Made by a program: the position numbers and the translations under genes. From Methanosarcina thermophila TM-1 (lineage in GTDB: Archaea; Halobacteriota; Methanosarcinia; Methanosarcinales; Methanosarcinaceae), in the NCBI RefSeq assembly GCF_000969885.1, contig NZ_CP009501.1:2983877-3047876 (forward strand): DNA of 64,000 nucleotides, in the 5' to 3' direction. Of this stretch, positions 1 to 64,000 are shown in pieces. The notes beneath the pieces are model-generated. The model was given only the letters and a program-made list of their open reading frames with translations. It was not told the origin of the DNA and did not search any database. Each line of letters begins with the position of its first letter. The first letter of the stretch is position 1.

Positions 1-7
1 TTATTAA

Positions 8-142
8 TCAGATTTTTTTAATATCCAGCTGGCTCCAGCCGTGCACCTGCGCAGGATAGAGATAACCGAAAATGCTATTCCGATCCCCCTGAACTGATAT
101 CAATGTTTTAACTTCTGACCATCGGAAACCTGTTTTTGAATC
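8..142 (-). pseudogene. Protein-like coding tail without a start codon
   Basis: Reading the minus strand from 142 down to a TGA at 8-10 gives 44 codons with protein-like composition (for example SVQGDRNSIFGYLYPAQ, then HGWSQLDIKKI). The frame is closed upstream by a TAA at 143-145. There is no ATG or GTG in it, only an internal TTG. It may be the remnant of a gene whose 5' part is lost or shifted into another frame. I do not recognise the family. The rest of 143-287 is AT-rich and serves as the upstream region of mre11. Confidence 0.25.
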
Positions 143-287
143 TTATGTCAGATTTATGTCAATTCACCTCTTTTCCAGCGTGAAAGTTGCTAACTTCCTT
201 ATTTAGTTAGAATCTGCTTTCTGTCTAAATGAGTTAATTACTAATATAGAAAGCCTTATAGGGTAAAAATTAGAGACTGATGGAAGC

Positions 288-2045
288 ATGGCCAGGGAAA
301 TAAGGATACTCCATACTGCTGACACGCATCTGGGATACAGGCAGTACCACAGTGAGAACCGGAGAAAGGATTTTTTTGCAGCTTTCGAGCTTGTCGTAAA
401 CGATGCGGTTGAGATGCAGGTCGATGCCGTAGTGCATGCGGGAGACCTTTTTGATTCGAGGAACCCGACCCTTGAAGATCTCCTTGAGACAATGAATATC
501 CTGGCACGGCTCAAGGAGGCTGGCATACCTTTTCTCGGGATTGTCGGGAACCATGAGAGCAAGCAGAATATCCAGTGGCTTGACCTTTTCGAGGAAATGG
601 GGCTTGCGGTAAGGCTTGGGAAAAAACCATTTATGGTAGGCAATGCAGCTATTTACGGGATTGATAGCGTCCCGAAATCAAAAATTCCCATATTCGATTA
701 CTCAGGCTTTGAGGCGCCGGATTCCAGCCTTTCTACCTTATCTAATCCTTCTACTCCAGAAGAAAACTTCTGGAAACTGCTTGTAATGCACCAGATCGTG
801 AATCCTTTTCCATATGCGGAGTGGGACTGTGATGAGGTGCTTGAAAACCTGCCTTTCAAGGTTGATGCAATTCTTCTTGGCGATTACCATGAACATGCAA
901 TAATTAAAAACAAAACAGGCGAGACATGGATCACTTACTCCGGAAGCACGGAGCGGAATGCAGTTTCCGAAAAGGAAGCCCGTTCCTATAATATCATCAC
1001 GCTTTCCGAAAAAGGACTTGAGATCAGCAGGCGCACGATCCCGACCAGGAATTTTCTTTCCATCCAGGTAGAGTTAAATGGGGAAGATAATCCATATGAG
1101 CAGATTTTCTCTAAAGTAAACGAGCATTTAGAAGAAATTCCGGGTTCCGTGGTCTTTCTGGAAATTATCGGGGATTCTGGTCCAGTCCTGTCACAGAGCG
1201 AGCTTGAGGAATACCTGATTAATAAAAAGGCTATTGTGGCAAACGTTAAAGACTGGAGAACAAAAGAATCCTTCCCTGAGGAAGCCCTAAAGATCACCTT
1301 CTCCGATCCTGATCATGCAGTTGCAAGTGAAATCAGAAAAATGAGCTTAAACGACGGTGGGCTGATTATTAACGAAGTTGTCCGGAGCCCGGATATCTCA
1401 AAGTCAAGAGTGGACGAAGAAACCGAAAGCCGGCTTTCGAAGCTCATTGAGGCTAAAGCTGAGGAATTCAAAAGCCCTGATTTTAGAATAGAAGTGCCTG
1501 CCAGCCCTATTTCCCCTGCCAGTTCAACATCCGATTCTGGATTTTCGGGACTTGAAGAATTAAAACCCAGCGGAGAGAGCGAACCGGATAAAAATTTTAG
1601 ATCAGCTATGGAAATTGGTTTTGCTGGGAAAGCTGAATTCTCAGGAGAGACTGGACTTTCAGGGAAAACCAGGCCTATAGAGGTAATTGCCGGAAAGCTT
1701 GAAATTACTGAACTATCAGGCGTCCTCAGGACTTCAGACCTAGATGAGAAAACTAAAATGAAATCTGTAAGTCAGCCTGTAAGTCAACTTCATGAAACTA
1801 AACTTGCAAGCAAACCTGAAAGTGAACTTCCTGATAACGAGCCTGGGAAAGAGGCTCAAAAGCCGTCTGAGTTCGCGGTTAATAGCAAATCTCAAGAGGA
1901 GACATCAGGCAAATCCGAGAAGCTGACTGAAGAAAAACCTGCAAGGGCTACGGGATTAACCAGAAAAGCGGGAAAGGCAGGGCAGAAAAAAGGAAAAAGC
2001 AAGTCTGCCGTACCACGACAGTATAACCTTGGTGATTACCTTTGA
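288..2045 (+). CDS. mre11: DNA double-strand break repair nuclease Mre11
   Basis: This is the nuclease subunit of the Mre11-Rad50 complex that processes DNA double-strand breaks. The N-terminal calcineurin-like phosphoesterase domain shows the metal-binding series in order: LHTADTHLG (D12, H14), HAGDLFD, GNHES, LLVMHQI and LGDYHEH. The domain and capping region occupy about residues 1-390. The remaining ~195 residues are a Ser/Glu/Lys-rich, low-complexity tail ending in PRQYNLGDYL, a terminal motif probably used to contact Rad50; that last point is inference. At 585 aa the protein is longer than many archaeal Mre11 proteins because of this tail. The stop overlaps the rad50 start by 4 nt, so the two are translationally coupled. 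Confidence 0.95.
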   Translation: MAREIRILHTADTHLGYRQYHSENRRKDFFAAFELVVNDAVEMQVDAVVHAGDLFDSRNPTLEDLLETMNILARLKEAGIPFLGIVGNHESKQNIQWLDLFEEMGLAVRLGKKPFMVGNAAIYGIDSVPKSKIPIFDYSGFEAPDSSLSTLSNPSTPEENFWKLLVMHQIVNPFPYAEWDCDEVLENLPFKVDAILLGDYHEHAIIKNKTGETWITYSGSTERNAVSEKEARSYNIITLSEKGLEISRRTIPTRNFLSIQVELNGEDNPYEQIFSKVNEHLEEIPGSVVFLEIIGDSGPVLSQSELEEYLINKKAIVANVKDWRTKESFPEEALKITFSDPDHAVASEIRKMSLNDGGLIINEVVRSPDISKSRVDEETESRLSKLIEAKAEEFKSPDFRIEVPASPISPASSTSDSGFSGLEELKPSGESEPDKNFRSAMEIGFAGKAEFSGETGLSGKTRPIEVIAGKLEITELSGVLRTSDLDEKTKMKSVSQPVSQLHETKLASKPESELPDNEPGKEAQKPSEFAVNSKSQEETSGKSEKLTEEKPARATGLTRKAGKAGQKKGKSKSAVPRQYNLGDYL

Positions 2046-5000
2046 AGCTCAAAAACCTGTATATCGAAAACATCCGGAGTTATAAGAAACTGAATTTTAC
2101 ATTTGAAGACGGAGTTACAGTCATTTCCGGAGTTAATGGGAGCGGGAAGTCCAGCCTGCTTGAAGCCTGTTTTATGGGACTTTTTGGGAGCAAAATTCTT
2201 TCAAAGGATTTCGTGCTTGCAGATGTAATCTTTAAAGGGGCTGAAAATGCGAAAATAAGCCTGGGTTTTGAGCATTTAGGGCAGGATTATCTTATCGAAC
2301 AGGCTTTCAGGTATTCGCCTAAGAGTGAAAATGCTTCGAGCTCAAAATGCGTACTCTATGCCAACGGAGAATGTATTGTCGATCAGGCTACACGGACTTA
2401 CGAAGAGGTCTGTTCCCTTTTAAATATGGATGAAGAGGCATACAGGAACTGTGCTTACATCCGGCAGGGCGAAATTGATGTACTCATTAATGCAAAGCCA
2501 AAAGACAGGCAGCGTATGATTGATGACCTTTTACAGCTTGGAAAACTTGAAGAGTACAGGGAAAGAGCAGGGAGTGCAAAAACAGCTGTCAGAAGGCTTC
2601 AAAGGGATGTAGGTAACAACCTTTCAGCCATAAAAGCCGAAATCGAGAAAATTGAAAGTACAGAACCGCATGCAGTGCTGAGGGGGCTCAAGCAGAAGAT
2701 AAAGGAATGCGATGCAGCATTAGAAAAATGTAATAAGGATAAAGAGGTTGCAGCAGCCCAAAAAGAAAAACTCGATATGATGGCTGCAGAGTACAGGGAG
2801 CGACTTCAAGAAATAAACACTCTGAAACAGGCTCTACTTAAATCCCAGGAGGGTAAAGCTAGCTGCATCAGAGAAAGAGAAACCCTCTCAGGAGAAGCCC
2901 GTGAGCAAAGGCAGGTTTTGCTCGAACTGGGAAGGGAAAATAATTCTATCCGGGAGGAATGCGGCTTTGGAGACCTTGATATTGAGACACTGAGCTTGCA
3001 ACAGGAAAAAGAAGAGTTCCTTGCCAGGGAAAAGATGAATGGAATCTCAAAAGAACTAGCTCTCCTTCTAAGGGAAGAGGAAGTCCACACTCAGGCTTTA
3101 AGTGACCTTGAGAAAGAGAAGGTTGAGGTTGAACAGATTTTTGTGCAGTGCAGGGCTGATATAGAAGCTGCAAATGAGGAAATCGAAAGAAACAGGAAGA
3201 GTATCCTGAAAATCGAGGAAGAAAATGAAAGACTTAAGGAAACTGCGAAAGATACTATAAATTTCTCCGAAACCTATGAGATTTCCTTATTTATAAAGGA
3301 ACTGGAAGAAAAAGAAAACTTATTGCGTGAAAGGAGAAACGAAGCCTCTACAAAGCTTGCTCTTGCCTTCAAAGAAAAAGAAACTGGAGATATAAATCTT
3401 CTCACGCTCGATAAGGAACTTCAAAATCTCAAAGCTGCAGTTCGTAGGGGCAAAACCGAAATTGAGATCCTTGAAGAAAGGCTCCGGGAGAATGCAAGGG
3501 CAGTTCAGGAAGTCCAGGAACAGAAGTCTGAAGCTTCCACAGGGTTAAAGGGGCTTGGGTTCACCGAAGAACAGCTAGAGGATCTGGAATATCTGAGTGA
3601 ACTGCTTCTGGAGAGTAAAAACAGGCTGCATGGGCGGGAAAAAGAGCTAGAGGCGACCATCAGGGAGCTTGATAAGGTACTCCGTAAAAACCAGCAATTG
3701 CTTGCCGAAGGAAAATGTCCAACCTGTGGGCAGGAGCTTAAAGGCTCAGAGATTGCCTGCATGACAGAGGAATCTGAACAGAAGAAAGAAAAGCTTACAG
3801 CAGAACTTCTTGATATAAAGCTCCAGCAGGCTGAGATTGAGAAAAAGCTCAACCGATTAAAGGATGCAAAAAAACTGGAGAAAATAATCTCGGATTATGA
3901 TCTGGAAATCGAAAAACTCAGGAATAAGGCAAAAGAGCTTCAAGAAAGGATAACGATCCACAAAACCCGGACTGAAGAAGATTCTCTTAAACTTGAGGGA
4001 CTTATCAGGCAAAAGCAGGAACTTGAAACTAAAATGGGTCAGCTCCTACCCGATATAAAAGCCCTTCAGGGCTGGGAGGAGGCAGCCAGGAAAGCCCACA
4101 GTGAGAGTGAAAAAACGCTTCGAGAGGCAAGAGCCTTTGAGAAAAAGCTTGCTGAAAACGCGTCAGAGATTGATGCCCTGAATGGAAAAATAAGGACATC
4201 TCTTGCACTGATTGAAAACTACGGACAAAGGCTAGGAGAGCTCAATGAAAAATTGATAAGCCTTGCCGAACGTGAGAATCTGGAAAAGGAGAAACTCAAG
4301 GCTCTGGGAGTTGAGCTTGAGGCATTGAGGACGAAAGAAGACCTGGCAAAAAAAGCCCATCAGAAAAGTGAGAATCTCCTCCAGCAAGTAAAAAAGCTCA
4401 GAGCGAATCTGCTCCGCATGGATGTCATAAAGCACAAAATTTCCGAGCTCGAAGCTTCCATAAAGAACCTGACGGAAAAGATCGATTTCTTTGACCAGGA
4501 GATCTTTGAGAGAAGCGAGCGGGTGAAACAGCTTGAGAGAAAGCTACAGGGATACAGGTTTGAAGATCTCCAGAATAAACGTGCCCAGCTTGAAGCATAT
4601 CAGGCAAACATTTCCGAGAAAATCCGACAAATTACGGCTTCAAAAGATGCATTTTTAAAGGACGCCGGTATGGTCGAGAACAGCTTAAAACGCCGCAATG
4701 AGCTGAAAGAAGAACTCAGGGCTCTTGAAAACAGACAGCTATATCTTGAAGCCGTGTACAGTAATGCTGAGGATCTTGAGAACATGTATATGCGTGTTCG
4801 GGCTGATATGCGGGCAAGAAACATAGAGGCCCTTTCTACCCTGCTGAATGAAATGTTTAGCTTCATGTACACGAACAATGCATATTCCCATATAGAACTT
4901 GACTCGGAGTATAACCTTACGGTTTACAGAAAAGACGGTACGCCTCTTCAGCCCAAACTCCTCAGCGGGGGAGAACGTGCCATTTTTAATCTTGCCCTGC

Positions 5001-5266
5001 GCTGTGCTATCTACAGACTTCTTGCTCTCGGTTTTGGCGGTGACAGGGCAGATGGGCTTCCGCCAATGATTCTAGACGAGCCCACGGTTTTCCTGGACCG
5101 CGGACATATAAACCAGCTTTTGAAACTCATAGACCTGATGCGCAGCATAGGGGTAGGTCAGATTATTGTAGTCTCTCATGATGAAACCCTGATAGATTCC
5201 GCAGACCACGTCTTCCTGGTAGAAAAAGACCCTCTTACCAATATGTCGTCTATTGTAAAAATCTAA
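2042..5266 (+). CDS. rad50: DNA double-strand break repair ATPase Rad50
   Basis: This is the SMC-like ATPase partner of Mre11. A Walker A motif (GVNGSGKSS, residues 30-38) is followed by a very long Glu/Lys/Leu-rich coiled coil, interrupted at residues 559-562 by the zinc-hook CPTC. The coil then returns to the C-terminal head with the ABC signature LLSGGERA (near residue 975) and the Walker B motif MILDEPT. The length of 1074 aa fits a full-length Rad50. The start is TTG at 2042, inside the mre11 stop region (4-nt overlap), so expression should be coupled. Several minus-strand ORFs inside it are shadows of the coiled-coil codons. Confidence 0.96.
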   Translation: MKLKNLYIENIRSYKKLNFTFEDGVTVISGVNGSGKSSLLEACFMGLFGSKILSKDFVLADVIFKGAENAKISLGFEHLGQDYLIEQAFRYSPKSENASSSKCVLYANGECIVDQATRTYEEVCSLLNMDEEAYRNCAYIRQGEIDVLINAKPKDRQRMIDDLLQLGKLEEYRERAGSAKTAVRRLQRDVGNNLSAIKAEIEKIESTEPHAVLRGLKQKIKECDAALEKCNKDKEVAAAQKEKLDMMAAEYRERLQEINTLKQALLKSQEGKASCIRERETLSGEAREQRQVLLELGRENNSIREECGFGDLDIETLSLQQEKEEFLAREKMNGISKELALLLREEEVHTQALSDLEKEKVEVEQIFVQCRADIEAANEEIERNRKSILKIEEENERLKETAKDTINFSETYEISLFIKELEEKENLLRERRNEASTKLALAFKEKETGDINLLTLDKELQNLKAAVRRGKTEIEILEERLRENARAVQEVQEQKSEASTGLKGLGFTEEQLEDLEYLSELLLESKNRLHGREKELEATIRELDKVLRKNQQLLAEGKCPTCGQELKGSEIACMTEESEQKKEKLTAELLDIKLQQAEIEKKLNRLKDAKKLEKIISDYDLEIEKLRNKAKELQERITIHKTRTEEDSLKLEGLIRQKQELETKMGQLLPDIKALQGWEEAARKAHSESEKTLREARAFEKKLAENASEIDALNGKIRTSLALIENYGQRLGELNEKLISLAERENLEKEKLKALGVELEALRTKEDLAKKAHQKSENLLQQVKKLRANLLRMDVIKHKISELEASIKNLTEKIDFFDQEIFERSERVKQLERKLQGYRFEDLQNKRAQLEAYQANISEKIRQITASKDAFLKDAGMVENSLKRRNELKEELRALENRQLYLEAVYSNAEDLENMYMRVRADMRARNIEALSTLLNEMFSFMYTNNAYSHIELDSEYNLTVYRKDGTPLQPKLLSGGERAIFNLALRCAIYRLLALGFGGDRADGLPPMILDEPTVFLDRGHINQLLKLIDLMRSIGVGQIIVVSHDETLIDSADHVFLVEKDPLTNMSSIVKI

Positions 5267-5283
5267 ACTGTTGGGCTGAAACC

Positions 5284-5357
5284 CTTTTACGAAAAGGCTT
5301 GACCGAAACCATTGCGTTGCAGCTCTTTTACGAAAAGACTTGATCGAAACAGTTGCG
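5284..5357. repeat. Two-copy 33-bp imperfect direct repeat after rad50
   Basis: Copies lie at 5284-5316 and 5325-5357 (period 41). Each runs from CTTTTACGAAAAG to GTTGCG or ATTGCG with only a few mismatches. The core words (AAAAGGCTTGA, CGAAAC, GTTGCG) recur in the larger dispersed repeats at 6551-6660 and 61664-61775, so this is probably a partial member of the same intergenic family. It sits between the convergent rad50 and TPD genes. Confidence 0.7.
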
Positions 5358-5391
5358 CTGGTCGATCACGCTGACTGCGCATACCGGCTGT

Positions 5392-6180
5392 TTACCAGTA
5401 TACCAGATAATTAAAAAGCTCATCAATTTCTTCTTTATATTCCTCAAAAAAGCTGTAGTTCTTTACGAGGTAACCCTCTGCAGGGAGGTCTTCGAGATAC
5501 CCGTACCAGTAAACAACCATACCTTCCCCGAAGATTTCGGCATATTCTCTAAACTGCTTCTTCGAATAATGCTCGTGTTCGAAGTCATCCCCAAATAAGG
5601 CTTTGCTTTCAATCCAGTTGACCATGAGGTTGTCTATGCATACAGGGTCTGAAAGCACAAAATCTGGGGTCTTGCCTTCTCCTTTAGCCCGAATCTCTGC
5701 TTCGGTGCAATACGGAATTCCCCTATCATCGAGCCATTTCTGGATGAGTGCTTCTCCCATCTCGCCTTTTTTACACTGCATCTCATGAGCATGAGGGGAA
5801 AAGAAATGATCGGCTTCCAGGGCTCTTTTGACTTCCCTTCTAAGGCGACGATTTTCGATTAAATCTACATGTTTAAAAAACCGGTTTATATTTTTCTTGG
5901 AAATTTCACATTTTTTCATAATAAGCGAGGCCATGAGGGTCGGAGGAAAGCCTGTGTATTCTGCGAGATCAAGAATGGTACGTCCCTGTTTCCATTTTAA
6001 AAAAAGCTCATTTTCTCTGGAATAAATTTTCCTGTGTTTGAATCTCGTCTTTTTCACAACTTTCTGGTTGAGAATTGTTGCAATCACTCCAACAGGTTTA
6101 GAGTATTCTTCCGAAAGGCGGAAAACATCTTTAAAGTCATGCAGTGAATTGTATATTTCCTTATATGTCTGGCGGTCCAT
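5392..6180 (-). CDS. TPD-motif protein, CDIN1 (C15orf41)-like putative nuclease
   Basis: The 262-aa protein has an N-terminal helical, helix-turn-helix-like part; one segment (RTILDLAEYTGFPP) looks like a DNA-binding HTH. The C-terminal part resembles a PD-(D/E)xK nuclease. It begins with the conserved KGEMGEALIQKWLDDRGIPY and continues with the TPD motif (GKTPDFVLSDP), then WIESKALFGDD, which supplies the E-x-K residues, and FGEGMVVYWYGY. This layout is that of archaeal homologues of human CDIN1/C15orf41. The substrate is unknown. The gene is convergent with mre11-rad50, which is suggestive for DNA metabolism but is not proof. It is monocistronic as far as I can see. Confidence 0.8.
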   Translation of the reverse strand: MDRQTYKEIYNSLHDFKDVFRLSEEYSKPVGVIATILNQKVVKKTRFKHRKIYSRENELFLKWKQGRTILDLAEYTGFPPTLMASLIMKKCEISKKNINRFFKHVDLIENRRLRREVKRALEADHFFSPHAHEMQCKKGEMGEALIQKWLDDRGIPYCTEAEIRAKGEGKTPDFVLSDPVCIDNLMVNWIESKALFGDDFEHEHYSKKQFREYAEIFGEGMVVYWYGYLEDLPAEGYLVKNYSFFEEYKEEIDELFNYLVYW

Positions 6181-6550
6181 CCTGAATCATCAAATCTCTT
6201 TTTGTTTTTCCCGTGCAGGTAAAATTAAAATAAGCACATAAAAGATGAAAATCTTACGATATCAAAAGTCTCTCAGGCGCTCAGTTGATTTTCCTCATAT
6301 ATTCTTTCTATGCTCATAGTTTATAATCATAATCAATGCCTTAAAACCCTGAACAGTCGATGACTTGACAAAATAATGCCAACTTATTTCGTATGCCAGA
6401 ATGAAGAGGATAAGAAGATGTCTCTTCTTCGCGGGTAAATTCCTTTTTCCAGAATTTCTGCCTGTATGTCCGGGGTTATTTTTCCGGCTGGAGTATAGTT
6501 AACTAAACAAATCTTTTATAAGCTTTTTTACAACCTTTTTGCAAAAAAAA

Positions 6551-6660
6551 GCTTAACCGCAAACTTTTTCAGAAAAAGTTTGATCACAAGCCTTTTGAAA
6601 AAAGGCTTGAGCGAAAACCCCGAGCAAAGGCGTGGTCAAGCGACGCAACGGCTTCGGTTA
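6551..6660 (+). repeat. Dispersed ~110-bp intergenic repeat, copy 1
   Basis: The segment contains AAACTTTTTCAGAAAAAGTTT, a self-complementary stem, then CACAAGCCTTTTGAAAAAAGGCTTG, a second stem, then CGAGCAAAGGCGTGGTCAAGCGACGCAACGGCTT (each described by its key words). A nearly identical sequence in reverse orientation occurs at 61664-61775. It lies in the 634-bp gap between the TPD gene (minus, starts at 6180) and the end of the Cys-rich gene at 6815. The rest of that gap (6181-6550 and 6661-6814) holds only AT-rich sequence and a further CTTTTTTCAAAAGG word near 6780. Confidence 0.75.
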
Positions 6661-6814
6661 AACATTCTCATAAAAGGATTGCGGCGCAATCGCTAGTGAT
6701 AAACCGGTGCAAGGGTATCAGTGCGGAGGTTTTTGAAAAACCTTGCGTTGTCCCATTTGATAATGCTGGTTGAGTCAATCCTTTTTTCAAAAGGTTTATG
6801 GCTAGTGTTTTTGT

Positions 6815-7528
6815 TTAACTCCAGAAATCCTCCTCGTAAGTGTCAGGAAGGTCTATTTCTATCACTTTATCAAGCTTCTTACGTTTTTCCCTGTTCTCAG
6901 GGGGCTTTTTTGCTTCTTCTCTCCTTGGCAGGTAAGAGTTATCTTTTTTATCGGTATCAAAGGGTGTAAAGATTGTTGTGTGCTTATCCCTTGAGATGAC
7001 TTTTTCCGGGATTCTCGGTTTTTCCTGGATTCTTGGCTGTGTTCTTGCACAGATGATAGGGTTCTGTTCTGCCGGCTCTTCTCTCAATCTGGAGGATTCC
7101 AGCCTGGAGGTTTTTTCGATTTCACTGGCATTATATCTTTCTCTAAGTCTTTCATCGTGGGTTTTCTTGGATCCCTCAGGAATTTTTGTAATAATCTCTT
7201 GGAACTCCTGGCTCTGAGTAAGGCTTGCTTCTTTTCTCTCTGCAGGTCTTTTTGCAGGTTCCTCTGCAAGCCTTCTGGGGATCCAATCCCCTTTTTCAGA
7301 GACATTCTTTCTTCTTTTAGAAAGGGGCTGCCTTCCTAATTTGCGGAAAGTATCTTCAGCATAGGTATCCCTGTTGCGGTCTACTTTCCCGGATTTAATT
7401 TTACTTGTTGTGCCGTAACCTATAAGGCAGTTGGGTTCTCTCGTTCTCCATTCAAGACAGAAGAGATGGCACTCCCGCCCTTTACATGTCTGGGTTTCAT
7501 CAAGAGGGCAAACTTCTGGAAGGGTCAT
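6815..7528 (-). CDS. Uncharacterised protein, Cys-rich N-terminus and charged disordered tail
   Basis: I do not recognise a function. From the internal ATG at 7528 the protein is 237 aa. Its first ~45 residues hold five or six cysteines (CPLDETQTCKGREC, then HLFCLEW and PNCLIGYG), suggesting a metal-binding or disulfide-bearing module. The remaining ~190 residues are very rich in Arg, Lys, Glu and Pro and look disordered. A longer reading from 7615 would overlap the end of prs by 26 nt and add a 29-residue hydrophobic lead (FIIVNYFLYSAIV). I prefer the shorter start because the conserved-looking part begins there. It lies directly downstream of prs and may be co-transcribed with it. Confidence 0.6.
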   Translation of the reverse strand: MTLPEVCPLDETQTCKGRECHLFCLEWRTREPNCLIGYGTTSKIKSGKVDRNRDTYAEDTFRKLGRQPLSKRRKNVSEKGDWIPRRLAEEPAKRPAERKEASLTQSQEFQEIITKIPEGSKKTHDERLRERYNASEIEKTSRLESSRLREEPAEQNPIICARTQPRIQEKPRIPEKVISRDKHTTIFTPFDTDKKDNSYLPRREEAKKPPENREKRKKLDKVIEIDLPDTYEEDFWS

Positions 7529-7589
7529 ACTACTAACAATAGCAGAATATAAAAAATAGTTAACGATAATAAAAATTGAAGTATCTTTA

Positions 7590-8441
7590 TCAGAGCCCTT
7601 TGAGGGCGTCTGCAATCAGGGGGGCAACACTCAACCTGCTCTCGGCTCTCTCAAGGGTATCGGTTCCGATTATATCCTTTACTCCTGCATTGAAGAGCCT
7701 TAAAGCTGCATTCCTTGCAAGTACGGGATGTATGCAAGCAATATAAACATCTTCTGCTCCCTGATTTTTGAGCATTTTGATGGATTCTGCCATTGTTCCG
7801 CCTGTTGCAATCATATCATCTACAAGGACAACACGCCTGCCTGTGACATCGAGATTCTTTGTCTTGATTACAACCGTATCCCCGCTTAGCCTTGTTTTCT
7901 CAAGATGGTCATACTCAAAGCCCAGCCCTGAAGAGACATTCTTTATAAGTCCTTCGGCTCCGGAATCAGGAGCGAGCAGAAGAGGATTTTCCAGGCCAAG
8001 CCCTGCAATATACTCCCCTACCAGTTTAGCTGCATCAAGGTTTTCCGCAGGGCTGGGGAAGTGTTTAAGCACGCTTTTTTCATGGATATTTATGGTAAAA
8101 ATTCGGTCAGCGTTGATGCAGCGGGCGACTGCGCGAGCACTGATCGGCTCTCCGGGTTTGAATCTCTTATCCTGTCTGGCGTATCCCATGTAAGGAATTA
8201 CAACATTGAGTTCACTTGCGCCTTCACAGGCATCAATAAGCTGGAGCAGGGAAACAAGATCCGAGTCGGTGGGCGTGCTCTGGATAAGGGTCACGCGCTC
8301 GTTTTCGGTTTCTTCTGCGATTCGGAGGTAAAGTTCCCCATCAGGGAAGCGATTAAACTCGCAGAGCACAGGCTCTGTCCCTAAAGCTCGGGCAGTGCGG
8401 CTGGCTAGTAATTGTGATGCTGGTCCACCTATGATCTTCAA
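7590..8441 (-). CDS. prs: Ribose-phosphate pyrophosphokinase (PRPP synthetase)
   Basis: It makes 5-phosphoribosyl diphosphate from ribose 5-phosphate and ATP for nucleotide, histidine and cofactor synthesis. Family features: N-terminal FPDGELYLRI; YARQDKRFKPGEPISARAV, the ATP and catalytic flexible region (YARQD...R); INIHEKS; and the PRPP-binding loop VVLVDDMIATGGTM. At 283 aa it matches the short archaeal class. The start codon is TTG (8439-8441), supported by a GAGGT ribosome-binding site a few bases upstream; no ATG fits the N-terminus. The 420-bp gap upstream (8442-8862) is AT-rich. Confidence 0.95.
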   Translation of the reverse strand: MKIIGGPASQLLASRTARALGTEPVLCEFNRFPDGELYLRIAEETENERVTLIQSTPTDSDLVSLLQLIDACEGASELNVVIPYMGYARQDKRFKPGEPISARAVARCINADRIFTINIHEKSVLKHFPSPAENLDAAKLVGEYIAGLGLENPLLLAPDSGAEGLIKNVSSGLGFEYDHLEKTRLSGDTVVIKTKNLDVTGRRVVLVDDMIATGGTMAESIKMLKNQGAEDVYIACIHPVLARNAALRLFNAGVKDIIGTDTLERAESRLSVAPLIADALKGL

Positions 8442-8705
8442 GATAATACCTCAGTCTGCCGTCTTGATATATCCTATCCTTTAAAAAGCTTATTTTTTAT
8501 GGGCTTACCCTGGCATTTACAATTAAGTCTATAATTAAGGATTGTTCATAATAGCTCTTAAAAAATTAAGAATAACTGGTTGTAAGCTAAGGTCAAATAT
8601 ATCAACGCAATATTCTCAGCTATAATACTAATTATAATTATTATTGTAAAATTGTAAATTACTAGCAATCTAAGTTAAGAATTTGCCATTTAACTGTTTT
8701 TATAA

Positions 8706-8789
8706 GCGAATTTTGAAGAAGCAACAAAAGAATTTGGAATAGCTCTGGATCAGATTCGGGCTGTTGCAAATGCAATTATCAAAAATTGA
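8706..8789 (+). pseudogene. Short coding-like fragment between moaC and prs
   Basis: A plus-strand frame between TAA (8703-8705) and TGA (8787-8789) reads ANFEEATKEFGIALDQ followed by IRAVANAIIKN, 27 residues with no start codon. The composition looks like an amphipathic helical protein segment, not random AT-rich DNA. It may be a remnant. The rest of 8442-8862 is AT-rich, with no other signal I can support. Confidence 0.2.
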
Positions 8790-8862
8790 GAATTTTGACA
8801 GTAAGCCTGAAAATATCAGTATCAGTTGATTCATCTTCAGTAGGCTTAGCAGTTACAAAAGT

Positions 8863-9330
8863 TCACCCTTTAAGCTTTTCGAGCACCCGAATATTCTGTA
8901 TTGAAGTATTGGGGTAATTCCCACTTTCATCTTTTTCCGCCGATTTCACCATGTCCCATATAGTCAGCAAAGCTGCCGAAACCCCTGTAAGAGCTTCCAT
9001 CTCAACCCCTGTTTTCCCGACAGTCCTGACCTCAACTACAGCCGAAATTATTTCTTCCCCGATTTCAAAATCCACATCTATGGCTGTGATTGGAATCTGG
9101 TGGCACATTGGGATTATCTCTGGTGTCTTTTTAACCGCAAGCACAGCTGCAACTCGAGCAGTTGCAAGCACATTGCCCTTTTCCACCGTTCCGGTTTTTA
9201 TCTTCTCTATGGTTCCCCTGGAAAGCATAATTTCCCCAGCAGCTCGAGCCAGTCTTGGAATTTCGCGCTTTTCGCTAATGTCTACCATACGCGCTCTGCC
9301 GAATTCAATGTGAGTAAACTGCTTTTCCAC
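8863..9330 (-). CDS. moaC: Cyclic pyranopterin monophosphate synthase MoaC
   Basis: This enzyme of molybdopterin (tungstopterin) cofactor synthesis converts the MoaA product to cyclic pyranopterin monophosphate. Methanogens need the cofactor for formylmethanofuran dehydrogenase. Diagnostic segments are FTHIEFGRARMVDIS, the active-site IPMCHQIPIT, and VEVRTVGKTGVEMEALTGVS followed by LLTIWDMVKSAEKD. The 155 aa matches the family. The start is GTG at 9330; an ATG at 9288 is less likely because the conserved N-terminal FTHI would be lost. It lies 28 nt downstream of a 61-aa ORF, so the two probably share a transcript. Confidence 0.95.
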   Translation of the reverse strand: MEKQFTHIEFGRARMVDISEKREIPRLARAAGEIMLSRGTIEKIKTGTVEKGNVLATARVAAVLAVKKTPEIIPMCHQIPITAIDVDFEIGEEIISAVVEVRTVGKTGVEMEALTGVSAALLTIWDMVKSAEKDESGNYPNTSIQNIRVLEKLKG

Positions 9331-9358
9331 CTAATCACCGTGTTTTTATAATCCTGGA

Positions 9359-9544
9359 TCAGTCAATTCTGATCTGTTTTCTCTTTGAATAGTCTTCGAT
9401 TAATTTTTCCAGCTTATTTACAAGTTCTCTGGCTTCTTCAAGGTTAAGTTTTATGACCTGTTCATCTTCTCCATGAAAAATATTAATTCTTATCCGGTTT
9501 CTTTCAATTTCCAGCTCGATTTTTCTTCCAATTTCCTGAACCAT
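9359..9544 (-). CDS. Small conserved-looking protein upstream of moaC
   Basis: The 61-aa protein is highly charged: a predicted beta segment (KIELEIERNRIRINIFH) followed by an amphipathic Leu/Glu helix (LNLEEARELVNKLEKLIEDY). The ATG at 9544 has a strong ribosome-binding site (GGGAGG, about 9 nt upstream), which supports translation. It is probably co-transcribed with moaC, 28 nt downstream. I recognise no family. It is not obviously part of molybdopterin synthesis; the sulfur carrier MoaD would end in Gly-Gly, and this protein does not. Confidence 0.6.
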   Translation of the reverse strand: MVQEIGRKIELEIERNRIRINIFHGEDEQVIKLNLEEARELVNKLEKLIEDYSKRKQIRID

Positions 9545-9708
9545 GCAAAAACGCCTCCCTATCCCACGTACATTAGAATATTTTAATTGGATTTTTAAAT
9601 CTCAGTGTTAAATTAATTCTACCTTTAGATAATCTGCAGCGATAAATTGATTGTAATACAGCATTTTCAGTATCAGAATGATATCTTTAAAGCTTGTTTT
9701 TAATCTTT

Positions 9709-11217
9709 TTATCCAATATCAGCTTCTTTAATTATTTCGGGGATTTTTTCCAGAATATCTGTTGCAAGCAGCCCATTGCCTGCTTTCTCAAAAGCAAGAT
9801 CCCCGGCTGCTCCATTAATGTACGCTGCGCAGGCAGCCGCAAGAAACGCGGGATTTCTGGAAAATAGTGATCCTGTGAGCCCTGCCAGGACATCACCTGT
9901 GCCTCCAACTGTCATGCCTGTATTTCCTGTCCTGTTCAGCAGGGTCTGTTTCCCATCCGAAATTATGTCGATTTTTCCTTTTAGAAGTGTTACAACCCCT
10001 TTTTTCTCCGAGAATTCCCTGACAGCTTTAATGCGGGAATCCTGATTTTCAGGGGTTTTCATATCCCTCAAGAGGGCAAACTCTCCTGCGTGCGGGGTTA
10101 TTATCAAATCACAGTTGCCTGCAAGGCTTTCAAAGACAGTGTCTGATAGGGCTGCAAGAGCATCAGCATCCAGGACTGCTTTCCTGCAAAAGGGAAGGAT
10201 TTTCCGGACGGTTTCCAGGGTTTCAGGTGCTCTTCCTAATCCCATCCCCATCACGACTACATTATGGGAATTTATGAGGTCCAGGAGGATTGAGACATCC
10301 TCAGGGCAGAGAATATTCGAAGAAAGTTTTCGGACAATCAGGTTCGGAGAATAAGATGCCACGATTTCTGCTACATTTGCTGGGACTGCTGCGGTTACAA
10401 GATCTGCCCCAGCTTTAAGGGCTGCAAGAGCCGCAAGTGCAGGAGCGCCCGAGTACGGACCGCCTCCAATAACAAGGATTCTTCCGGAATCACCTTTATG
10501 CCCTGAGGATTCCCGCCTGCGGAGTGTCATCAGATCCCCTGGACCAACATATTGTTCGGCGTCGGCAGAAATTCCTATCTCGGCAACCCTTATAATTCCA
10601 GTGTACTCTTTTGCCTTCTCGCTCATGAGCCCTGTTTTCATACGGTGAAAAGTGACTGTAAGTCCTGCATGCACGGCTTTCTCAAAGCTTCCACCGTCAG
10701 GGTCAAGTCCTGAGGGTATATCAATCGAGATTATTTTTTTTCCGGCTCTTCCTTCCCGGTTTATATAATCAATAGCAGTGGATTCGGGTTCTTTTATCTT
10801 TCCTTTTATCCCGGTTCCGAATATAGCGTCTACAAGCAGGTCAGCCTCTGAGTACCAGTCCGAAGCCTCTGCTTCAAACTGGCTCGAATCCGTTATTTCA
10901 ATCACTTCTACGCGGCTGAACTTCAGCAGGGAGAAGTTGTGAAAAGCTTCTTTTGTTCCGATATCTCTGGCTTTTCCCAGCAGGATTAACTTTACTATAT
11001 AACCTGAAGAGCCTGCGAGATGCCTGGCGGCAACAAAAGCGTCCCCTCCGTTGTTACCCCTACCTGCGATAAAAAGTACCCTGCCGCTTCCAAGCTTTTC
11101 CCGGACACTCTGTGCAATAGCGGCACCTGCATTCTCCATTAACTGTATAGGTAGAAGTCCAAGATACTCACAATTTCTGTCTATTGCTTTCATTCTCAGA
11201 GAACTGATGCACTTCAT
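9709..11217 (-). CDS. nnr: Bifunctional NAD(P)H-hydrate epimerase / ADP-dependent dehydratase
   Basis: This enzyme repairs damaged (hydrated) NADH and NADPH. The N-terminal YjeF-N epimerase domain (about residues 1-215) shows LFIAGRGNNGGDAFVAARHL and LVDAIFGTGIKG. The C-terminal ribokinase-like dehydratase domain (about 225-502) shows GRILVIGGGPYSGAPALAAL, IITPHAGEFALL, VVTLLKGKIDII and the nucleotide-binding GGTGDVLAGLTGS. At 502 aa it is the typical two-domain fusion. The start at 11217 gives MKCISSLRM; the second Met (residue 9) is a possible alternative. The upstream gap to 11717 is non-coding. Confidence 0.95.
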   Translation of the reverse strand: MKCISSLRMKAIDRNCEYLGLLPIQLMENAGAAIAQSVREKLGSGRVLFIAGRGNNGGDAFVAARHLAGSSGYIVKLILLGKARDIGTKEAFHNFSLLKFSRVEVIEITDSSQFEAEASDWYSEADLLVDAIFGTGIKGKIKEPESTAIDYINREGRAGKKIISIDIPSGLDPDGGSFEKAVHAGLTVTFHRMKTGLMSEKAKEYTGIIRVAEIGISADAEQYVGPGDLMTLRRRESSGHKGDSGRILVIGGGPYSGAPALAALAALKAGADLVTAAVPANVAEIVASYSPNLIVRKLSSNILCPEDVSILLDLINSHNVVVMGMGLGRAPETLETVRKILPFCRKAVLDADALAALSDTVFESLAGNCDLIITPHAGEFALLRDMKTPENQDSRIKAVREFSEKKGVVTLLKGKIDIISDGKQTLLNRTGNTGMTVGGTGDVLAGLTGSLFSRNPAFLAAACAAYINGAAGDLAFEKAGNGLLATDILEKIPEIIKEADIG

Positions 11218-11242
11218 AGTAGTTACCTGCCTGCTTATTTAA

Positions 11243-11716
11243 TCAGGTATCCTGTTACCTGTTAACCTTCTGAGGATTTCCGCAAGCCTTAATTCCTGGC
11301 TTATATACTGCCATAGAAATTATTATATATCTCTAGAATAATTTAGGTAATTTACTTTGTATTTTTAGACCAAGGAAACCTATCTGATATCATCAGCTAT
11401 ATACATTACATCCCGTTATTACATAATATGAAATTACTTAGTTTTCCGTAAAAAACGTTATTAATTTCTTATGAGTATGATTCATTGAGTATAATCTGTG
11501 TAAGAATAATTTATAAAAACATATAAGAATGATTCATAAAGAGATGATTTGTAAACTAAACTTTGTAAGAGTAATTCCCATCAGGAAATGGTCTGAAACT
11601 ACAGCTACTCTTAGAGTTAATTAACTGTAATAAAACGTGAACAGGCAAGATTCTGATCAAATGTTTGCTTTCCTTTGCACGTGTCTGGACTTATATAAAA
11701 GCATGGAGGACTATTT
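11243..11716. other. Divergent non-coding region between nnr and the RCK-DHH gene
   Basis: This ~470-bp AT-rich stretch separates the divergent genes. It contains loosely repeated words (TGATTCAT at about 11479 and 11528; AAGAATAATTTATAAAAACATATAAGA near 11501-11527 includes a TATA-like TTTATAAAA). GGAGG at 11705-11709 is the ribosome-binding site of the downstream TTG start. No ORF or RNA gene is evident. Confidence 0.4.
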
Positions 11717-13183
11717 TTGCCTAATTTTTCAAAGGATGCGGATAGCAATCTTAAAAATACAGTCAAGCCCAGATACCTTGTTCTGGGCAGTGGAAGTGTT
11801 GGTTTTGCGCTTGCGAAAGAGCTTAGGGAAAGCAATAAGCTCGTAATCATCGTTGATAAAGACGAAGCTAAGGTTGAAACTCTCAGGGAGGAAGGCTTTG
11901 AGGCTATTGTAGGCGATATCTCTGATCCTGAGCTCGTCGATAAGATTGATCTTAAGAACGTTGTTGCTATACTTTTCCTGACTTCCAATAATGAGGCGAA
12001 CAGGAAGGGCATCGAAAATTTCAAAATGGTAGTTAGCCCCGACGTTCAGCTTTTTTCCAGAGCTTCGGACATTATTAACAAAGAAAAAATGGAAGATCTC
12101 GGGGCAGATTATGTCTTTATGCCTTCCAAGCTTGTTGCGACTTCCCTTTCCCGTACCCTCGAGAGAGCCGAGTCGGTTCACAGGGGCAACAGGCTTGCAC
12201 GGTGGCTAAAAGGGATAAGGGATAAAAAACTTGCCATTGTTATTCATGATAATCCCGATCCGGATGCTATTTCAAGTGGACTTGCCCTGAAAGAGATTGC
12301 AAAGACTCTCGGGGTCGAAGCAAGCATCCTCTACCACGGCAGGATTGGGCATCAGGAAAACAAAGCCTTTTTAAATCTGCTCGGGATTGACCTCGGTAAG
12401 ATGGAAGAGTACGACCTGAAAGACTTCGATGAGATCGCCCTGATAGACTGCTCGGTTCCCGGCGTTAATAATATGGTTCCCCCAAATACCTATGTGGGCG
12501 TTGTTATTGACCATCACCCACCCGGGGATGCCGAGATAAAAGCTGAGTATATAGATATCCGGCCGAATTTCGGGGCAACTGCTACTATAATGACAAAGTA
12601 CTTGCAGCAGCTCAATATCAATATTTCCAAAACCCTTGCAACAGCCCTGCTCTATGGGATTCGGACTGACACCCAGGATTTCAAGCGGAAGACCGACCCT
12701 GCAGACCTTTCAGCTGCTTCGTACCTTTACCCCCTTTCGAATCACGGAATTCTGGACCAGCTTGAGCAGCCCTCAATGTCTATCGAAACCCTTGATGTGC
12801 TTGGAGAAGCCATCAGGAACCGGCAGGTGTTGGGAAGTTATCTTCTTTCAAATGTCGGCAATATACGGGATAGGGATACCCTCCCACAGGCTGCAGATTA
12901 CCTTTTGAGCCTTGAGGGAATTTCTACAACTGTAGTTTTCGGGGTCACTGAAGACCGTATCTATATTTCCGGGCGCAGTAATGATATCAGGATTAATCTG
13001 GGTGAAGTCATGCGCCAGGCTTTCGGTGAAGATGCAGGTGGGCACGCAAACGCAGCGGGAGCCCAGATTCCCCTTGGGGTTTTCAGTGCTACGAAAGACC
13101 GGCAGACCTTACTGAGGCTGGTTAATGAAGCCGTTGTCAAAAGGTTCCTGAGTGCAGTTGGAGTCGAAAGTACGGGAGAGTAA
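11717..13183 (+). CDS. RCK (TrkA-N)-DHH-DHHA1 phosphoesterase
   Basis: The 488-aa protein begins with a Rossmann RCK/TrkA-N domain (about residues 15-140) containing YLVLGSGSVGFALAKEL, the nucleotide-binding Gly loop, and IIVDKDEAKV. A DHH phosphoesterase domain follows, with NPDPDA (residues 179-184 region) and IDHHPPGD (D265-H266-H267), then a DHHA1 substrate domain with DAGGHANAAGA (G441-G442-H443). DHH/DHHA1 enzymes hydrolyse oligoribonucleotides, pAp or cyclic dinucleotides. The RCK domain suggests regulation by NAD(H) or a nucleotide; the true substrate cannot be read from sequence. The start is TTG at 11717 with GGAGG 8 nt upstream; no in-frame ATG precedes the Gly loop. Confidence 0.88.
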   Translation: MPNFSKDADSNLKNTVKPRYLVLGSGSVGFALAKELRESNKLVIIVDKDEAKVETLREEGFEAIVGDISDPELVDKIDLKNVVAILFLTSNNEANRKGIENFKMVVSPDVQLFSRASDIINKEKMEDLGADYVFMPSKLVATSLSRTLERAESVHRGNRLARWLKGIRDKKLAIVIHDNPDPDAISSGLALKEIAKTLGVEASILYHGRIGHQENKAFLNLLGIDLGKMEEYDLKDFDEIALIDCSVPGVNNMVPPNTYVGVVIDHHPPGDAEIKAEYIDIRPNFGATATIMTKYLQQLNINISKTLATALLYGIRTDTQDFKRKTDPADLSAASYLYPLSNHGILDQLEQPSMSIETLDVLGEAIRNRQVLGSYLLSNVGNIRDRDTLPQAADYLLSLEGISTTVVFGVTEDRIYISGRSNDIRINLGEVMRQAFGEDAGGHANAAGAQIPLGVFSATKDRQTLLRLVNEAVVKRFLSAVGVESTGE

Positions 13184-13254
13184 GGTTTTCAAGATTTTAA
13201 TAGATGGATCACAATTGAAATCATCCTCTCAAGACATTGAAATCCCCTTCAGAA

Positions 13255-13440
13255 GGAAACAATAAGAAAAAGATAGAATACAATAGTAAAGGAAGAAACG
13301 ATAAGAAAAGATAGAAAAAAGGATAGTAAAGGAAGAAATGATAGAAAATAAAGAATACAGGATAGTAAAGGAAGAAGCGAAAAGAAGAATAAATACAAGA
13401 CAGTAAGAATAAAAATAAAGAATAAAAGAGATCGGAGAAT
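13255..13440. repeat. Purine-rich degenerate repeats 3' of the RCK-DHH gene
   Basis: In the 470-bp convergent gap (13184-13655), about 185 bp is almost entirely A and G on the plus strand. It has imperfect copies of a GATAGTAAAGGAAGAA word near 13282, 13323 and 13362. The remainder (13480-13600) is T-rich. Minus-strand ORFs read through this stretch are low-complexity Phe/Leu/Ser strings and are not real. It may act as a transcription end zone for the two convergent genes; this is inference. Confidence 0.5.
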
Positions 13441-13655
13441 GGGGAAAATAGCTTCTTCCTCCATTCATTTTTTAGTGCTTTTAATACTTCTAATTTCTTT
13501 AAGTTTCCTAACTTTTTTAAGTCTCTTTATTCTTTTAAATACCCAACTTTTTTGAATTTCCGATCTTTTGTAAATTTTCTAATTTTCTAAAGCACCAGTG
13601 TTTGTAAACTTTTTATCTCCCTGATTTCAGACTTAAAAGTCAGGTTCAGGGGATG

Positions 13656-16151
13656 TCAATTCATCTCCAGGTTTTTCACTTCTACTTGGTTCCCGTTCAG
13701 GACATCCTCTTCCGTTACCTGGATTCCTGAGACTGTGGCATTTCCTCCTGCACTCACGGAATAAGCCGATACAGCCCTAACTCCATGTGCTGTATTTTCG
13801 GTTGAGTAAGGTACGGTTATTTCAAATAAACCGTTTTTATCTGACACTGCTGTGTTCTGATAAGTGAATTCCCTGCCTGTGTTCGAGTTGAGCATAAGGG
13901 TGGCAGTAACGTTCTGTCCCGGGCTTGCAGTACCTGAGAGCTTAGCTCCTGGGACGAATTCGAATATCTTTACATCATTCTTCTTGCCGCCCTTTTCCTC
14001 AGGGATAGAACTTTCATGGATAAGCCTCAGGTTTCCAAGATTTGATCCGTCGAGTTCATGAAGTTTGTATATTTCGGTATTCTTGAATTCATCTTTAGCT
14101 GTTGCAACGGTCTCAAGACCAGTTTTCCCTTTGATAGTCTCAATTTTAAAGTATTGTTCAATATCCTTGCCTGCAAGCTCAACAATAGCTCCAAACTTGC
14201 CGCTCGCCATCTGTTTGTCGGTTATTACGTACTTTACATTGAGCTTTTCCATAATTGCCTTTGCTTCTTCTTCGGAGTCGGTTGTGAAGAAATGCGCTGA
14301 GTCCTGTATGCCGGTTTGGAAATTGTTTGAAACGACAGGTCTTTTTGCCAGGTAAACAATCCAGTTTCCATAGTCCCACCAGCTCAAAACACTGTACTCG
14401 GGAGTTTCAGAAGGCTCAAGGTAATTAGAAGTCTCAGGGCTTGAGGCTTCAAGCCAGGTGAGAGCTTCTTTCCACTCGGGATCAACCGATCCTCCTTCTT
14501 TTGCAAAAGCAAACCCTGCCCATATACAGGGTACAAATACAAGCCCTATCAGTGCCACTGATGAGACAATTTTGAAGTAATCGGGCTGCTGGTCCTTTTT
14601 CGAGCCTGATGTATTGCTTATTTTCTGTTTTGATTTTTTCTTTGACTTTGTTTCTTTCTCCACTTTAAGCGCAGACGTGGAGTTCTTTGAGGTTATTGGT
14701 CCTGATTTGATCAGTTTCCTTAGTTCAGCCTCAAAGTCAAAGGACTCGAGTAATACCCAGAGGAAGTACGCGGTAAGAATTGAAACGTTTATTGCGAACA
14801 GATAGGTAAAGCGCCTCTGGGAGATTGCTAAATATGCAAAGAAAATTGACCATAAGAGGAAAAATATCCCTTCAGGCTTTGATTTCTCTCCTCTCCACTC
14901 AAGGCAAAGCAGGAAAAATCCTCCCAGAGCTGCAAGGAAGCAAAGTCCCAGGCTTGATAGTACTGGTGAAAAGGTAAGCTTTCCCTGTGCGGTTAAAAAT
15001 AATGGCACAGCTTCAACAATCGTGCTTATGTATTCACCTTTTCCTAGGAAGAACCTCATCCCCTCAATTATGAAAGCATAGTATTCGGCAGAAAGAATCC
15101 TGAGGGAGAGAAGCCCTAACCCTGAGATCAGTATCAAGACGGCTGGATAATATTTCCAGTCCAGATCCTTTTTCGAGATATATGAGGAAAAACCCCAGAG
15201 GATTAGGGTTCCTGCCACTAGGCTCAATACATAGAGTACCTGGAACCAGGAAAGGTACATTGCGCTCATCTCAAGGCCCGGGCGCACAGACCCTGCTACA
15301 AGAGGAATGGTAAAGAGAAGTGTTGCAAGAAGGCTTGTAATGGTGCAGATAAGAAGATAATCGGAACTTTTCCCAACTCTTAGGTCGAGTGTGGTTTGTA
15401 TGAATGCATAAAGCACAATAAAACTCACAAAAACCGGAGCTCCTATCCATGTGAAAATCAGTAGTGCTAAGAAAAGCCCGGATGCTGCTGCGGAAGCCAG
15501 CGTTTTAATATGTTTCTTATCGGAAGAGATGTTTTTAAGAGATGTCAGGGAGAGAGGTCCTTCACCTGCCCGTTTTAAGGCAAATATGAAGAATGCATAA
15601 GCTGAAGTAGATAGAAGCGTCTCCGCTACATGATGGTCAACCGCTCCAAAGCGTGATATGTATACATGTGCTGGAAGCACTGCAAAAATGAAAGCTGCGA
15701 GAAGCGCGGTTCTTCTGTCAAATACCGAGCTAGTTACAAAATATAAAGGAATTATTGTCAGAATTCCCAGAAGTAAGGGCAGCAGGGCTCCTGCGAATTC
15801 GATGGTATACAAATCCGGCTGTCCCCCTCCAAGGATAATTGCAAGCAGAGCGCCTAACAGGTCAAAAAGAGGCGGCCACCCAACCTCAAAGCCCTGAGGG
15901 TAATTTATGTAAGAATCGAAATTAAGGGAATGGGGAAAATTGGAAGCTGTATATAAAATGCGCCGCATATGGTAGAAGTCATCATATCCATTGAAAGTTA
16001 TGCTTCCATTTGCAGTGACTGAGGTGTATGACAGCATGCGCATGAGAAAAGCAACTATCACAACTGCAGTCAGAGCAATAATACTGAATTTTAAATTATT
16101 CGCTGGCCGTTTTACCGCCGGACATCTCATGCCTTTGTTCGTTGTAACCAT
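13656..16151 (-). CDS. aglB: Oligosaccharyltransferase STT3/AglB
   Basis: This membrane enzyme transfers lipid-linked glycans to Asn in Asn-X-Ser/Thr sequons of exported proteins. The N-terminal half has many membrane segments, the first near residues 22-45. Catalytic features are present: the first acidic motif GYDDFYHMRR, the DHH motif GAVDHHVAETL, and the hallmark WWDYG (SWWDYGNWI, first Trp near residue 591). The C-terminal soluble part ends in a beta-rich region. Within the loop before WWDYG there is a Lys/Ser-rich cytosolic insert (KEKETKSKKKSKQK-like). At 831 aa it is in the range of archaeal AglB. It adjoins a large glycan cluster that could supply its donor. Confidence 0.93.
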   Translation of the reverse strand: MVTTNKGMRCPAVKRPANNLKFSIIALTAVVIVAFLMRMLSYTSVTANGSITFNGYDDFYHMRRILYTASNFPHSLNFDSYINYPQGFEVGWPPLFDLLGALLAIILGGGQPDLYTIEFAGALLPLLLGILTIIPLYFVTSSVFDRRTALLAAFIFAVLPAHVYISRFGAVDHHVAETLLSTSAYAFFIFALKRAGEGPLSLTSLKNISSDKKHIKTLASAAASGLFLALLIFTWIGAPVFVSFIVLYAFIQTTLDLRVGKSSDYLLICTITSLLATLLFTIPLVAGSVRPGLEMSAMYLSWFQVLYVLSLVAGTLILWGFSSYISKKDLDWKYYPAVLILISGLGLLSLRILSAEYYAFIIEGMRFFLGKGEYISTIVEAVPLFLTAQGKLTFSPVLSSLGLCFLAALGGFFLLCLEWRGEKSKPEGIFFLLWSIFFAYLAISQRRFTYLFAINVSILTAYFLWVLLESFDFEAELRKLIKSGPITSKNSTSALKVEKETKSKKKSKQKISNTSGSKKDQQPDYFKIVSSVALIGLVFVPCIWAGFAFAKEGGSVDPEWKEALTWLEASSPETSNYLEPSETPEYSVLSWWDYGNWIVYLAKRPVVSNNFQTGIQDSAHFFTTDSEEEAKAIMEKLNVKYVITDKQMASGKFGAIVELAGKDIEQYFKIETIKGKTGLETVATAKDEFKNTEIYKLHELDGSNLGNLRLIHESSIPEEKGGKKNDVKIFEFVPGAKLSGTASPGQNVTATLMLNSNTGREFTYQNTAVSDKNGLFEITVPYSTENTAHGVRAVSAYSVSAGGNATVSGIQVTEEDVLNGNQVEVKNLEMN

Positions 16152-16892
16152 CTCTCTTAATTTTTATCAGTTTGCGTTATTGTACTTTTAAGTGAATTAA
16201 TCTTTGATAGTACTGAATTAATATAATAACTTTAAGGTTGTCTAACCTAGATGAAGAGGTGAGTACTCCTGATTTACAGCTTCATCTGGCAAGTGTTATA
16301 TATACCTCTCATAATGTTGATATGAAATTTTCAATATACTTATAACCGTTGAGCTTAATGAATTTCTGAGACCGCGAAAATATCCGTTATTACTCTTGGA
16401 AGATCTAGTGTTATTACTGGTGGAATATCTGAATTACTGGTGGAAGACCTGATAATATGTGGAAAATCTGTATTTGACAGGAATTAATGCTACCAGTAAA
16501 CATTGTAGTATTACTAATAAAAGCTCTGATATTAATAATAACAGATTTGATACTATTATAAAAATCTCTGATACGATCAATAAAAAGATCTGAATCAATC
16601 TGTACCACAAATAGAAGGATTTAAAACCAGATATCACAAGTAAAAAGCTCAACTACTAACAGCTAACACACTAATAGATAGCGTACTAACAGCTAGCATA
16701 CTAACAACTAACAGAAGAGTCTGGTATCACTTACTGAAGCCCCTGATACTACTGGTTAATGGATAAAATCGGAACCCTGCACGTTAGAAAAACCAGATAC
16801 TTATGTTTTTCCACTGCGCTGGAATTTGCATCTAGATTCGATAACCGGCAGCCTCTTAACCTGTCTAAAACCCTGAAACAAGTGAGAAAACG
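16152..16892. promoter_or_regulatory. Divergent promoter region between aglB and the glycan export operon
   Basis: This 740-bp region has no convincing gene. A TATA-like TTATATATACC lies near 16298-16308. A run of imperfect repeats follows: ATTACTGGTGGAA words at about 16413-16445, AAAA-CTCTGATA words near 16520-16575, and TACTAACAGCTAACA-like words at 16650-16720. The repeats are degenerate and AT-rich. The region probably carries promoters for both aglB (leftward) and the glycosyltransferase operon (rightward). Confidence 0.4.
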
Positions 16893-17993
16893 ATGAGAGT
16901 AGCCATATTTCATGATTATTTCGGAGCAATTGGTGGTGGAGAGAAACTGGTGCTCATGCTGGCAAAATCTCTCAATGCCGATGTTATCACTACTGACCTA
17001 AACATGGAATCCGTAAAAAAGATGGGCTACTCTGATGTGCGCATAATCAGCCTGGGAGAGACCCCAAAAGTGCCCCCTCTGAAGCAAATCTCCGCATCTT
17101 TTTATTTTGCAACCTGTGACTTTTCAAAAGAATATGATTTCTTCATCTTTTCAGGCAACTGGGCACACTTTGCAGCAAAAAAACATAAGCCTAACCTGTA
17201 CTACTGCCACACTCCTACAAGGGCTTTCTATGATCTCTACGATACCTTTCTCAGCAGACAGTCCCTATTAATTTCGATCTTTTTCCGGATCTGGGTCTGG
17301 CTTCACAGACCAATTTCGGAATATTACCTTTCTTACGTTTGTAAAATTGTGACTAACTCAAAGAATACGTCAAAAAGAATCAAAAAATACTTTAAGAGGG
17401 ACTCTCTGGTTATTTATCCTCCAGTGGACGTCTCAAAGTTCACCTGCAAAGAATATGGAGATTTCTGGCTATCAGTAAACCGCCTTTACCCTGAGAAAAG
17501 AGTGGAAATTCAGATTGAGGCATTCAGAAAAATGCCAGATGAAAAACTGATAATAGTTGGAGGTTACTCTAAAGGCGATCATGCAAAAAGTTATGCGGAA
17601 AATATAGTCAAGAATTTACCACAGAATGTAAAAGTTCTGGGTGAGATTTCGGAGGCTGAACTGCTTGATGCTTACTCCCGCTGTAAAGGCATTATCTGCA
17701 CTGCTATGGATGAGGATTTCGGGATGACACCTGTGGAGGCTATGGCAAGCGGAAAACCCGTAATAGCCGTAAACGAAGGGGGATTCAAGGAAACAGTAAC
17801 CGAAAGAACAGGGATCTTTATAAACGCAGATGTACACAGTGTCATAGAAGCTGTTAAATTCATATCTCGCAGCCCTAACTCATATCAGGATGCATGTTTC
17901 AACAGAGCGAAAGAATTTGATATTTCCATTTTTACTAAAAAAATAAAAAATGTGATTTGTGATGATCCTGAAACATTTAAGCGAGTTGTATAA
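16893..17993 (+). CDS. Glycosyltransferase family 4 (first gene of export operon)
   Basis: The 366-aa cytosolic GT-B enzyme shows the N-terminal Gly-rich acceptor loop ([17 protein letters not shown]) and the C-terminal donor-binding region with the E-x7-E signature ([20 protein letters not shown]). These are typical of GT4 mannosyl- or glucosyl-transferases that use nucleotide sugars. [14 protein letters not shown] is a segment often seen in archaeal and bacterial O-antigen mannosyltransferases. The downstream permease gene overlaps its 3' end by about 32 nt, so it belongs to the export operon. The sugar and linkage cannot be assigned. Confidence 0.85.
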
Positions 17994-18741
17994 ATATCGG
18001 GAGTTAATCTGGAAATTATCCTGGGGAGAATTCAAACTCCGATATAAAAACTCCATACTGGGGTACTTCTGGTCCCTTCTTGAACCTCTTTTAATGCTAA
18101 CAGTGATGTACTTTGTATTTTCCAATCTCATGAAAGTTCAGGTAGAGTATTATCAGCTATTTCTGTTAATGGGCATAATCTTATGGAACTTCCTGAGCAG
18201 GTCTACAAATATCGGATTGTTTTCTATAGTGGGGAGACCGGATATGGTTAAAAAAATCTATTTCCCAAGAGATATTTTTGTAATCTCCTCCTGCATCACA
18301 GCTCTACTTATGAGTATCTTTGAATCCTTTGTGTTTTTCATATTTATGGCGTTTTTCAGGGTTCCTTTATCTCTTAATATATTATATGCACCTTTGATCC
18401 TAATTTCCCTTTTCACTCTTGCTCTGGGAGTTTCCTTGGCACTCTCAGCGCTCAATGTTTACTATAGAGACGTTCAGTTTATCTGGGATGTACTTATGCA
18501 GGCAGGCTTCTTTGCAACCCCTATCCTGTATAGCCTGGACTTCCTGCCCGAAACTATGCAAAAAATTGTTCTTCTTAACCCGATGTCACGGATAATAATA
18601 TCTGCACGGAATACTGTAATCTATTCCACACCGGCACGTTTTGAAGACCTCCTGTTTATGTTCGCCTCATCAATATTATTCCTCATAATAGGTTATGTCG
18701 TCTTTTCCAAACTGGAACCAGGCTTTGCGGAGGAAATTTGA
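17959..18741 (+). CDS. ABC-2 type polysaccharide export permease (Wzm-like)
   Basis: This 260-aa integral membrane protein has about six hydrophobic segments and the family N-terminus [20 protein letters not shown], followed by [13 protein letters not shown]. It belongs to the O-antigen/teichoic-acid ABC-2 exporters and should form the membrane channel for the ATPase encoded next, with TGATG stop/start coupling between the genes. Start candidates are GTG 17959 or ATG 17962; both overlap the upstream glycosyltransferase. Role inferred from family and context: moving a lipid-linked glycan across the cytoplasmic membrane. Confidence 0.9.
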
Positions 18742-19991
18742 TGCATGTGATTGAAGTCGAGCATCTTCACAAAATTTTTAAAATACCTCATGAAAAAAGA
18801 AATACTGTATTTGAGTCTCTTGTAGGGGCTTTTAGACCTCCGCAATACGAGACTTTCCATGCTCTAAACGACATCAACTTTACGGTAGATGAAGGGGAAG
18901 CTCTTGGAATTATCGGAGAAAATGGCAGTGGTAAGAGTACCCTGTTGAAAATCATAGCAAACATTTTACGTCCTACACGAGGGCGCGTAAAGGTGCATAA
19001 GAAAATCACTCCTTTCCTTGAACTGGGGGTAGGTTTTCAGCCAAATTTTACGGCATCTGAAAATGTAAGGACTTATGCAACCATCATGGGGATCTCAAAG
19101 CGAGAAATTGAAAGTAAACTTGATGATGTGCTTGAGTTTGCAGGGCTTGAGAAGTTTAGGGATACCAAACTGAAAAATTTCTCTTCAGGCATGCAAGTTA
19201 GATTAGCTTTTTCCACAGCGATTCAGACTGACCCTGAAGTGCTTTTGATGGACGAGGTGCTGGCTGTAGGAGATATGGAATTCCAGCAGAAATGTCTCGA
19301 TGTGCTTAATCAGTATAGAAAAGAAGGAGTGACAATAGTTTTCGTTTCCCATGACCTGGGTGCTGTAAGAAGGTTCTGTGACAAAACTCTCCTTCTCCAT
19401 AAAGGAATGCAGGTAGCTCTAGGGGACACAGGAGATGTTATTGACAAATACGTATATGGTGGTAGCAAAAAGGAAAGTGAAGAGGCGGTTGAAGCATCTC
19501 AGGTTCCATTAGCCGAAACTGAAACAGATCTTTCTGAAGAAGGGGAAAACAATAAATCAAATCGCTGGGGCAGCCGGAAGGTTGAAATTACTTCCGTAGA
19601 GTTTTACGACAAATTCGGCAATAAGAACACTCGTTTTAACTCCTTTGATCCAATGATAATCAGGATACATTACAAAGCCAATCAGAGAATAGCAGATCCT
19701 GTGTTCGGAATTGCTCTGTATTCGGAAAAGGGTGACCATCTTTTCGGTACAAATACCGAACTTAAAAACCTAACTATTGATTACATTGAGGGTTCAGGGT
19801 ATCTTGATCTGCAAATTGAAAGGATCCCCATGCTCAGTGGAAGATTCTTGCTGACAGTAGCCGTGCATACAAGGGATCAGAAACCTTATGACTGGCTGGA
19901 TAAGCAATATTCTTTTGATGTTATTCCTGTAAGCAGGAATGCCGGAATTTTCGAGGTAGATTGTAACTGGAGATATGAACTTAAGGTGTGA
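18741..19991 (+). CDS. ABC polysaccharide export ATPase with C-terminal glycan-binding domain (Wzt-like)
   Basis: The ATPase domain (about residues 1-240) has Walker A GENGSGKSTLLKII, signature NFSSGMQVRLAFS, and Walker B VLLMDEVLAVGD. A linker rich in Glu and Ser follows, then a beta-rich domain (about residues 275-416: RKVEITSVEFYDKFG, then LLTVAVHTRD). This matches Wzt proteins whose C-terminal domain recognises the modified end of the exported polysaccharide. ATG at 18741 (overlapping the permease TGA) is preferred over the TTG one codon earlier. The next gene is a methyltransferase, which fits recognition of a methylated chain end; that link is inference. Confidence 0.92.
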   Translation: MHVIEVEHLHKIFKIPHEKRNTVFESLVGAFRPPQYETFHALNDINFTVDEGEALGIIGENGSGKSTLLKIIANILRPTRGRVKVHKKITPFLELGVGFQPNFTASENVRTYATIMGISKREIESKLDDVLEFAGLEKFRDTKLKNFSSGMQVRLAFSTAIQTDPEVLLMDEVLAVGDMEFQQKCLDVLNQYRKEGVTIVFVSHDLGAVRRFCDKTLLLHKGMQVALGDTGDVIDKYVYGGSKKESEEAVEASQVPLAETETDLSEEGENNKSNRWGSRKVEITSVEFYDKFGNKNTRFNSFDPMIIRIHYKANQRIADPVFGIALYSEKGDHLFGTNTELKNLTIDYIEGSGYLDLQIERIPMLSGRFLLTVAVHTRDQKPYDWLDKQYSFDVIPVSRNAGIFEVDCNWRYELKV

Positions 19992-21340
19992 GACCTATGG
20001 ATACATCTGAAATCTATGAAGAAGAGATAAATGTTGAGGAAATAATGGAGAAAATCCAGAATGATATCCGCAGCAGAAAGAAAAGTGCTGCAGGCAAAAC
20101 TACAGATAGAGATTACTTTCCTTCTATCCCCGAAACTCTAGATTCAGATAGTATTCACAGGAAGCTTGAATATATTAAGTCAAGCTGGAATATCGAGAAC
20201 AATAGCTATTTTATAACTTCTCATCGCCCCATTTCAGGCAAGTTCCTTATTAAAGGAAGGGAACTGGTTCACGGAGAGGTCAGGCGTTATGTCGACCCCA
20301 CGATACGAAAGCAAAATGAATTCAACGAAAGCCTTGCTCACTTACTGGAAAGCCTCATCAACAGGATTATTTCGCTCGATGAGAAAGTTGCGCAGCTCTC
20401 TGCGGAGTTAGATAATGAAATTTACTCCGAAAATTCAAAACTAAAGTCTGAAATCTCCAGAGAATTCAAAAGTGAAATTCTGAATGTTAAGTCTGACGTT
20501 TATGAAAAAATTAACAGAGAAATAACTTCAATTGTTTCCTCTATAAACCTTGATATTGAAAACAAGGCGTGGCTGAACAGGTTACTGACAGAGAAAATAG
20601 AGAATAATAACAGGTTCGCGGACAAAAAAGCTGCTACCTCTGAATCTGAAGGACTCTCATTAAATTATTTTCTCTTTGAAGAAAAGTTCCGTGGATCAAG
20701 AGATGATATCAAGCAGAGACAAAGTCAATTCCTTGAATATTTCCGGGGTTGTTCAAACGTTCTGGACATAGGATGTGGTAGAGGGGAATTTTTAGAACTG
20801 CTAAACGGTGAGGGAATTGGAGTAAAAGGTATTGATATCGACGATGATATGGTCGGTTATTGTCTATCAAGAGGGTTTGATGTTCAAAAAGTTGATGCGG
20901 TCTCATATCTTGAGCAGCTTCCAGATAAGTCTCTTGATGGTATTTTTATTGACCAGGTTGTTGAACATCTTGACCCCGCCTATCTTGTAAAACTATTGAG
21001 GTTATGCTACCAGAAATTAAACTATGGGTATTATCTCTTTGCCGAAACCGTAAATCCCCTGTCACTCTACTCTTTTGCTAACTTTTACATAGACCTTACA
21101 CATATAAAACCCGTACACCCTGAGACACTTAAGTTTCTGTTTGAATCTTCAGGTTTTAGAGATGTTAAAACTGAGTTTATCTCACCTGTAACGGACGAAT
21201 TGAGGTTAAAGAAAATTCAAACTTCGGACGATATGAATGAAAGGGAAAAGGCAGCAGTTGAAGTTTACAACCACAATATCGATCTTCTTAATTACAGGCT
21301 GTATGGTCCGCAAGACTATGCGGTTATAGGCAAAAAATAG
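19988..21340 (+). CDS. Coiled-coil SAM-dependent methyltransferase of the glycan operon
   Basis: The 450-aa protein has a charged N-terminal half. Around residues 110-200 it holds heptad-like Leu/Glu/Lys helices (LINRIISLDEKVAQLSAEL), probably a coiled coil. A class I methyltransferase domain follows, with motif I NVLDIGCGRGEFLELL, the acidic GIDIDDDMV, and FIDQVVEHLDP. It starts at GTG 19988, overlapping the Wzt stop, or ATG 19997. In Wzm/Wzt systems a coiled-coil enzyme such as WbdD caps and measures the chain. The present gene has the coil and methyltransferase but no visible kinase motif, so the analogy is partial. Confidence 0.8.
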   Translation: MRPMDTSEIYEEEINVEEIMEKIQNDIRSRKKSAAGKTTDRDYFPSIPETLDSDSIHRKLEYIKSSWNIENNSYFITSHRPISGKFLIKGRELVHGEVRRYVDPTIRKQNEFNESLAHLLESLINRIISLDEKVAQLSAELDNEIYSENSKLKSEISREFKSEILNVKSDVYEKINREITSIVSSINLDIENKAWLNRLLTEKIENNNRFADKKAATSESEGLSLNYFLFEEKFRGSRDDIKQRQSQFLEYFRGCSNVLDIGCGRGEFLELLNGEGIGVKGIDIDDDMVGYCLSRGFDVQKVDAVSYLEQLPDKSLDGIFIDQVVEHLDPAYLVKLLRLCYQKLNYGYYLFAETVNPLSLYSFANFYIDLTHIKPVHPETLKFLFESSGFRDVKTEFISPVTDELRLKKIQTSDDMNEREKAAVEVYNHNIDLLNYRLYGPQDYAVIGKK

Positions 21341-21348
21341 GTGAAGAG

Positions 21349-23673
21349 ATGAAGATCGCGGTTGTAACTCCCCGGAATGTTACAGGAGAAAAAGGTGGAG
21401 CTGAGAACTTTTATGAAGGTCTGGTAGGGGCTCTCAAAAATGAAGGGCACTCGGTCGCCCATATAGCGGTTCCTGTAGATGAGTCCTGTTTTGAGGGAAT
21501 TCTTGAAGCATACTCTAATTGTTTTTATCTGAACCTTGATGCTTATGATCTTGTTATCTCAACAAAGGCACCCACATACATGGTCAGACACAGAAATCAT
21601 GTCTCATACCTCCTGCATACGATCCGTGTTTTTTATGATATGTTTGATGTGGAGTTCAGCTCTTCGGATAGGGAAAAGAAAAAACAGAGACGGCTTATCC
21701 ATGAATTTGATAAATACGGGCTGTCTCCGTCTAGGATAAAAAAACATTTTGTCAATGGAGCTCCGGTATACGAAAGAATGATCGCAGTGGACGATTTCTG
21801 GAAAACTGTTAATTTTGAGGTACTTCATCATCCTCCAAAGATTGAGAATTTTAAAGAGCCGGAAGAAGGCAAGTTCATTTTCTTTCCGACACGCTTGCAC
21901 CGGTGGAAGCGGCCAGATCTTATAATCAATGCAATGAAGTATGTAAAAAGTAACATCAGGCTGATAATTTCGGGCAGGGGAGAAGATGAAGCTTACTACA
22001 GGCAACTGGCAAAACATGATAAGAGAATCTCTTTTATCGGCTGGATTAATGATGATCAGCTGGTTGACCTGTATTCGAAGTCTCTTGTCGTTCCTTTTGT
22101 TCCAGTTAACGAAGATTATGGGCTGATAACCATTGAGGCTTTCCAGAGCAAAAAACCTGTAATTACCTGTTCAGATTCCGGGGAACCTGCAAGAATTGTC
22201 ATTGACGGGTTAAGTGGGTTTGTTGTTGAGCCTGACCCCCGGGAAATTGCAATGAAGATAAACTATTTAGTTGAAAACCCGTCTCATGCCCGGAAAATGG
22301 GTGAGGAAGGTTATAAGCTTGTTCAGGAGATCACCTGGCAGAATGTTATTAACAGGCTCCTCTCTTCAGAAGACAAAACTGATGCTGTTGAGCCTTTGGA
22401 GAAGAACGAGTTTTTTTTTCATGAGACCTCAAAAAAAGTAAAAGTTGTCGTTACGGATAACCAGATTTTAGATCCACCCATCGGCGGAGGTAGAGTCAGG
22501 ATCTATCAACTCTATAAGAACTTTGATCCTGATCGTTTTGACATTACTTACCTTGGTACATTTGACTGGCTGGGACCTGAAGAAAGGGAACAGAAACTTG
22601 CCGACAATTTTACTGAGACACTTGTGCCAATGACCGTTCCCCACATAGCAATCGATAAAATCTTCAGCAGGCTTTGCGGCAGAAAAACGACTTTAGATGT
22701 TACAATTCCCCTTTTAATGAAGTTCACTCCCAGATACCAGCAGAAACTATCAGAACTCTGCAGGGAAGCAGACGTTGTTATAGTATCACATCCCTGGGTA
22801 TATCCTTATGTGAAAGAAGAAATTAAAATCCTGGACAAGAAACCGCTGCTCATTTACGATTCCCACAATCTGGAATATAATATTAAGAAAGAAATCCTGA
22901 ATTCCACGATTGTCGGCAGATATCTGGTAAATAATGTGTACAGGGTTGAAAAAGAGCTTGTGCATGACTCTGACCTGATTTTTGTCTGTTCAGACGAAGA
23001 TCTCAGAGCTTTTTCCGAAATCTATGGAATAGATAGCAAGAAAATCCTTCTGGTTCCGAATGGAGCATCGGTGGACAGCGTGGCTCCTATCAGTTCTGAT
23101 GAAAAAGAAGCTTTAAAAGCTCATTATGGTTTTGAAGGAAAAGTAACGGCTGTTTTTCTTGCCAGTGGGGGTTATAAACCCAATGATGATGCAGCCGAAT
23201 ATATCTGTAAACAGCTCGCTCCTTCCCTCAAAAACATAACCTTCATTCTTGTCGGAAGTGTGTGTGATAATCTCAAAAGCGAAATTAAAAACTCACTGGG
23301 AGAAAACGTAGTCCTGATGGGTGTTGTTAGTTCTGAAGATAAATCAAAAATCTTATTATCTTCCGACATTGCCCTGAATCCTGTGACCCAGGGCTCTGGG
23401 ACTAACATCAAGGTATTCGATTACCTGGCTGCCGGCTTAAATGTAATAACCACTCCTGTAGGCTCAAGAGGAATAAGTTTTACCAACCTTGAAAATGGTG
23501 TTATTGCTGAATTGAATGACTTTCAGGCTTCGATTGAAATGTTACTTAATGATCCCCTTCTGCGGGAAAAAATCTCTAAAAACGCAAGGTTACTCGCCGA
23601 AAAGTATAACTGGAGTGATATTTCAAGGACAGCAGGTGAGAAAATAGTTAACCTGATGGAGAATTCAAAATGA
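21349..23673 (+). CDS. Tandem GT4-GT4 glycosyltransferase fusion
   Basis: This 774-aa protein is made of two glycosyltransferase units. Unit 1 (about residues 1-345) has the Gly-rich loop RNVTGEKGGAENFYEGL and donor motif NEDYGLITIEAFQSKKPVI. Unit 2 (about residues 365-774) begins KVKVVVTDNQILDPPIGGG and has VTQGSGTNIKVFDYLAAGLNV near its C-terminus. Each unit is a GT-B fold enzyme, so the protein may add two sugars in turn, as seen in polymerising O-antigen mannosyltransferases. It is in the operon between the methyltransferase (8 nt gap) and the next GT4 (4-nt overlap). Confidence 0.85.
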   Translation: MKIAVVTPRNVTGEKGGAENFYEGLVGALKNEGHSVAHIAVPVDESCFEGILEAYSNCFYLNLDAYDLVISTKAPTYMVRHRNHVSYLLHTIRVFYDMFDVEFSSSDREKKKQRRLIHEFDKYGLSPSRIKKHFVNGAPVYERMIAVDDFWKTVNFEVLHHPPKIENFKEPEEGKFIFFPTRLHRWKRPDLIINAMKYVKSNIRLIISGRGEDEAYYRQLAKHDKRISFIGWINDDQLVDLYSKSLVVPFVPVNEDYGLITIEAFQSKKPVITCSDSGEPARIVIDGLSGFVVEPDPREIAMKINYLVENPSHARKMGEEGYKLVQEITWQNVINRLLSSEDKTDAVEPLEKNEFFFHETSKKVKVVVTDNQILDPPIGGGRVRIYQLYKNFDPDRFDITYLGTFDWLGPEEREQKLADNFTETLVPMTVPHIAIDKIFSRLCGRKTTLDVTIPLLMKFTPRYQQKLSELCREADVVIVSHPWVYPYVKEEIKILDKKPLLIYDSHNLEYNIKKEILNSTIVGRYLVNNVYRVEKELVHDSDLIFVCSDEDLRAFSEIYGIDSKKILLVPNGASVDSVAPISSDEKEALKAHYGFEGKVTAVFLASGGYKPNDDAAEYICKQLAPSLKNITFILVGSVCDNLKSEIKNSLGENVVLMGVVSSEDKSKILLSSDIALNPVTQGSGTNIKVFDYLAAGLNVITTPVGSRGISFTNLENGVIAELNDFQASIEMLLNDPLLREKISKNARLLAEKYNWSDISRTAGEKIVNLMENSK

Positions 23674-24710
23674 AATATTTGATGGTTTCGACATACCCGC
23701 CTAAAAAATGTGGAATCGGGACTTATGCCTATCAGATGGTAAAGTTCTTAAGAAACGGTGGCAACGTTGTCGATGTTATTTCTCTTGAAGGCAATGGAGG
23801 GGACTTTACACTTAATTTGAAGGGGGGAGCAAACCTTCTCAAAATTCTAAAGTATGCAATCTTTTATGACAAGGTAATAATTCAATATCATGAATCCTTT
23901 TATTACGAAGAGTATAATCGAAAAAACCTTTTTAGGATTTTATGCACTCATCTTTCGTTTTACCTTACCTTTCTGCTCCTGAGAAAAAAGCTTGAGGTTA
24001 TAGTACACGAATTTCCAAGAACACACAGTCACTCTACAGCCCGGTTTTTAGAAACGATTAAGTGGCGATTATGCCCCAAACTCGTTTTCCATACTCAAAA
24101 AGAGGTTGATGACTTCAAGCAATATTATTTTGATTTAACAGGAAAAAATTACGAAATAAGAGCTCCAAATGCATATTTTTACAAATTCAGAGATATTCCG
24201 CAGTCTCAGGCAAGACAAGAACTTGGAATTCCTTCCAATGCTGTAGTTTTCCTGTGTATTGGATTTATTCAGCCACACAAAGGGTATGATAGGGCTGTTA
24301 GGGAGTTCCAGAATATTAACAATAGGAGAATGCATCTTTACGTAGTAGGTTCAATCAGGATCGAGTGGGACGCATATACTTCCTACCTTCAAGAACTGAA
24401 ACGTATGGCAGCTAATAACCCTCAGATCCACATTGAGGAAAAATTCCTGTCAGATGAGGATTTTGATACCTGGATCACTGCCAGTGATGTAATACTTATT
24501 CCTTACAGGGAGATCTGGAGCTCTGGAGTGCTGGGCAGAGCCAAACTGTTTAACAAAAGAGTCATTGCTTCCAATGTTGGAGGATTGGCTGAACAACTTG
24601 AAGACAATGATATTCTATTCAATACTGACGAAGAATTAAGGAAGATTTTTGAGGCATTCTCAAAAAAATTAAGTGCCTCAGAGGTTATAAAAACTCCTGA
24701 GATATCCTAA
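23670..24710 (+). CDS. Glycosyltransferase family 4, last gene of export operon
   Basis: The 346-aa GT-B enzyme has an N-terminal acceptor segment (STYPPKKCGIGTYAYQMV), a typical GT4 opening, and a donor-domain opening AVVFLCIGFIQPHKGYDRAV. The C-terminal region IPYREIWSSGVLGRAKLFNK replaces the usual E-x7-E, with an Arg/Trp/Ser-rich variant. The start overlaps the previous stop by 4 nt. The gene ends the plus-strand operon; only 56 bp separate it from the convergent membrane-protein gene. Confidence 0.82.
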   Translation: MKYLMVSTYPPKKCGIGTYAYQMVKFLRNGGNVVDVISLEGNGGDFTLNLKGGANLLKILKYAIFYDKVIIQYHESFYYEEYNRKNLFRILCTHLSFYLTFLLLRKKLEVIVHEFPRTHSHSTARFLETIKWRLCPKLVFHTQKEVDDFKQYYFDLTGKNYEIRAPNAYFYKFRDIPQSQARQELGIPSNAVVFLCIGFIQPHKGYDRAVREFQNINNRRMHLYVVGSIRIEWDAYTSYLQELKRMAANNPQIHIEEKFLSDEDFDTWITASDVILIPYREIWSSGVLGRAKLFNKRVIASNVGGLAEQLEDNDILFNTDEELRKIFEAFSKKLSASEVIKTPEIS

Positions 24711-24766
24711 AATTCTAATTTACTTCTGGATAACTCTTAAAATCTTTATTTTTTCCTATTAAAGAC

Positions 24767-27001
24767 TTAGAAGAGCTCTATTTTCTGGACTATTATGCTC
24801 AATTCCCTGGTGTCATTACTGTTCAGTTCAGGGATATCACAGGGTCTTTCCGAACCTTCCCGTACATTGAAATGAATGGTATTTTCTCCTTTCCTGAGGG
24901 ATACTGGTGCTGATACTGCAACATAATCAGGGTTTATAGTCTGTGTGTGCAGGAGCTCTTCTCCGCTATATATCTCCAGTGTTCTTGGACGATGGAAACT
25001 GTAGGTCTGGAATTTCAATGTAGCGTTTTTATCTTCAGCCGAATATATTGACAGCGTTGCATTATCTGACATCCAGCGGGTAGGCGTACCTCCCCAGTCC
25101 TCCAGGGAATACCAGCCATCTTTTAAAGCGATTGAAGGAAACTGTTTCTCCTCCTCCTCTTTCTGGACACGATAAACTACAAGCCCGTCTTCTGGGTATA
25201 CTTCAGGCTCGGTATTAAGTGTTTTTTTCAGTAAATTATTTGCAGAATCCATTTGCTCTCTAGATAACTGATCCTGGTGAAGAATAACATATCTTATATT
25301 ATACTTGTTAAGGATAGAAGCCCCTTTTTCTGCAAGGTCTTCCCGTACAATGTCATTGTGGTACCGACCGCCATATGTCAGTTCTCTGATAAAAGGAGTA
25401 TTTTGCTGGAAACTATTTACGTTTTCAGGGTATCTAGCAGCATAACCGCCTACCAATGGCTTTTTATGAACAGTCTGGTAATATAGATAAGCAAAATTCA
25501 TATATCCGCCATTTGTATTTGCAGGAAGCTCAAGTAAAGCGTAGTTTTCATTATCATTCCCAATGGTGCGATAAAACTCTGGAATATCCGCTGAAGAGGT
25601 TGGATATGGGATACAGAGGTATTCAAGAATTATAAGGCAGCTTATCACCGTAAAAAGGAGTGATTTTTTTCTGGTTTTATGTTTTAGCAGTTCAGAGAGG
25701 CTATACCCTACAAGCACAGCGAATCCAAGGGTTGCAATTACGAAAAATCTGCCAACTGTTCGACAATTATCCAGAAATGGAACAGTTTGATACAATATCT
25801 GGTGAGGGAGGGGCAGATTTATACCCTGATTGATGAGCAGCGGCTCTCCATTAAACATCAGAACTGGTCCCAGACTGACTACTGAGAAGAAAAGGGTGGA
25901 AAATAGCCAGAATTTAACATCAGGATTTTTTTTTAATTTTATAACAGCAAATATGGAAAGTCCAAGCACGACATAACCTATGAAATTTACTTTTTCAGGG
26001 AGCCAGCTAGGCAATTTTGAATAAAAATTTAGAGTAAAATCACCCAGGAAAGGATGTAAATGGGAGGGGGTAAAGAAACTCATAAAATCATTTGACAGCT
26101 TCAGAATTTCGCTGTAATGCGGCTTCAAAAAATTCTGGCTTGAGAGTGAGATCCGGATTTCATTGAACGTTAAAGGCAATATTCCTGAAAAGCTGACTAT
26201 CCCGAAAGCGGCATACTTTTTTGTTATTTCTCCTGTTGAGCGAAAAAACTCCTTATTCAGATCCAGATTCCAGTAGAAATCATATAAAAGTACGAGTCCT
26301 GCAAATATTCCCATAAATACCATATACTGCAGGTCGCTCATTGCTACGAGAATGAAAAATACACCTGCAATAACAGGGTTTTTCATTCCTCCCTCTTTAA
26401 CTGTTTTTATAAGATACAGAGCGCAAAAGGGGATCCACTGGATTGTAGTTGCGCCAAAAAAATATAGGCCTCTTGAAAAATGATAAGGAGAGAACGCAAA
26501 AACAATCCCTGCAATAAAGGCAGCGTATTTGTTTCCTGTAAGGTATTTTACAAGCAGGTAACACCCGAATGCTCCTATAATAAATGTTAGCAGCCAGAGA
26601 ATGGTATAAATGACATGAAGCTCTAAAAAGGGAGATAGCAATAAGTACATTATTTGATTAAATGCTGAAGGGAAGGGCATTGATTCTATGCCATTCGGGT
26701 AAAAAAGCAAATTGTCGTGTGTTAAAGTTGTTAAGTTTGTTTCGAATATAGCTATTTTTGTATACCATAATATTCTCATCCACTGAAAAGAGTCCCCAGC
26801 CATTCCCGGAATATCGGTTTTTATCCTAAATGCAACAGGGTAGGTAAATATAACTGTTAGAAAAACATATAATGCTAAAACCGAACCATAATCATGTAAC
26901 CTGTTAAGATTTTTATAATTTAATTTTCTGGGCTCAATAAATTTCTTAATTTCTATAGTATATCCCCCCTGTTTTCTGAGTTTTGTTATGTTTTTGCTCA
27001 T
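24767..27001 (-). CDS. Large multi-spanning membrane protein, GT-C glycosyltransferase-like
   Basis: The 744-aa protein has around eleven hydrophobic segments in the first ~470 residues, followed by a soluble C-terminal part. Its first outside loop carries GDSFQWMRILWY and a YPNGIESMPFPSAFNQ segment, an arrangement like that of GT-C enzymes that use polyprenyl-phosphate sugars. The soluble end is beta-rich (WGGTPTRWMSDNATLSIY). Predicted role: transferring a sugar from a lipid carrier on the outer face of the membrane. The substrate is unknown. It starts the minus-strand series facing the export operon. Confidence 0.65.
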   Translation of the reverse strand: MSKNITKLRKQGGYTIEIKKFIEPRKLNYKNLNRLHDYGSVLALYVFLTVIFTYPVAFRIKTDIPGMAGDSFQWMRILWYTKIAIFETNLTTLTHDNLLFYPNGIESMPFPSAFNQIMYLLLSPFLELHVIYTILWLLTFIIGAFGCYLLVKYLTGNKYAAFIAGIVFAFSPYHFSRGLYFFGATTIQWIPFCALYLIKTVKEGGMKNPVIAGVFFILVAMSDLQYMVFMGIFAGLVLLYDFYWNLDLNKEFFRSTGEITKKYAAFGIVSFSGILPLTFNEIRISLSSQNFLKPHYSEILKLSNDFMSFFTPSHLHPFLGDFTLNFYSKLPSWLPEKVNFIGYVVLGLSIFAVIKLKKNPDVKFWLFSTLFFSVVSLGPVLMFNGEPLLINQGINLPLPHQILYQTVPFLDNCRTVGRFFVIATLGFAVLVGYSLSELLKHKTRKKSLLFTVISCLIILEYLCIPYPTSSADIPEFYRTIGNDNENYALLELPANTNGGYMNFAYLYYQTVHKKPLVGGYAARYPENVNSFQQNTPFIRELTYGGRYHNDIVREDLAEKGASILNKYNIRYVILHQDQLSREQMDSANNLLKKTLNTEPEVYPEDGLVVYRVQKEEEEKQFPSIALKDGWYSLEDWGGTPTRWMSDNATLSIYSAEDKNATLKFQTYSFHRPRTLEIYSGEELLHTQTINPDYVAVSAPVSLRKGENTIHFNVREGSERPCDIPELNSNDTRELSIIVQKIELF

Positions 27002-27173
27002 GAAATTAAGCTCGAATTAAGATAATTTCTAAGGTAGTTCTTTTCAATTAGTTCTAATTAAGATAATTTCTAAAGTAACTTCTTTTCAATTAGCTCATTA
27101 AGATAATTTTCTTTTCAATTCCAACTTCATAATGTCCAGCTCACAGGTTTCCTGCCAGTGTGCTCGTTGGTTT

Positions 27174-27803
27174 TTATTTCTTGCACAGCACCATTGTCCA
27201 GGGGAAGGGTTTTCGGACCTCTAAAATTTTAAAATACTTTCTTAGTAATTCCACAAACTCTTTCGAACTCCAGTTCTGAACGTGTTCGATATCATTCCCA
27301 AACCGCGTTAGATTCTTCCCTCTTAAGAAGTTCATTATGCGGAAATACGGCTCATTAGGTACGCTGAATACACAGTAATTTCTTGAAACCCTCCTGATTT
27401 CCTGAATAGCTCTTTCCGGTTCTTCGAGATGTTCAAGAACCTCGGTTGCTATAGCAAGGTCAAAACTGTCGTTTTTGAATGAAAGTTCGTACACGCTTCC
27501 TGCACACAAATTAAAATTCCGGTTTTTATCCCTTGCAAGCTTAAGTGCGCTTTTAGAGATATCCACGCCTGTAATATCAGAAAAGTCAAGGCAGTTAATG
27601 ATAAATCCTTCCCCACAGCCGATATCAATGATTCTGTTTATATTCTCAAGTGGAGTTACAGTAGCTTTTAAATTTTCAATAAAATTTGATATAACCATCC
27701 CCATCAGTGGATTTTTGGAATTGTACTTTTTGTAATTTCCACTTTGAAAATTCTCGTTGATCGGTATCTCCGCCTGATCCACTTTATCTCCCTCAGAATT
27801 CAA
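27174..27803 (-). CDS. Class I SAM-dependent methyltransferase
   Basis: The 209-aa protein has motif I RIIDIGCGEGFIINCL, acidic strand ITGVDISKSAL, and FDLAIATEVLEHLEEPERAI, the standard methyltransferase-11 layout. The start is TTG at 27803 (the only start before the conserved part), with a weak GGTAGGGTC ribosome-binding site upstream. It sits in the glycan region, so a sugar or lipid-carrier substrate is plausible but unproven. The 170-bp gap after the preceding membrane-protein gene contains three AGATAATTTTC/T-type short repeats at 27019-27115. Confidence 0.8.
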   Translation of the reverse strand: MNSEGDKVDQAEIPINENFQSGNYKKYNSKNPLMGMVISNFIENLKATVTPLENINRIIDIGCGEGFIINCLDFSDITGVDISKSALKLARDKNRNFNLCAGSVYELSFKNDSFDLAIATEVLEHLEEPERAIQEIRRVSRNYCVFSVPNEPYFRIMNFLRGKNLTRFGNDIEHVQNWSSKEFVELLRKYFKILEVRKPFPWTMVLCKK

Positions 27804-27912
27804 TCTGACCCTACCTGGACTATAATATCAGTTTCTTTACTTTGTTTTCTTTCAGCAAATTATAAATTATTTTTAGGTAGTACTTTGTTACATTACTTTA
27901 ATAGTTATTTCT

Positions 27913-28033
27913 AGATCCTGTTTTATTTCCCGATTTTGTTTTATTTCCAGATCCTGTTTTATTTCCCGATTTTGTTTTATTTCCAGATCCTGTTTTATTT
28001 CCCGATTTTGTTTTATTCCCAGATCCTGTTTTA
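27913..28033. repeat. 36-bp tandem repeat, about 3.4 copies
   Basis: Units begin at 27913, 27949, 27985 and 28021 (the last one partial, 13 bp). Each unit begins AGATCCTGTTTTATTTCC and continues CGATTTTGTTTTATTTCC, so it is itself two similar 18-bp halves. Copies are almost identical. The array lies between the methyltransferase (start 27803) and the flippase-like gene (ends 28096), downstream of the latter. Nearly identical copies point to recent expansion by slippage. Confidence 0.9.
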
Positions 28034-28095
28034 ATAATTCTTAATGATTCACCTGAAGTAAGTTTTTTATTTTTATAATTAATGGATACGGATTT

Positions 28096-28989
28096 TCAGT
28101 ATCGCTTTTTTAGAGTGAGCAAGAATCCAAAAAGTGCCGGGGACAGGGATGTTAAAAAATAAAGAATTACAGGACAGGAAAATCCGTATGCTAAGTTTTC
28201 GCCCAGCAGATTGAAGATTGTGACACTTACAAATTCTCGAATTCCAAATCCGGATATTGATATAGGGAAATTGCCTAGAACTACGATTATTGGCAGCGAA
28301 AAAGTAAGAATATTATTTAAAGCCGGACTTAATGATTTTATTACTATCCAGTATACAACCAGGTTTACCAGATAATATCCTAAAGTTAATAAGAAAACCT
28401 TGGAAAGAACTCTTTTGTTTTCAGTGATTTCCCTCATTGTTTTTATATAATTTTCCTTGTGTTCTTTATTCTTAAAAAAAATCCTAAAAAACAGAGTAAC
28501 TGCTTTTTCATTTGTAATAATGACTATTCCGACAACGGAAAGCGACATGATAAATGTCATGAGATAGATTAAATTCCTATCATTAAAAAAGAAAGCTATT
28601 GCAAGCACACTTAAAAACATCAGGCAGATAACGTCTATTATCCGGTCCATTATTATGGTTGGTATGCTTCTTGATTTCTCAGAGTCCAGATAAAAAGCCC
28701 TTGAGACTTCACCTGTCCTGCCCGGAGTAAGAGCTCCGTAAAATGTGCCTATTAGAATGATTTCAAGAGATCGGAGAATCGGAATCCTGATATCTATGCA
28801 GTTAAGCAAAGTTTGCCACTTTCTGGCTTTCATTAAGTACATGAGAACTATAAGAGGCAGGGAAAAGGAAAGCAAAACCAGATTCATTTCAGTAAAAACT
28901 TCATAAATGGCTTTTACGTCTAGTTTACTTAAAAGATACCATAGCAGCCCCAGGCTAACTATGAATTTACCTGCCGTTTTCCAGTTCAT
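28096..28989 (-). CDS. Flippase-like integral membrane protein (LPG synthase TM / UPF0104 type)
   Basis: About 297 aa with seven or eight membrane segments. The family segment GTFYGALTPGRTGEVSRAFY is present, as is the later GNFPISISGFGIREFVSVTI, both typical of the AglD C-terminal/LPG-synthase transmembrane family linked to lipid-carrier or glycolipid movement. ATG 28989 is preferred; TTG 28998 is an alternative. It overlaps the end of the GT2 gene upstream, and the pair GT2 plus flippase-like protein is a common archaeal unit. Confidence 0.8.
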   Translation of the reverse strand: MNWKTAGKFIVSLGLLWYLLSKLDVKAIYEVFTEMNLVLLSFSLPLIVLMYLMKARKWQTLLNCIDIRIPILRSLEIILIGTFYGALTPGRTGEVSRAFYLDSEKSRSIPTIIMDRIIDVICLMFLSVLAIAFFFNDRNLIYLMTFIMSLSVVGIVIITNEKAVTLFFRIFFKNKEHKENYIKTMREITENKRVLSKVFLLTLGYYLVNLVVYWIVIKSLSPALNNILTFSLPIIVVLGNFPISISGFGIREFVSVTIFNLLGENLAYGFSCPVILYFLTSLSPALFGFLLTLKKRY

Positions 28990-30061
28990 GGCTATCAAAC
29001 TTTATAATATAGTCATCATTGTTTCTGGAGTTTGTAATCAGTTCTCCGATCAATCCAAGGGAGATAAATTGTGCTCCTATTACTGTAAGCAGTATCCCCA
29101 GCATAAGAAGAGGTCTATCCCCTATCCTTGTACCTGTGACCCATAGCGAGAAGAGGTATAGAGAAATAATTATCCCTGAAAAACCCAGTAGCATGCCTAT
29201 GCCGCCGAACATATGCAGAGGCCTTTTTTTATACAGCATTAAAAAAGTGACTGTTATCAGGTCAAGAAATCCTTTAAATAGTCTTTCGGCTCCGTACTTC
29301 GATTTTCCGTGGATTCTAGGATGATGCTCGACTTCTATTTCCCCTACAGTATAACCTTTCCAGTGAGCTAGAGCTGGAATATAACGATGAAACTCTCCAT
29401 ATAAATTTATATTTTTTACAACCTCTCTTCGGTATCCTTTGTATCCGCAGTTAAAATCATTAATTTTTACTCCTGTGATAAATCGGGTTAATTTATTGAA
29501 GCATTTTGAGGGAAGAGTTTTTGATAAGGGGTCCTGTCTTTTGACTTTCCAGCCGGAAACCATATCAAATTCTTTTAATTTCTCAAGGAATCTTGGAATT
29601 TCTTTGGGGTCATCCTGCAGGTCTCCATCCATAGTAATAACATACTCTCCTCTCGATTTATTAAACCCACAAGAGAGAGCTGCAGCTTTTCCGTAGTTCC
29701 GCTGAAACCTCAGAATTCTTATATTACTGTCCTGAATCGATTTTATTGTCTCGAATGTATTGTCAGTCGAGCCATCATCTACAAAAATTATCTCATATCT
29801 TTTGTCCAGTACCGAAAGAACACAGCACAATTTTTCGTAAAGTTCAAGTATGTTTTCTTCTTCATTGTAAACCGGGATTATTATCGAGAGATCAAGTTTG
29901 TTCGATATGTAATCATTCTGGATGGAATAAGCGTCTGGAAAATAAGCTGGATATCCTATTGTATAGATCCCTCGATTCTCTAATTGACCTCTCGAACCGT
30001 ACGTAACATTTCCTCCACATACTTGAAAAGTATCGATGATATAATTGCTCCCAACTGGCAT
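28967..30061 (-). CDS. GT2 polyprenyl-phosphate glycosyltransferase (DPM synthase/GtrB-like)
   Basis: The catalytic GT2 domain begins near residue 56 with LDLSIIIPVYNEEENILEL. It continues with IIFVDDGSTDNT, EYVITMDGDLQDDPKEI (the D-x-D), and FNCGYKGYRREVV, and ends in two membrane helices, a GtrB-like layout. The product would be a lipid-phosphate sugar donor. The start is uncertain: the first ~55 residues (MPVGSNYIIDTFQV...) are not family-like, and residues 1-20 lie inside a 155-bp tandem duplication (30003-30299). No ATG, GTG or TTG is visible closer to the conserved part. Confidence 0.8.
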   Translation of the reverse strand: MPVGSNYIIDTFQVCGGNVTYGSRGQLENRGIYTIGYPAYFPDAYSIQNDYISNKLDLSIIIPVYNEEENILELYEKLCCVLSVLDKRYEIIFVDDGSTDNTFETIKSIQDSNIRILRFQRNYGKAAALSCGFNKSRGEYVITMDGDLQDDPKEIPRFLEKLKEFDMVSGWKVKRQDPLSKTLPSKCFNKLTRFITGVKINDFNCGYKGYRREVVKNINLYGEFHRYIPALAHWKGYTVGEIEVEHHPRIHGKSKYGAERLFKGFLDLITVTFLMLYKKRPLHMFGGIGMLLGFSGIIISLYLFSLWVTGTRIGDRPLLMLGILLTVIGAQFISLGLIGELITNSRNNDDYIIKFDSHELENGR

Positions 30062-30299
30062 CTGAAATATGATAGGTTTTTAATAGTCCAGACTGCCATA
30101 ATAACCTGAGACAGCCATCTAGCTTACTGACACATGGGATATTCGTTTTAATCCTTTGTAACATTTCCTCCACATACTTGAAAAGTATCAGTGATATAAT
30201 TGCTCCAAAGTGGCATCTGAAATATGATAGGCTTTTAATTGTCCAAACTGCTGTAAATAACCTGAAACAGCCGTCTAGCTTACTGACACATGGGATATT
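30003..30299. repeat. Tandem duplication (~155 bp period) across the 5' end of the GT2 gene
   Basis: Unit 1 is 30003-30143 and unit 2 is 30158-30299. They share GTAACATTTCCTCCACATAC at one end and GACACATGGGATATT at the other, with scattered substitutions and one 1-bp indel. Read on the minus strand, each unit contains an ATG and the next ~20 codons of the GT2 gene, plus ~80 bp upstream. Unit 2 therefore carries a decoy start that runs into a stop after 22 codons. Confidence 0.88.
30148..30216 (-). pseudogene. 22-codon duplicate of the GT2 N-terminus
   Basis: This micro-ORF reads MPLWSNYITDTFQVCGGNV then TKD and stop. It matches the first residues of the GT2 gene (MPVGSNYIIDTFQVCGGNV) at about 16 of 19 positions. 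It arises from the tandem duplication and breaks off where unit 2 joins unit 1. It could be an untranslated scar or a short upstream ORF; nothing in the sequence decides this. Beyond it, 30300-30581 is AT-rich and holds two direct repeats (CCCCACTAAATAAT at 30325 and 30363; ATTACTAAATAAGTAAAAT at 30451 and 30474). Confidence 0.5.
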
Positions 30300-30581
30300 A
30301 TTTAATACTTTTCTATACTCCCCACTAAATAATATGATTATTATTTAACCGTTTTTCCATACCCCACTAAATAATAGGAGTAGAGATTTAATTACTTTTC
30401 TTATAAAAGTTAGATTTTATTTATTTTTTTATAGAAGTATAATAAATTAAATTACTAAATAAGTAAAATCAGATTACTAAATAAGTAAAATTAGTTTACT
30501 TCGGTATTGATTGTCTCTCCTCGGAACAGCGAACTTCTTACAGCTTTCCTGAGATTCCTTATCCTTTTGAAAAAAAGACTC

Positions 30582-31757
30582 TTATTTTAGGGGTTTTTCC
30601 ATATAACCTTGATAAACTAAACAAATTTCCTTAATTATTTTCTCCCAATCATAATTTTCAGCTTTTCGAAGTGCAGCTTCTGAAATCTTTCTATAGTCTT
30701 GGTTTTTCCCGATTATTTTATGCAAAGCCTTCGCAATTTCTCCCTCTGTAGGCTCCACAACAAATCCATCAACTCCATTTTCAACCAGCCCCTGCGCAGC
30801 ATTGTACTTCGCTTTTACCGTCACTACTGGCACTCCGCAGGCAAAAGCCTCGATAACTACCATCCCAAACCCCTCCCGGCTTGAAGGCAGCACAAGTATC
30901 TTTGAAGCCCTGATTTTCCCTATCAACGCCCCGTACTCCTGAAAACCTGCAAACTCTACATTTCTGTAAATTCCAGTTATCTTTGCAAGCTCTACAAGTG
31001 CTGTCTTCTCTGGTCCATCGCCTACAATACAGCACCTGATCTCTGGAAAATCGGTTTTAAGAAGTGCGACCGCTTTAATAAGCAGGTCGACATTTTTTTC
31101 CTTTATAAGGCGGCCTGCAAAAATAACATCATATTTTTTGCTTTCAAAACCTGAGTGAACTTTTCCACCTTCGGGCTCAATCTTGGAAACTCTTTTAAGG
31201 TCGATCCCGTTGGGAATTACTGTAATTTTCTCTCGCGGAACTCCCAGTGCTTCAAGCCTGTCCTTAGTCCAGCCTGAAACTGCAATATTATTTTCAGATA
31301 ATTTTGAGGTCATTTTTTCGACTAAGCATCCGAAAAAACCTGCCTTCCCCAGGTACTCGTACCAGTAATCATCCCATACCTCATGCCAGGTAAGCACTAA
31401 TCGGGCTTTTTTCAGGACTGAGACTGCTTTTGCAGTGAAACAGGAAAAATAGGGAAAGACACTCACATCTATAAGGTCAAAGTTTTCTTTCCTGAGTTCT
31501 GGGAACAGTTTAGCAGCAAAGATTATTGCCTCAGAAATTGAACGCCTGCCGTTTACATACAGATCTCGGGCTTTACAGACTCCGTGAAGGATCATGCCTT
31601 CATATTCAAAGGTATCTTCGCCTTCCCACCATTTAATCCCGTAAATATGTACTTCGTGCCCTCTGTCCAGGAGCCGCTTCCCCAGCTCATGAATACGCAT
31701 TTCTGCGCCGCCTTTGACCCATGGATAGACAGCATCGTACACAAAGGCAATTCTCAT
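30582..31757 (-). CDS. Glycosyltransferase family 4
   Basis: The 391-aa GT-B enzyme opens with a Gly-rich acceptor loop (YPWVKGGAEMRIHELGKRL). The donor domain has VIFAGRLIKEKNVDLLI and the E-x7-E segment REGFGMVVIEAFACGVPVV, as in GT4 enzymes using UDP- or GDP-sugars. It is only 8 nt downstream of the GT2 gene 31766-32914, so the two are probably co-transcribed. Sugar specificity cannot be told. Confidence 0.85.
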   Translation of the reverse strand: MRIAFVYDAVYPWVKGGAEMRIHELGKRLLDRGHEVHIYGIKWWEGEDTFEYEGMILHGVCKARDLYVNGRRSISEAIIFAAKLFPELRKENFDLIDVSVFPYFSCFTAKAVSVLKKARLVLTWHEVWDDYWYEYLGKAGFFGCLVEKMTSKLSENNIAVSGWTKDRLEALGVPREKITVIPNGIDLKRVSKIEPEGGKVHSGFESKKYDVIFAGRLIKEKNVDLLIKAVALLKTDFPEIRCCIVGDGPEKTALVELAKITGIYRNVEFAGFQEYGALIGKIRASKILVLPSSREGFGMVVIEAFACGVPVVTVKAKYNAAQGLVENGVDGFVVEPTEGEIAKALHKIIGKNQDYRKISEAALRKAENYDWEKIIKEICLVYQGYMEKPLK

Positions 31758-31765
31758 TTCACCAC

Positions 31766-32914
31766 TTACCAGTCCGTGTCCACTTCAAGGAGCATTACGC
31801 TCAGGACAATTGCCGAGAAGATCATCTGCAGACCGATAAAAGCAAAAACCATTGAAATCACTGCACTTCTCACTTCCGAGAGGGACCCATACCCTGAGCT
31901 GATCCAGGTGTATACTACTTTCAGTCCTAACAGTATGCCTGCCCCAAGAATAAGAGAACCTGCAAGCAGTTCCTTTTCAAGGGAATGGTAATTCAACCAG
32001 TTTGGAGTACCGCCTTTATTCTTAGGGTATACGCCGCGGACAATGCCGTACATTTTCATATAGCCGCCAGTAGACAGTGTCTGTCCTCCGAAGATCAGAA
32101 GCATACAACCCAGAATAAAAGAATGCAGCCTGTTCTCTGCCGCATCTCCGCTAAGCAGGAGGGAACCGGTTATCAGGACTCCGAGCGCAAAAACCACGGC
32201 TCCAGGCAGAAAGAGAAATGGCAGGGGGCGGTACAGCATCATAAATCTCACATGCCTCCATCCATCCTGAAATGAACGCAGTTTGGAAGGAGCCCGGCGG
32301 GGGTAATAGGTTATGGGGACTTCTTTAATCCTCAACCCGCATTTTGCAGCTTCGATCACCATTTCGGATGCAAGTTCCATGCCACGTGTCTTAAGATTCA
32401 TTTTCTCAAGCGCTTCTTTTGTAAAAGCTCGCATTCCACAGTGAGCGTCCGAAATTTTCGTCCCGAACAGGAAATTCAGCATTGCTGTCAGGAGGGGATT
32501 GCCTATATACTGGTGCAGCCAGGGCATAGCTCCTTTTTTGATATCGCCTTTAAGCCGCGTGCCTATTATAAAATCCGCTTCTCCTGCCATAAGAGGATCA
32601 AGGAATCTATCAAGCTCAAGCAGGTCATATGTATTGTCGGCATCTGCAATCGCAATATAATCCCCCTTAGCTTCAGCCAGCCCTTTAAGGTAAGCATTTC
32701 CATATCCTTTTATTGGACCTATTACCTTTGCACCCATTGAAGCTGCAATCTCTGCGGTTCTGTCGGAAGAGTTGTCAGCAACTATTATCTCCCCTTCTAT
32801 GCCATATTTTTTGAATATAGACTGGGCTTTCTCTATACAGATACGGATGGTTTCTTCTTCATTCATAGAAGGCATTACGACAGAAAGAGAGGGCATGTCC
32901 AGCCTATACAGCAT
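31766..32914 (-). CDS. GT2 glycosyltransferase with C-terminal membrane domain
   Basis: The GT2 domain has LSVVMPSMNEEETIRICI near the N-terminus, GEIIVADNSSDRTAEIA, the DADNTYDLLEL acidic motif, and DAHCGMRAFTKEAL. The last ~150 residues hold four or five hydrophobic helices. Such proteins make polyprenyl-phosphate hexoses or start glycans on a lipid carrier. The ORF starts at 32914; the Met at 32896, seven residues in, is a plausible alternative. It heads the short transcription unit with the GT4 gene downstream. Confidence 0.82.
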   Translation of the reverse strand: MLYRLDMPSLSVVMPSMNEEETIRICIEKAQSIFKKYGIEGEIIVADNSSDRTAEIAASMGAKVIGPIKGYGNAYLKGLAEAKGDYIAIADADNTYDLLELDRFLDPLMAGEADFIIGTRLKGDIKKGAMPWLHQYIGNPLLTAMLNFLFGTKISDAHCGMRAFTKEALEKMNLKTRGMELASEMVIEAAKCGLRIKEVPITYYPRRAPSKLRSFQDGWRHVRFMMLYRPLPFLFLPGAVVFALGVLITGSLLLSGDAAENRLHSFILGCMLLIFGGQTLSTGGYMKMYGIVRGVYPKNKGGTPNWLNYHSLEKELLAGSLILGAGILLGLKVVYTWISSGYGSLSEVRSAVISMVFAFIGLQMIFSAIVLSVMLLEVDTDW

Positions 32915-33231
32915 ATATCCTAATAACTATTTTGATACGTATTATTTATCAGGAATTTGTACTCTGAAATTTATTTTTTAAATTGCCTTCGGGCATGGTA
33001 ATAAAGTAAAGCAGGAATAGATAACCAAAAATCAGGGATACGAATTAGATATCAGGATATGGACTAAGGAAACAAAGCTAGGAATAGAAAGTTAACTTTT
33101 GCCAACAAGCTATATAAGGCATCAGAATATATTTTTAAGAAGGGATTCAGGTTTTCCGCGGATTATCAACTGACTTCACTATAGTTGAGACCGCTTTATC
33201 TGTATTTCAATCAGTTTAATGGGGGACTTGA

Positions 33232-33861
33232 ATGGTTAAGGTAAGCGTGGTATTCCATAGTATTTATGGTCATATTTACAAAATGGCAGAAGCTGTAGCT
33301 GAAGGAGCAAGAGAGGTTGAAGGAGCCGAAGTAGAGATTTATCAGGTGCCTGAAACTCTACCTTATGAGGTTCTGGAAAAGATGGGGGCAATTGAAACGA
33401 AAAATCTTTTTGCCCATATTCCTGTACTGACCAGAAGCATGTACGAAGACGTACTTGCAGGTGCAGATGCCATTATTTTTGGGGCGCCAACACGTTACGG
33501 GAATATGACTGCTCAGATGCGTACGGTTTTTGATGGTCTTGGAGGGTTATGGGCTAAAAATGCTTTTGTTGGAAAGGTAGGGAGCGTCTTTACTTCGAGT
33601 CAGACGCAGCATGGAGGTCAGGAATCCACACTCCTCACTGCTTATGTAACTCTGTTCCATCTAGGAATGGTCATTGTCGGGCTTCCCTATTCTGAAACCC
33701 GGCAGATGAGAATGGATGAAATTACAGGCGGCAGCCCATACGGAGCTACAACGATTGCAGGAGAAAATAACACTCGCCAGCCTTCAGAAAATGAGCTTGC
33801 GATGGCTCGCTATCAGGGCAGGCTTGTAACCGAGACAGCAAAAAAACTGGCTGGAAAATAA
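33232..33861 (+). CDS. wrbA: NAD(P)H:quinone oxidoreductase, WrbA-type flavodoxin
   Basis: The 209-aa FMN protein shows the phosphate loop region VVFHSIYGHIYKMAEAVAEG, the WrbA hallmark GAPTRYGNMTAQMRTVFDGL, and the C-terminal DEITGGSPYGATTIAG. WrbA proteins are tetrameric and reduce quinones by two electrons, protecting against oxidative stress. Transcription is probably monocistronic: a 317-bp upstream gap contains an AT-rich promoter zone (TATATAAGG near 33111), and a hairpin follows the stop. The tail of the gene is followed by three short GGAAAATAAA repeats (33857-33898). Confidence 0.92.
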   Translation: MVKVSVVFHSIYGHIYKMAEAVAEGAREVEGAEVEIYQVPETLPYEVLEKMGAIETKNLFAHIPVLTRSMYEDVLAGADAIIFGAPTRYGNMTAQMRTVFDGLGGLWAKNAFVGKVGSVFTSSQTQHGGQESTLLTAYVTLFHLGMVIVGLPYSETRQMRMDEITGGSPYGATTIAGENNTRQPSENELAMARYQGRLVTETAKKLAGK

Positions 33862-33901
33862 ATAAATCCTGGAAAATAAATAGATCCTGGAAAATAAAAA
33901 G

Positions 33902-33945
33902 TTTGGAAAACATTCCCCTTTGCAGGATGTTCTCCATATTTTTAA
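33902..33945 (+). terminator. Likely terminator hairpin between wrbA and the zinc-ribbon gene
   Basis: GGAAAACAT and ATGTTCTCC form a nearly perfect stem around a loop of about 13 nt, followed by ATATTTTTAA. It is placed where the plus-strand wrbA transcript and the minus-strand zinc-ribbon transcript converge. Confidence 0.55.
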
Positions 33946-33951
33946 TCTCTT

Positions 33952-34116
33952 TTACAAATGATCGACAAAACCCGGGAAGGTCACACCTCTGGACTCAATA
34001 TCCTGAGCTCTTGTCAGGCACGCCAGAGTACAATAAGTCGCCTTTTCCTCAGCTTTTCTAAGAACAAAAAATTCTTTCCCACAAACGGGACATGCTTTTT
34101 TCACGTAAGACATCAT
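33952..34116 (-). CDS. 54-aa zinc-ribbon protein
   Basis: The minus-strand ORF reads MMSYVKKACPVCGKEFFVLR, then AEEKATYCTLACLTRAQDI, and ends FPGFVDHL. Cys pairs CPVC and CTLAC make a four-cysteine zinc ribbon or MYM-like finger. The small size, basic/acidic balance and intact cysteine set argue that it is real. No strong ribosome-binding site is visible; either of two consecutive ATG codons (34116 or 34113) could be used. Function is unknown; short zinc ribbons of this kind often bind nucleic acid or partner proteins. Confidence 0.6.
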   Translation of the reverse strand: MMSYVKKACPVCGKEFFVLRKAEEKATYCTLACLTRAQDIESRGVTFPGFVDHL

Positions 34117-34586
34117 AAACACGCATTCTATGTATGTGAGTACCTTTAATATTCGTTTTTATAAATCACCTAGTAAGATAACGCAATAAAATATAAACTT
34201 TCTTATTAAATTTGTATATATACTTAATAAGAAATTAAATTGATTTTGCGGGAAAATCTAATTTCATTTTAAAAAAAATGTTATATAAAACGCATGTCTC
34301 CCCCTGGGTTCAATTGAGCTGATAATAATTATAAATATTATATCAACAGTTAAAATTATTTCTAGCTAACATTTTGATAAATCTGACAGGGATAAAATTC
34401 AGTTCCCCCTGGAATTCCGTATACTAAACTATTTGTGGTAATACATTCATCTCTCGTGAAGGGTTATATTTAAAAAATGATTCAACGTTGGAGTCATTTA
34501 TTTTTGAATTTCTGTTGAAGCTTAAATGCTTTGACAGGCTATTAATTGAGGGTCAAGAATTTAAAGGATAGTAGGAGGCATCCTGA
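34117..34586. promoter_or_regulatory. Upstream region of the glucoamylase gene
   Basis: This AT-rich gap of about 470 bp holds a TATA-like TGTTATATAAAACG at about 34279-34292. Near its end is a strong ribosome-binding site, GGAGG at 34573-34577, 9 nt before the ATT that occupies the start position of the glucoamylase. No ORF is supported here. Confidence 0.4.
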
Positions 34587-36596
34587 ATTAGGCCGTTAAT
34601 TTTTGGAAATGGGAGAATCCTGATTTGTGAGGACGAAAAGGGGACGATAAGGGATATTTATTTCCCATATGTGGGGCTTGAGAATCATGGGAACAGGATA
34701 AAGGCTGGGATATGTGACCTTGACTCTCTTTATTGTAGCTGGCTTGAAAACTGGAAGATTCAACAGAGGTATAAGTCCGAGTTTAAGGAAGATTTCTGTG
34801 AGCGTATTATTGAGATCTCTGGAAAAAGCAAGGAAGTAGTAGGGAAAACTGATATTGAGATCGTTAGTGAGGAAGTTCCTGAGGTTTGCAGGGGAATTAT
34901 CTCAAATATAGGGGAAACAATATTCGAAAATCCTGAATTAGGGCTGAAAATTACAGTCTGGGAAGCTGTCCACCCTTCGGTAAACATTTTCTACAGGACT
35001 TTTGAGATAAGGAATACCTCAAATTTGGTCAAACGCCTGCGTTTTTTCTCAAACCAGAACTACAAAATTCTTGAGACCAAAATCGGAGAAACTGCTGTAA
35101 TTGATAAAAATACGCTTATCCATTACAAACGCGACCGCTATTTTCTGCACGCGAGTGACCCTCCATTTGACCAGTACGCGGTTGGAACTGCAGAGTGGAA
35201 AGGGCTTGAAGGTACCTGGAGAGATATGGAAAGTGATGCTTCCCTGAGCGGAAACCCTGTAGCGCATGGTTCAGTGGACTCCACGCTTGGCTGGACTCTT
35301 CCTGAGTTGAAACCAGGGGAGGCGACAAGGCTGCACTACTGGATAGCGCTTGGAAAGAAATACCGAAGCGTGCTTCAAATTCATAAACGGGTAGCGGAAG
35401 CCGGAAGAAAAGCCCTATTCCATCACAACTTCAATTTCTGGAATTCATTTATTGAGCAGGTATCAGTTCTTCCGGAATCTGCCAGGATGTCTCAATTGCC
35501 TCAGCGTGTCTCAAAGTGCTTTTACAGAAGCTTGCTTGCAGTTGTCGCCCATATGGACATTAATGGCTCGATAATTGCATCCTGCGATTCGGATATAAAA
35601 CAGTTCGGAGCGGATCTTTACAGCTACTGCTGGCCCAGGGATGCAGCATGGGTATGCCTTGCGCTTGATCGGGCACGGTACCATCACCTGACTGCTGAGA
35701 CGTTTGAGTTTTTCGCAAAAACTATCACGCCCAGAGGCAACTTCCTTCACAAATACACGCCTGCCGGAGACTTCGGGAGCACCTGGCATCCTGTGCCTAT
35801 GATCCAGATCGATGAGACAGGGCTTCCTCTTTATGCCCTCTATAATAACTGGAAGATTGAAAAGAGTGTCTGGACAACAGGCAGGTACTACAGAAGGCTT
35901 GTACTCCCCACAGCTAATTATCTCGTAAAGGCAATTGACAGGGAAACAGACCTTCCGATTTCGAGCTTCGATCTCTGGGAGGAACGAAAAGGCGTGCATA
36001 CCTACAGTGCATGTACGGTCTACGCCGGGCTTAACGGAGCTTATGAACTCTCCCGCTCGCTTGGGGATTATGACAATGCAAATATCTGGAAAGAAGCTGC
36101 CGAGCGCGTCCGAAAGTCTATTCTGGAGAAGCTTTATGATGAAAGACTGAGGCGCTTCCGCCGTGGACTTAATGATGCTACTCTTGATTCTTCGGTCTTT
36201 GCCGTCTGGTACCTCGGAATTCTTCCTCCCGACGATATCAGGGTAGTCCAGACTATGGAGGCGATAGAACAGGAGCTTAAACGCCCTTCAGGCGGGATTG
36301 CTAGGTATCTTCACGACACCTACTTTGGCTATATGAACAGCTGGATTATCTGCACGCTCTGGCTGTCCCAGTGACACTCCGCAGTCGGCAACCTTGACCG
36401 GGCTCTCGAACTCCTTGAATGGTGCGCAGCTCACGCCCATCCCACTGGCCTTTTCTCGGAACAGATCGACGACGGAGGCAGACCTCTCTCGGTTCTCCCC
36501 CTTGCCTGGTCCCACTCTACATATGTCCTTGCTGTCCTGGAATACCTACAAGCCCTTGAGAAAAAAGAAAGTGGCTCCTGTGACTATCCTGAGTAA
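34587..36596 (+). pseudogene. GH15 glucoamylase gene with ATT start position and in-frame TGA
   Basis: The frame encodes a glycoside hydrolase 15 protein that would release glucose from starch or glycogen-like glucans. It contains LYSYCWPRDAAWVCLALD, and the acid motif SSFDLWEERKGVHTYSA. Two lesions are visible. First, homology-like sequence (RPLIFGNGRILICEDEKG) starts upstream of the first usable GTG at 34671; the codon ideally spaced from GGAGG (34573) is ATT at 34587. Second, TGA at 36372 interrupts the frame, yet the same frame continues for 73 codons to TAA at 36594 with clear GH15 sequence, including the catalytic-base region GLFSEQIDDGG (Glu at 36459) and LAWSHSTYVLAVLEY. The open part 34671-36374 alone would lack the base. 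It is probably inactivated, with TGG as the ancestral codon. Confidence 0.85.
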
Positions 36597-36647
36597 TGGA
36601 TGAATTATAGACCCTTGGAAAGTGGGAGCGAGTGGGGTATTCCTAAA

Positions 36648-37249
36648 TCAGATCGAAGCGATCCTTCCGGCATCGGTTATAATGTATCCGCTTTCCCCAT
36701 CGGCTATGTAACCCATTGCTTTGAGTTTCCGAAGGTGGTTGTAAGTCATGCCCTTCGAGATTCCGGCAGTTGCAGCTATCTTGGTAACCGAGGATACTCC
36801 TTTCTGGATCTCTTCGAGTATCAATTTTTTTGTTTCCGACAGATTGAAACTCAGCACCGGAAAATCAATCATAAAACTATCCTCTTCGGTCACATATACA
36901 ACTCTCTGCACCATATCATTCCTTGCATACGCCCCGAAAAGTGCTCCAAAAGCCTGCGGCTTCCGCCCGCCTGACACGTTGACAATTACCTGGTTGCCTC
37001 AGCATGTTCCTGCTCAATCAGCTCAGCAACATCTTTTGCCACGCGCACAGTATCATAAACAGATGTGTACTTTTTCTCAACCACAAGTGCGTTTTTAAAC
37101 GTTTTTTCAATCATTTCCTCAGACTGCACCTTCTTATCAGGCGCCCCTTCCTCTGACAGCAATATTATTTTTGAAGGGGATAGCCGTGTTATACAGATGA
37201 TGACAGGTTCAAGGGAATAGATTGTGGAGATAAGTGTAAGCTTTGACAT
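36648..37249 (-). pseudogene. csa3: CRISPR regulator Csa3 (CARF-HTH), split by a frameshift
   Basis: Two minus-strand frames together make one Csa3-type regulator. 36986-37249 encodes the N-terminal CARF part (MSKLTLISTIYSLEPVIICI..., 87 aa) and ends at TAA. 36648-36977 encodes the rest: the CARF signature NVSGGRKPQAFGALFGAYA is at the junction, then a winged HTH (SVTKIAATAGISKGMTYNHL). The second frame is open upstream as QVIVNVSGGRK, so one missing base (or two extra) near 36985-37000 explains the break. Csa3 proteins bind cyclic oligoadenylate or similar ligands and control cas or array transcription. Divergence from cas8 (gap 37250-37584) fits a local regulator. It is a pseudogene unless this is a sequencing error. 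Confidence 0.82.
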
Positions 37250-37584
37250 TAGATGCTTATTATTGCGGGGGTGGGTTAAATGTTTTACTTATGGATTAGA
37301 TATTTACATTTCACTTCGTATCTAAACTACTTAACTCTAAACTGAAAAAGAATATATATTATATGAATAGTACATGTTTATGGTTAACACGTATAAGACA
37401 ATTCTCAAATGAACATGATATAATGGATAAATTAGTTCTGAGGTTTAGATTTTAGAAAGATATAAGTAGTTAGGAACTTTAAAAAGTAATATACTGTTAA
37501 AATGTATAAAATTTGTGTCATATCAATAACTGTGTTTATCTAAAGAGTGCGCACAAAAGCAAAATTGACTTGAAGGTAATGTCC
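37250..37584. promoter_or_regulatory. Divergent promoter between csa3 and the cas operon
   Basis: This AT-rich ~330 bp contains TATA-like words (ATATATATTATATGAA near 37350, ATGATATAATGG near 37414). Towards cas8, GAAGGT at 37572 is a suitable ribosome-binding site for ATG 37585. A TTG-started extension (37513) is possible but adds a 24-residue leader with no family character. Confidence 0.4.
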
Positions 37585-39270
37585 ATGACAAATCAAAAAA
37601 ATAAAGATGATTTTTTAGAAATTATTTTTCCTAAACTTAGTCATTTCTGGATGGATTCGGGATTACTTGGTTTATATAAAATAGCAGAAAAAGAGGATCC
37701 TTCAAAATTGGATGTAGAAATGCGACTCACTGACGAAGGACTTACCTTTAAGGGAAATGAAGATAATCTAACTGCACTATTTAATAAATCCTATAAGTCA
37801 CTTTTAGATCAATACTACAATAAATCAACTGAGAAGCAAAAGCAGAAGAAAGAAGGATTTTATTATGATTCAAAAGAAGACAAATTTGTACGTTTCCCAA
37901 AAGTAAAAGCCATGGGTATTGCTGGATTAATTTTTAATAAACCACCAAGAATGACTGCAAAACAGGTCAAATATGATGTTATTGAAGTGAATGAAGCAGG
38001 GAAAAAGATTAAGAAAAAAGTACTTCCTCCTGAATATTCACATTTACAAGATAGATTTGACAGTTTTCTTTCTGAAACGGGGCTAAAGATTTCTTCAAAT
38101 AACTTATTGATCGATGGGCCAAATGCAATTCGGCCTCAAGTTGATATCAAAGTAAAGAAGGGAAAAGAAAAAGGGAGATGTTTCATTTGTGGGGAAGCTT
38201 CTCATTCATTATCTGAAATTGGGGGTACTGTATATCCCATGATTACCGGTTCTTCCGGTGTATTATCCTTTAATTCCAACGGTGGAAGTCCTGAAAAAGT
38301 TTGTTGGAAATGTGATTTCTTAGGGAAATTTGTGCCAGTAAATGGTTTTTACGTGTACAATAATGACAGTTACAATATTTATTTCCCCTATTCTTCAAGT
38401 CCTATTAAAATGAGTGAGGTGTATGATTCTTTTCAAGCAGAAAAAATCGAGGATCCAAACCTATTAATAAATTTTAAAAATAATCTTGGATTTTTTTTCC
38501 AACATCCGTTTGAGCAATTTTTCTCTTTTTTGTATTCTTTATATTTAACATTTTTACGCAAGACGCCGACTGATGGAAGTGAATTTGAACTTGATTTAGA
38601 AAAACTTTTTGATGTATTTATTTTGAAAGCTCCTCTTGAGTTCTATATAATAAATACTAGGGCTTTAGGGGACACTCAAATGGGAAAAATGATTTGGCCG
38701 TTCAACGATTCTGTTTATTTGTTCCGATTATTCGATAAAATAGAGAAGAAAAAAATCAACTTAAAAGAAGTAATGGAAAATCTTATCGATTATGACCAAA
38801 AGAAAAATGACAATAAGACTCTGATAAGAAACAAAGTCTGTGAGCGTATTCTTAAGAAAAATAGCATACTTGAACTCATCGAGCAGTACGCATTTCATAT
38901 CAACAAGTCAAAAAAACGATACATAAAGCCTATACATGATTTTGTTATTGAATATGAGAAAATATTGAAAGAGGGTAATGATAAAGTGGATCAGGAAATT
39001 ATTGATACGGCGGTTAGTTTGGGAAAAACAATCGGGTTTAGTGTTGCTACTGCTGGTCGCAAAGGGAAAGGTGATCTTTTCAGGTTAAGAAGAACGAGAA
39101 AGCCAGAAGATTTCTTGAATGAAATCAATCGAATTCAGATCAAATATGGAGCTTTAGTTACTGCTGACTTGTATGGAAAGGGGCAAGAATTTGAGAATAA
39201 CTTCCAAGAATTTAAACAGTTTTGTATGATTGCTGCACTCAATACATTTAATGCTAAAAGTCAAAATTAA
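37585..39270 (+). CDS. cas8: Cas8, large subunit of type I-B-like Cascade
   Basis: The 561-aa protein has no strong catalytic motif, as usual for Cas8. It carries a zinc-finger insert: C199-F-I-C202 and, 37 residues later, C240-W-K-C243, the arrangement seen in Cas8a1/Cas8b-type (Cst1/Csh1) subunits. Position first in the cas operon, immediately before cas7 and cas5, agrees. Cas8 recognises the PAM and helps recruit Cas3. I cannot separate the Cas8a1 and Cas8b families by eye. The start at 37585 has a GAAGGT site 7 nt upstream; the longer reading starts with TTG 37513. Confidence 0.85.
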   Translation: MTNQKNKDDFLEIIFPKLSHFWMDSGLLGLYKIAEKEDPSKLDVEMRLTDEGLTFKGNEDNLTALFNKSYKSLLDQYYNKSTEKQKQKKEGFYYDSKEDKFVRFPKVKAMGIAGLIFNKPPRMTAKQVKYDVIEVNEAGKKIKKKVLPPEYSHLQDRFDSFLSETGLKISSNNLLIDGPNAIRPQVDIKVKKGKEKGRCFICGEASHSLSEIGGTVYPMITGSSGVLSFNSNGGSPEKVCWKCDFLGKFVPVNGFYVYNNDSYNIYFPYSSSPIKMSEVYDSFQAEKIEDPNLLINFKNNLGFFFQHPFEQFFSFLYSLYLTFLRKTPTDGSEFELDLEKLFDVFILKAPLEFYIINTRALGDTQMGKMIWPFNDSVYLFRLFDKIEKKKINLKEVMENLIDYDQKKNDNKTLIRNKVCERILKKNSILELIEQYAFHINKSKKRYIKPIHDFVIEYEKILKEGNDKVDQEIIDTAVSLGKTIGFSVATAGRKGKGDLFRLRRTRKPEDFLNEINRIQIKYGALVTADLYGKGQEFENNFQEFKQFCMIAALNTFNAKSQN

Positions 39271-39301
39271 TTTCACATGTATAATGGAGGAATAAAGAGG
39301 A

Positions 39302-40186
39302 ATGAAATCTGCAAAAGCATTAACTTTGACGTATTTAACGTCAGTATCATTTGCTTCACTGAACGGATCGGACAAAGAAGCAGATAATATGTCTAATATC
39401 AAAAAAATATCTGTAGGCGTTGAAGAATATCCTTACGTATCTTCTCAAGCTATTAGAAGGGCATTGAGAAATCAGCTTGAGGTATTAGGCAGAGAATTAT
39501 CGGAAGGAGTTGCTGCATCTCAAGCAAAGGGAGCTGCTACTACTCGACAAGAGCCTGATAAATTCATTGATGACGATCTTTTCGGATATATGGGAACCGA
39601 GAGTGGAGATGGAAATACTAAGGGAGGATCTACTAAGAGAACTTCTGTAGTGAGAGTTTCGCCTTTAATAGCACTGAATCCATATCAAGGGGATTTAGAT
39701 TTCGGTACAAACTACATGGGCGTAAAAGCTGGAGGAGACCCTAATATCTTTGAGACAGAGATTCATTCCGGTCTTTATAGGGGAACTATACTAATTGAAC
39801 TTGACAGAGTTGGAAAGGATGAATCTAGGGAGTACATTGACAACCAGGAGAAAGCGGCAAGGGTTAAAGATTTACTTAAAGCTATCAAAAATTTGTGGGC
39901 TTCTGGCAGACAAAGTAGGTTCCTTGCGGATATTGCTCCTAAGTTTGTGATTGCTGCTATGTTAAGTACTAAAAACCCTATTTTTCTTGAGAGTGTAAAA
40001 CTTGAAGGAAATACAATTAATGTTCCGATCATAGAGGAAACTCTGAAAGATTATGAACCTGAAATAATATCTTCGGTTATTGGCATGAGAAAAGGATTTT
40101 TTGCTAATGATATCGTGAACGCAAAATCTATAGGGGAAGCATTTGAAGAGATGGCAAGATGGATCGATGAATATTATAAGCAGTGA
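39302..40186 (+). CDS. cas7: Cas7, Cascade backbone (Cst2/DevR-like)
   Basis: The 294-aa protein belongs to the Cas7/DevR family that coats the crRNA. Family-like segments are LTLTYLTSVSFASLNGSDKE near the N-terminus, VGVEEYPYVSSQAIRRALRN, and RVSPLIALNPYQGDLDFGTN. Ribosome-binding sites GGAGG (39284) and AGAGGA precede the ATG. A 31-bp gap separates it from cas8 and its stop overlaps cas5, so it is part of the operon. Residues 75-125 (AAATTRQEPDKFIDDDLFG...) form a flexible insert. Confidence 0.9.
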   Translation: MKSAKALTLTYLTSVSFASLNGSDKEADNMSNIKKISVGVEEYPYVSSQAIRRALRNQLEVLGRELSEGVAASQAKGAATTRQEPDKFIDDDLFGYMGTESGDGNTKGGSTKRTSVVRVSPLIALNPYQGDLDFGTNYMGVKAGGDPNIFETEIHSGLYRGTILIELDRVGKDESREYIDNQEKAARVKDLLKAIKNLWASGRQSRFLADIAPKFVIAAMLSTKNPIFLESVKLEGNTINVPIIEETLKDYEPEIISSVIGMRKGFFANDIVNAKSIGEAFEEMARWIDEYYKQ

Positions 40187-40932
40187 TAACTATGTTTATC
40201 TTTTCAGTGGAAGGGGTATCATTAACTGCTTCTTTTCGATCTCCAGAAAATCATACATTTCACAAAACACTCCCATTACCCCCTAAAACAACAATAATTG
40301 GGATGATGGGTGCAGCTCTGGGATTGTCCTTAGAGTCAGTTCATAAATTTGTAGAAGAAAATGAGATTCTAATAGGAGTCTATGGCTTTAATAAAGGTTT
40401 AATGCGAGACCTATGGAATTATAGGAAACTTACGGGTAAAGAGAAGAACTACACTAAGGACGATATTAAAAATCGTAGACATTATAGTGTTTTGGTTCGA
40501 GAATATTTATATGACAACTTGTTTACATTTTATTTCGGATGCAATGAGCTTGGAAAATTAGAGCATTTAAGATCTGCATTTCTATCGCCTGTATATCCTT
40601 TAACTGTTGGAAACAGTGATGATTTATTTAAAACATGCAAGATTGGAGAGATTATTGAAGAGAAAAAATGTAAACTAAAAAAGTTTGAGTATACAATTCT
40701 ACCTGGAGATCTCTCAAATCTCTACAAGAACGACATAGACTTTAGCCAACTCCCAATAATTAAAACAGTAAACACGCCTCAAGTATTTCTTTTGCCTACA
40801 AGATTCATTTTTGAAGGGGATGAAAGAAGAGTAGGTGAACGTCAAAAATTCACTTTTGTAAGTACTCCTGTTATATTGAAAACAGAAATCGATGGATATA
40901 CTGTAAATGGAAGAAATGTTGTGTTGTTATGA
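40183..40932 (+). CDS. cas5: Cas5, Cascade subunit binding the crRNA 5' handle
   Basis: The 249-aa RAMP protein opens with the Cas5 signature: FIFSVEGVSLTASFRSPENH, then KTLPLPPKTTIIGMMGAALG, the characteristic turn PPKTTIIGMMGAA. Cas5 caps the crRNA 5' handle in Cascade. Start is GTG 40183 overlapping the cas7 stop, or ATG 40192, three codons in. Its stop overlaps the cas3 ATG (ATGA). In type I-B Cas5 is normally non-catalytic because Cas6 processes the crRNA. Confidence 0.9.
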   Translation: MITMFIFSVEGVSLTASFRSPENHTFHKTLPLPPKTTIIGMMGAALGLSLESVHKFVEENEILIGVYGFNKGLMRDLWNYRKLTGKEKNYTKDDIKNRRHYSVLVREYLYDNLFTFYFGCNELGKLEHLRSAFLSPVYPLTVGNSDDLFKTCKIGEIIEEKKCKLKKFEYTILPGDLSNLYKNDIDFSQLPIIKTVNTPQVFLLPTRFIFEGDERRVGERQKFTFVSTPVILKTEIDGYTVNGRNVVLL

Positions 40933-43163
40933 ATTGCGTTATTTGGGCTAAACCTGACCAACTATATGACGAACATATTAATGCTTCTTATAGAGCCTGG
41001 AAACAGACAGTTGAGGCAAAAAAGAAACAGATTCAAAGGTTTAGTCAGGAATTTGATTTTGATGAAAGTCGCTTTTTGAAGAGTTCTCTTTTAAGTGTAG
41101 TTCTACATGACATTGGAAAATGTACAGATATATTTCAGCAAATGATGGCTGCAAAACAAAAAGGCAATCATTTTAACTATAGTGAAAATTACAGGCATGA
41201 GCTTGTATCTTTCATATATGCTGTCTATGGTAGTGCTGCTTTAATGCAAAAGGAAGGGTTATTGATTGGAAAACTTCCAATTGAAGCTCTTGCTGTTTTA
41301 GGTCACCATAAAGCAATCAATCCAAATATGTCTTTTTTTGAAAAAGAAAGAACAAATGAGATACCATCTGTAATTGATGATGGAGCAAACCAGGCATTGC
41401 TTTTGGCAAAACAAATTTTTGAAAAAGAAGGCTATGATTTCCCAGATTCTCTTTTTAAATTGAGCATGAAGAATATAGATCCATACAAAACTGCAAGTAA
41501 ATTTTTGAATAATTTTGTTGCCAAAATTTTCCAAGAAGAAAGTAGTCGTGAGGCAATTAGGCCAACTTACCTGCTTTTAAAAGCTATCTTGCACTATTCA
41601 GATTGGTATGGTTCTTCAGATTCAGATGTCAATTATAGTTTGCAAACTAAATCTATAGAACTGGTTTCTGAAATTGAAAAAAGGTGTAAACTGAAGAACA
41701 TCAATTTCACCGGTTTGACAGAATTTCAAAAAGAGTGTGCCAGCACATTAGGTCACGTAATTGCAATTGCACCTACTGGCAGTGGGAAAACTGAAGCATC
41801 GCTCTTATGGGCATTAAATAATTTAGAGGATATGGGCGGGGGTAAATTAATCTATTTGTTGCCAACAATGGTTACAGCAAATAGTATTTTTTTACGTCTT
41901 GAAGATTATTTTGGAAAGGGAAATGTAGGGCTAACACATTCTACAGCTTCTTTTATGTTCCAGGAAGAAGAGGATAATCCAATAGAAAGAAGTGTACTGT
42001 TTGATAAATCCTTTATAAAGCCTGTGACTGTAGCTACAATTGATCAATTGCTGGTAACAGGATTCAATCATGGAAAATGGACACTCATTGAAGCGAATGC
42101 AGCTAACGCCGTTATAATAATTGATGAAATACATTCATACGACTCTTGGACATTGGGTCTCGTTATAAAATCGATTGAACATTTTTCGAGGCTCGGAGCT
42201 AGATTCATGCTCATGAGTGCAACTATGCCTGCCTATCTTACAAATCTTTTATCAAAGGCATTTCCTTCTGTAGAAGTGATAAAAGACAATTTTTTGTTAA
42301 ATTCATGCAGAAATAAGTATACTACATATGACAAGTATATTGACGATGCAATTTCAGATATCGAACAATCAGTGTATGATGGTAAAAAAACACTGGTAGT
42401 TGTTAATAATGTTGCAAAATGCCAGGAATTGTATGAGAAATTAAGTTATTTAAATCCTGTTTGTTACCACTCTAAATTTACATTGGAAGATAGAATAAAA
42501 AAAGAAAGCTTCATTGAAGAGAGTAAACTCCTAATTGCTACACAAGTTGTTGAAGTGTCGTTAGATATAGATTTTGATGTCATGTTCTGTGAATGTGCCC
42601 CTCCGGATGCAATTGTCCAAAGAGCTGGAAGAGTGAATAGAAGACGAAAAAAAACAGATACCCACATATTCATTTTTAAAGCATCAGACGTCTCAAAAAG
42701 GATTTACGATCCAGATTCAACTGGACTATTGACAAGCTCTTTTCAATCTTTTGAAAGCTCCCCTGAGAATTTAACAGAGGCTGATCTTATACGAATAGTT
42801 GATAATGTTTACTCTAAGATTAAAATTGAAGATTCAAAGAACTTTATTGATTCTAGTACACAATATGAAAAAACACAAGAGAGACTATCTGGAGTCTTCG
42901 ATAATCCAAACAGAGAAGATAATAATGAAGTTACAAGAAAAATGGATTACCTACAGATTCCTGTAATTCCACTTGTTTTCAGAGATGAAGCCCTGAGACT
43001 TCCCCCCTCAAAGCGCCGTTTGTTCGAAATCAAGGTGCCTTACTGGTACGTATTAAAAAACAAACAAGAAATTAGGGGAATTACTTTTTGTGAAATTGAT
43101 TATGATTTCGAAATCGGTGCGCAATTTAAAAATGATAATGAAATTTCGAGTTTGATAATATGA
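40929..43163 (+). CDS. cas3: Cas3 HD nuclease-helicase
   Basis: This 744-aa single polypeptide has an N-terminal HD nuclease (LHDIGK, H60-D61; later LGHHKAI) and a C-terminal superfamily 2 helicase: Walker A IAPTGSGKTE (about 280-289), DEIH at 399-402 (IIDEIHSYD), LMSATMP, and VQRAGRVNRR. It degrades target DNA after Cascade binding. Having HD and helicase in one chain fits type I-B rather than I-A, where they are usually separate. All key residues are present, so the enzyme should be active. It overlaps both cas5 and cas6 by 4 nt. Confidence 0.95.
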   Translation: MNCVIWAKPDQLYDEHINASYRAWKQTVEAKKKQIQRFSQEFDFDESRFLKSSLLSVVLHDIGKCTDIFQQMMAAKQKGNHFNYSENYRHELVSFIYAVYGSAALMQKEGLLIGKLPIEALAVLGHHKAINPNMSFFEKERTNEIPSVIDDGANQALLLAKQIFEKEGYDFPDSLFKLSMKNIDPYKTASKFLNNFVAKIFQEESSREAIRPTYLLLKAILHYSDWYGSSDSDVNYSLQTKSIELVSEIEKRCKLKNINFTGLTEFQKECASTLGHVIAIAPTGSGKTEASLLWALNNLEDMGGGKLIYLLPTMVTANSIFLRLEDYFGKGNVGLTHSTASFMFQEEEDNPIERSVLFDKSFIKPVTVATIDQLLVTGFNHGKWTLIEANAANAVIIIDEIHSYDSWTLGLVIKSIEHFSRLGARFMLMSATMPAYLTNLLSKAFPSVEVIKDNFLLNSCRNKYTTYDKYIDDAISDIEQSVYDGKKTLVVVNNVAKCQELYEKLSYLNPVCYHSKFTLEDRIKKESFIEESKLLIATQVVEVSLDIDFDVMFCECAPPDAIVQRAGRVNRRRKKTDTHIFIFKASDVSKRIYDPDSTGLLTSSFQSFESSPENLTEADLIRIVDNVYSKIKIEDSKNFIDSSTQYEKTQERLSGVFDNPNREDNNEVTRKMDYLQIPVIPLVFRDEALRLPPSKRRLFEIKVPYWYVLKNKQEIRGITFCEIDYDFEIGAQFKNDNEISSLII

Positions 43164-43816
43164 ATCTTCTCGTTTTCACTTTAACACTCACTTCCACTTG
43201 TCCCATAAAGGAATCTGGCGCTCAGCTCAGGGGATTTTTTGCTAATAGATTCAATGAATATAATCTCCTACACCAGCACGACACTGATAAACTCATTTAT
43301 CGGTATCCAATGGTCCAGTACAAAATGATAGATGGGAAGCCTATTATTGTTGGAATTAATGAGGGTGCAGAGGTATTGAAGGAAATATATGATGAATATG
43401 AAAAGATCAACCTCAATGGTAATGAATATGAGATAGTTGAACGAGGGATTACTTACAAAAAGGAAGATTTCGGCATCTCAGAGAAGCTCATCAAATATGA
43501 GTTTATAACGCCATGGTTTGCACTTAATCAGGAAAATTTTAGGAAATATCTTTCCTTTGATAAAGAACAGAGAGCAGAATTGCTAAATAAAAATTTGATT
43601 GGAAATATCCTCTCCATGTCCAAATCCCTCGGTTATCAAGTGCCTGAAAAGATCAAGTGCCATACTGAGCTTAAATCTTGCCGTTCAAACCTTAAAGGAA
43701 ATGAAATTATTGTATTTAAAGGCTCTTTTATCACGAATTTCCTCATTCCAGACTATTTTGGCCTTGGAAAATCTGTTTCCCGCGGTTTCGGGACGGTGAA
43801 AAGATGCAGCTTGTAA
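43160..43816 (+). CDS. cas6: Cas6 crRNA-processing endonuclease
   Basis: This 218-aa RAMP protein opens with IPIKESGAQLRGFFANRF-like sequence (TCPIKESGAQLRGFFANRF) and ends with the Gly-rich loop YFGLGKSVSRGFGTVKRC, typical of Cas6. It cleaves the precursor within the repeat, leaving an 8-nt handle (here expected ATTGAAAC). Histidines near residues 38-40 (LLHQHDTD) are candidates for the catalytic position. The gene lies between cas3 and cas1, not at the front of the operon as in many I-B loci. It overlaps cas1 by 13 nt. Confidence 0.87.
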   Translation: MNLLVFTLTLTSTCPIKESGAQLRGFFANRFNEYNLLHQHDTDKLIYRYPMVQYKMIDGKPIIVGINEGAEVLKEIYDEYEKINLNGNEYEIVERGITYKKEDFGISEKLIKYEFITPWFALNQENFRKYLSFDKEQRAELLNKNLIGNILSMSKSLGYQVPEKIKCHTELKSCRSNLKGNEIIVFKGSFITNFLIPDYFGLGKSVSRGFGTVKRCSL

Positions 43817-44775
43817 TCAATTCTCACGGCTCTTTCTTGAAAAAGCAGAATAACTGTTTCCTTGTCAAAAACGAAGACAAAGTCTTTGAAGTCTCAGAAA
43901 AGAAAGTGGATAGCATCCTCATTACAACTTCTGCAACCATTACCACTGATGCCATCAAATTTGCAGTGGAAAATAATATCGATATCGTTTTTCTGGATAA
44001 CTTCGGGAACCCTTACGGGCGGGTTTGGCATTCAAAGCTGGGAAGCACAACCTTTATAAGGAGAAGACAGCTTGAGATTTCGGAAGGGCAGGAAGGGTTC
44101 AGGCTTGCAAAAGGGTGGGTTGAGCAGAAAATCGAGAACCAGATTCTTTTCTTGAAAGACCTAAAAAAGAACAGACCCGAGCAGAAAGATGAACTCGATG
44201 ATTATATTGCTGCAATGATAGAAACGAAGGCACAGCTTGAAGCGCTTGAAGGAACTCTTGATGAGATGCGCGGGAAAATTATGGGGCTTGAAGGGATGGC
44301 TTCCAGAAATTATTTTGCGGCTTTGAGTTTCCTTTTGCCTGACAAATGGAAATTCAATGGCAGAAGCCGGAACCCTGCAAAGGATGAGTTTAACTGCCTT
44401 TTGAATTACGGGTATGGGATTCTGTATTCGAAAGTGGAAAAAGCGTGCATTATAGCAGGGCTTGATCCTTATATCGGTTTTAACCACACAGACGACTATA
44501 ATAAGAAGTCTTTTGTATTTGACCTGATCGAGATGTACCGCATCCATATAGATAGGACTGTTTTCAACCTTTTCTCAAAGAAACAGGTAATGGACAGCTT
44601 TTTTGATACTATTCCAAATGGGTTAACCCTTAATAAAGAAGGAAAAGCTGTCCTGATCCAAGCTGTCAATGAAACCTTCGATAAAGAAATAAGTTACGGG
44701 GGCAGGAACATAAAAATCGGAAATACGATCCAGTTCGACTGCCACAGGATTGCAAACAGCTTGATTGGAAAATGA
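43804..44775 (+). CDS. cas1: Cas1 spacer-acquisition integrase
   Basis: The 323-aa protein has the beta-rich N-terminus (MQLVINSHGSFLKKQNNCFL) and the helical catalytic domain with conserved Glu in IMGLEGMASRNYFAAL, and His and Asp in YIGFNHTDDYNKKSFVFDLI. These are the E-H-D residues of Cas1. With Cas2 it inserts new spacers next to the leader. The length is normal and no interruption is seen. Confidence 0.95.
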   Translation: MQLVINSHGSFLKKQNNCFLVKNEDKVFEVSEKKVDSILITTSATITTDAIKFAVENNIDIVFLDNFGNPYGRVWHSKLGSTTFIRRRQLEISEGQEGFRLAKGWVEQKIENQILFLKDLKKNRPEQKDELDDYIAAMIETKAQLEALEGTLDEMRGKIMGLEGMASRNYFAALSFLLPDKWKFNGRSRNPAKDEFNCLLNYGYGILYSKVEKACIIAGLDPYIGFNHTDDYNKKSFVFDLIEMYRIHIDRTVFNLFSKKQVMDSFFDTIPNGLTLNKEGKAVLIQAVNETFDKEISYGGRNIKIGNTIQFDCHRIANSLIGK

Positions 44776-44822
44776 TACAGTAAGACAATTAGTCATGCTA
44801 TTGACTCTAAAATATAATATAA

Positions 44823-45143
<321 letters not shown>

Positions 45144-45181
45144 ATTTTTCCGAATTTCTCTAAGTTTTCCAGAGGGAAGAT

Positions 45182-45871
45182 ATGACAAAATCTGAGCCCA
45201 TAATAGTTGAGGATGGTCTGAGAGCAGGCACTCAAATAGATGTTGAAAGCGACATCGGAGGCGATGACAGTATATATGCTGAAACGGATTTCGGAACAAT
45301 AATCAGAATTTCAGACGTGCTTGAGTATTTGTTTTGTTCTCGTTTCATTTATTATATGTACTGTCTTGATATTCCGCAGCACGAAGAAAAAAGGTTTAAA
45401 GTCTTGAAAGGTCGCGAAGTTCATGAGACCAGAAAGCTTACAAACAGGGACTACCTCCGGAGAAGTCTGGATTGCATCAGGAAAGAAAGCAATGTTTTTA
45501 TTGCCTCAAAAAAACGCCATATAAAAGGAATTGTTGATGAAGTCCTGTTTCTGGAAGACGGAACCGCCGCTCCCCTTGAATACAAATTTGCCGAATACAA
45601 AGAGAAGGTCTTTAAAACCTATAAGTTTCAACTCGTCTTGCAGGCGCTTCTGATCCGGGAAAACTACAATATTGAAGTTAATCGCGCATATATTTGTTTT
45701 ACACGCAGCAACAGCCTTGTCAAAGAAATAGAAATCACAACCTCTGATTTCAAAAAAGCCGAAAAGATTATACAGGAAATCCTTGATATAATTCAAAAAG
45801 GCTTATATCCAAAGACCTCTAGATCTTCTAGAAAGTGCGTAGATTGCTGTTACCGTAATATCTGCGTATGA
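45182..45871 (+). CDS. cas4: Cas4 RecB-like exonuclease, adaptation accessory
   Basis: The 229-aa protein has C52 (EYLFCSRFIYY) and the C-terminal cluster C219-x2-C222-x5-C228 (KCVDCCYRNIC), the four ligands of the Cas4 iron-sulfur cluster. The RecB nuclease motifs lie between: DEVLFLEDG, PLEYKFAEYKEK and the Q-x3-Y-like LVLQALLIRENY. Cas4 trims pre-spacers and helps select PAM. A GAGGGAAG site precedes the ATG. It is the last cas gene; the leader begins 100 bp downstream. An N-terminal ~40-residue acidic extension (VEDGLRAGTQIDVESD) is unusual. Confidence 0.9.
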   Translation: MTKSEPIIVEDGLRAGTQIDVESDIGGDDSIYAETDFGTIIRISDVLEYLFCSRFIYYMYCLDIPQHEEKRFKVLKGREVHETRKLTNRDYLRRSLDCIRKESNVFIASKKRHIKGIVDEVLFLEDGTAAPLEYKFAEYKEKVFKTYKFQLVLQALLIRENYNIEVNRAYICFTRSNSLVKEIEITTSDFKKAEKIIQEILDIIQKGLYPKTSRSSRKCVDCCYRNICV

Positions 45872-45984
45872 AGAGGTTTTTCTTGTATTTATAAAGGGTT
45901 TGATAATATCCCAACAAGAAATTTAGTTTTAATATAGGGCTAATCTCAGGCTTTTTCTAGCCAAATAACGGAAAATTTTGCCCT
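45872..45984 (+). promoter_or_regulatory. CRISPR leader
   Basis: This 113-bp AT-rich sequence lies between cas4 and the first repeat. It contains a TATA-like TTTTAATATAG at 45927-45937. The repeats end ATTGAAAC on the plus strand, the usual 3' end and crRNA handle, so transcription runs rightward and this is the leader side. New spacers would be inserted next to 45985. Confidence 0.75.
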
Positions 45985-48900
45985 ATTCGAGAGCAAGATC
46001 CATTAAAACAAGGATTGAAACTGGGGTTGCCACTTGCTGGACCTGCTCCCTGCGCGAGAAATTCGAGAGCAAGATCCATTAAAACAAGGATTGAAACCCT
46101 GGTCCTCTTCCTGGCTCCCACCCACGCTTGTGTTTATTCGAGAGCAAGATCCATTAAAACAAGGATTGAAACGATAGTGAGCTTGTAAACGATCTCCACG
46201 AACTTGAAATTCGAGAGCAAGATCCATTAAAACAAGGATTGAAACTGGATTGAAAGCCCGGAAGCCGCTTGAGTATAAGTATTATTCGAGAGCAAGATCC
46301 ATTAAAACAAGGATTGAAACCATCGTACCAGAGTTTGGCCGCCATCAATTCCCTTGCATTCGAGAGCAAGATCCATTAAAACAAGGATTGAAACAATCTC
46401 TGCCGTCTGCTGTCATGCCTGGACGGTATGATTCGAGAGCAAGATCCATTAAAACAAGGATTGAAACCTCAAACCTTACTAATCTAACACATGAAATCGT
46501 AACAATTCGAGAGCAAGATCCATTAAAACAAGGATTGAAACTTGTTATAGCTGTCTGCATAGACTCAGGCATATTTATTCGAGAGCAAGATCCATTAAAA
46601 CAAGGATTGAAACTGATTCAAGTGTTTCACGGCTTTCTGTCCTCCGAAATTCGAGAGCAAGATCCATTAAAACAAGGATTGAAACATCGCAGCAGCCGAC
46701 GGGATGGTCTCAAAGGCAGCATATTCGAGAGCAAGATCCATTAAAACAAGGATTGAAACATTGTATCAGTAAGATGTGTACTAAGAGCAATGCAAATTCG
46801 AGAGCAAGATCCATTAAAACAAGGATTGAAACCCCCCGTATATGCTTTCTCAAAAAGAGAGAGCGTAGATTCGAGAGCAAGATCCATTAAAACAAGGATT
46901 GAAACATATCGGCATTGCAGGCACGGATAAAGATCTTCTATTCGAGAGCAAGATCCATTAAAACAAGGATTGAAACTAATAAGCAGTTTCAAAAATATAC
47001 TAAATAAAAAATTCGAGAGCAAGATCCATTAAAACAAGGATTGAAACCTGATCCAACGCTTGATATGAACTTTGAACGAGTATTCGAGAGCAAGATCCAT
47101 TAAAACAAGGATTGAAACTTAGAGTACGAAGGTCTTGATCTTGAGACTATAAATTCGAGAGCAAGATCCATTAAAACAAGGATTGAAACCTGTAAATGTT
47201 GCGCCTGTTCCATTAAAACAAGGATTGAAACTTAGGGGAGTTGTTACAGGGGATTAATGATATTCCTGATTCGAGAGCAAGATCCATTAAAACAAGGATT
47301 GAAACTTCGATTTCCGAAACTGATAAACTCATCTCAAAAGATTCGAGAGCAAGATCCATTAAAACAAGGATTGAAACTCATAGGGACTCCCCATTCTGCA
47401 GCTTCCGGGCTAATGATTCGAGAGCAAGATCCATTAAAACAAGGATTGAAACAACCTAGTGGGTTTGTATGTAAACAGATAAAAATCATTCGAGAGCAAG
47501 ATCCATTAAAACAAGGATTGAAACTTTGTGATGTCTTTGTGTGTGTTATTTAGTATCTCAAATTCGAGAGCAAGATCCATTAAAACAAGGATTGAAACAG
47601 AGTTGGTATAAAGCAAAGAGAGTCAGGCAGATTTATTCGAGAGCAAGATCCATTAAAACAAGGATTGAAACTCCCATGTTTCTTTTGTAATGTCTTCGAC
47701 GTGATACGTATTCGAGAGCAAGATCCATTAAAACAAGGATTGAAACGTCCAGGGTGGTTCTATTCGTCGCTTGTAGGGGCTCATTCGAGAGCAAGATCCA
47801 TTAAAACAAGGATTGAAACTCATCCAGTACCCATTCAGCTTTGGTTCCTTTTTTATTCGAGAGCAAGATCCATTAAAACAAGGATTGAAACCGACAGCCT
47901 CACGCGAAATGAACGTGTGATATCCCTAATTCGAGAGCAAGATCCATTAAAACAAGGATTGAAACCTTTCATGCTCAGTTCCTCCAAAAAGGTATTAGGC
48001 GTATTCGAGAGCAAGATCCATTAAAACAAGGATTGAAACTTGAAGATAATGCAGATGAAATAGAAGAACTAACCATTCGAGAGCAAGATCCATTAAAACA
48101 AGGATTGAAACAGGGTATTCCAGGTTGTTGAGAATATCTTTGTTTTATTCGAGAGCAAGATCCATTAAAACAAGGATTGAAACATAGTGACACGGTGGAT
48201 ACCGTAAAGGGAAATGACAGATTCGAGAGCAAGATCCATTAAAACAAGGATTGAAACTTCTAAGGCTTTTTGAGCGCATTTCTCGACAAGTATTCGAGAG
48301 CAAGATCCATTAAAACAAGGATTGAAACACCCCTGAGAGCTGCACGGTCCTGAGCATAAACGAGGATTCGAGAGCAAGATCCATTAAAACAAGGATTGAA
48401 ACTAGTCGTAGGTGCGTTTGATTCTGTCAAAATTAATAATTCGAGAGCAAGATCCATTAAAACAAGGATTGAAACACAGGTTCTCCATCGGCTCAGCCAT
48501 CGTATTAATTACGATTCGAGAGCAAGATCCATTAAAACAAGGATTGAAACATGATTGCGGTCTTGCCACACCCCGGGCCGCCGAATTCGAGAGCAAGATC
48601 CATTAAAACAAGGATTGAAACTTCTGGGATAAAATTAAACAGTGGTCACTGGTAAGATTCGAGAGCAAGATCCATTAAAACAAGGATTGAAACTCTCAAT
48701 TTCTTCGAAATTTGCAGCCCGCATCGCTGGATTCGAGAGCAAGATCCATTAAAACAAGGATTGAAACTGCTTAGTCATGCACTCATCTATAATGTCAATA
48801 AGATATTCGAGAGCAAGATCCATTAAAACAAGGATTGAAACTTTGTGAAGTGTATGTTATGGATTCGCCCTACTTGGATTCGAGAGCAAGATCCATTAAA

Positions 48901-50019
48901 ACAAGGATTGAAACGGCTGGATTACCCACCACTCACCGCCGCCGTATATATATTCGAGAGCAAGATCCATTAAAACAAGGATTGAAACTCAACCCGTCCG
49001 CAATCCATACCGGGAACTTTCCAGATTCGAGAGCAAGATCCATTAAAACAAGGATTGAAACTTGTCATTCCGAAAGAGCAAACGATGCAGGGTCTAAATT
49101 CGAGAGCAAGATCCATTAAAACAAGGATTGAAACCCGTTCCATTCACGGCAACGCATACGGCAACTGACGGATTCGAGAGCAAGATCCATTAAAACAAGG
49201 ATTGAAACCTCAGAAAAGAAGCATTCCTAGCCGACCCCATGATAAGCATTCGAGAGCAAGATCCATTAAAACAAGGATTGAAACCTCCTGATTTCAGAAT
49301 AACTGGAGATGTAAGTACGTATTCGAGAGCAAGATCCATTAAAACAAGGATTGAAACTACTGCTTGCCTATCATATCCTCTTCGAGAAACTCAGATTCGA
49401 GAGCAAGATCCATTAAAACAAGGATTGAAACCACTTTCCTCCATACACTTTCCTCCATAACGAAAAAATTCGAGAGCAAGATCCATTAAAACAAGGATTG
49501 AAACAAATTTCGTTCTGGACCTTCAGAGCCTGGATAAGTATTCGAGAGCAAGATCCATTAAAACAAGGATTGAAACCTCCGTTTGCTCAGAACTACCCGA
49601 TATATCAGCCTATTCGAGAGCAAGATCCATTAAAACAAGGATTGAAACCTTATTTCCACATATTCAAAACTTTTTCAGTAGCATCATTCGAGAGCAAGAT
49701 CCATTAAAACAAGGATTGAAACCGATTTCATGTTTTAAATTGGTAAAAAATGCGTATTATTCGAGAGCAAGATCCATTAAAACAAGGATTGAAACTCGAA
49801 CTATACCCCTCCGGGTATTCTGGTAAGTTTAACAATTCGAGAGCAAGATCCATTAAAACAAGGATTGAAACCTGTCCTGCGGTACTCATCATTGACATAA
49901 AACTCGAATTCGAGAGCAAGATCCATTAAAACAAGGATTGAAACTTCCAGTCTCCTCTTACTATGGGAAAGGCAGCAGGTACATTCGAGAGCAAGATCCA
50001 TTAAAACAAGGATTGAAAC
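45985..50019 (+). CRISPR. CRISPR array: 55 full 37-nt repeats plus one truncated repeat
   Basis: The repeat is 37 nt: it begins ATTCGAGAGCAAGATCC, continues ATTAAAACAAGG, and ends ATTGAAAC. I counted 55 full copies (first at 45985, last 49983-50019), which look identical by eye, with 34-39-nt spacers. One further copy, 47209-47231, keeps only the last 23 nt and follows a 19-nt spacer, an internal deletion. The last repeat is intact, with no decay at the distal end. Apparent proteins rich in REQDPLKQGLK or NPCFNGSCSR are translations of the repeat on the two strands and are not genes. Spacers were not compared to any database. Confidence 0.98.
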
Positions 50020-50109
50020 CTAAGTAGGTTATTGATATTTGTTTTATTGTCATTACTTGCCGCAGAATATTCAAAAAAACAAAACCGTTAGGAATCATAT
50101 TATCAAAAC

Positions 50110-50172
50110 TTATACCATGTCTTCTTTTTTCATTTTTCGGCGGTATGCTTCCTTACATGCTCCAGAGCAATA
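50110..50172 (-). pseudogene. 3' end of a Cys-finger gene abutting a stray CRISPR-type repeat
   Basis: The minus strand reads DFNYCSGACKEAYRRKMKK, then EDMV and stop (50110). YCSGAC is typical of the second half of a small zinc finger, whose first half would be upstream, where instead the stray 30-nt repeat (50173-50202) begins. The frame reads on through the repeat (VSIPLRSDFN). It looks like a truncated zinc-finger gene joined to the repeat. The stretch from 50020 to 50109 holds nothing else I can support. Confidence 0.35.
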
Positions 50173-50202
50173 GTTAAAATCAGACCTTAGAGGGATTGAA
50201 AC
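50173..50202 (+). repeat. Stray 30-nt CRISPR-type repeat (second family), copy A
   Basis: It runs from GTTAAAATCAGACC through TTAGAGGG to ATTGAAAC. It differs from the 37-nt repeat of the main array except for the GGATTGAAAC end, and resembles the Methanothermobacter/Archaeoglobus type (GTTAAAATCAGACC...GGATTGAAA). It occurs 150 bp after the main array. No second copy lies nearby, so it is a single orphan. Confidence 0.7.
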
Positions 50203-50298
50203 TTGGGTCTATTTAGCTGAAGAAGGAACATATGTAAGGAAATAAAAATAGCAAATAATATATTAAAATAAAAATAATATCAATAATAATAACAAATC

Positions 50299-50413
50299 AT
50301 GGGGGGTCTCGATTATAAGCACAGCAGAACTTATACTGGTCATATTAGTAATTCTTCTTTTTATTCTTATAATGACGCGGATATACAAGCTTATCAAACA
50401 TCAGAAAGAATAA
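50299..50413 (+). pseudogene. Small one-TM ORF put out of frame by a run of six G
   Basis: ATG at 50299 is followed by a G run (six G including that of ATG). With one G fewer, the frame would read MGVSIISTAELILVILVILL, then FILIMTRIYKLIKHQKE and stop at 50411-50413: a 37-aa single-pass membrane peptide with a basic tail. As written, the ATG frame instead gives a polar 90-aa ORF to 50571 that looks like a shadow. It could be a frameshift mutation, slippage-controlled expression, or a base-calling error at the homopolymer. No ribosome-binding site is visible. Confidence 0.35.
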
Positions 50414-50907
50414 GTAAAACCGATAAATTATTTAGGAATGAAGAAAATATAGATTTCAAGAGTTCCACAGGCTCTATAGGAAACACACCTTTACAAAATC
50501 CTCTAAATTCTTCCTGCAATTGCCTGTCAAAAATAAACTTTCATTTTCACAAAAATAGTATGAAATCTTAAACAATTGGTAATACTATACTTATATACAT
50601 GTCTGGTTTTAACCTCTATTTCCTGTAAAAAACTGAAATTTAGGGCACCTTTCAAAAATGATAAATTAAACCTGAAAAATTTAGTGATTTGTTCACTCAA
50701 CGAAAATAAACGCTATCGGTTAAACGTACCTATGTGTTTTGTTCACAAGTCATTCCAAAGACTATAGACACACTTTTAGAAATCGTTAGCTAGAGCCTTG
50801 ATATTTCGACCTTGATATTTTACCTGCCGATAAGGTATACGTTAACAGAAAAAACTATGAGAAACACACAGGCAATATTTAGAGAATTATAGCTTATATC
50901 CCCATAA

Positions 50908-51000
50908 TTGAGAGCTCAGATTGAAGAGCTTCAAGTGTTACTCGAAGAGAAGGATAAGAGAACAGAAGATCTGAGAAGGGAAGGAAAAAAAGGTTCATGA
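50908..51000 (+). pseudogene. Coiled-coil coding fragment
   Basis: A TTG-opened frame reads LRAQIEELQVLLEEKDKR, then TEDLRREGKKGS and stop, a 30-residue heptad-like helix. It resembles the N-terminal coil of many DNA-binding proteins and some transposases. Just upstream, 50820-50870 also reads as protein-like sequence (ILPADKVYVNRKNYEKHTG) before a stop. I cannot name the parent gene. Between 50414 and 50820 I see only AT-rich sequence. Confidence 0.3.
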
Positions 51001-51163
51001 AAAATGATTGAAGATGTCAGGCAGTATTGAAAATACATCGATTTATATAATATAAGATGTGTGTTAGTATTGTTAGACGCTTTTTTTCGCTTGGAATTTA
51101 GGTATACCAGGTTTATACACATCATGGAAACATCATGGTGTTATAGTGTTTGACTTTTGGTAT

Positions 51164-51373
51164 ATGATGGTCCCACAAAAAATATCCGATTTAGTTTTTA
51201 ATGACCTTACTAGTTTCATCTCTAAAACATATTCTCGAGATCTTCCAAATTCCTTAATAATTGCTCAAGCATTTATTTTGAAATATCCAGATCATGGAAA
51301 AGAATTTGGTCTTTCTGAAATAAATTCTATTATAGAAGATGGAATTAAACGCGGTCTTTTTAAACTACGCTGA
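51164..51373 (+). CDS. Small hypothetical protein, 69 aa
   Basis: The frame from ATG 51164 reads MMVPQKISDLVFNDLTSF, later IIAQAFILKYPDHGKEFG and IIEDGIKRGLFKLR. It is a soluble helical protein of normal composition. A TATA-like TTTATATAATATAAG lies at 51042-51056, ~110 bp upstream. A GTG at 51146 would add six residues. No ribosome-binding site is clear. I do not recognise a family. Confidence 0.45.
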   Translation: MMVPQKISDLVFNDLTSFISKTYSRDLPNSLIIAQAFILKYPDHGKEFGLSEINSIIEDGIKRGLFKLR

Positions 51374-51660
51374 GAGTTGCACACACGAAGCCGAGCTCCA
51401 TATTCTGTGTTCCTTGATGGACTCCTTGAGGAAGTGCGGTTCCTAGTTGACCTGCAAGTCTGGAATATCATTTTAATGCTCTATTCCTGAGCAGAGTTCT
51501 CTGCTTGAGTCCAGCAAAGACTGATAAAAACATTATCAGTAATAGTTTTCATTCTTTTTAAAAAACAGCTTTATTTTCAGGCTCTAGAGTTCAGGCCAGA
51601 TCTTTGATGGATTCTTTGAGGAAGTGCATTACTAAAAAAATAAAAAGGTTTTTAATTACT
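51374..51660. other. Decayed gap with two 24-bp direct repeats
   Basis: TTGATGGACTCCTTGAGGAAG... (51414-51437) recurs as TTGATGGATTCTTTGAGGAAG... (51604-51627), 190 bp apart. The first copy reads into a protein-like stretch (FLDGLLEEVRFLVDLQVWN). TATA-like sequence is absent. A likely explanation is a remnant of a duplicated coding segment. It precedes the lipoprotein gene. Confidence 0.35.
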
Positions 51661-51695
51661 TATCTTCTTTCTTTTTGCTAAAGGAAGGAAGAACA

Positions 51696-52238
51696 ATGAA
51701 TAAAACTCAGAAAACTTTAGCAATTCTTCTTCTTATTGCTGCTGTGATCTTTGTTGCTGGATGTTCTAGTCAATCATCAACCCAAAAGACAACGGACAAC
51801 ACAGGCAGCCCTGCAGAGGAGCACACAGACCAGAGCAAGGAATGGATGCAGAAAACAAGCTCGGATGCAGAGAATGTATCCAGTGCTGCAAACGAACTTG
51901 CAACTGTTCTAAGTAATCCAGAAGATCTATCGCAAATAACAGCTCTTACAGCATACATTATCACGGAATCAAACAAATCAAGCTATGAGAGCGCATTTTA
52001 TTATTATGATGATGACCTGGAACCAGCAGTACAGAAATATGCTGATATGATGGGCTCTTATGGAGCTTTTGCAAAGCGTATAGACATATCTCTCGAACAT
52101 ATTAACGCAGGAAACACAGCATTAGCAGAAGTCACAATAGAAGACGCGGCAGAATCTCTGATAAGAGGAAACGAATACTATGCAGAGTATAAAACAATGA
52201 TAGAAGACTTTAAGAAAAAGCATCCTGAAATGGCTTAA
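51696..52238 (+). CDS. Secreted lipoprotein, function unknown
   Basis: From ATG 51696 (ribosome-binding site GGAAGG) the 180-aa protein has a Lys-bearing N-terminus, a hydrophobic core (TLAILLLIAAVIFVAG) and a lipobox ending in CSSQSS, so Cys is probably lipid-modified. A Thr/Ser/Glu/Asp linker follows, then a helical acidic domain (NVSSAANELATVLSNPEDL; SYESAFYYYDDDLEPAVQKY). It should be anchored on the outer face of the membrane. No family is recognised. It stands alone, with a hairpin (52270-52309) 30 bp past the stop. Confidence 0.7.
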   Translation: MNKTQKTLAILLLIAAVIFVAGCSSQSSTQKTTDNTGSPAEEHTDQSKEWMQKTSSDAENVSSAANELATVLSNPEDLSQITALTAYIITESNKSSYESAFYYYDDDLEPAVQKYADMMGSYGAFAKRIDISLEHINAGNTALAEVTIEDAAESLIRGNEYYAEYKTMIEDFKKKHPEMA

Positions 52239-52269
52239 TATCTCTAAGGCCTACAGACAAGCTCATTAT

Positions 52270-52309
52270 AATGGGATCAGAAAGGAAAGGTACTTTCACC
52301 TTACCCATT
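52270..52309 (+). terminator. Hairpin downstream of the lipoprotein gene
   Basis: AATGGG (52270-52275) pairs with CCCATT (52304-52309), and inside it AGGT (52288-52291) pairs with ACCT (52298-52301) around a 6-nt loop. It lies 31 bp after the stop codon, with a T-rich GCTTTTTT 30 bp further on. It is a likely transcript 3' end or stabilising stem. Confidence 0.4.
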
Positions 52310-52432
52310 GGAAAGGAGCTTCCGACAGGCTTTTTTAAAAACGAAAAACTCTCCCTTTTATTTTTTTGTTTTTTGTAACCGTCAGGGGAAGACCCTCAGA
52401 CGATCAAAGTTAACTTAAATTTTTTATAATAT

Positions 52433-52639
52433 TTCAAAAGCCAGGATTACAAAAGATCAGAGGCCAACACAGAAGAGGTCAAGCCAGAAGTCCAGGCAAA
52501 AGAAGATAGGCCAGCTCGGGAGCCAGAAAAAGCGCATACAGGGAAAAAAGATCCGAGACTATTAGAATTAGTATATAGAGATATCGAGAACCTGCAAAAA
52601 CAATATGCTATGGAAAAACAGCTATTAGCAGAGGAGTAG
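52433..52639 (+). pseudogene. Acidic coding fragment without a start
   Basis: This plus-strand frame between TAA and TAG has 68 codons reading FKSQDYKRSEANTEEVKPEV, then KDPRLLELVYRDIENLQKQ and AMEKQLLAEE. The mix of Glu, Lys and heptad-spaced Leu looks genuinely coding, but no ATG, GTG or TTG precedes it. It appears to be a gene remnant or a frame displaced by mutation. A minus-strand ORF over the same bases is Phe/Ser-rich and looks like its shadow. Confidence 0.35.
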
Positions 52640-52722
52640 TTAAGAAAGAAACTTGCGCCAAAGTTGCAAGCAAGCGATTTATAAAAATAAGGAAAATCCT
52701 GTATAAAAAGGAAAGGCAAAAA

Positions 52723-52860
52723 TTACTTTTTTCTCAGGTCTGCTTTCTTCCTTCTCAATAACAGCCCGAAAACAGCCATAACCACAATAACAGCAGCCCA
52801 AAATATAGCAGAGAATGGCTTTATAGGGGTTTTAAGCAAGTTAATTTTACTCTTCGTCAT
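52723..52860 (-). CDS. 45-aa single-pass membrane peptide
   Basis: It reads MTKSKINLLKTPIKPFSAIF, then WAAVIVVMAVFGLLLRRKK and DLRKK: a basic N-terminus, one membrane helix and a very basic tail. Its ATG overlaps the TGA of the gene before it (ATGA), so it is the third gene of a three-gene overlapping unit (53190 to 52723). The composition resembles small holin-like or regulatory membrane peptides, but no function can be assigned. Confidence 0.6.
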   Translation of the reverse strand: MTKSKINLLKTPIKPFSAIFWAAVIVVMAVFGLLLRRKKADLRKK

Positions 52861-52973
52861 CTATGAGCCCCACGAAACCTGCACTTAATTGAATCAGCTA
52901 TTTCCTTATTCATTTGCTTTTTTGCCTTTTCTTCGTCGATTTTTGAAATATCCATAACAGGTTCTTCAAACAT
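52857..52973 (-). CDS. 38-aa charged peptide
   Basis: It reads MFEEPVMDISKIDEEKAKKQ, then MNKEIADSIKCRFRGAHR. The frame is short and acidic-to-basic. It starts within the 3' end of the upstream gene (8-nt overlap), preceded by GGAGGAAG that can act as ribosome-binding site, and its TGA overlaps the next ATG. The overlaps support translation. The function is unknown. Confidence 0.5.
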   Translation of the reverse strand: MFEEPVMDISKIDEEKAKKQMNKEIADSIKCRFRGAHR

Positions 52974-53190
52974 CCTTAACTTCCTCCTTCTTCCATAAAT
53001 TTCTTACTTTTGTGGGTTTTGAAAGCTTATAATCAGTTACAAGAGGCTTATACGCATCTTCACGCCTGCCCTGGTAGCCTTTGATGTATTTCTCTACCTT
53101 TCCCCGGAATTTATATCCGGTTCTGACAAATCCCCCGGTGTAGAAGTTTCTTTCTCCTTCGTTTTGCCCTAAAGCTTTTCTTTCTGGCAT
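52966..53190 (-). CDS. 74-aa basic protein, first gene of small operon
   Basis: It reads MPERKALGQNEGERNFYTGG, then VRTGYKFRGKVEKYIKGYQG and KPLVTDYKLSKPTKVRNL. It is rich in Lys, Arg, Gly and Tyr and likely soluble. GAGGT lies a few bases upstream of the ATG. It heads a tightly overlapping three-gene unit on the minus strand. Small, basic, overlapping genes are common in archaeal plasmids and viruses, so an origin in a mobile element is possible but not shown. Confidence 0.6.
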   Translation of the reverse strand: MPERKALGQNEGERNFYTGGFVRTGYKFRGKVEKYIKGYQGRREDAYKPLVTDYKLSKPTKVRNLWKKEEVKDV

Positions 53191-53232
53191 TTGTTAACCT
53201 CGTTGGGTATCCACACAGGCAACTCTAAGCCC

Positions 53233-53466
53233 CTATGAATTGTTTTCTATATATTTTTTCAGCTTTAACCATCTACCAGACTTCTCATTGCAGTAAGGAC
53301 AGATGATATCGCAATAACGCTGTATTGTGGTGACGGATTTATACGGATGGCTACTCGTCACGGATAGCCAGTATAGAATATTAATATTGGCGAGGATTAT
53401 TACTATAAAACTGTGGATTATCCCAATGGGAGGTATAAGGTCAGTGTGCGTGAGGTTTAACCCCAT
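53233..53466 (-). CDS. Possible small membrane protein with C-terminal CPYC
   Basis: From ATG 53466 (77 aa): MGLNLTHTDLIPPIGIIHSF, one hydrophobic helix (IVIILANINILYWL), then RYCDIICPYCNEKSGRWLK with a C-x3-C-x2-C cluster. A longer frame to 53694 is antisense to the plus-strand gene and is discarded. No clear ribosome-binding site is present. The cysteines suggest half of a zinc ribbon. It is divergent from 53489. Confidence 0.4.
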   Translation of the reverse strand: MGLNLTHTDLIPPIGIIHSFIVIILANINILYWLSVTSSHPYKSVTTIQRYCDIICPYCNEKSGRWLKLKKYIENNS

Positions 53467-53488
53467 ATCTTTTTTTTGAAGTGATAAT

Positions 53489-54031
53489 ATGACCAACAAG
53501 AAAAGACCAATCAAAAGAAAATCTAACCGCCTCCAACACTTCTGTTGGAAAGCGTTTTTCACTAAAAATGAGGTAAAAATGGATTCATATGAGCTAATAA
53601 TGGGATTAATGGTAGTCTTGGCAGTTGTTGGTATAATAGTTTTGGCACTAATGGCAGTTTCGGCACTAATAGCCGATGCGAAACCTCCAATCAATATAGA
53701 CGCTAACGATGTCGGAAATCACATAAACCAAAAAGTAAGTGTAACTCTCATAATTCAAGAACATATAGATGAAGGTACTAAGCTTAGTTTTATGATGCCT
53801 ATATTCATTCCATATACAACATCTTCAGGAACAACAACTACAACATACACGAATGTTACTTATGTTCCGATTTTTGAAAATTATAAAGTATATTCCGCAA
53901 AAGAAGGTGTTTATCTAGCCTTGAATAACGATATTGATTTTTCAAGTGGTAAAGCTGTAACAGTAATTGGATATGTGAGAAAAGAAGAAAAGAGTAACAG
54001 ATATGTTATAGAAGTGAGTGAAATTAAATGA
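53489..54031 (+). CDS. Membrane-anchored protein with an OB-fold-like outer domain
   Basis: The 180-aa ORF has a basic N-terminus, then a membrane helix (IMGLMVVLAVVGIIVLALM) and a beta-rich soluble part. Its last strands (AVTVIGYVRKEEKSNRYVIE) look like the end of an OB fold. A Thr/Ser loop (TTSSGTTTTTYTN) sits in the middle. An internal ATG at 53579, after GAGGTAAAA, is also a good start and would give a 150-aa protein beginning just before the helix. The next ORF overlaps by 4 nt. I do not recognise a named family; the OB-fold idea is inference. Confidence 0.6.
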   Translation: MTNKKRPIKRKSNRLQHFCWKAFFTKNEVKMDSYELIMGLMVVLAVVGIIVLALMAVSALIADAKPPINIDANDVGNHINQKVSVTLIIQEHIDEGTKLSFMMPIFIPYTTSSGTTTTTYTNVTYVPIFENYKVYSAKEGVYLALNNDIDFSSGKAVTVIGYVRKEEKSNRYVIEVSEIK

Positions 54032-54141
54032 GTCTTAGAGAAGATGGCAGCATGAGTGATGAATTACTAAATGAAATATTTCGAATTGCTAACAATGCAA
54101 AGTCGGATAAAGTGAAAAAACAAAAGCAAGAGACGGGTTAA
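54028..54141 (+). CDS. 37-aa peptide ending inside a stray CRISPR-type repeat
   Basis: It reads MSLREDGSMSDELLNEIFRI, then ANNAKSDKVKKQKQETG. The start overlaps the previous stop (ATGA), so it is likely translated with it. Its TAA stop (54139-54141) lies within the repeat that starts at 54137, suggesting the repeat fused to the 3' end of a longer gene and truncated it. The function is unknown. Confidence 0.45.
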   Translation: MSLREDGSMSDELLNEIFRIANNAKSDKVKKQKQETG

Positions 54142-54231
54142 AATCAAGCCTTAGAGGGAGTGAAACACTTGCTCAGATTTGGAAGAATGTAAAATAAAAC
54201 AGTTAAAATCAGGCCTTAGAGGGATTGAAAC
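54137..54231 (+). CRISPR. Two-repeat mini-array of the second 30-nt repeat family
   Basis: Copy B, 54137-54166 (GTTAAAATCAAGCC...GAGTGAAAC), is degenerate. Copy C, 54202-54231 (GTTAAAATCAGGCC...GATTGAAAC), is closer to the consensus. They enclose one 35-nt spacer (54167-54201), the proper spacing for CRISPR. With the orphan at 50173-50202 they show that a second array type once existed here. No cas genes adjoin it. With only two repeats it may be inert. Confidence 0.65.
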
Positions 54232-54257
54232 CTGGACTGTAGAAGAGGAATAAAAAC

Positions 54258-54524
54258 ATGACTGAAGACATGGATAGAATAGCATTGGAAGGTCAGATAA
54301 AAAACATTCAAACGTTGATCGAGCTTGATGAAGAAGACATTAAAGGCTATACAGAGGATCTAGCTACCCAAAATATAACAGAAGGACCTCATTATGACGA
54401 AACAATGGAAATCATAAGAGAGAAAAAAATCCATTTGGGAGAATTATATAAAAAACTTGAAATTTTGAAAGATGAAACCCTCTCGTCTAAAGAACGGATA
54501 CTACGTTCCTTAAGGGTATGTTAA
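54258..54524 (+). CDS. Small coiled-coil hypothetical protein, 88 aa
   Basis: It reads MTEDMDRIALEGQIKNIQTL with long acidic helices (ELDEEDIKGYTEDL; IIREKKIHLGELYKKLEILK). A GAGG ribosome-binding site lies about 8 nt upstream. It begins 26 bp after the second repeat copy. Probably a helical dimer; no family is recognised. Confidence 0.55.
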   Translation: MTEDMDRIALEGQIKNIQTLIELDEEDIKGYTEDLATQNITEGPHYDETMEIIREKKIHLGELYKKLEILKDETLSSKERILRSLRVC

Positions 54525-54649
54525 TTACCCTCAGATTACTAAAAATCAATGAAGCATTCTCAGGATGCACATAATAGAAATTGAACTGCCATGTCTCTCG
54601 AGTATGCTGATATTGTTTGAGCCCGTAAAACTACAGGAGTTGATACCGG

Positions 54650-54970
54650 ATGATTTATGAAACCGGATTGAATGGCAGAAGGAACCAGGCTGTAAAAGAA
54701 ATACTCGGGGAGATACTATCCAGTGAGCCTGAACGTGAATATTACTTCAACGTTGCTGATGGTACAATGACAATGAACATAAACAGAACCGGCTATCCGA
54801 AAAAAGTAAACATTAGCTGGTATACAATGGACCCATTGCATTACCCTGTGTTCAGTGAAAATGATGAATATCTCGGTGCAGTTCTCAGCCAGCATGGTTT
54901 CCTGAGCATGGAACGGCTGGCAGAAGCTGTGAGAAAGGCAAAAGCAAAGATGGCTAGATATCCGTGGTGA
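54650..54970 (+). CDS. Hypothetical protein, 106 aa
   Basis: The protein is of mixed alpha/beta character: MIYETGLNGRRNQAVKEILG, then EYYFNVADGTMTMNINRTGY and HGFLSMERLAEAVRKAKAKM. GGAG at 54636 is a fitting ribosome-binding site. Codon use and composition are ordinary. No recognised family; it is the last gene of the accessory stretch before the GNAT gene. Confidence 0.6.
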   Translation: MIYETGLNGRRNQAVKEILGEILSSEPEREYYFNVADGTMTMNINRTGYPKKVNISWYTMDPLHYPVFSENDEYLGAVLSQHGFLSMERLAEAVRKAKAKMARYPW

Positions 54971-55056
54971 TTGACATGCATCAGGAGGGGCATTAACGCT
55001 CAGTGAAAAAATTACTCGTCCTGAATATTCACAAATAAAATCCATAAAAAATTTGA

Positions 55057-55515
55057 TCACACGATTTTTGGTTTTTGATCAAACTTTTTTTCGAAATACA
55101 GGTATCCTGTTTCTTCTTTCTGGAAAGTGAAGCCGTGTTTGAGATACATATCAATTGCTTTCGTGAGGGTTGAGTCGGTTTTAAGGACTACAGCCGAGCA
55201 GTTTTTTTCAGCAAAATCGAGAGCAGCCCTGAAGAGTTTTTTTCCATTGCCTTTGCTCCGGAAGGCTTTTTTAAGGTAGATACGGCGGATTTCGCACCAA
55301 TTTTCATCGAGTTTTCGGACGCCTGCCGTACCTATAACTTTGTCATCGACGATTCCTACGAAAAACATGCCACCGCTTCCGAAGTAATAGCCGTTTATGT
55401 CGTTAAGGTCAGCATCTTTTAGCCTGTCGGGTTCAAAACCATGCTCCTGCAAAACTTCAAGAACAACCTCACGGACTTCTTCCTTTCTGGAGTCTTCATA
55501 TCTCTGGATTATCAT
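55057..55515 (-). CDS. GNAT family N-acetyltransferase
   Basis: The 152-aa protein has the GNAT fold: IVDDKVIGTAGVRKL (beta strands), then the acetyl-CoA loop RRIYLKKAFRSKGNGKKLFR, the R/Q-x-x-G-x-G/A-type motif (FRSKGNGKKL). The C-terminal YLKHGFTFQKEETGYLYFEK fits too. The acceptor substrate is unknown. It starts at ATG 55515, 62 bp from the end of the M20 gene, and may share its transcript. Confidence 0.85.
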   Translation of the reverse strand: MIIQRYEDSRKEEVREVVLEVLQEHGFEPDRLKDADLNDINGYYFGSGGMFFVGIVDDKVIGTAGVRKLDENWCEIRRIYLKKAFRSKGNGKKLFRAALDFAEKNCSAVVLKTDSTLTKAIDMYLKHGFTFQKEETGYLYFEKKFDQKPKIV

Positions 55516-55577
55516 TTATTTCCTCCGCAAACAGGGCAGTCCCGTTATTTCTCACTTATCGGTTTTCAGGCTTTTTC

Positions 55578-56828
55578 TTAACGGCTCGGGGTTGAAGTAG
55601 TTACGGGATTGAGATATTTTCCCGGGTTATTGAGGAAATCCAGCGAAATAGTATAAAATATCTCCGTGCCCGTAATAAGTATCGTCTCATCAATATCGAA
55701 TGTGCATGAGTGGTTGATTTCCACAATATTTTTTTCCGGATTGCGGGTACCCAGGGAAAGGAAAATTCCTGGAACTTTCTGCAGGTAACTTGCAAAATCT
55801 TCGGCAGCAAAGGTTTTTTCGATCTCAGGATAGATTGTGAGCTCCGGGAAATTCTCCTGAAGCTTTGAGTTTACCGCGTCTGCAAACACCGGGTCATTGA
55901 CAAGGACAGGATAACCGTGCAGTATATCAAGCTTGTAGTCAGGGAAGCCTGAAAATTCTTCTCCAGGCTTTACATACCTTTTTACCACTTTTTCCAGGCA
56001 TTCCTCTATTGTCCTGTCGATGATATCTGTAGTCTCCCGGTCAAAGGTCCGATAACTTCCAAGGATCTCTACAGCATCGGGAATTCGATTGAACTGGGCT
56101 CCCCCTCTAATTCTTCCCACTCCAATGATATACCTGTCCGGTTCAAGCTGCTTTTCCAGAGCAGAATAAAGGCTGTTTATGAAATCCACTGACATTCGAA
56201 CCGGATCGATGCATTTTTGAGGTAGTGAGATATGGCCCCCTTTTCCTCTAAGGATCACTTCAAATCGATTGGTGCTTGCCATGAAAGGTCCTGGACGGAG
56301 ACCCACGCTTCCTGATTCGTGATTGGTAAAGATGTGCATCCCCATAATCGCATCCACACCCTCAAGCCCTCCTTCTGCAATTACCCTTTCAGCGCCTCCC
56401 GGAGGGATCTCTTCAGCAGGCTGGAAGATAAGGCGGACTTCTCCTGGAAAATCCCGTTTTTCCTGAAATAGCTTCGCAGTTCCAAAAAGCATTGCCATAT
56501 GCCCGTCATGCCCGCAGGCGTGCATTACTCCCTTATTTCTGGATATGTATTCGCTATTCTTTTCAGTTAATTCTTCCTGCACCTGCAACCCATCTATATC
56601 AGATCGAAGTGCAATACAGGGACCGGGTGAAGTTCCTTTGATGCTTGCAAGTACGCCTGTATCTGCAATTTTTCTGGCTTCTATTCCCATTTCCTCAAGT
56701 ATTTTCAGGATTCTTTTCTGGGTCTCGTACTCCTCAAAACTGAGTTCAGGGTATCTATGAAACTCGCGCCTGAGCTGTATAATCCAGGTTTCAAGCGCTT
56801 CTGCACTGGGGTTCTCTCTCAAAAGCAT
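55578..56828 (-). CDS. M20 family amidohydrolase (N-acyl amino acid or peptide deacylase)
   Basis: The 416-aa zinc hydrolase has the ligands in MHACGHDGHMAMLFG (the H-A-C-G-H-D motif), IFQPAEEIPPGGAE, and MGMHIFTNHESG. A lid domain follows (VILRGKGGHISLPQKCIDP), and the last ligand region is EINHSCTFDIDE. These are typical of hippurate/indole-3-acetyl-amino acid hydrolases and N-acetyl-diaminopimelate deacetylases. The exact substrate cannot be told. Active-site residues appear intact. Confidence 0.9.
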   Translation of the reverse strand: MLLRENPSAEALETWIIQLRREFHRYPELSFEEYETQKRILKILEEMGIEARKIADTGVLASIKGTSPGPCIALRSDIDGLQVQEELTEKNSEYISRNKGVMHACGHDGHMAMLFGTAKLFQEKRDFPGEVRLIFQPAEEIPPGGAERVIAEGGLEGVDAIMGMHIFTNHESGSVGLRPGPFMASTNRFEVILRGKGGHISLPQKCIDPVRMSVDFINSLYSALEKQLEPDRYIIGVGRIRGGAQFNRIPDAVEILGSYRTFDRETTDIIDRTIEECLEKVVKRYVKPGEEFSGFPDYKLDILHGYPVLVNDPVFADAVNSKLQENFPELTIYPEIEKTFAAEDFASYLQKVPGIFLSLGTRNPEKNIVEINHSCTFDIDETILITGTEIFYTISLDFLNNPGKYLNPVTTSTPSR

Positions 56829-57033
56829 TACCTCGGATGTTCTGCACCTGCAGTCTATTCCGTTTCTGGTCTGTACATTTATCTCTGGTTACATTTACTG
56901 TCCGTAATATTCACTGTTTGTGATCTTAATAATCTTTTAATTTGCAATGCACTATTTTAATATTCTTTATTTGTGTTTTATTTTATTCCTGAGTATATCC
57001 CCCTTAAATATTTGTAAGTTCAGGTATATTACT

Positions 57034-57081
57034 CCGACTTATTATCTACCTGACTTTCCGACTTATTATCTACCTGACTTT
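57034..57081. repeat. 24-bp perfect tandem duplication
   Basis: CCGACTTATTATCTACC followed by TGACTTT occurs twice in direct succession (57034-57057 and 57058-57081). It lies in the 450-bp upstream region of the nucleotidyltransferase gene. The rest of 56829-57275 is AT-rich, with TATA-like ATATATGAATT near 57153. A GGTTTTGTTAAAAACC-like stem is at 57129. Confidence 0.85.
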
Positions 57082-57275
57082 ATCACACTATCTGGTTCAG
57101 TACTTTTCGCTAAAGCCTTTTTTTGAAAGGTTTTGTTAAAAACCTGATAGTTATATATGAATTGTACAATACATTTCCTTGCGTTTATTATAAATTCTTA
57201 TAAAGCCCGACTGTTGAAATTCCATAAAATCCGGGTACTTTCTGGTACTCTTGTAAGCTACAGGGATGATATAAA

Positions 57276-58217
57276 ATGCTCAAAACACGTCTGAGGGATT
57301 TCCTTGTTACGAAAGATAACTGGCTCTTTGCAGTTTCTGATTATTTCCGCTCCGATGGAATCCGGGCTACACTCCGTTACGTGCCCGATAAAAACGGGGA
57401 GAGGGAGTTAAACGGATTACGATACAAAAAATATGACTTTGGTCCGGCTTTCGAATTCATGAAGGAGCACAAGCCTGAGTGGGTGCAGGATGTTCATGTA
57501 GTCCCAGTATCCGAGGTAAAACAGGTGCTTCGTCCTTCCGATGTGATTCCCAAACTTGTTAATTCTGACCGCCGCGTAAGGTCAATTGTAAAGACACTCG
57601 ATCAGGCAGGTATTCCAAGGACAAGCATGGGAGTTACAGGCTCAATGCTTGCAGGTCTCCAGAATGAAAGCTCGGACATTGACTTTGTTGTATACGGTCC
57701 TATGTGGTTCAGAGCAAGAGATGCAATAAGCGCTGCAAAACAACAGGAAGGACCCATTGAAGAAATCGATGAGGAGATGTGGCAGAGAATCTACAGGAAG
57801 AGAATCCCAGACATCTCATTTGACGAATTCATGCTTCATGAGTCCAGAAAAGGCAATCGGGGCATGGTTGAGGGCACTTATTTTGACCTTCTCTTTGTGA
57901 GGGAATGGGACCAGATAAAAGAACCTCTCCTGCGCGGAAAGGATACCGTAAATATGAAAATTGAAGCCAGGGTCACGAATGCCGATTTCGCTTTTGACAG
58001 CCCCGCCTACTACAAAGTCGAACACGATGAAATCGACCATGTGCTCTCATATACCCATACCTATGCAGGTCAAGCCCTTCCCGGGGAGCTTATAGAAGTC
58101 CGCGGTATTGTCGAAGAAGTAGGAGACATCAAGCGGCTTGTTGTGGGCACCTCCAGGGAGCCAAAAGGGGAATGGATAAGATCTCTCACCTGGCTTGAGA
58201 AGTGCGGGTATCTCTGA
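57276..58217 (+). CDS. Predicted nucleotidyltransferase (pol-beta superfamily, COG1665-like)
   Basis: The 313-aa protein has the nucleotidyltransferase signature TGSMLAGLQNESSDIDFVVYG (Gly-Ser, then Asp-x-Asp) near residues 127-147, and later EGTYFDLLFVREWD, which supplies a third acidic residue. The N-terminal region (DYFRSDGIRATLRYVPD) and C-terminal GELIEVRGIVEEVGDIKRL, an OB-like segment, flank it. These match conserved archaeal predicted nucleotidyltransferases. Whether it transfers a nucleotide to RNA, protein or a small molecule is unknown. Confidence 0.8.
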   Translation: MLKTRLRDFLVTKDNWLFAVSDYFRSDGIRATLRYVPDKNGERELNGLRYKKYDFGPAFEFMKEHKPEWVQDVHVVPVSEVKQVLRPSDVIPKLVNSDRRVRSIVKTLDQAGIPRTSMGVTGSMLAGLQNESSDIDFVVYGPMWFRARDAISAAKQQEGPIEEIDEEMWQRIYRKRIPDISFDEFMLHESRKGNRGMVEGTYFDLLFVREWDQIKEPLLRGKDTVNMKIEARVTNADFAFDSPAYYKVEHDEIDHVLSYTHTYAGQALPGELIEVRGIVEEVGDIKRLVVGTSREPKGEWIRSLTWLEKCGYL

Positions 58218-58390
58218 AGAGCAGAACATCAATTAAAGGGATTTAAACTTTTATAAAGGGATTTGAACTTTTATCTCGTGTATTCCGGGTAAGAAAACGA
58301 TCCAGATGACAAATGAATCCAAAAAAGTGTCTTCCTAAAAGAGACCTTTGATAACTTAATTTTTGCCCTGTTTGTCTCTCCTTTCTTGGA

Positions 58391-59725
58391 TTACATCCTT
58401 TTCTTCAATATCCCATACAAAATCAGTAATTCAGCCACTACAAAGGTTGCCCCAGGCCCGGGAGAGCTTTTCTTTTCTTTTTTTTCTATATCTGAAGCAG
58501 TGACTCCCTGTTTTTCCTTATCAGAGTTTGTCTTATCATCAGAGATGTCTTCTTTGCTCAGGGTCCGATTTTCTCCTGTTCTGGCTGGTGAAATCTCAAC
58601 CGATTGGGTCTTCTCTTCAATCCCTGAGATTGCAAAAGGAGAAAAGCCTGGGGTTTCTGCGGTAAAATAGAAGTAATTTTCATCTTCTCCATTGATGGAT
58701 GTGGGCGGTGGATTCCATGAGTCCTTATCGTACCGGTACAGATTCACAGTATTTTCTCTAACTCGGTGATCGGCAATCCAGGCTTTACTCACTCTGAAAT
58801 TTATTCTGGCGTTTTCAAAATTCTCAGGGCTTGAAAAACCGCTGTTTCCGATCCAGATGTTTATGTTTCTGTAAACCGTTCCCGGTGCAGGTTCCTTAAC
58901 GATTGAAGATGTGTTTTTCAGTATCTCTACAATGGCAGTTATCTTTCCGAAGTTCTTTTTTGGGTCGAATTCTACAGTAGCTATATCATTTATCTCGTTT
59001 TTAAAAGTAAAGCATGTGTGAGTACCTTTGAAAACCTGTTCACTCGAAACTTCCTTTAATTCAATATTCCTGGTTGATTCCGGAGAGCCTGCACCTCCTC
59101 CGCCTCCACTTCCCCCTCTACTTCCTCCGCTTCCGCTGTTTTCTTCTTCTCTACCTTCGTCTCCGCTACTTCCTCCTTCACTTCCTTCGCCTCCACTACT
59201 TACAGAGAAATCAACCTCCGAAGGAGGATAAGTAATTGTTACTTCTGAAAAACCTTCTACAGGGACATCAGGAACGGAGTAAGCGGAGACTTTGCCCGAA
59301 ATTGAAAAGTTACCAAGCTGGGAATTTAAAGGCACGGTCACATTATACATAACTGTCTTTTCTTCTCCGGCAGAGAGCTTCTCAATCCAGATCCATTCCA
59401 GAGTGGATGCTTTAAAAAAATTGGTTTCCGGAAATATAGTCCCACTATTCTCCGAATAGTTCTCTGAATAGTTTACATGCCACCCGTCAGGAAGATTCTC
59501 ATCAAGTACCAGGGCTTCAACCTCGTGGTCTGCCTTTATATGTACAGTTACTACAAAACTCTCGCCTGGATAAACTGTTTCGGAAGAGATTTCTCTGCTT
59601 GCTTCTATCTCTGCGGCTGAGGCGGGGAGAACCACCCAGACAAGCAGAATAATCAAAGTAAAACCTGATACAAAGCCAGGCAATTTAATCCTGCTTTTAG
59701 TCCTGAGAACTCTGATAATATTCAT
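58391..59725 (-). CDS. PGF-pre-PGF domain surface protein
   Basis: The 444-aa protein has an N-terminal signal helix (FTLIILLVWVVLPASAAE) and an outer beta-rich domain. A Gly/Ser/Glu-rich linker follows (SSGGEGSEGGSSGDEG), then a PGF-pre-PGF-type domain (IATVEFDPKKNFGKIT; ENTVNLYRYDKDSWNPPPT; YFYFTAETPGFSPFAISGIE). The last ~20 residues, GPGATFVVAELLILYG then basic KKRM, form a sorting-like C-terminus, a variant of the PGF-CTERM signal used by archaeosortase. It would be anchored at the cell surface. The PGPG is a departure from the standard PGF. Confidence 0.82.
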   Translation of the reverse strand: MNIIRVLRTKSRIKLPGFVSGFTLIILLVWVVLPASAAEIEASREISSETVYPGESFVVTVHIKADHEVEALVLDENLPDGWHVNYSENYSENSGTIFPETNFFKASTLEWIWIEKLSAGEEKTVMYNVTVPLNSQLGNFSISGKVSAYSVPDVPVEGFSEVTITYPPSEVDFSVSSGGEGSEGGSSGDEGREEENSGSGGSRGGSGGGGGAGSPESTRNIELKEVSSEQVFKGTHTCFTFKNEINDIATVEFDPKKNFGKITAIVEILKNTSSIVKEPAPGTVYRNINIWIGNSGFSSPENFENARINFRVSKAWIADHRVRENTVNLYRYDKDSWNPPPTSINGEDENYFYFTAETPGFSPFAISGIEEKTQSVEISPARTGENRTLSKEDISDDKTNSDKEKQGVTASDIEKKEKKSSPGPGATFVVAELLILYGILKKRM

Positions 59726-60012
59726 AGGAATGAATCCACAATTATTTTTAATGTCCTTTATGTTCTAAAACATATTAAAATTATTAATTACGTATTGGAG
59801 TATATTATTATAACTGTTCCTATTTTTTATACCGATTTTCGAATAAAAATCTCAAGTCACAGTATTTCCAAAAAGCAGGAACAGGATGAGGAATCTGATA
59901 GAATGTTACACAGGAAGCTCTATAGAAAATCGAGGAGAATATCTGGTGGATAACTTCAATTATATTTGCAGTCAAAGCCAAATATAAATAAGACAGTTAC
60001 TATTATACTCTT

Positions 60013-61533
60013 ATGAAAAGACAAAAAAGTTATCTCTGGTTTATTCTGGCATTAAGCTTTTTTTTAACCGCAATTGCAGCTTTCATATATCCCGGTTTTG
60101 CCTTGCATCCTGATTTTACGGAAGACAGGGATCAGGCATATAGATCTGAAACTGCAGTTAATGGGATTAAATCCAGTTCAAGCATTGTTACTGAGGTCGA
60201 ATATCCAAATCCTCTGGTTATTTTTAAAGCAGATGCCGCGACAATAGGTTCAGGCACTGAGGTTACTGTTTACAACAATAACCTTGCCCTTGTAAAGGAA
60301 AGAAGAGAGCTTGAGCTCAATTCCGGGGTCAACACGGTCAAATATACCGATGTTGCTGCTCTTATTGATCCTACATCAGTAATGTTTGAGGACACAAGGA
60401 ATAAGGACACTGCCGTGCTGGAACAGAACTACGAATACGATCTTGTAAGCGGGCAGAAGCTTCTACAGAAATTTCTGGACAAGGAAATCACCGTAACCGA
60501 AAAAGAAGGGGACACATATGCAGGCACACTATTGAGTTACGACGGTGGGGTAGTACTCAGGTTGAGTGACGGTAAAGTTGTAACGATTTCCGAAGTCTCG
60601 AAAGTTGAATTCCCAGATTCGGCGAACCTGCTTACAAAACCCACCTTAGTCTGGCAGGTCTATTCGCCTTCGGCAGGTAAGCGAGATGTCCTTACTTCCT
60701 ATCTTACGGGCGGTATGAGCTGGAAAGCTGATTATATCGTAAAAACAAATGCAGACGATACGAAAGCCGACATCCAGGGTTGGGTCAGCATAGATAATTC
60801 TGCAGGCACAACCTATGAGAATGCCAGGCTGAAACTTGTTGCAGGGGAAGTTCACCGCGTAGTCACGCCCACATATCCCCTATATGAGGATGAAGCTGCG
60901 GTAGAAGTCGCAGAAGAATCTTTAGGGGCAAAGGATAGTTTTGTTGAGGAGTCCCTTTTTGAATACCATCTCTATACTCTTGAAAGGCCAGCCACCCTCA
61001 AAAACAACCAGGTAAAACAGCTTTCCCTGCTCTCTGCTGATGCCGTGCCTGTAAAAAAGGAACTCGTGTTTGATGTCACAAAAAGCAACGATGTCCGGGC
61101 AGTCCTTACTCTGAACAATTCAAAAGAAAGAGGTCTTGGAATGCCTCTCCCTGCCGGAACTATAAGGGTTTATAAAGCTGATTCTCAGGGACAGCTCCAG
61201 TTCCTCGGGGAAGACCGGATAGAGCATACCCCAAAAGATGAAGAGGTAGAGGTTTTTGTCGGAAACGCTTTTGATGTAACAGGCAAAAGAACCCGGACCA
61301 ACTACGACAGACTGACCAAATACGCTTGGAAAGAGAGTTATGAGACCGAAATCAAAAACCATAAATCTCAGCCCCAGAAAGTGAAGGTTCTGGAGCATTT
61401 CTACGGCGAATGGAAAATCACAAACACCTCTGACCCATACGTGAAAAAAGATGCCTATACCGCCGAATGGGAAGTAACCGTCCCCGCGGACAGCTCAAAG
61501 AAAATCACCTACACCGTAGAACTCAGCTATTAA
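60013..61533 (+). CDS. DUF4139 domain protein, secreted or membrane-anchored
   Basis: The 506-aa protein has an N-terminal membrane/signal helix (WFILALSFFLTAIAAFIYP) and then the DUF4139 region: EVTVYNNNLALVKERRELEL, followed by YTDVAALIDPTSVMFEDT, and GGMSWKADYIVKTNADDT. The C-terminal beta sandwich continues to the end (EWEVTVPADSSKKITYTV). The function of this family is not established. A TATA-like AAATATAAATAAG at 59980-59992 lies just upstream of the ATG, so the transcript may be nearly leaderless. Confidence 0.85.
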   Translation: MKRQKSYLWFILALSFFLTAIAAFIYPGFALHPDFTEDRDQAYRSETAVNGIKSSSSIVTEVEYPNPLVIFKADAATIGSGTEVTVYNNNLALVKERRELELNSGVNTVKYTDVAALIDPTSVMFEDTRNKDTAVLEQNYEYDLVSGQKLLQKFLDKEITVTEKEGDTYAGTLLSYDGGVVLRLSDGKVVTISEVSKVEFPDSANLLTKPTLVWQVYSPSAGKRDVLTSYLTGGMSWKADYIVKTNADDTKADIQGWVSIDNSAGTTYENARLKLVAGEVHRVVTPTYPLYEDEAAVEVAEESLGAKDSFVEESLFEYHLYTLERPATLKNNQVKQLSLLSADAVPVKKELVFDVTKSNDVRAVLTLNNSKERGLGMPLPAGTIRVYKADSQGQLQFLGEDRIEHTPKDEEVEVFVGNAFDVTGKRTRTNYDRLTKYAWKESYETEIKNHKSQPQKVKVLEHFYGEWKITNTSDPYVKKDAYTAEWEVTVPADSSKKITYTVELSY

Positions 61534-61663
61534 AACAAAAATAACATCAAACTGCCAAATAGAGACTCTACGCCCAGGTGACCACATAAAACCAACAAGG
61601 ATACGAAAAAATAGAAAAACAGCAAAACAGAAAAACAGTAATAAATATTTTTTATTTAGCCCA

Positions 61664-61775
61664 CTTGACCAAAGCCGTTGCGCCGTTTGACCACGCCGTT
61701 GCTCGGAGTTTTCGCTCAAGCCTTTTTTCAAAAGGCTTGTGATCAAACTTTTTCAGAAAAAGTTTGCGTTCAAGT
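61664..61775 (-). repeat. Dispersed ~110-bp intergenic repeat, copy 2 (inverted)
   Basis: The reverse complement of this stretch matches 6551-6660 nearly base for base: CGCAAACTTTTTC, AAAAAGTTTGATCACAAGCC, GGCTTGAGCGAAAAC, then GGCGTGGTCAA and GGCGCAACGGC. There are only about ten differences. Several self-complementary stems (AAGCC...GGCTT; AACTTTTTC...GAAAAAGTT) lie within it. It sits after the DUF4139 gene. The surrounding gap 61534-61962 also holds the hairpin described next. Confidence 0.75.
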
Positions 61776-61860
61776 TTTTTCAAAAAAGGCTTGTGATCGT
61801 ATCTTTCTTAAAAGTCTGCGGGACTGAGCAAAAACACGTAAAATTTCTATCCCTAAATAA

Positions 61861-61920
61861 GCCCTCTTGAGCGAACGAAGTGAGCGAAAAGGGCACCGTC
61901 CTCCCGAGACAGGACTCGGG
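61861..61920 (+). promoter_or_regulatory. Structured sequence upstream of pheA
   Basis: GCCCTCTT pairs with AAAAGGGC across GAGCGAACGAAGTGAGCG, and CCCGAG (61903-61908) pairs with CTCGGG (61915-61920) around a 6-nt loop. The two stems lie 43 nt before the pheA start. They might form a regulatory leader or a small intergenic repeat; GAGCGAACGAAGTGAGCG-type words are common in intergenic palindromes. Confidence 0.4.
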
Positions 61921-61962
61921 CGCAAAAACTTATTATTATCATGCCGGCAATTAACCCTTGAG

Positions 61963-62913
61963 ATGATTATAGGTGTAATGGGTCCCGAGGGCTCGTACTC
62001 GGAAAAAGCTGCAAAATTATGGATTCAGAAAAAAATGCTCGATGACGCCGAAATCCGTTATTTTGCAGATATAGAGGATGCGTTTCAGGCAGTTGTAGAG
62101 GGAAAATCCGATTTCTCAGTAATTCCGATAGAAAACTCTATTGAAGGCTCGGTAGGGGTTACTCTCGATCTGCTTCTTGAGAGCGGGGCTGAGATAATCG
62201 GAGAAATTGTTGTCAAAATCGAACACTGCCTGCTCTCGAAAGGCGAGCCTGAGAAAATCAGGGTTATACTTTCGCACCCACAGGGGCTTGCCCAGTGCAG
62301 ACACTTCCTGAAAACTAACTTCCCTGAGGCAGAACTCAGGAGTACAGGCAGCACTTCCCACGCAGCAAGGCTTGCATGCGAGTTTGAAGAGATGGCAGCG
62401 ATAGCCTCCCCTGAGGCTGCCGAATGCTATGGGTTAAAAGTGCTTCTCTCAAACATTCAGGACCGGAAGGAGAATTACACCCGTTTCATTGTTTTGCGAG
62501 CCTCAGAGAAAAATCGGGTTCAGCAAGTTTCCTTTACTGCAGAAAATGAGTCAGATGAAGTAAAATCATATTCCAGCCCTGAACAAGAATCGGAGCGCGA
62601 GTTTTATCCTGAAAGTAAAACCGAGCCTGAGCACTCCAGCCTTTCGGCTTCCAAAACCTCCATTATAGTATATCTTGAGAAAGACAGACCTGGTGCATTA
62701 TACGAAATTCTCGGAGCATTTGCAAAAAACAGTATCAACCTCACAAGGATCGAATCCAGACCCTCGAAAAAGGAACTCGGAGACTATTATTTCTACATTG
62801 ATTTTGAAGGGAGAGCCAGCGATCCAGTTGTAAAAGAGGCGTTAAAAGAAATAGAGAACAAAATTCATACCCTGAAAATACTGGGTTCATATCCTGCTTT
62901 TAAAAAGCTGTAA
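61963..62913 (+). CDS. pheA: Prephenate dehydratase
   Basis: This enzyme converts prephenate to phenylpyruvate in phenylalanine synthesis. ATG 61963 starts IGVMGPEGSYSEKAA, the family opening. VIPIENSIEGSVGVTLDLL and SHPQGLAQCRHFL follow, and ENYTRFIVL holds the conserved T-R-F. The C-terminal ACT domain (GALYEILGAFAKNSINLTRIE, with ESRP) gives feedback control by phenylalanine. Between the catalytic and ACT domains is an extra Glu/Ser-rich linker of ~45 residues (PEQESEREFYPESKTEPEH), longer than usual. A longer ORF from 61867 reads through the upstream stems and is not favoured. Confidence 0.93.
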   Translation: MIIGVMGPEGSYSEKAAKLWIQKKMLDDAEIRYFADIEDAFQAVVEGKSDFSVIPIENSIEGSVGVTLDLLLESGAEIIGEIVVKIEHCLLSKGEPEKIRVILSHPQGLAQCRHFLKTNFPEAELRSTGSTSHAARLACEFEEMAAIASPEAAECYGLKVLLSNIQDRKENYTRFIVLRASEKNRVQQVSFTAENESDEVKSYSSPEQESEREFYPESKTEPEHSSLSASKTSIIVYLEKDRPGALYEILGAFAKNSINLTRIESRPSKKELGDYYFYIDFEGRASDPVVKEALKEIENKIHTLKILGSYPAFKKL

Positions 62914-63205
62914 TTACTCAGATTTAGAATTCCACACTATTTATGTTATTATTTACAGAAAGCGGTAATAAGATGTCTGCATGTTAGAAAGCATAAATCT
63001 AAAGACAGAGTTTTCTAAATATCGGTTTAGTGCACGGATTTGAAAAATGCATGTTCCAGAACGTGTACTTTTATATACTATCTTTCTATACTATCTTTCT
63101 AGAAGATCTTCTTATAGTATATTTGCATGTTTCATGCACAGGTCTTACTCATGATTATTCATTATCACAGCCGTTTTCCAGGCTGCAAAAAGGAGCGAGG
63201 TTGCT

Positions 63206-64000
63206 CTGAGTATTGAAGAAATAGTAAAAAGACACGAATCAGCCCTAAAAAAATATAGATTACTCTATGCTTTTGCAGACCTGTTTGCAAGCTTTCTTGT
63301 AATTTATGTCCTTTTCGTGCTTTTCAATATGCAAGATTTATTTCTAATGTTTAGCACTTTCGAACCTTATACCGGTGCAAGATACAATATTCTGGGCTTC
63401 AATGCTCTTTTTGAAACGCTGGGGCTTATTTCCCTGGCTTTTATCCTCTCTCTTATCCTAACAGCCGTCAGGCACTATAGGGCTGAAAAGAAAGATGCGA
63501 TTGCCCTCATAGAGGAAACACACCCTGTACTCAGGGAAAGATTGAGGACTGCATACGATAACCGCAATATTGACAATATTATTGTCCGGGACCTTATAGG
63601 CGGGGTAATAATCGATTCGAAATCCGTGAAGTCCTCTTCCTTTCTTAATCGGAAAAAGCTTGCAAGAGACCTGGTTGTAATAGTATTTGCATTTACCGTT
63701 CTTGCATACGTTGCAGGAACTGGATACCAGACAACGCTCAGCCCCACTGACCTTAATGGAGTGATTGAAAATATTCCCTTTGTCTCGAATTCGAATAGCG
63801 AGCTTTACCCTGTAGAGGAGAACGGTGGGACCTCGAATAATGAGAGCCAGGAAGACATTTTCGGAGAGCCTGCCGTTATCGTTGTGGAAGGCAAGGAAGT
63901 TGACCTGAAAATCCCTCCAGGTGCGGGGCAGGGTTTTACAAGCCAGGAAACAGGAGAACAGATTAACGGATCATTTATCCAGTCAGGCACGGTAAACCCT
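63206..64000 (+). CDS. Conserved archaeal membrane protein (partial, runs off the window)
   Basis: The open frame extends to the window edge. Near the N-terminus it reads SIEEIVKRHESALKKYRLLY, then a membrane helix (LFASFLVIYVLFVLFNM). A second helix (TLGLISLAFILSLILTAV) follows, then a charged region (EETHPVLRERLRTAYDNRN), a third helix (LVVIVFAFTVLAYVAG) and an outer Ser/Asn/Glu-rich part. This looks like archaeal membrane proteins of unknown function. No ATG precedes it: CTG 63206, 10 nt after AGGAG, is my best guess for the start, with ATT 63212 or a longer lead also possible. Confidence 0.6.
   Translation, partial: MSIEEIVKRHESALKKYRLLYAFADLFASFLVIYVLFVLFNMQDLFLMFSTFEPYTGARYNILGFNALFETLGLISLAFILSLILTAVRHYRAEKKDAIALIEETHPVLRERLRTAYDNRNIDNIIVRDLIGGVIIDSKSVKSSSFLNRKKLARDLVVIVFAFTVLAYVAGTGYQTTLSPTDLNGVIENIPFVSNSNSELYPVEENGGTSNNESQEDIFGEPAVIVVEGKEVDLKIPPGAGQGFTSQETGEQINGSFIQSGTVNP

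Follow-up and report, generated by a model that had tools for sequence, protein, structure and literature searches.

AUU is known as a conserved start codon behind a Shine-Dalgarno (SD) sequence in the bacterial genes infC (encoding IF3) and pcnB, and AUU starts in bacteria are known as rare events. The non-canonical start of infC has been noted in connection with Streptomyces sigR, whose GTC start is conserved across the genus behind an extensive SD and is mis-annotated by gene callers (PMC5472188). In Archaea, aIF1 destabilises complexes on non-AUG codons as part of the fidelity system (PMC6237735), and an ATT start has been inferred from the sequence and the position of the ribosome-binding site for the Asgard tubulin gene atubA (PMC13394414). 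The word AUU is absent from a review of archaeal recoding (PMC8211752), and passages of the Methanosarcina mazei Ribo-seq report on small ORFs give ATG, GTG, TTG, and CTG as starts and no ATT (PMC11456600). In a survey of 36 genome triplets, a switch to AUU occurred at only one of 61,358 ancestral AUG starts (PMC5622118), so that a recurring and retained set of AUU starts would be unusual. In the open-access literature, no earlier description of conserved AUU starts as a class in Methanosarcina was found.

The locus described here is a GH15 glucoamylase-type gene in a 64,000-nucleotide stretch (the window) of a closed Methanosarcina genome (G000; 3,127,379 bases, 99.95% completeness). It resembles infC and pcnB in that AUU, its putative start codon, is conserved and follows an SD; however, those genes are bacterial and discriminated by IF3, while this one is archaeal, with the fidelity role falling to aIF1 (PMC6237735), and metabolic. 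It resembles sigR in the conservation of a non-canonical start across a genus behind an SD and in the mis-annotation by gene callers, although the sigR start has been tested experimentally and is repressed by IF3 (PMC5472188), whereas the present one is known from sequence. With atubA it shares an archaeal ATT start deduced from sequence and RBS position, but atubA is a single inferred case, while Methanosarcina presents a conserved gene set. The features of the locus are as follows.

34574..34578, plus strand: Shine-Dalgarno GGAGG, 8 nt before the ATT; G at -12 in 29 of 30 orthologues, at -10 and -9 in 28 of 30
34581..34607, plus strand: predicted mRNA hairpin with the AUU in the stem and the SD outside, from pairing and covariation over 27 sequences
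34584..34586, plus strand: in-frame TGA abutting the ATT on its 5' side, likewise present in G021 and G007
34587..34589, plus strand: putative ATT start codon; ATT, ATA, ATC, GTT, or ACG in 30 orthologues
34587..36371, plus strand: 595 codons of GH15 coding frame ahead of the premature TGA
36372..36374, plus strand: premature TGA replacing an otherwise invariant Trp codon, TGG, from the orthologue and sister-genome comparison
36375..36596, plus strand: 3' GH15 frame after the premature stop, 73 codons and TAA
36447..36464, plus strand: GLFSEQ motif, with the Glu codon at 36459-36461
36594-36596, plus strand: terminal TAA of the GH15 frame
36648..37249, minus strand: winged-helix regulator gene with a one-base deletion near 36996, broken in this genome only

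The sequence-only reading of this locus had described an ATT spaced from GGAGG, and an in-frame TGA followed by 73 coherent GH15 codons that run through GLFSEQ to a TAA. Both descriptions hold, the GGAGG lying one base later than the position given (34573). That reading had further taken the ATT and the TGA for two independent lesions, and the two codons fare very differently when compared with orthologues. Codon 1 was read in Methanosarcina and other genera of its family, in 30 orthologues altogether. It is ATT in 23, ATA in three, ATC in two, GTT in one, and ACG in one, and none of the 30 has ATG, GTG, or TTG. On the orthologue tree, GTT, ACG, and both ATC codons occupy single scattered branches, the ATA genes group with the ACG gene, and the rest are ATT. 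Nearly all orthologues have the SD (GG[A/G]GG, positions -13 to -9) at an unchanged distance, and in the alignment third-base variation sets in at codon 1 and continues onward, while the variation upstream is without codon pattern. The first canonical start downstream is not conserved, falling anywhere from codon 11 to beyond codon 200, the latter in several species; in the present genome it is the GTG at 34671. As in genes of the infC and sigR type, many species keep a codon other than ATG, GTG, or TTG where the coding sequence begins after the SD, with no usable canonical start near codon 1. This comparison, which the sequence-only reading had itself proposed, went against the ATT being a lesion, and the combination of SD and ATT recurs in other conserved genes (below); the ATT at 34587 is read here, from sequence, as the start codon of this gene, ancestral to the genus. 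That none of the 30 orthologues has a canonical codon there is consistent with selection, but independent changes are few.

The other genes come from a census of 800 kb in 40 stretches plus the window (864 kb, 549 coding-like frames), in which coding sequence preceding the first canonical start was sought. Five further genes have an SD and ATT at the coding onset.

L120:15791-16774: methanogenesis marker 11 (Mmp11; TIGR03280, 390 bits)
metallophosphoesterase
HAE3/MMPL transporter (TIGR00921, 787 bits)
L119:14713-15879, minus strand: unnamed 389-codon frame
GH15 paralogue B, in both G000 and G021

Three of the five keep ATT across the genus, and two alternate between ATT and ATG by lineage. In Mmp11, GGAGG, 8 nt, and ATT are found in all 12 Methanosarcina read (L120, L139-L149); outside the genus there is ATA in G035 and no clear start in G032 or G036. 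Synonymous change is almost absent from the eight codons that follow the Mmp11 start, which suggests an extra constraint at the RNA level. The metallophosphoesterase has ATT at all 15 places read, paralogues included; the transporter codon is ATT in 13 cases and ATC in two. One example of alternation is the unnamed L119 protein (orthologues L181-L191), in which one Methanosarcina group, of seven species, has ATT, and another, of five, has ATG in exactly that position after the same SD. The other example is GH15 paralogue B, which carries ATG in other genomes but ATT in both G000 and the sister genome G021, with a dN/dS of 0.27 there. Such an exchange of ATT for ATG between lineages marks the position as a start site and is the strongest sequence evidence for ATT acting as a start. 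Extrapolation from five genes in 800 kb gives about 20 AUU-start genes per genome, probably a lower bound, since frames in which a canonical codon happens to lie nearby escape detection. Among the sampled frames, the enrichment of ATH at the SD-spaced position is modest (9 of 37, against a background of 9.7%; p = 0.008), a point that tempers the case for AUU starts. The strict downstream coding filter of this test missed GH15 A and B, and it is the orthologues on which the class claim is based. Methanosarcina most likely has AUU as a minor start codon that recurs among its genes.

An alternative is that the ATT at 34587 is an internal isoleucine codon, the real start lying upstream, being reached via a frameshift, or going unrecognised. 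The third base of codon 1 varies among T, C, and A, as a coding Ile would, which also weighs against initiation at AUU, and a GTG or ATG is found a few codons upstream in some genomes; in one clade the GTG, at -3, overlaps the SD. However, in three species (G000, G021, and G007) a stop is directly ahead of codon 1, and since the TGA at 34584-34586 abuts the ATT in frame, nothing upstream can be a start in that frame. In addition, in 19 of the 30 orthologues the interval from the upstream stop to codon 1 is free of canonical starts, the SD spacing points to codon 1, the codon-like conservation ends there, and ATT trades places with ATG at one site in two other genes. We consider the internal position improbable. 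Still less credible is the proposal that ATG became ATT and TGG became TGA in one lineage. Each codon is indeed one base from the normal one, but the first is non-canonical in every orthologue and the TGA occurs in this genome only, and the ATT part is refuted; of the two lesions once proposed, the TGA alone survives.

The frame ahead of the TGA matches the Pfam GH15 family (PF00723) at 70.7 bits against a gathering score of 22, compared to 89.8 bits for the intact G021 orthologue, and the tail behind it matches profile positions 384-425 of 427 at 20.8 bits. Against the sister genome, dN/dS is 0.10 both before and after the TGA, and therefore neither part is a chance reading frame. While the Pfam match and the GLFSEQ motif ally the gene with GH15 glucoamylases and oligosaccharide amylases, the truncated frame is far under the TIGR01577 oligosaccharide amylase equivalog cut-off (298.9 versus 820.7), and the Glu of GLFSEQ, the catalytic base in GH15 enzymes, is outside the translated protein here, being behind the TGA, and inside it in the intact orthologue. 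A solved-structure match, to a distant dextran dextrinase, covers residues 349-582 only and stops short of the catalytic base; it was set aside.

All other GH15 orthologues with sequence at 36372 carry TGG; the TGA is thus a single-base nonsense change peculiar to this genome, ahead of the catalytic base, and the gene is intact in the relatives. Over the 80 bases around it, this genome and its sister differ by that base and by one silent change in the next codon. The adjacent winged-helix regulator, a single 200-codon frame in G021, L034, and L035, is in two pieces here through the loss of one base. When 21 frames of the sister genome were compared with the window, 18 were intact and three interrupted: the GH15 gene, the winged-helix regulator, and a short, doubtful frame of 112 codons near 10.4 kb. 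The winged-helix regulator adjoins a CRISPR-type operon; this cas-like operon (window 37300-43800) has no aligned counterpart in the G021 stretch compared, and both of its flanks align. Since the TGA takes away the catalytic base and the adjacent gene has a frameshift that is likewise private, recent inactivation is the most likely course, and the GH15 gene is probably a fresh pseudogene in this genome. The truncated protein, deprived of its last 74 codons, would likely be inactive.

A sequencing or assembly error at the TGA, with the gene intact, is unlikely, though the least so of the alternatives. A single base is concerned, in the one genome of the species in which the TGA was checked, a one-base indel is present in the neighbour too, and the equal dN/dS before and after the TGA means either an error or a change too recent to leave a trace; an absence of decay behind the TGA is expected of a pseudogene only if the TGA is very recent, which counts against inactivation. 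Arguing against an error are the closed and nearly complete genome, the intact state of most neighbouring genes compared, and the TGA site, which is not a homopolymer. Methanosarcina recodes UAG, not UGA. Read-through or recoding of the UGA into a full-length enzyme, for which the undiminished constraint on the tail might speak, meets with a further objection, as the TGA is not conserved among orthologues and the codon is one for Trp in all relatives, and we give it very little credence. The sequence-only reading had offered UGA readthrough together with ATT initiation as a rarer alternative, of which the comparison favours initiation at ATT and disfavours readthrough.

We thus regard it as very probable that this GH15 gene normally starts at AUU, as a member of a conserved AUU class, and that a private TGA has turned it into a probable fresh pseudogene. 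The strong SD would most likely place the initiator Met-tRNA on the AUU of the GH15 mRNA, and the archaeal fidelity system would tolerate an initiator tRNA so held. Translation would presumably be weak, by analogy with infC, pcnB, and sigR, and this weakness may be selected or merely tolerated. That the AUU is actually used, and that it lowers expression, we infer from the sequence patterns. The near-cognate start would be ancestral to the genus, and the change from TGG to TGA, in this genome alone, would cut off the C-terminal part with the catalytic base. No special initiator tRNA is pointed to among the 27 tRNA loci scanned, which include ordinary Met(CAT) and Ile(GAT).

The AUU is located in a conserved predicted stem just behind a free SD. 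In the hairpin, 93.9% of cells are paired over 27 sequences and three pairs show double changes; none of 500 shuffles matched the pairing and two of 500 the covariation score. This support is moderate and suggestive only, because one strand is under constraint from its coding part and the sequences share ancestry. A more tentative proposal, which we hold as possible rather than probable, is that the approximately 20 AUU-start genes are kept on AUU by selection, with start-codon fidelity (probably through aIF1) holding their translation low or adjustable and the GH15 hairpin serving as a second control; if true, it would add a layer of translational control that spans a whole archaeal genus. 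As gene callers usually take only ATG, GTG, and TTG, the annotation of AUU genes is likely to miss tens to hundreds of codons. If real, a conserved class of AUU starts in an archaeon amenable to genetics would mean that near-cognate codons are tolerated, and may be exploited, in archaeal initiation, and it would open the fidelity role of aIF1 to testing in vivo.

Other observations concern genes outside the AUU count. Three coding-like candidates (L088, L132, and L083), which have no SD or look fragmentary, were left out of it. In G023, GH15 paralogue B (L049, G023:C33:6898-8874) has many in-frame stops, an independently decayed copy. A 2-isopropylmalate-synthase-type gene (L092:13754, L093-L104), in which TGAGGGATTATATTA is kept family-wide, has no canonical start and an invariant TTA, or ATA/GTA, behind TGAGGG; its start is probably TTA or ATA. 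An ABC ATPase (L075:18688-19692, minus strand; L105-L112), also with no canonical start, likely uses a CUG start, as the CTG that follows its GGGG or GGAG is invariant. A matrixin-like protease (L131:10297-11022; PF00413) has ATA behind GGAGG, with no canonical start before codon 78.
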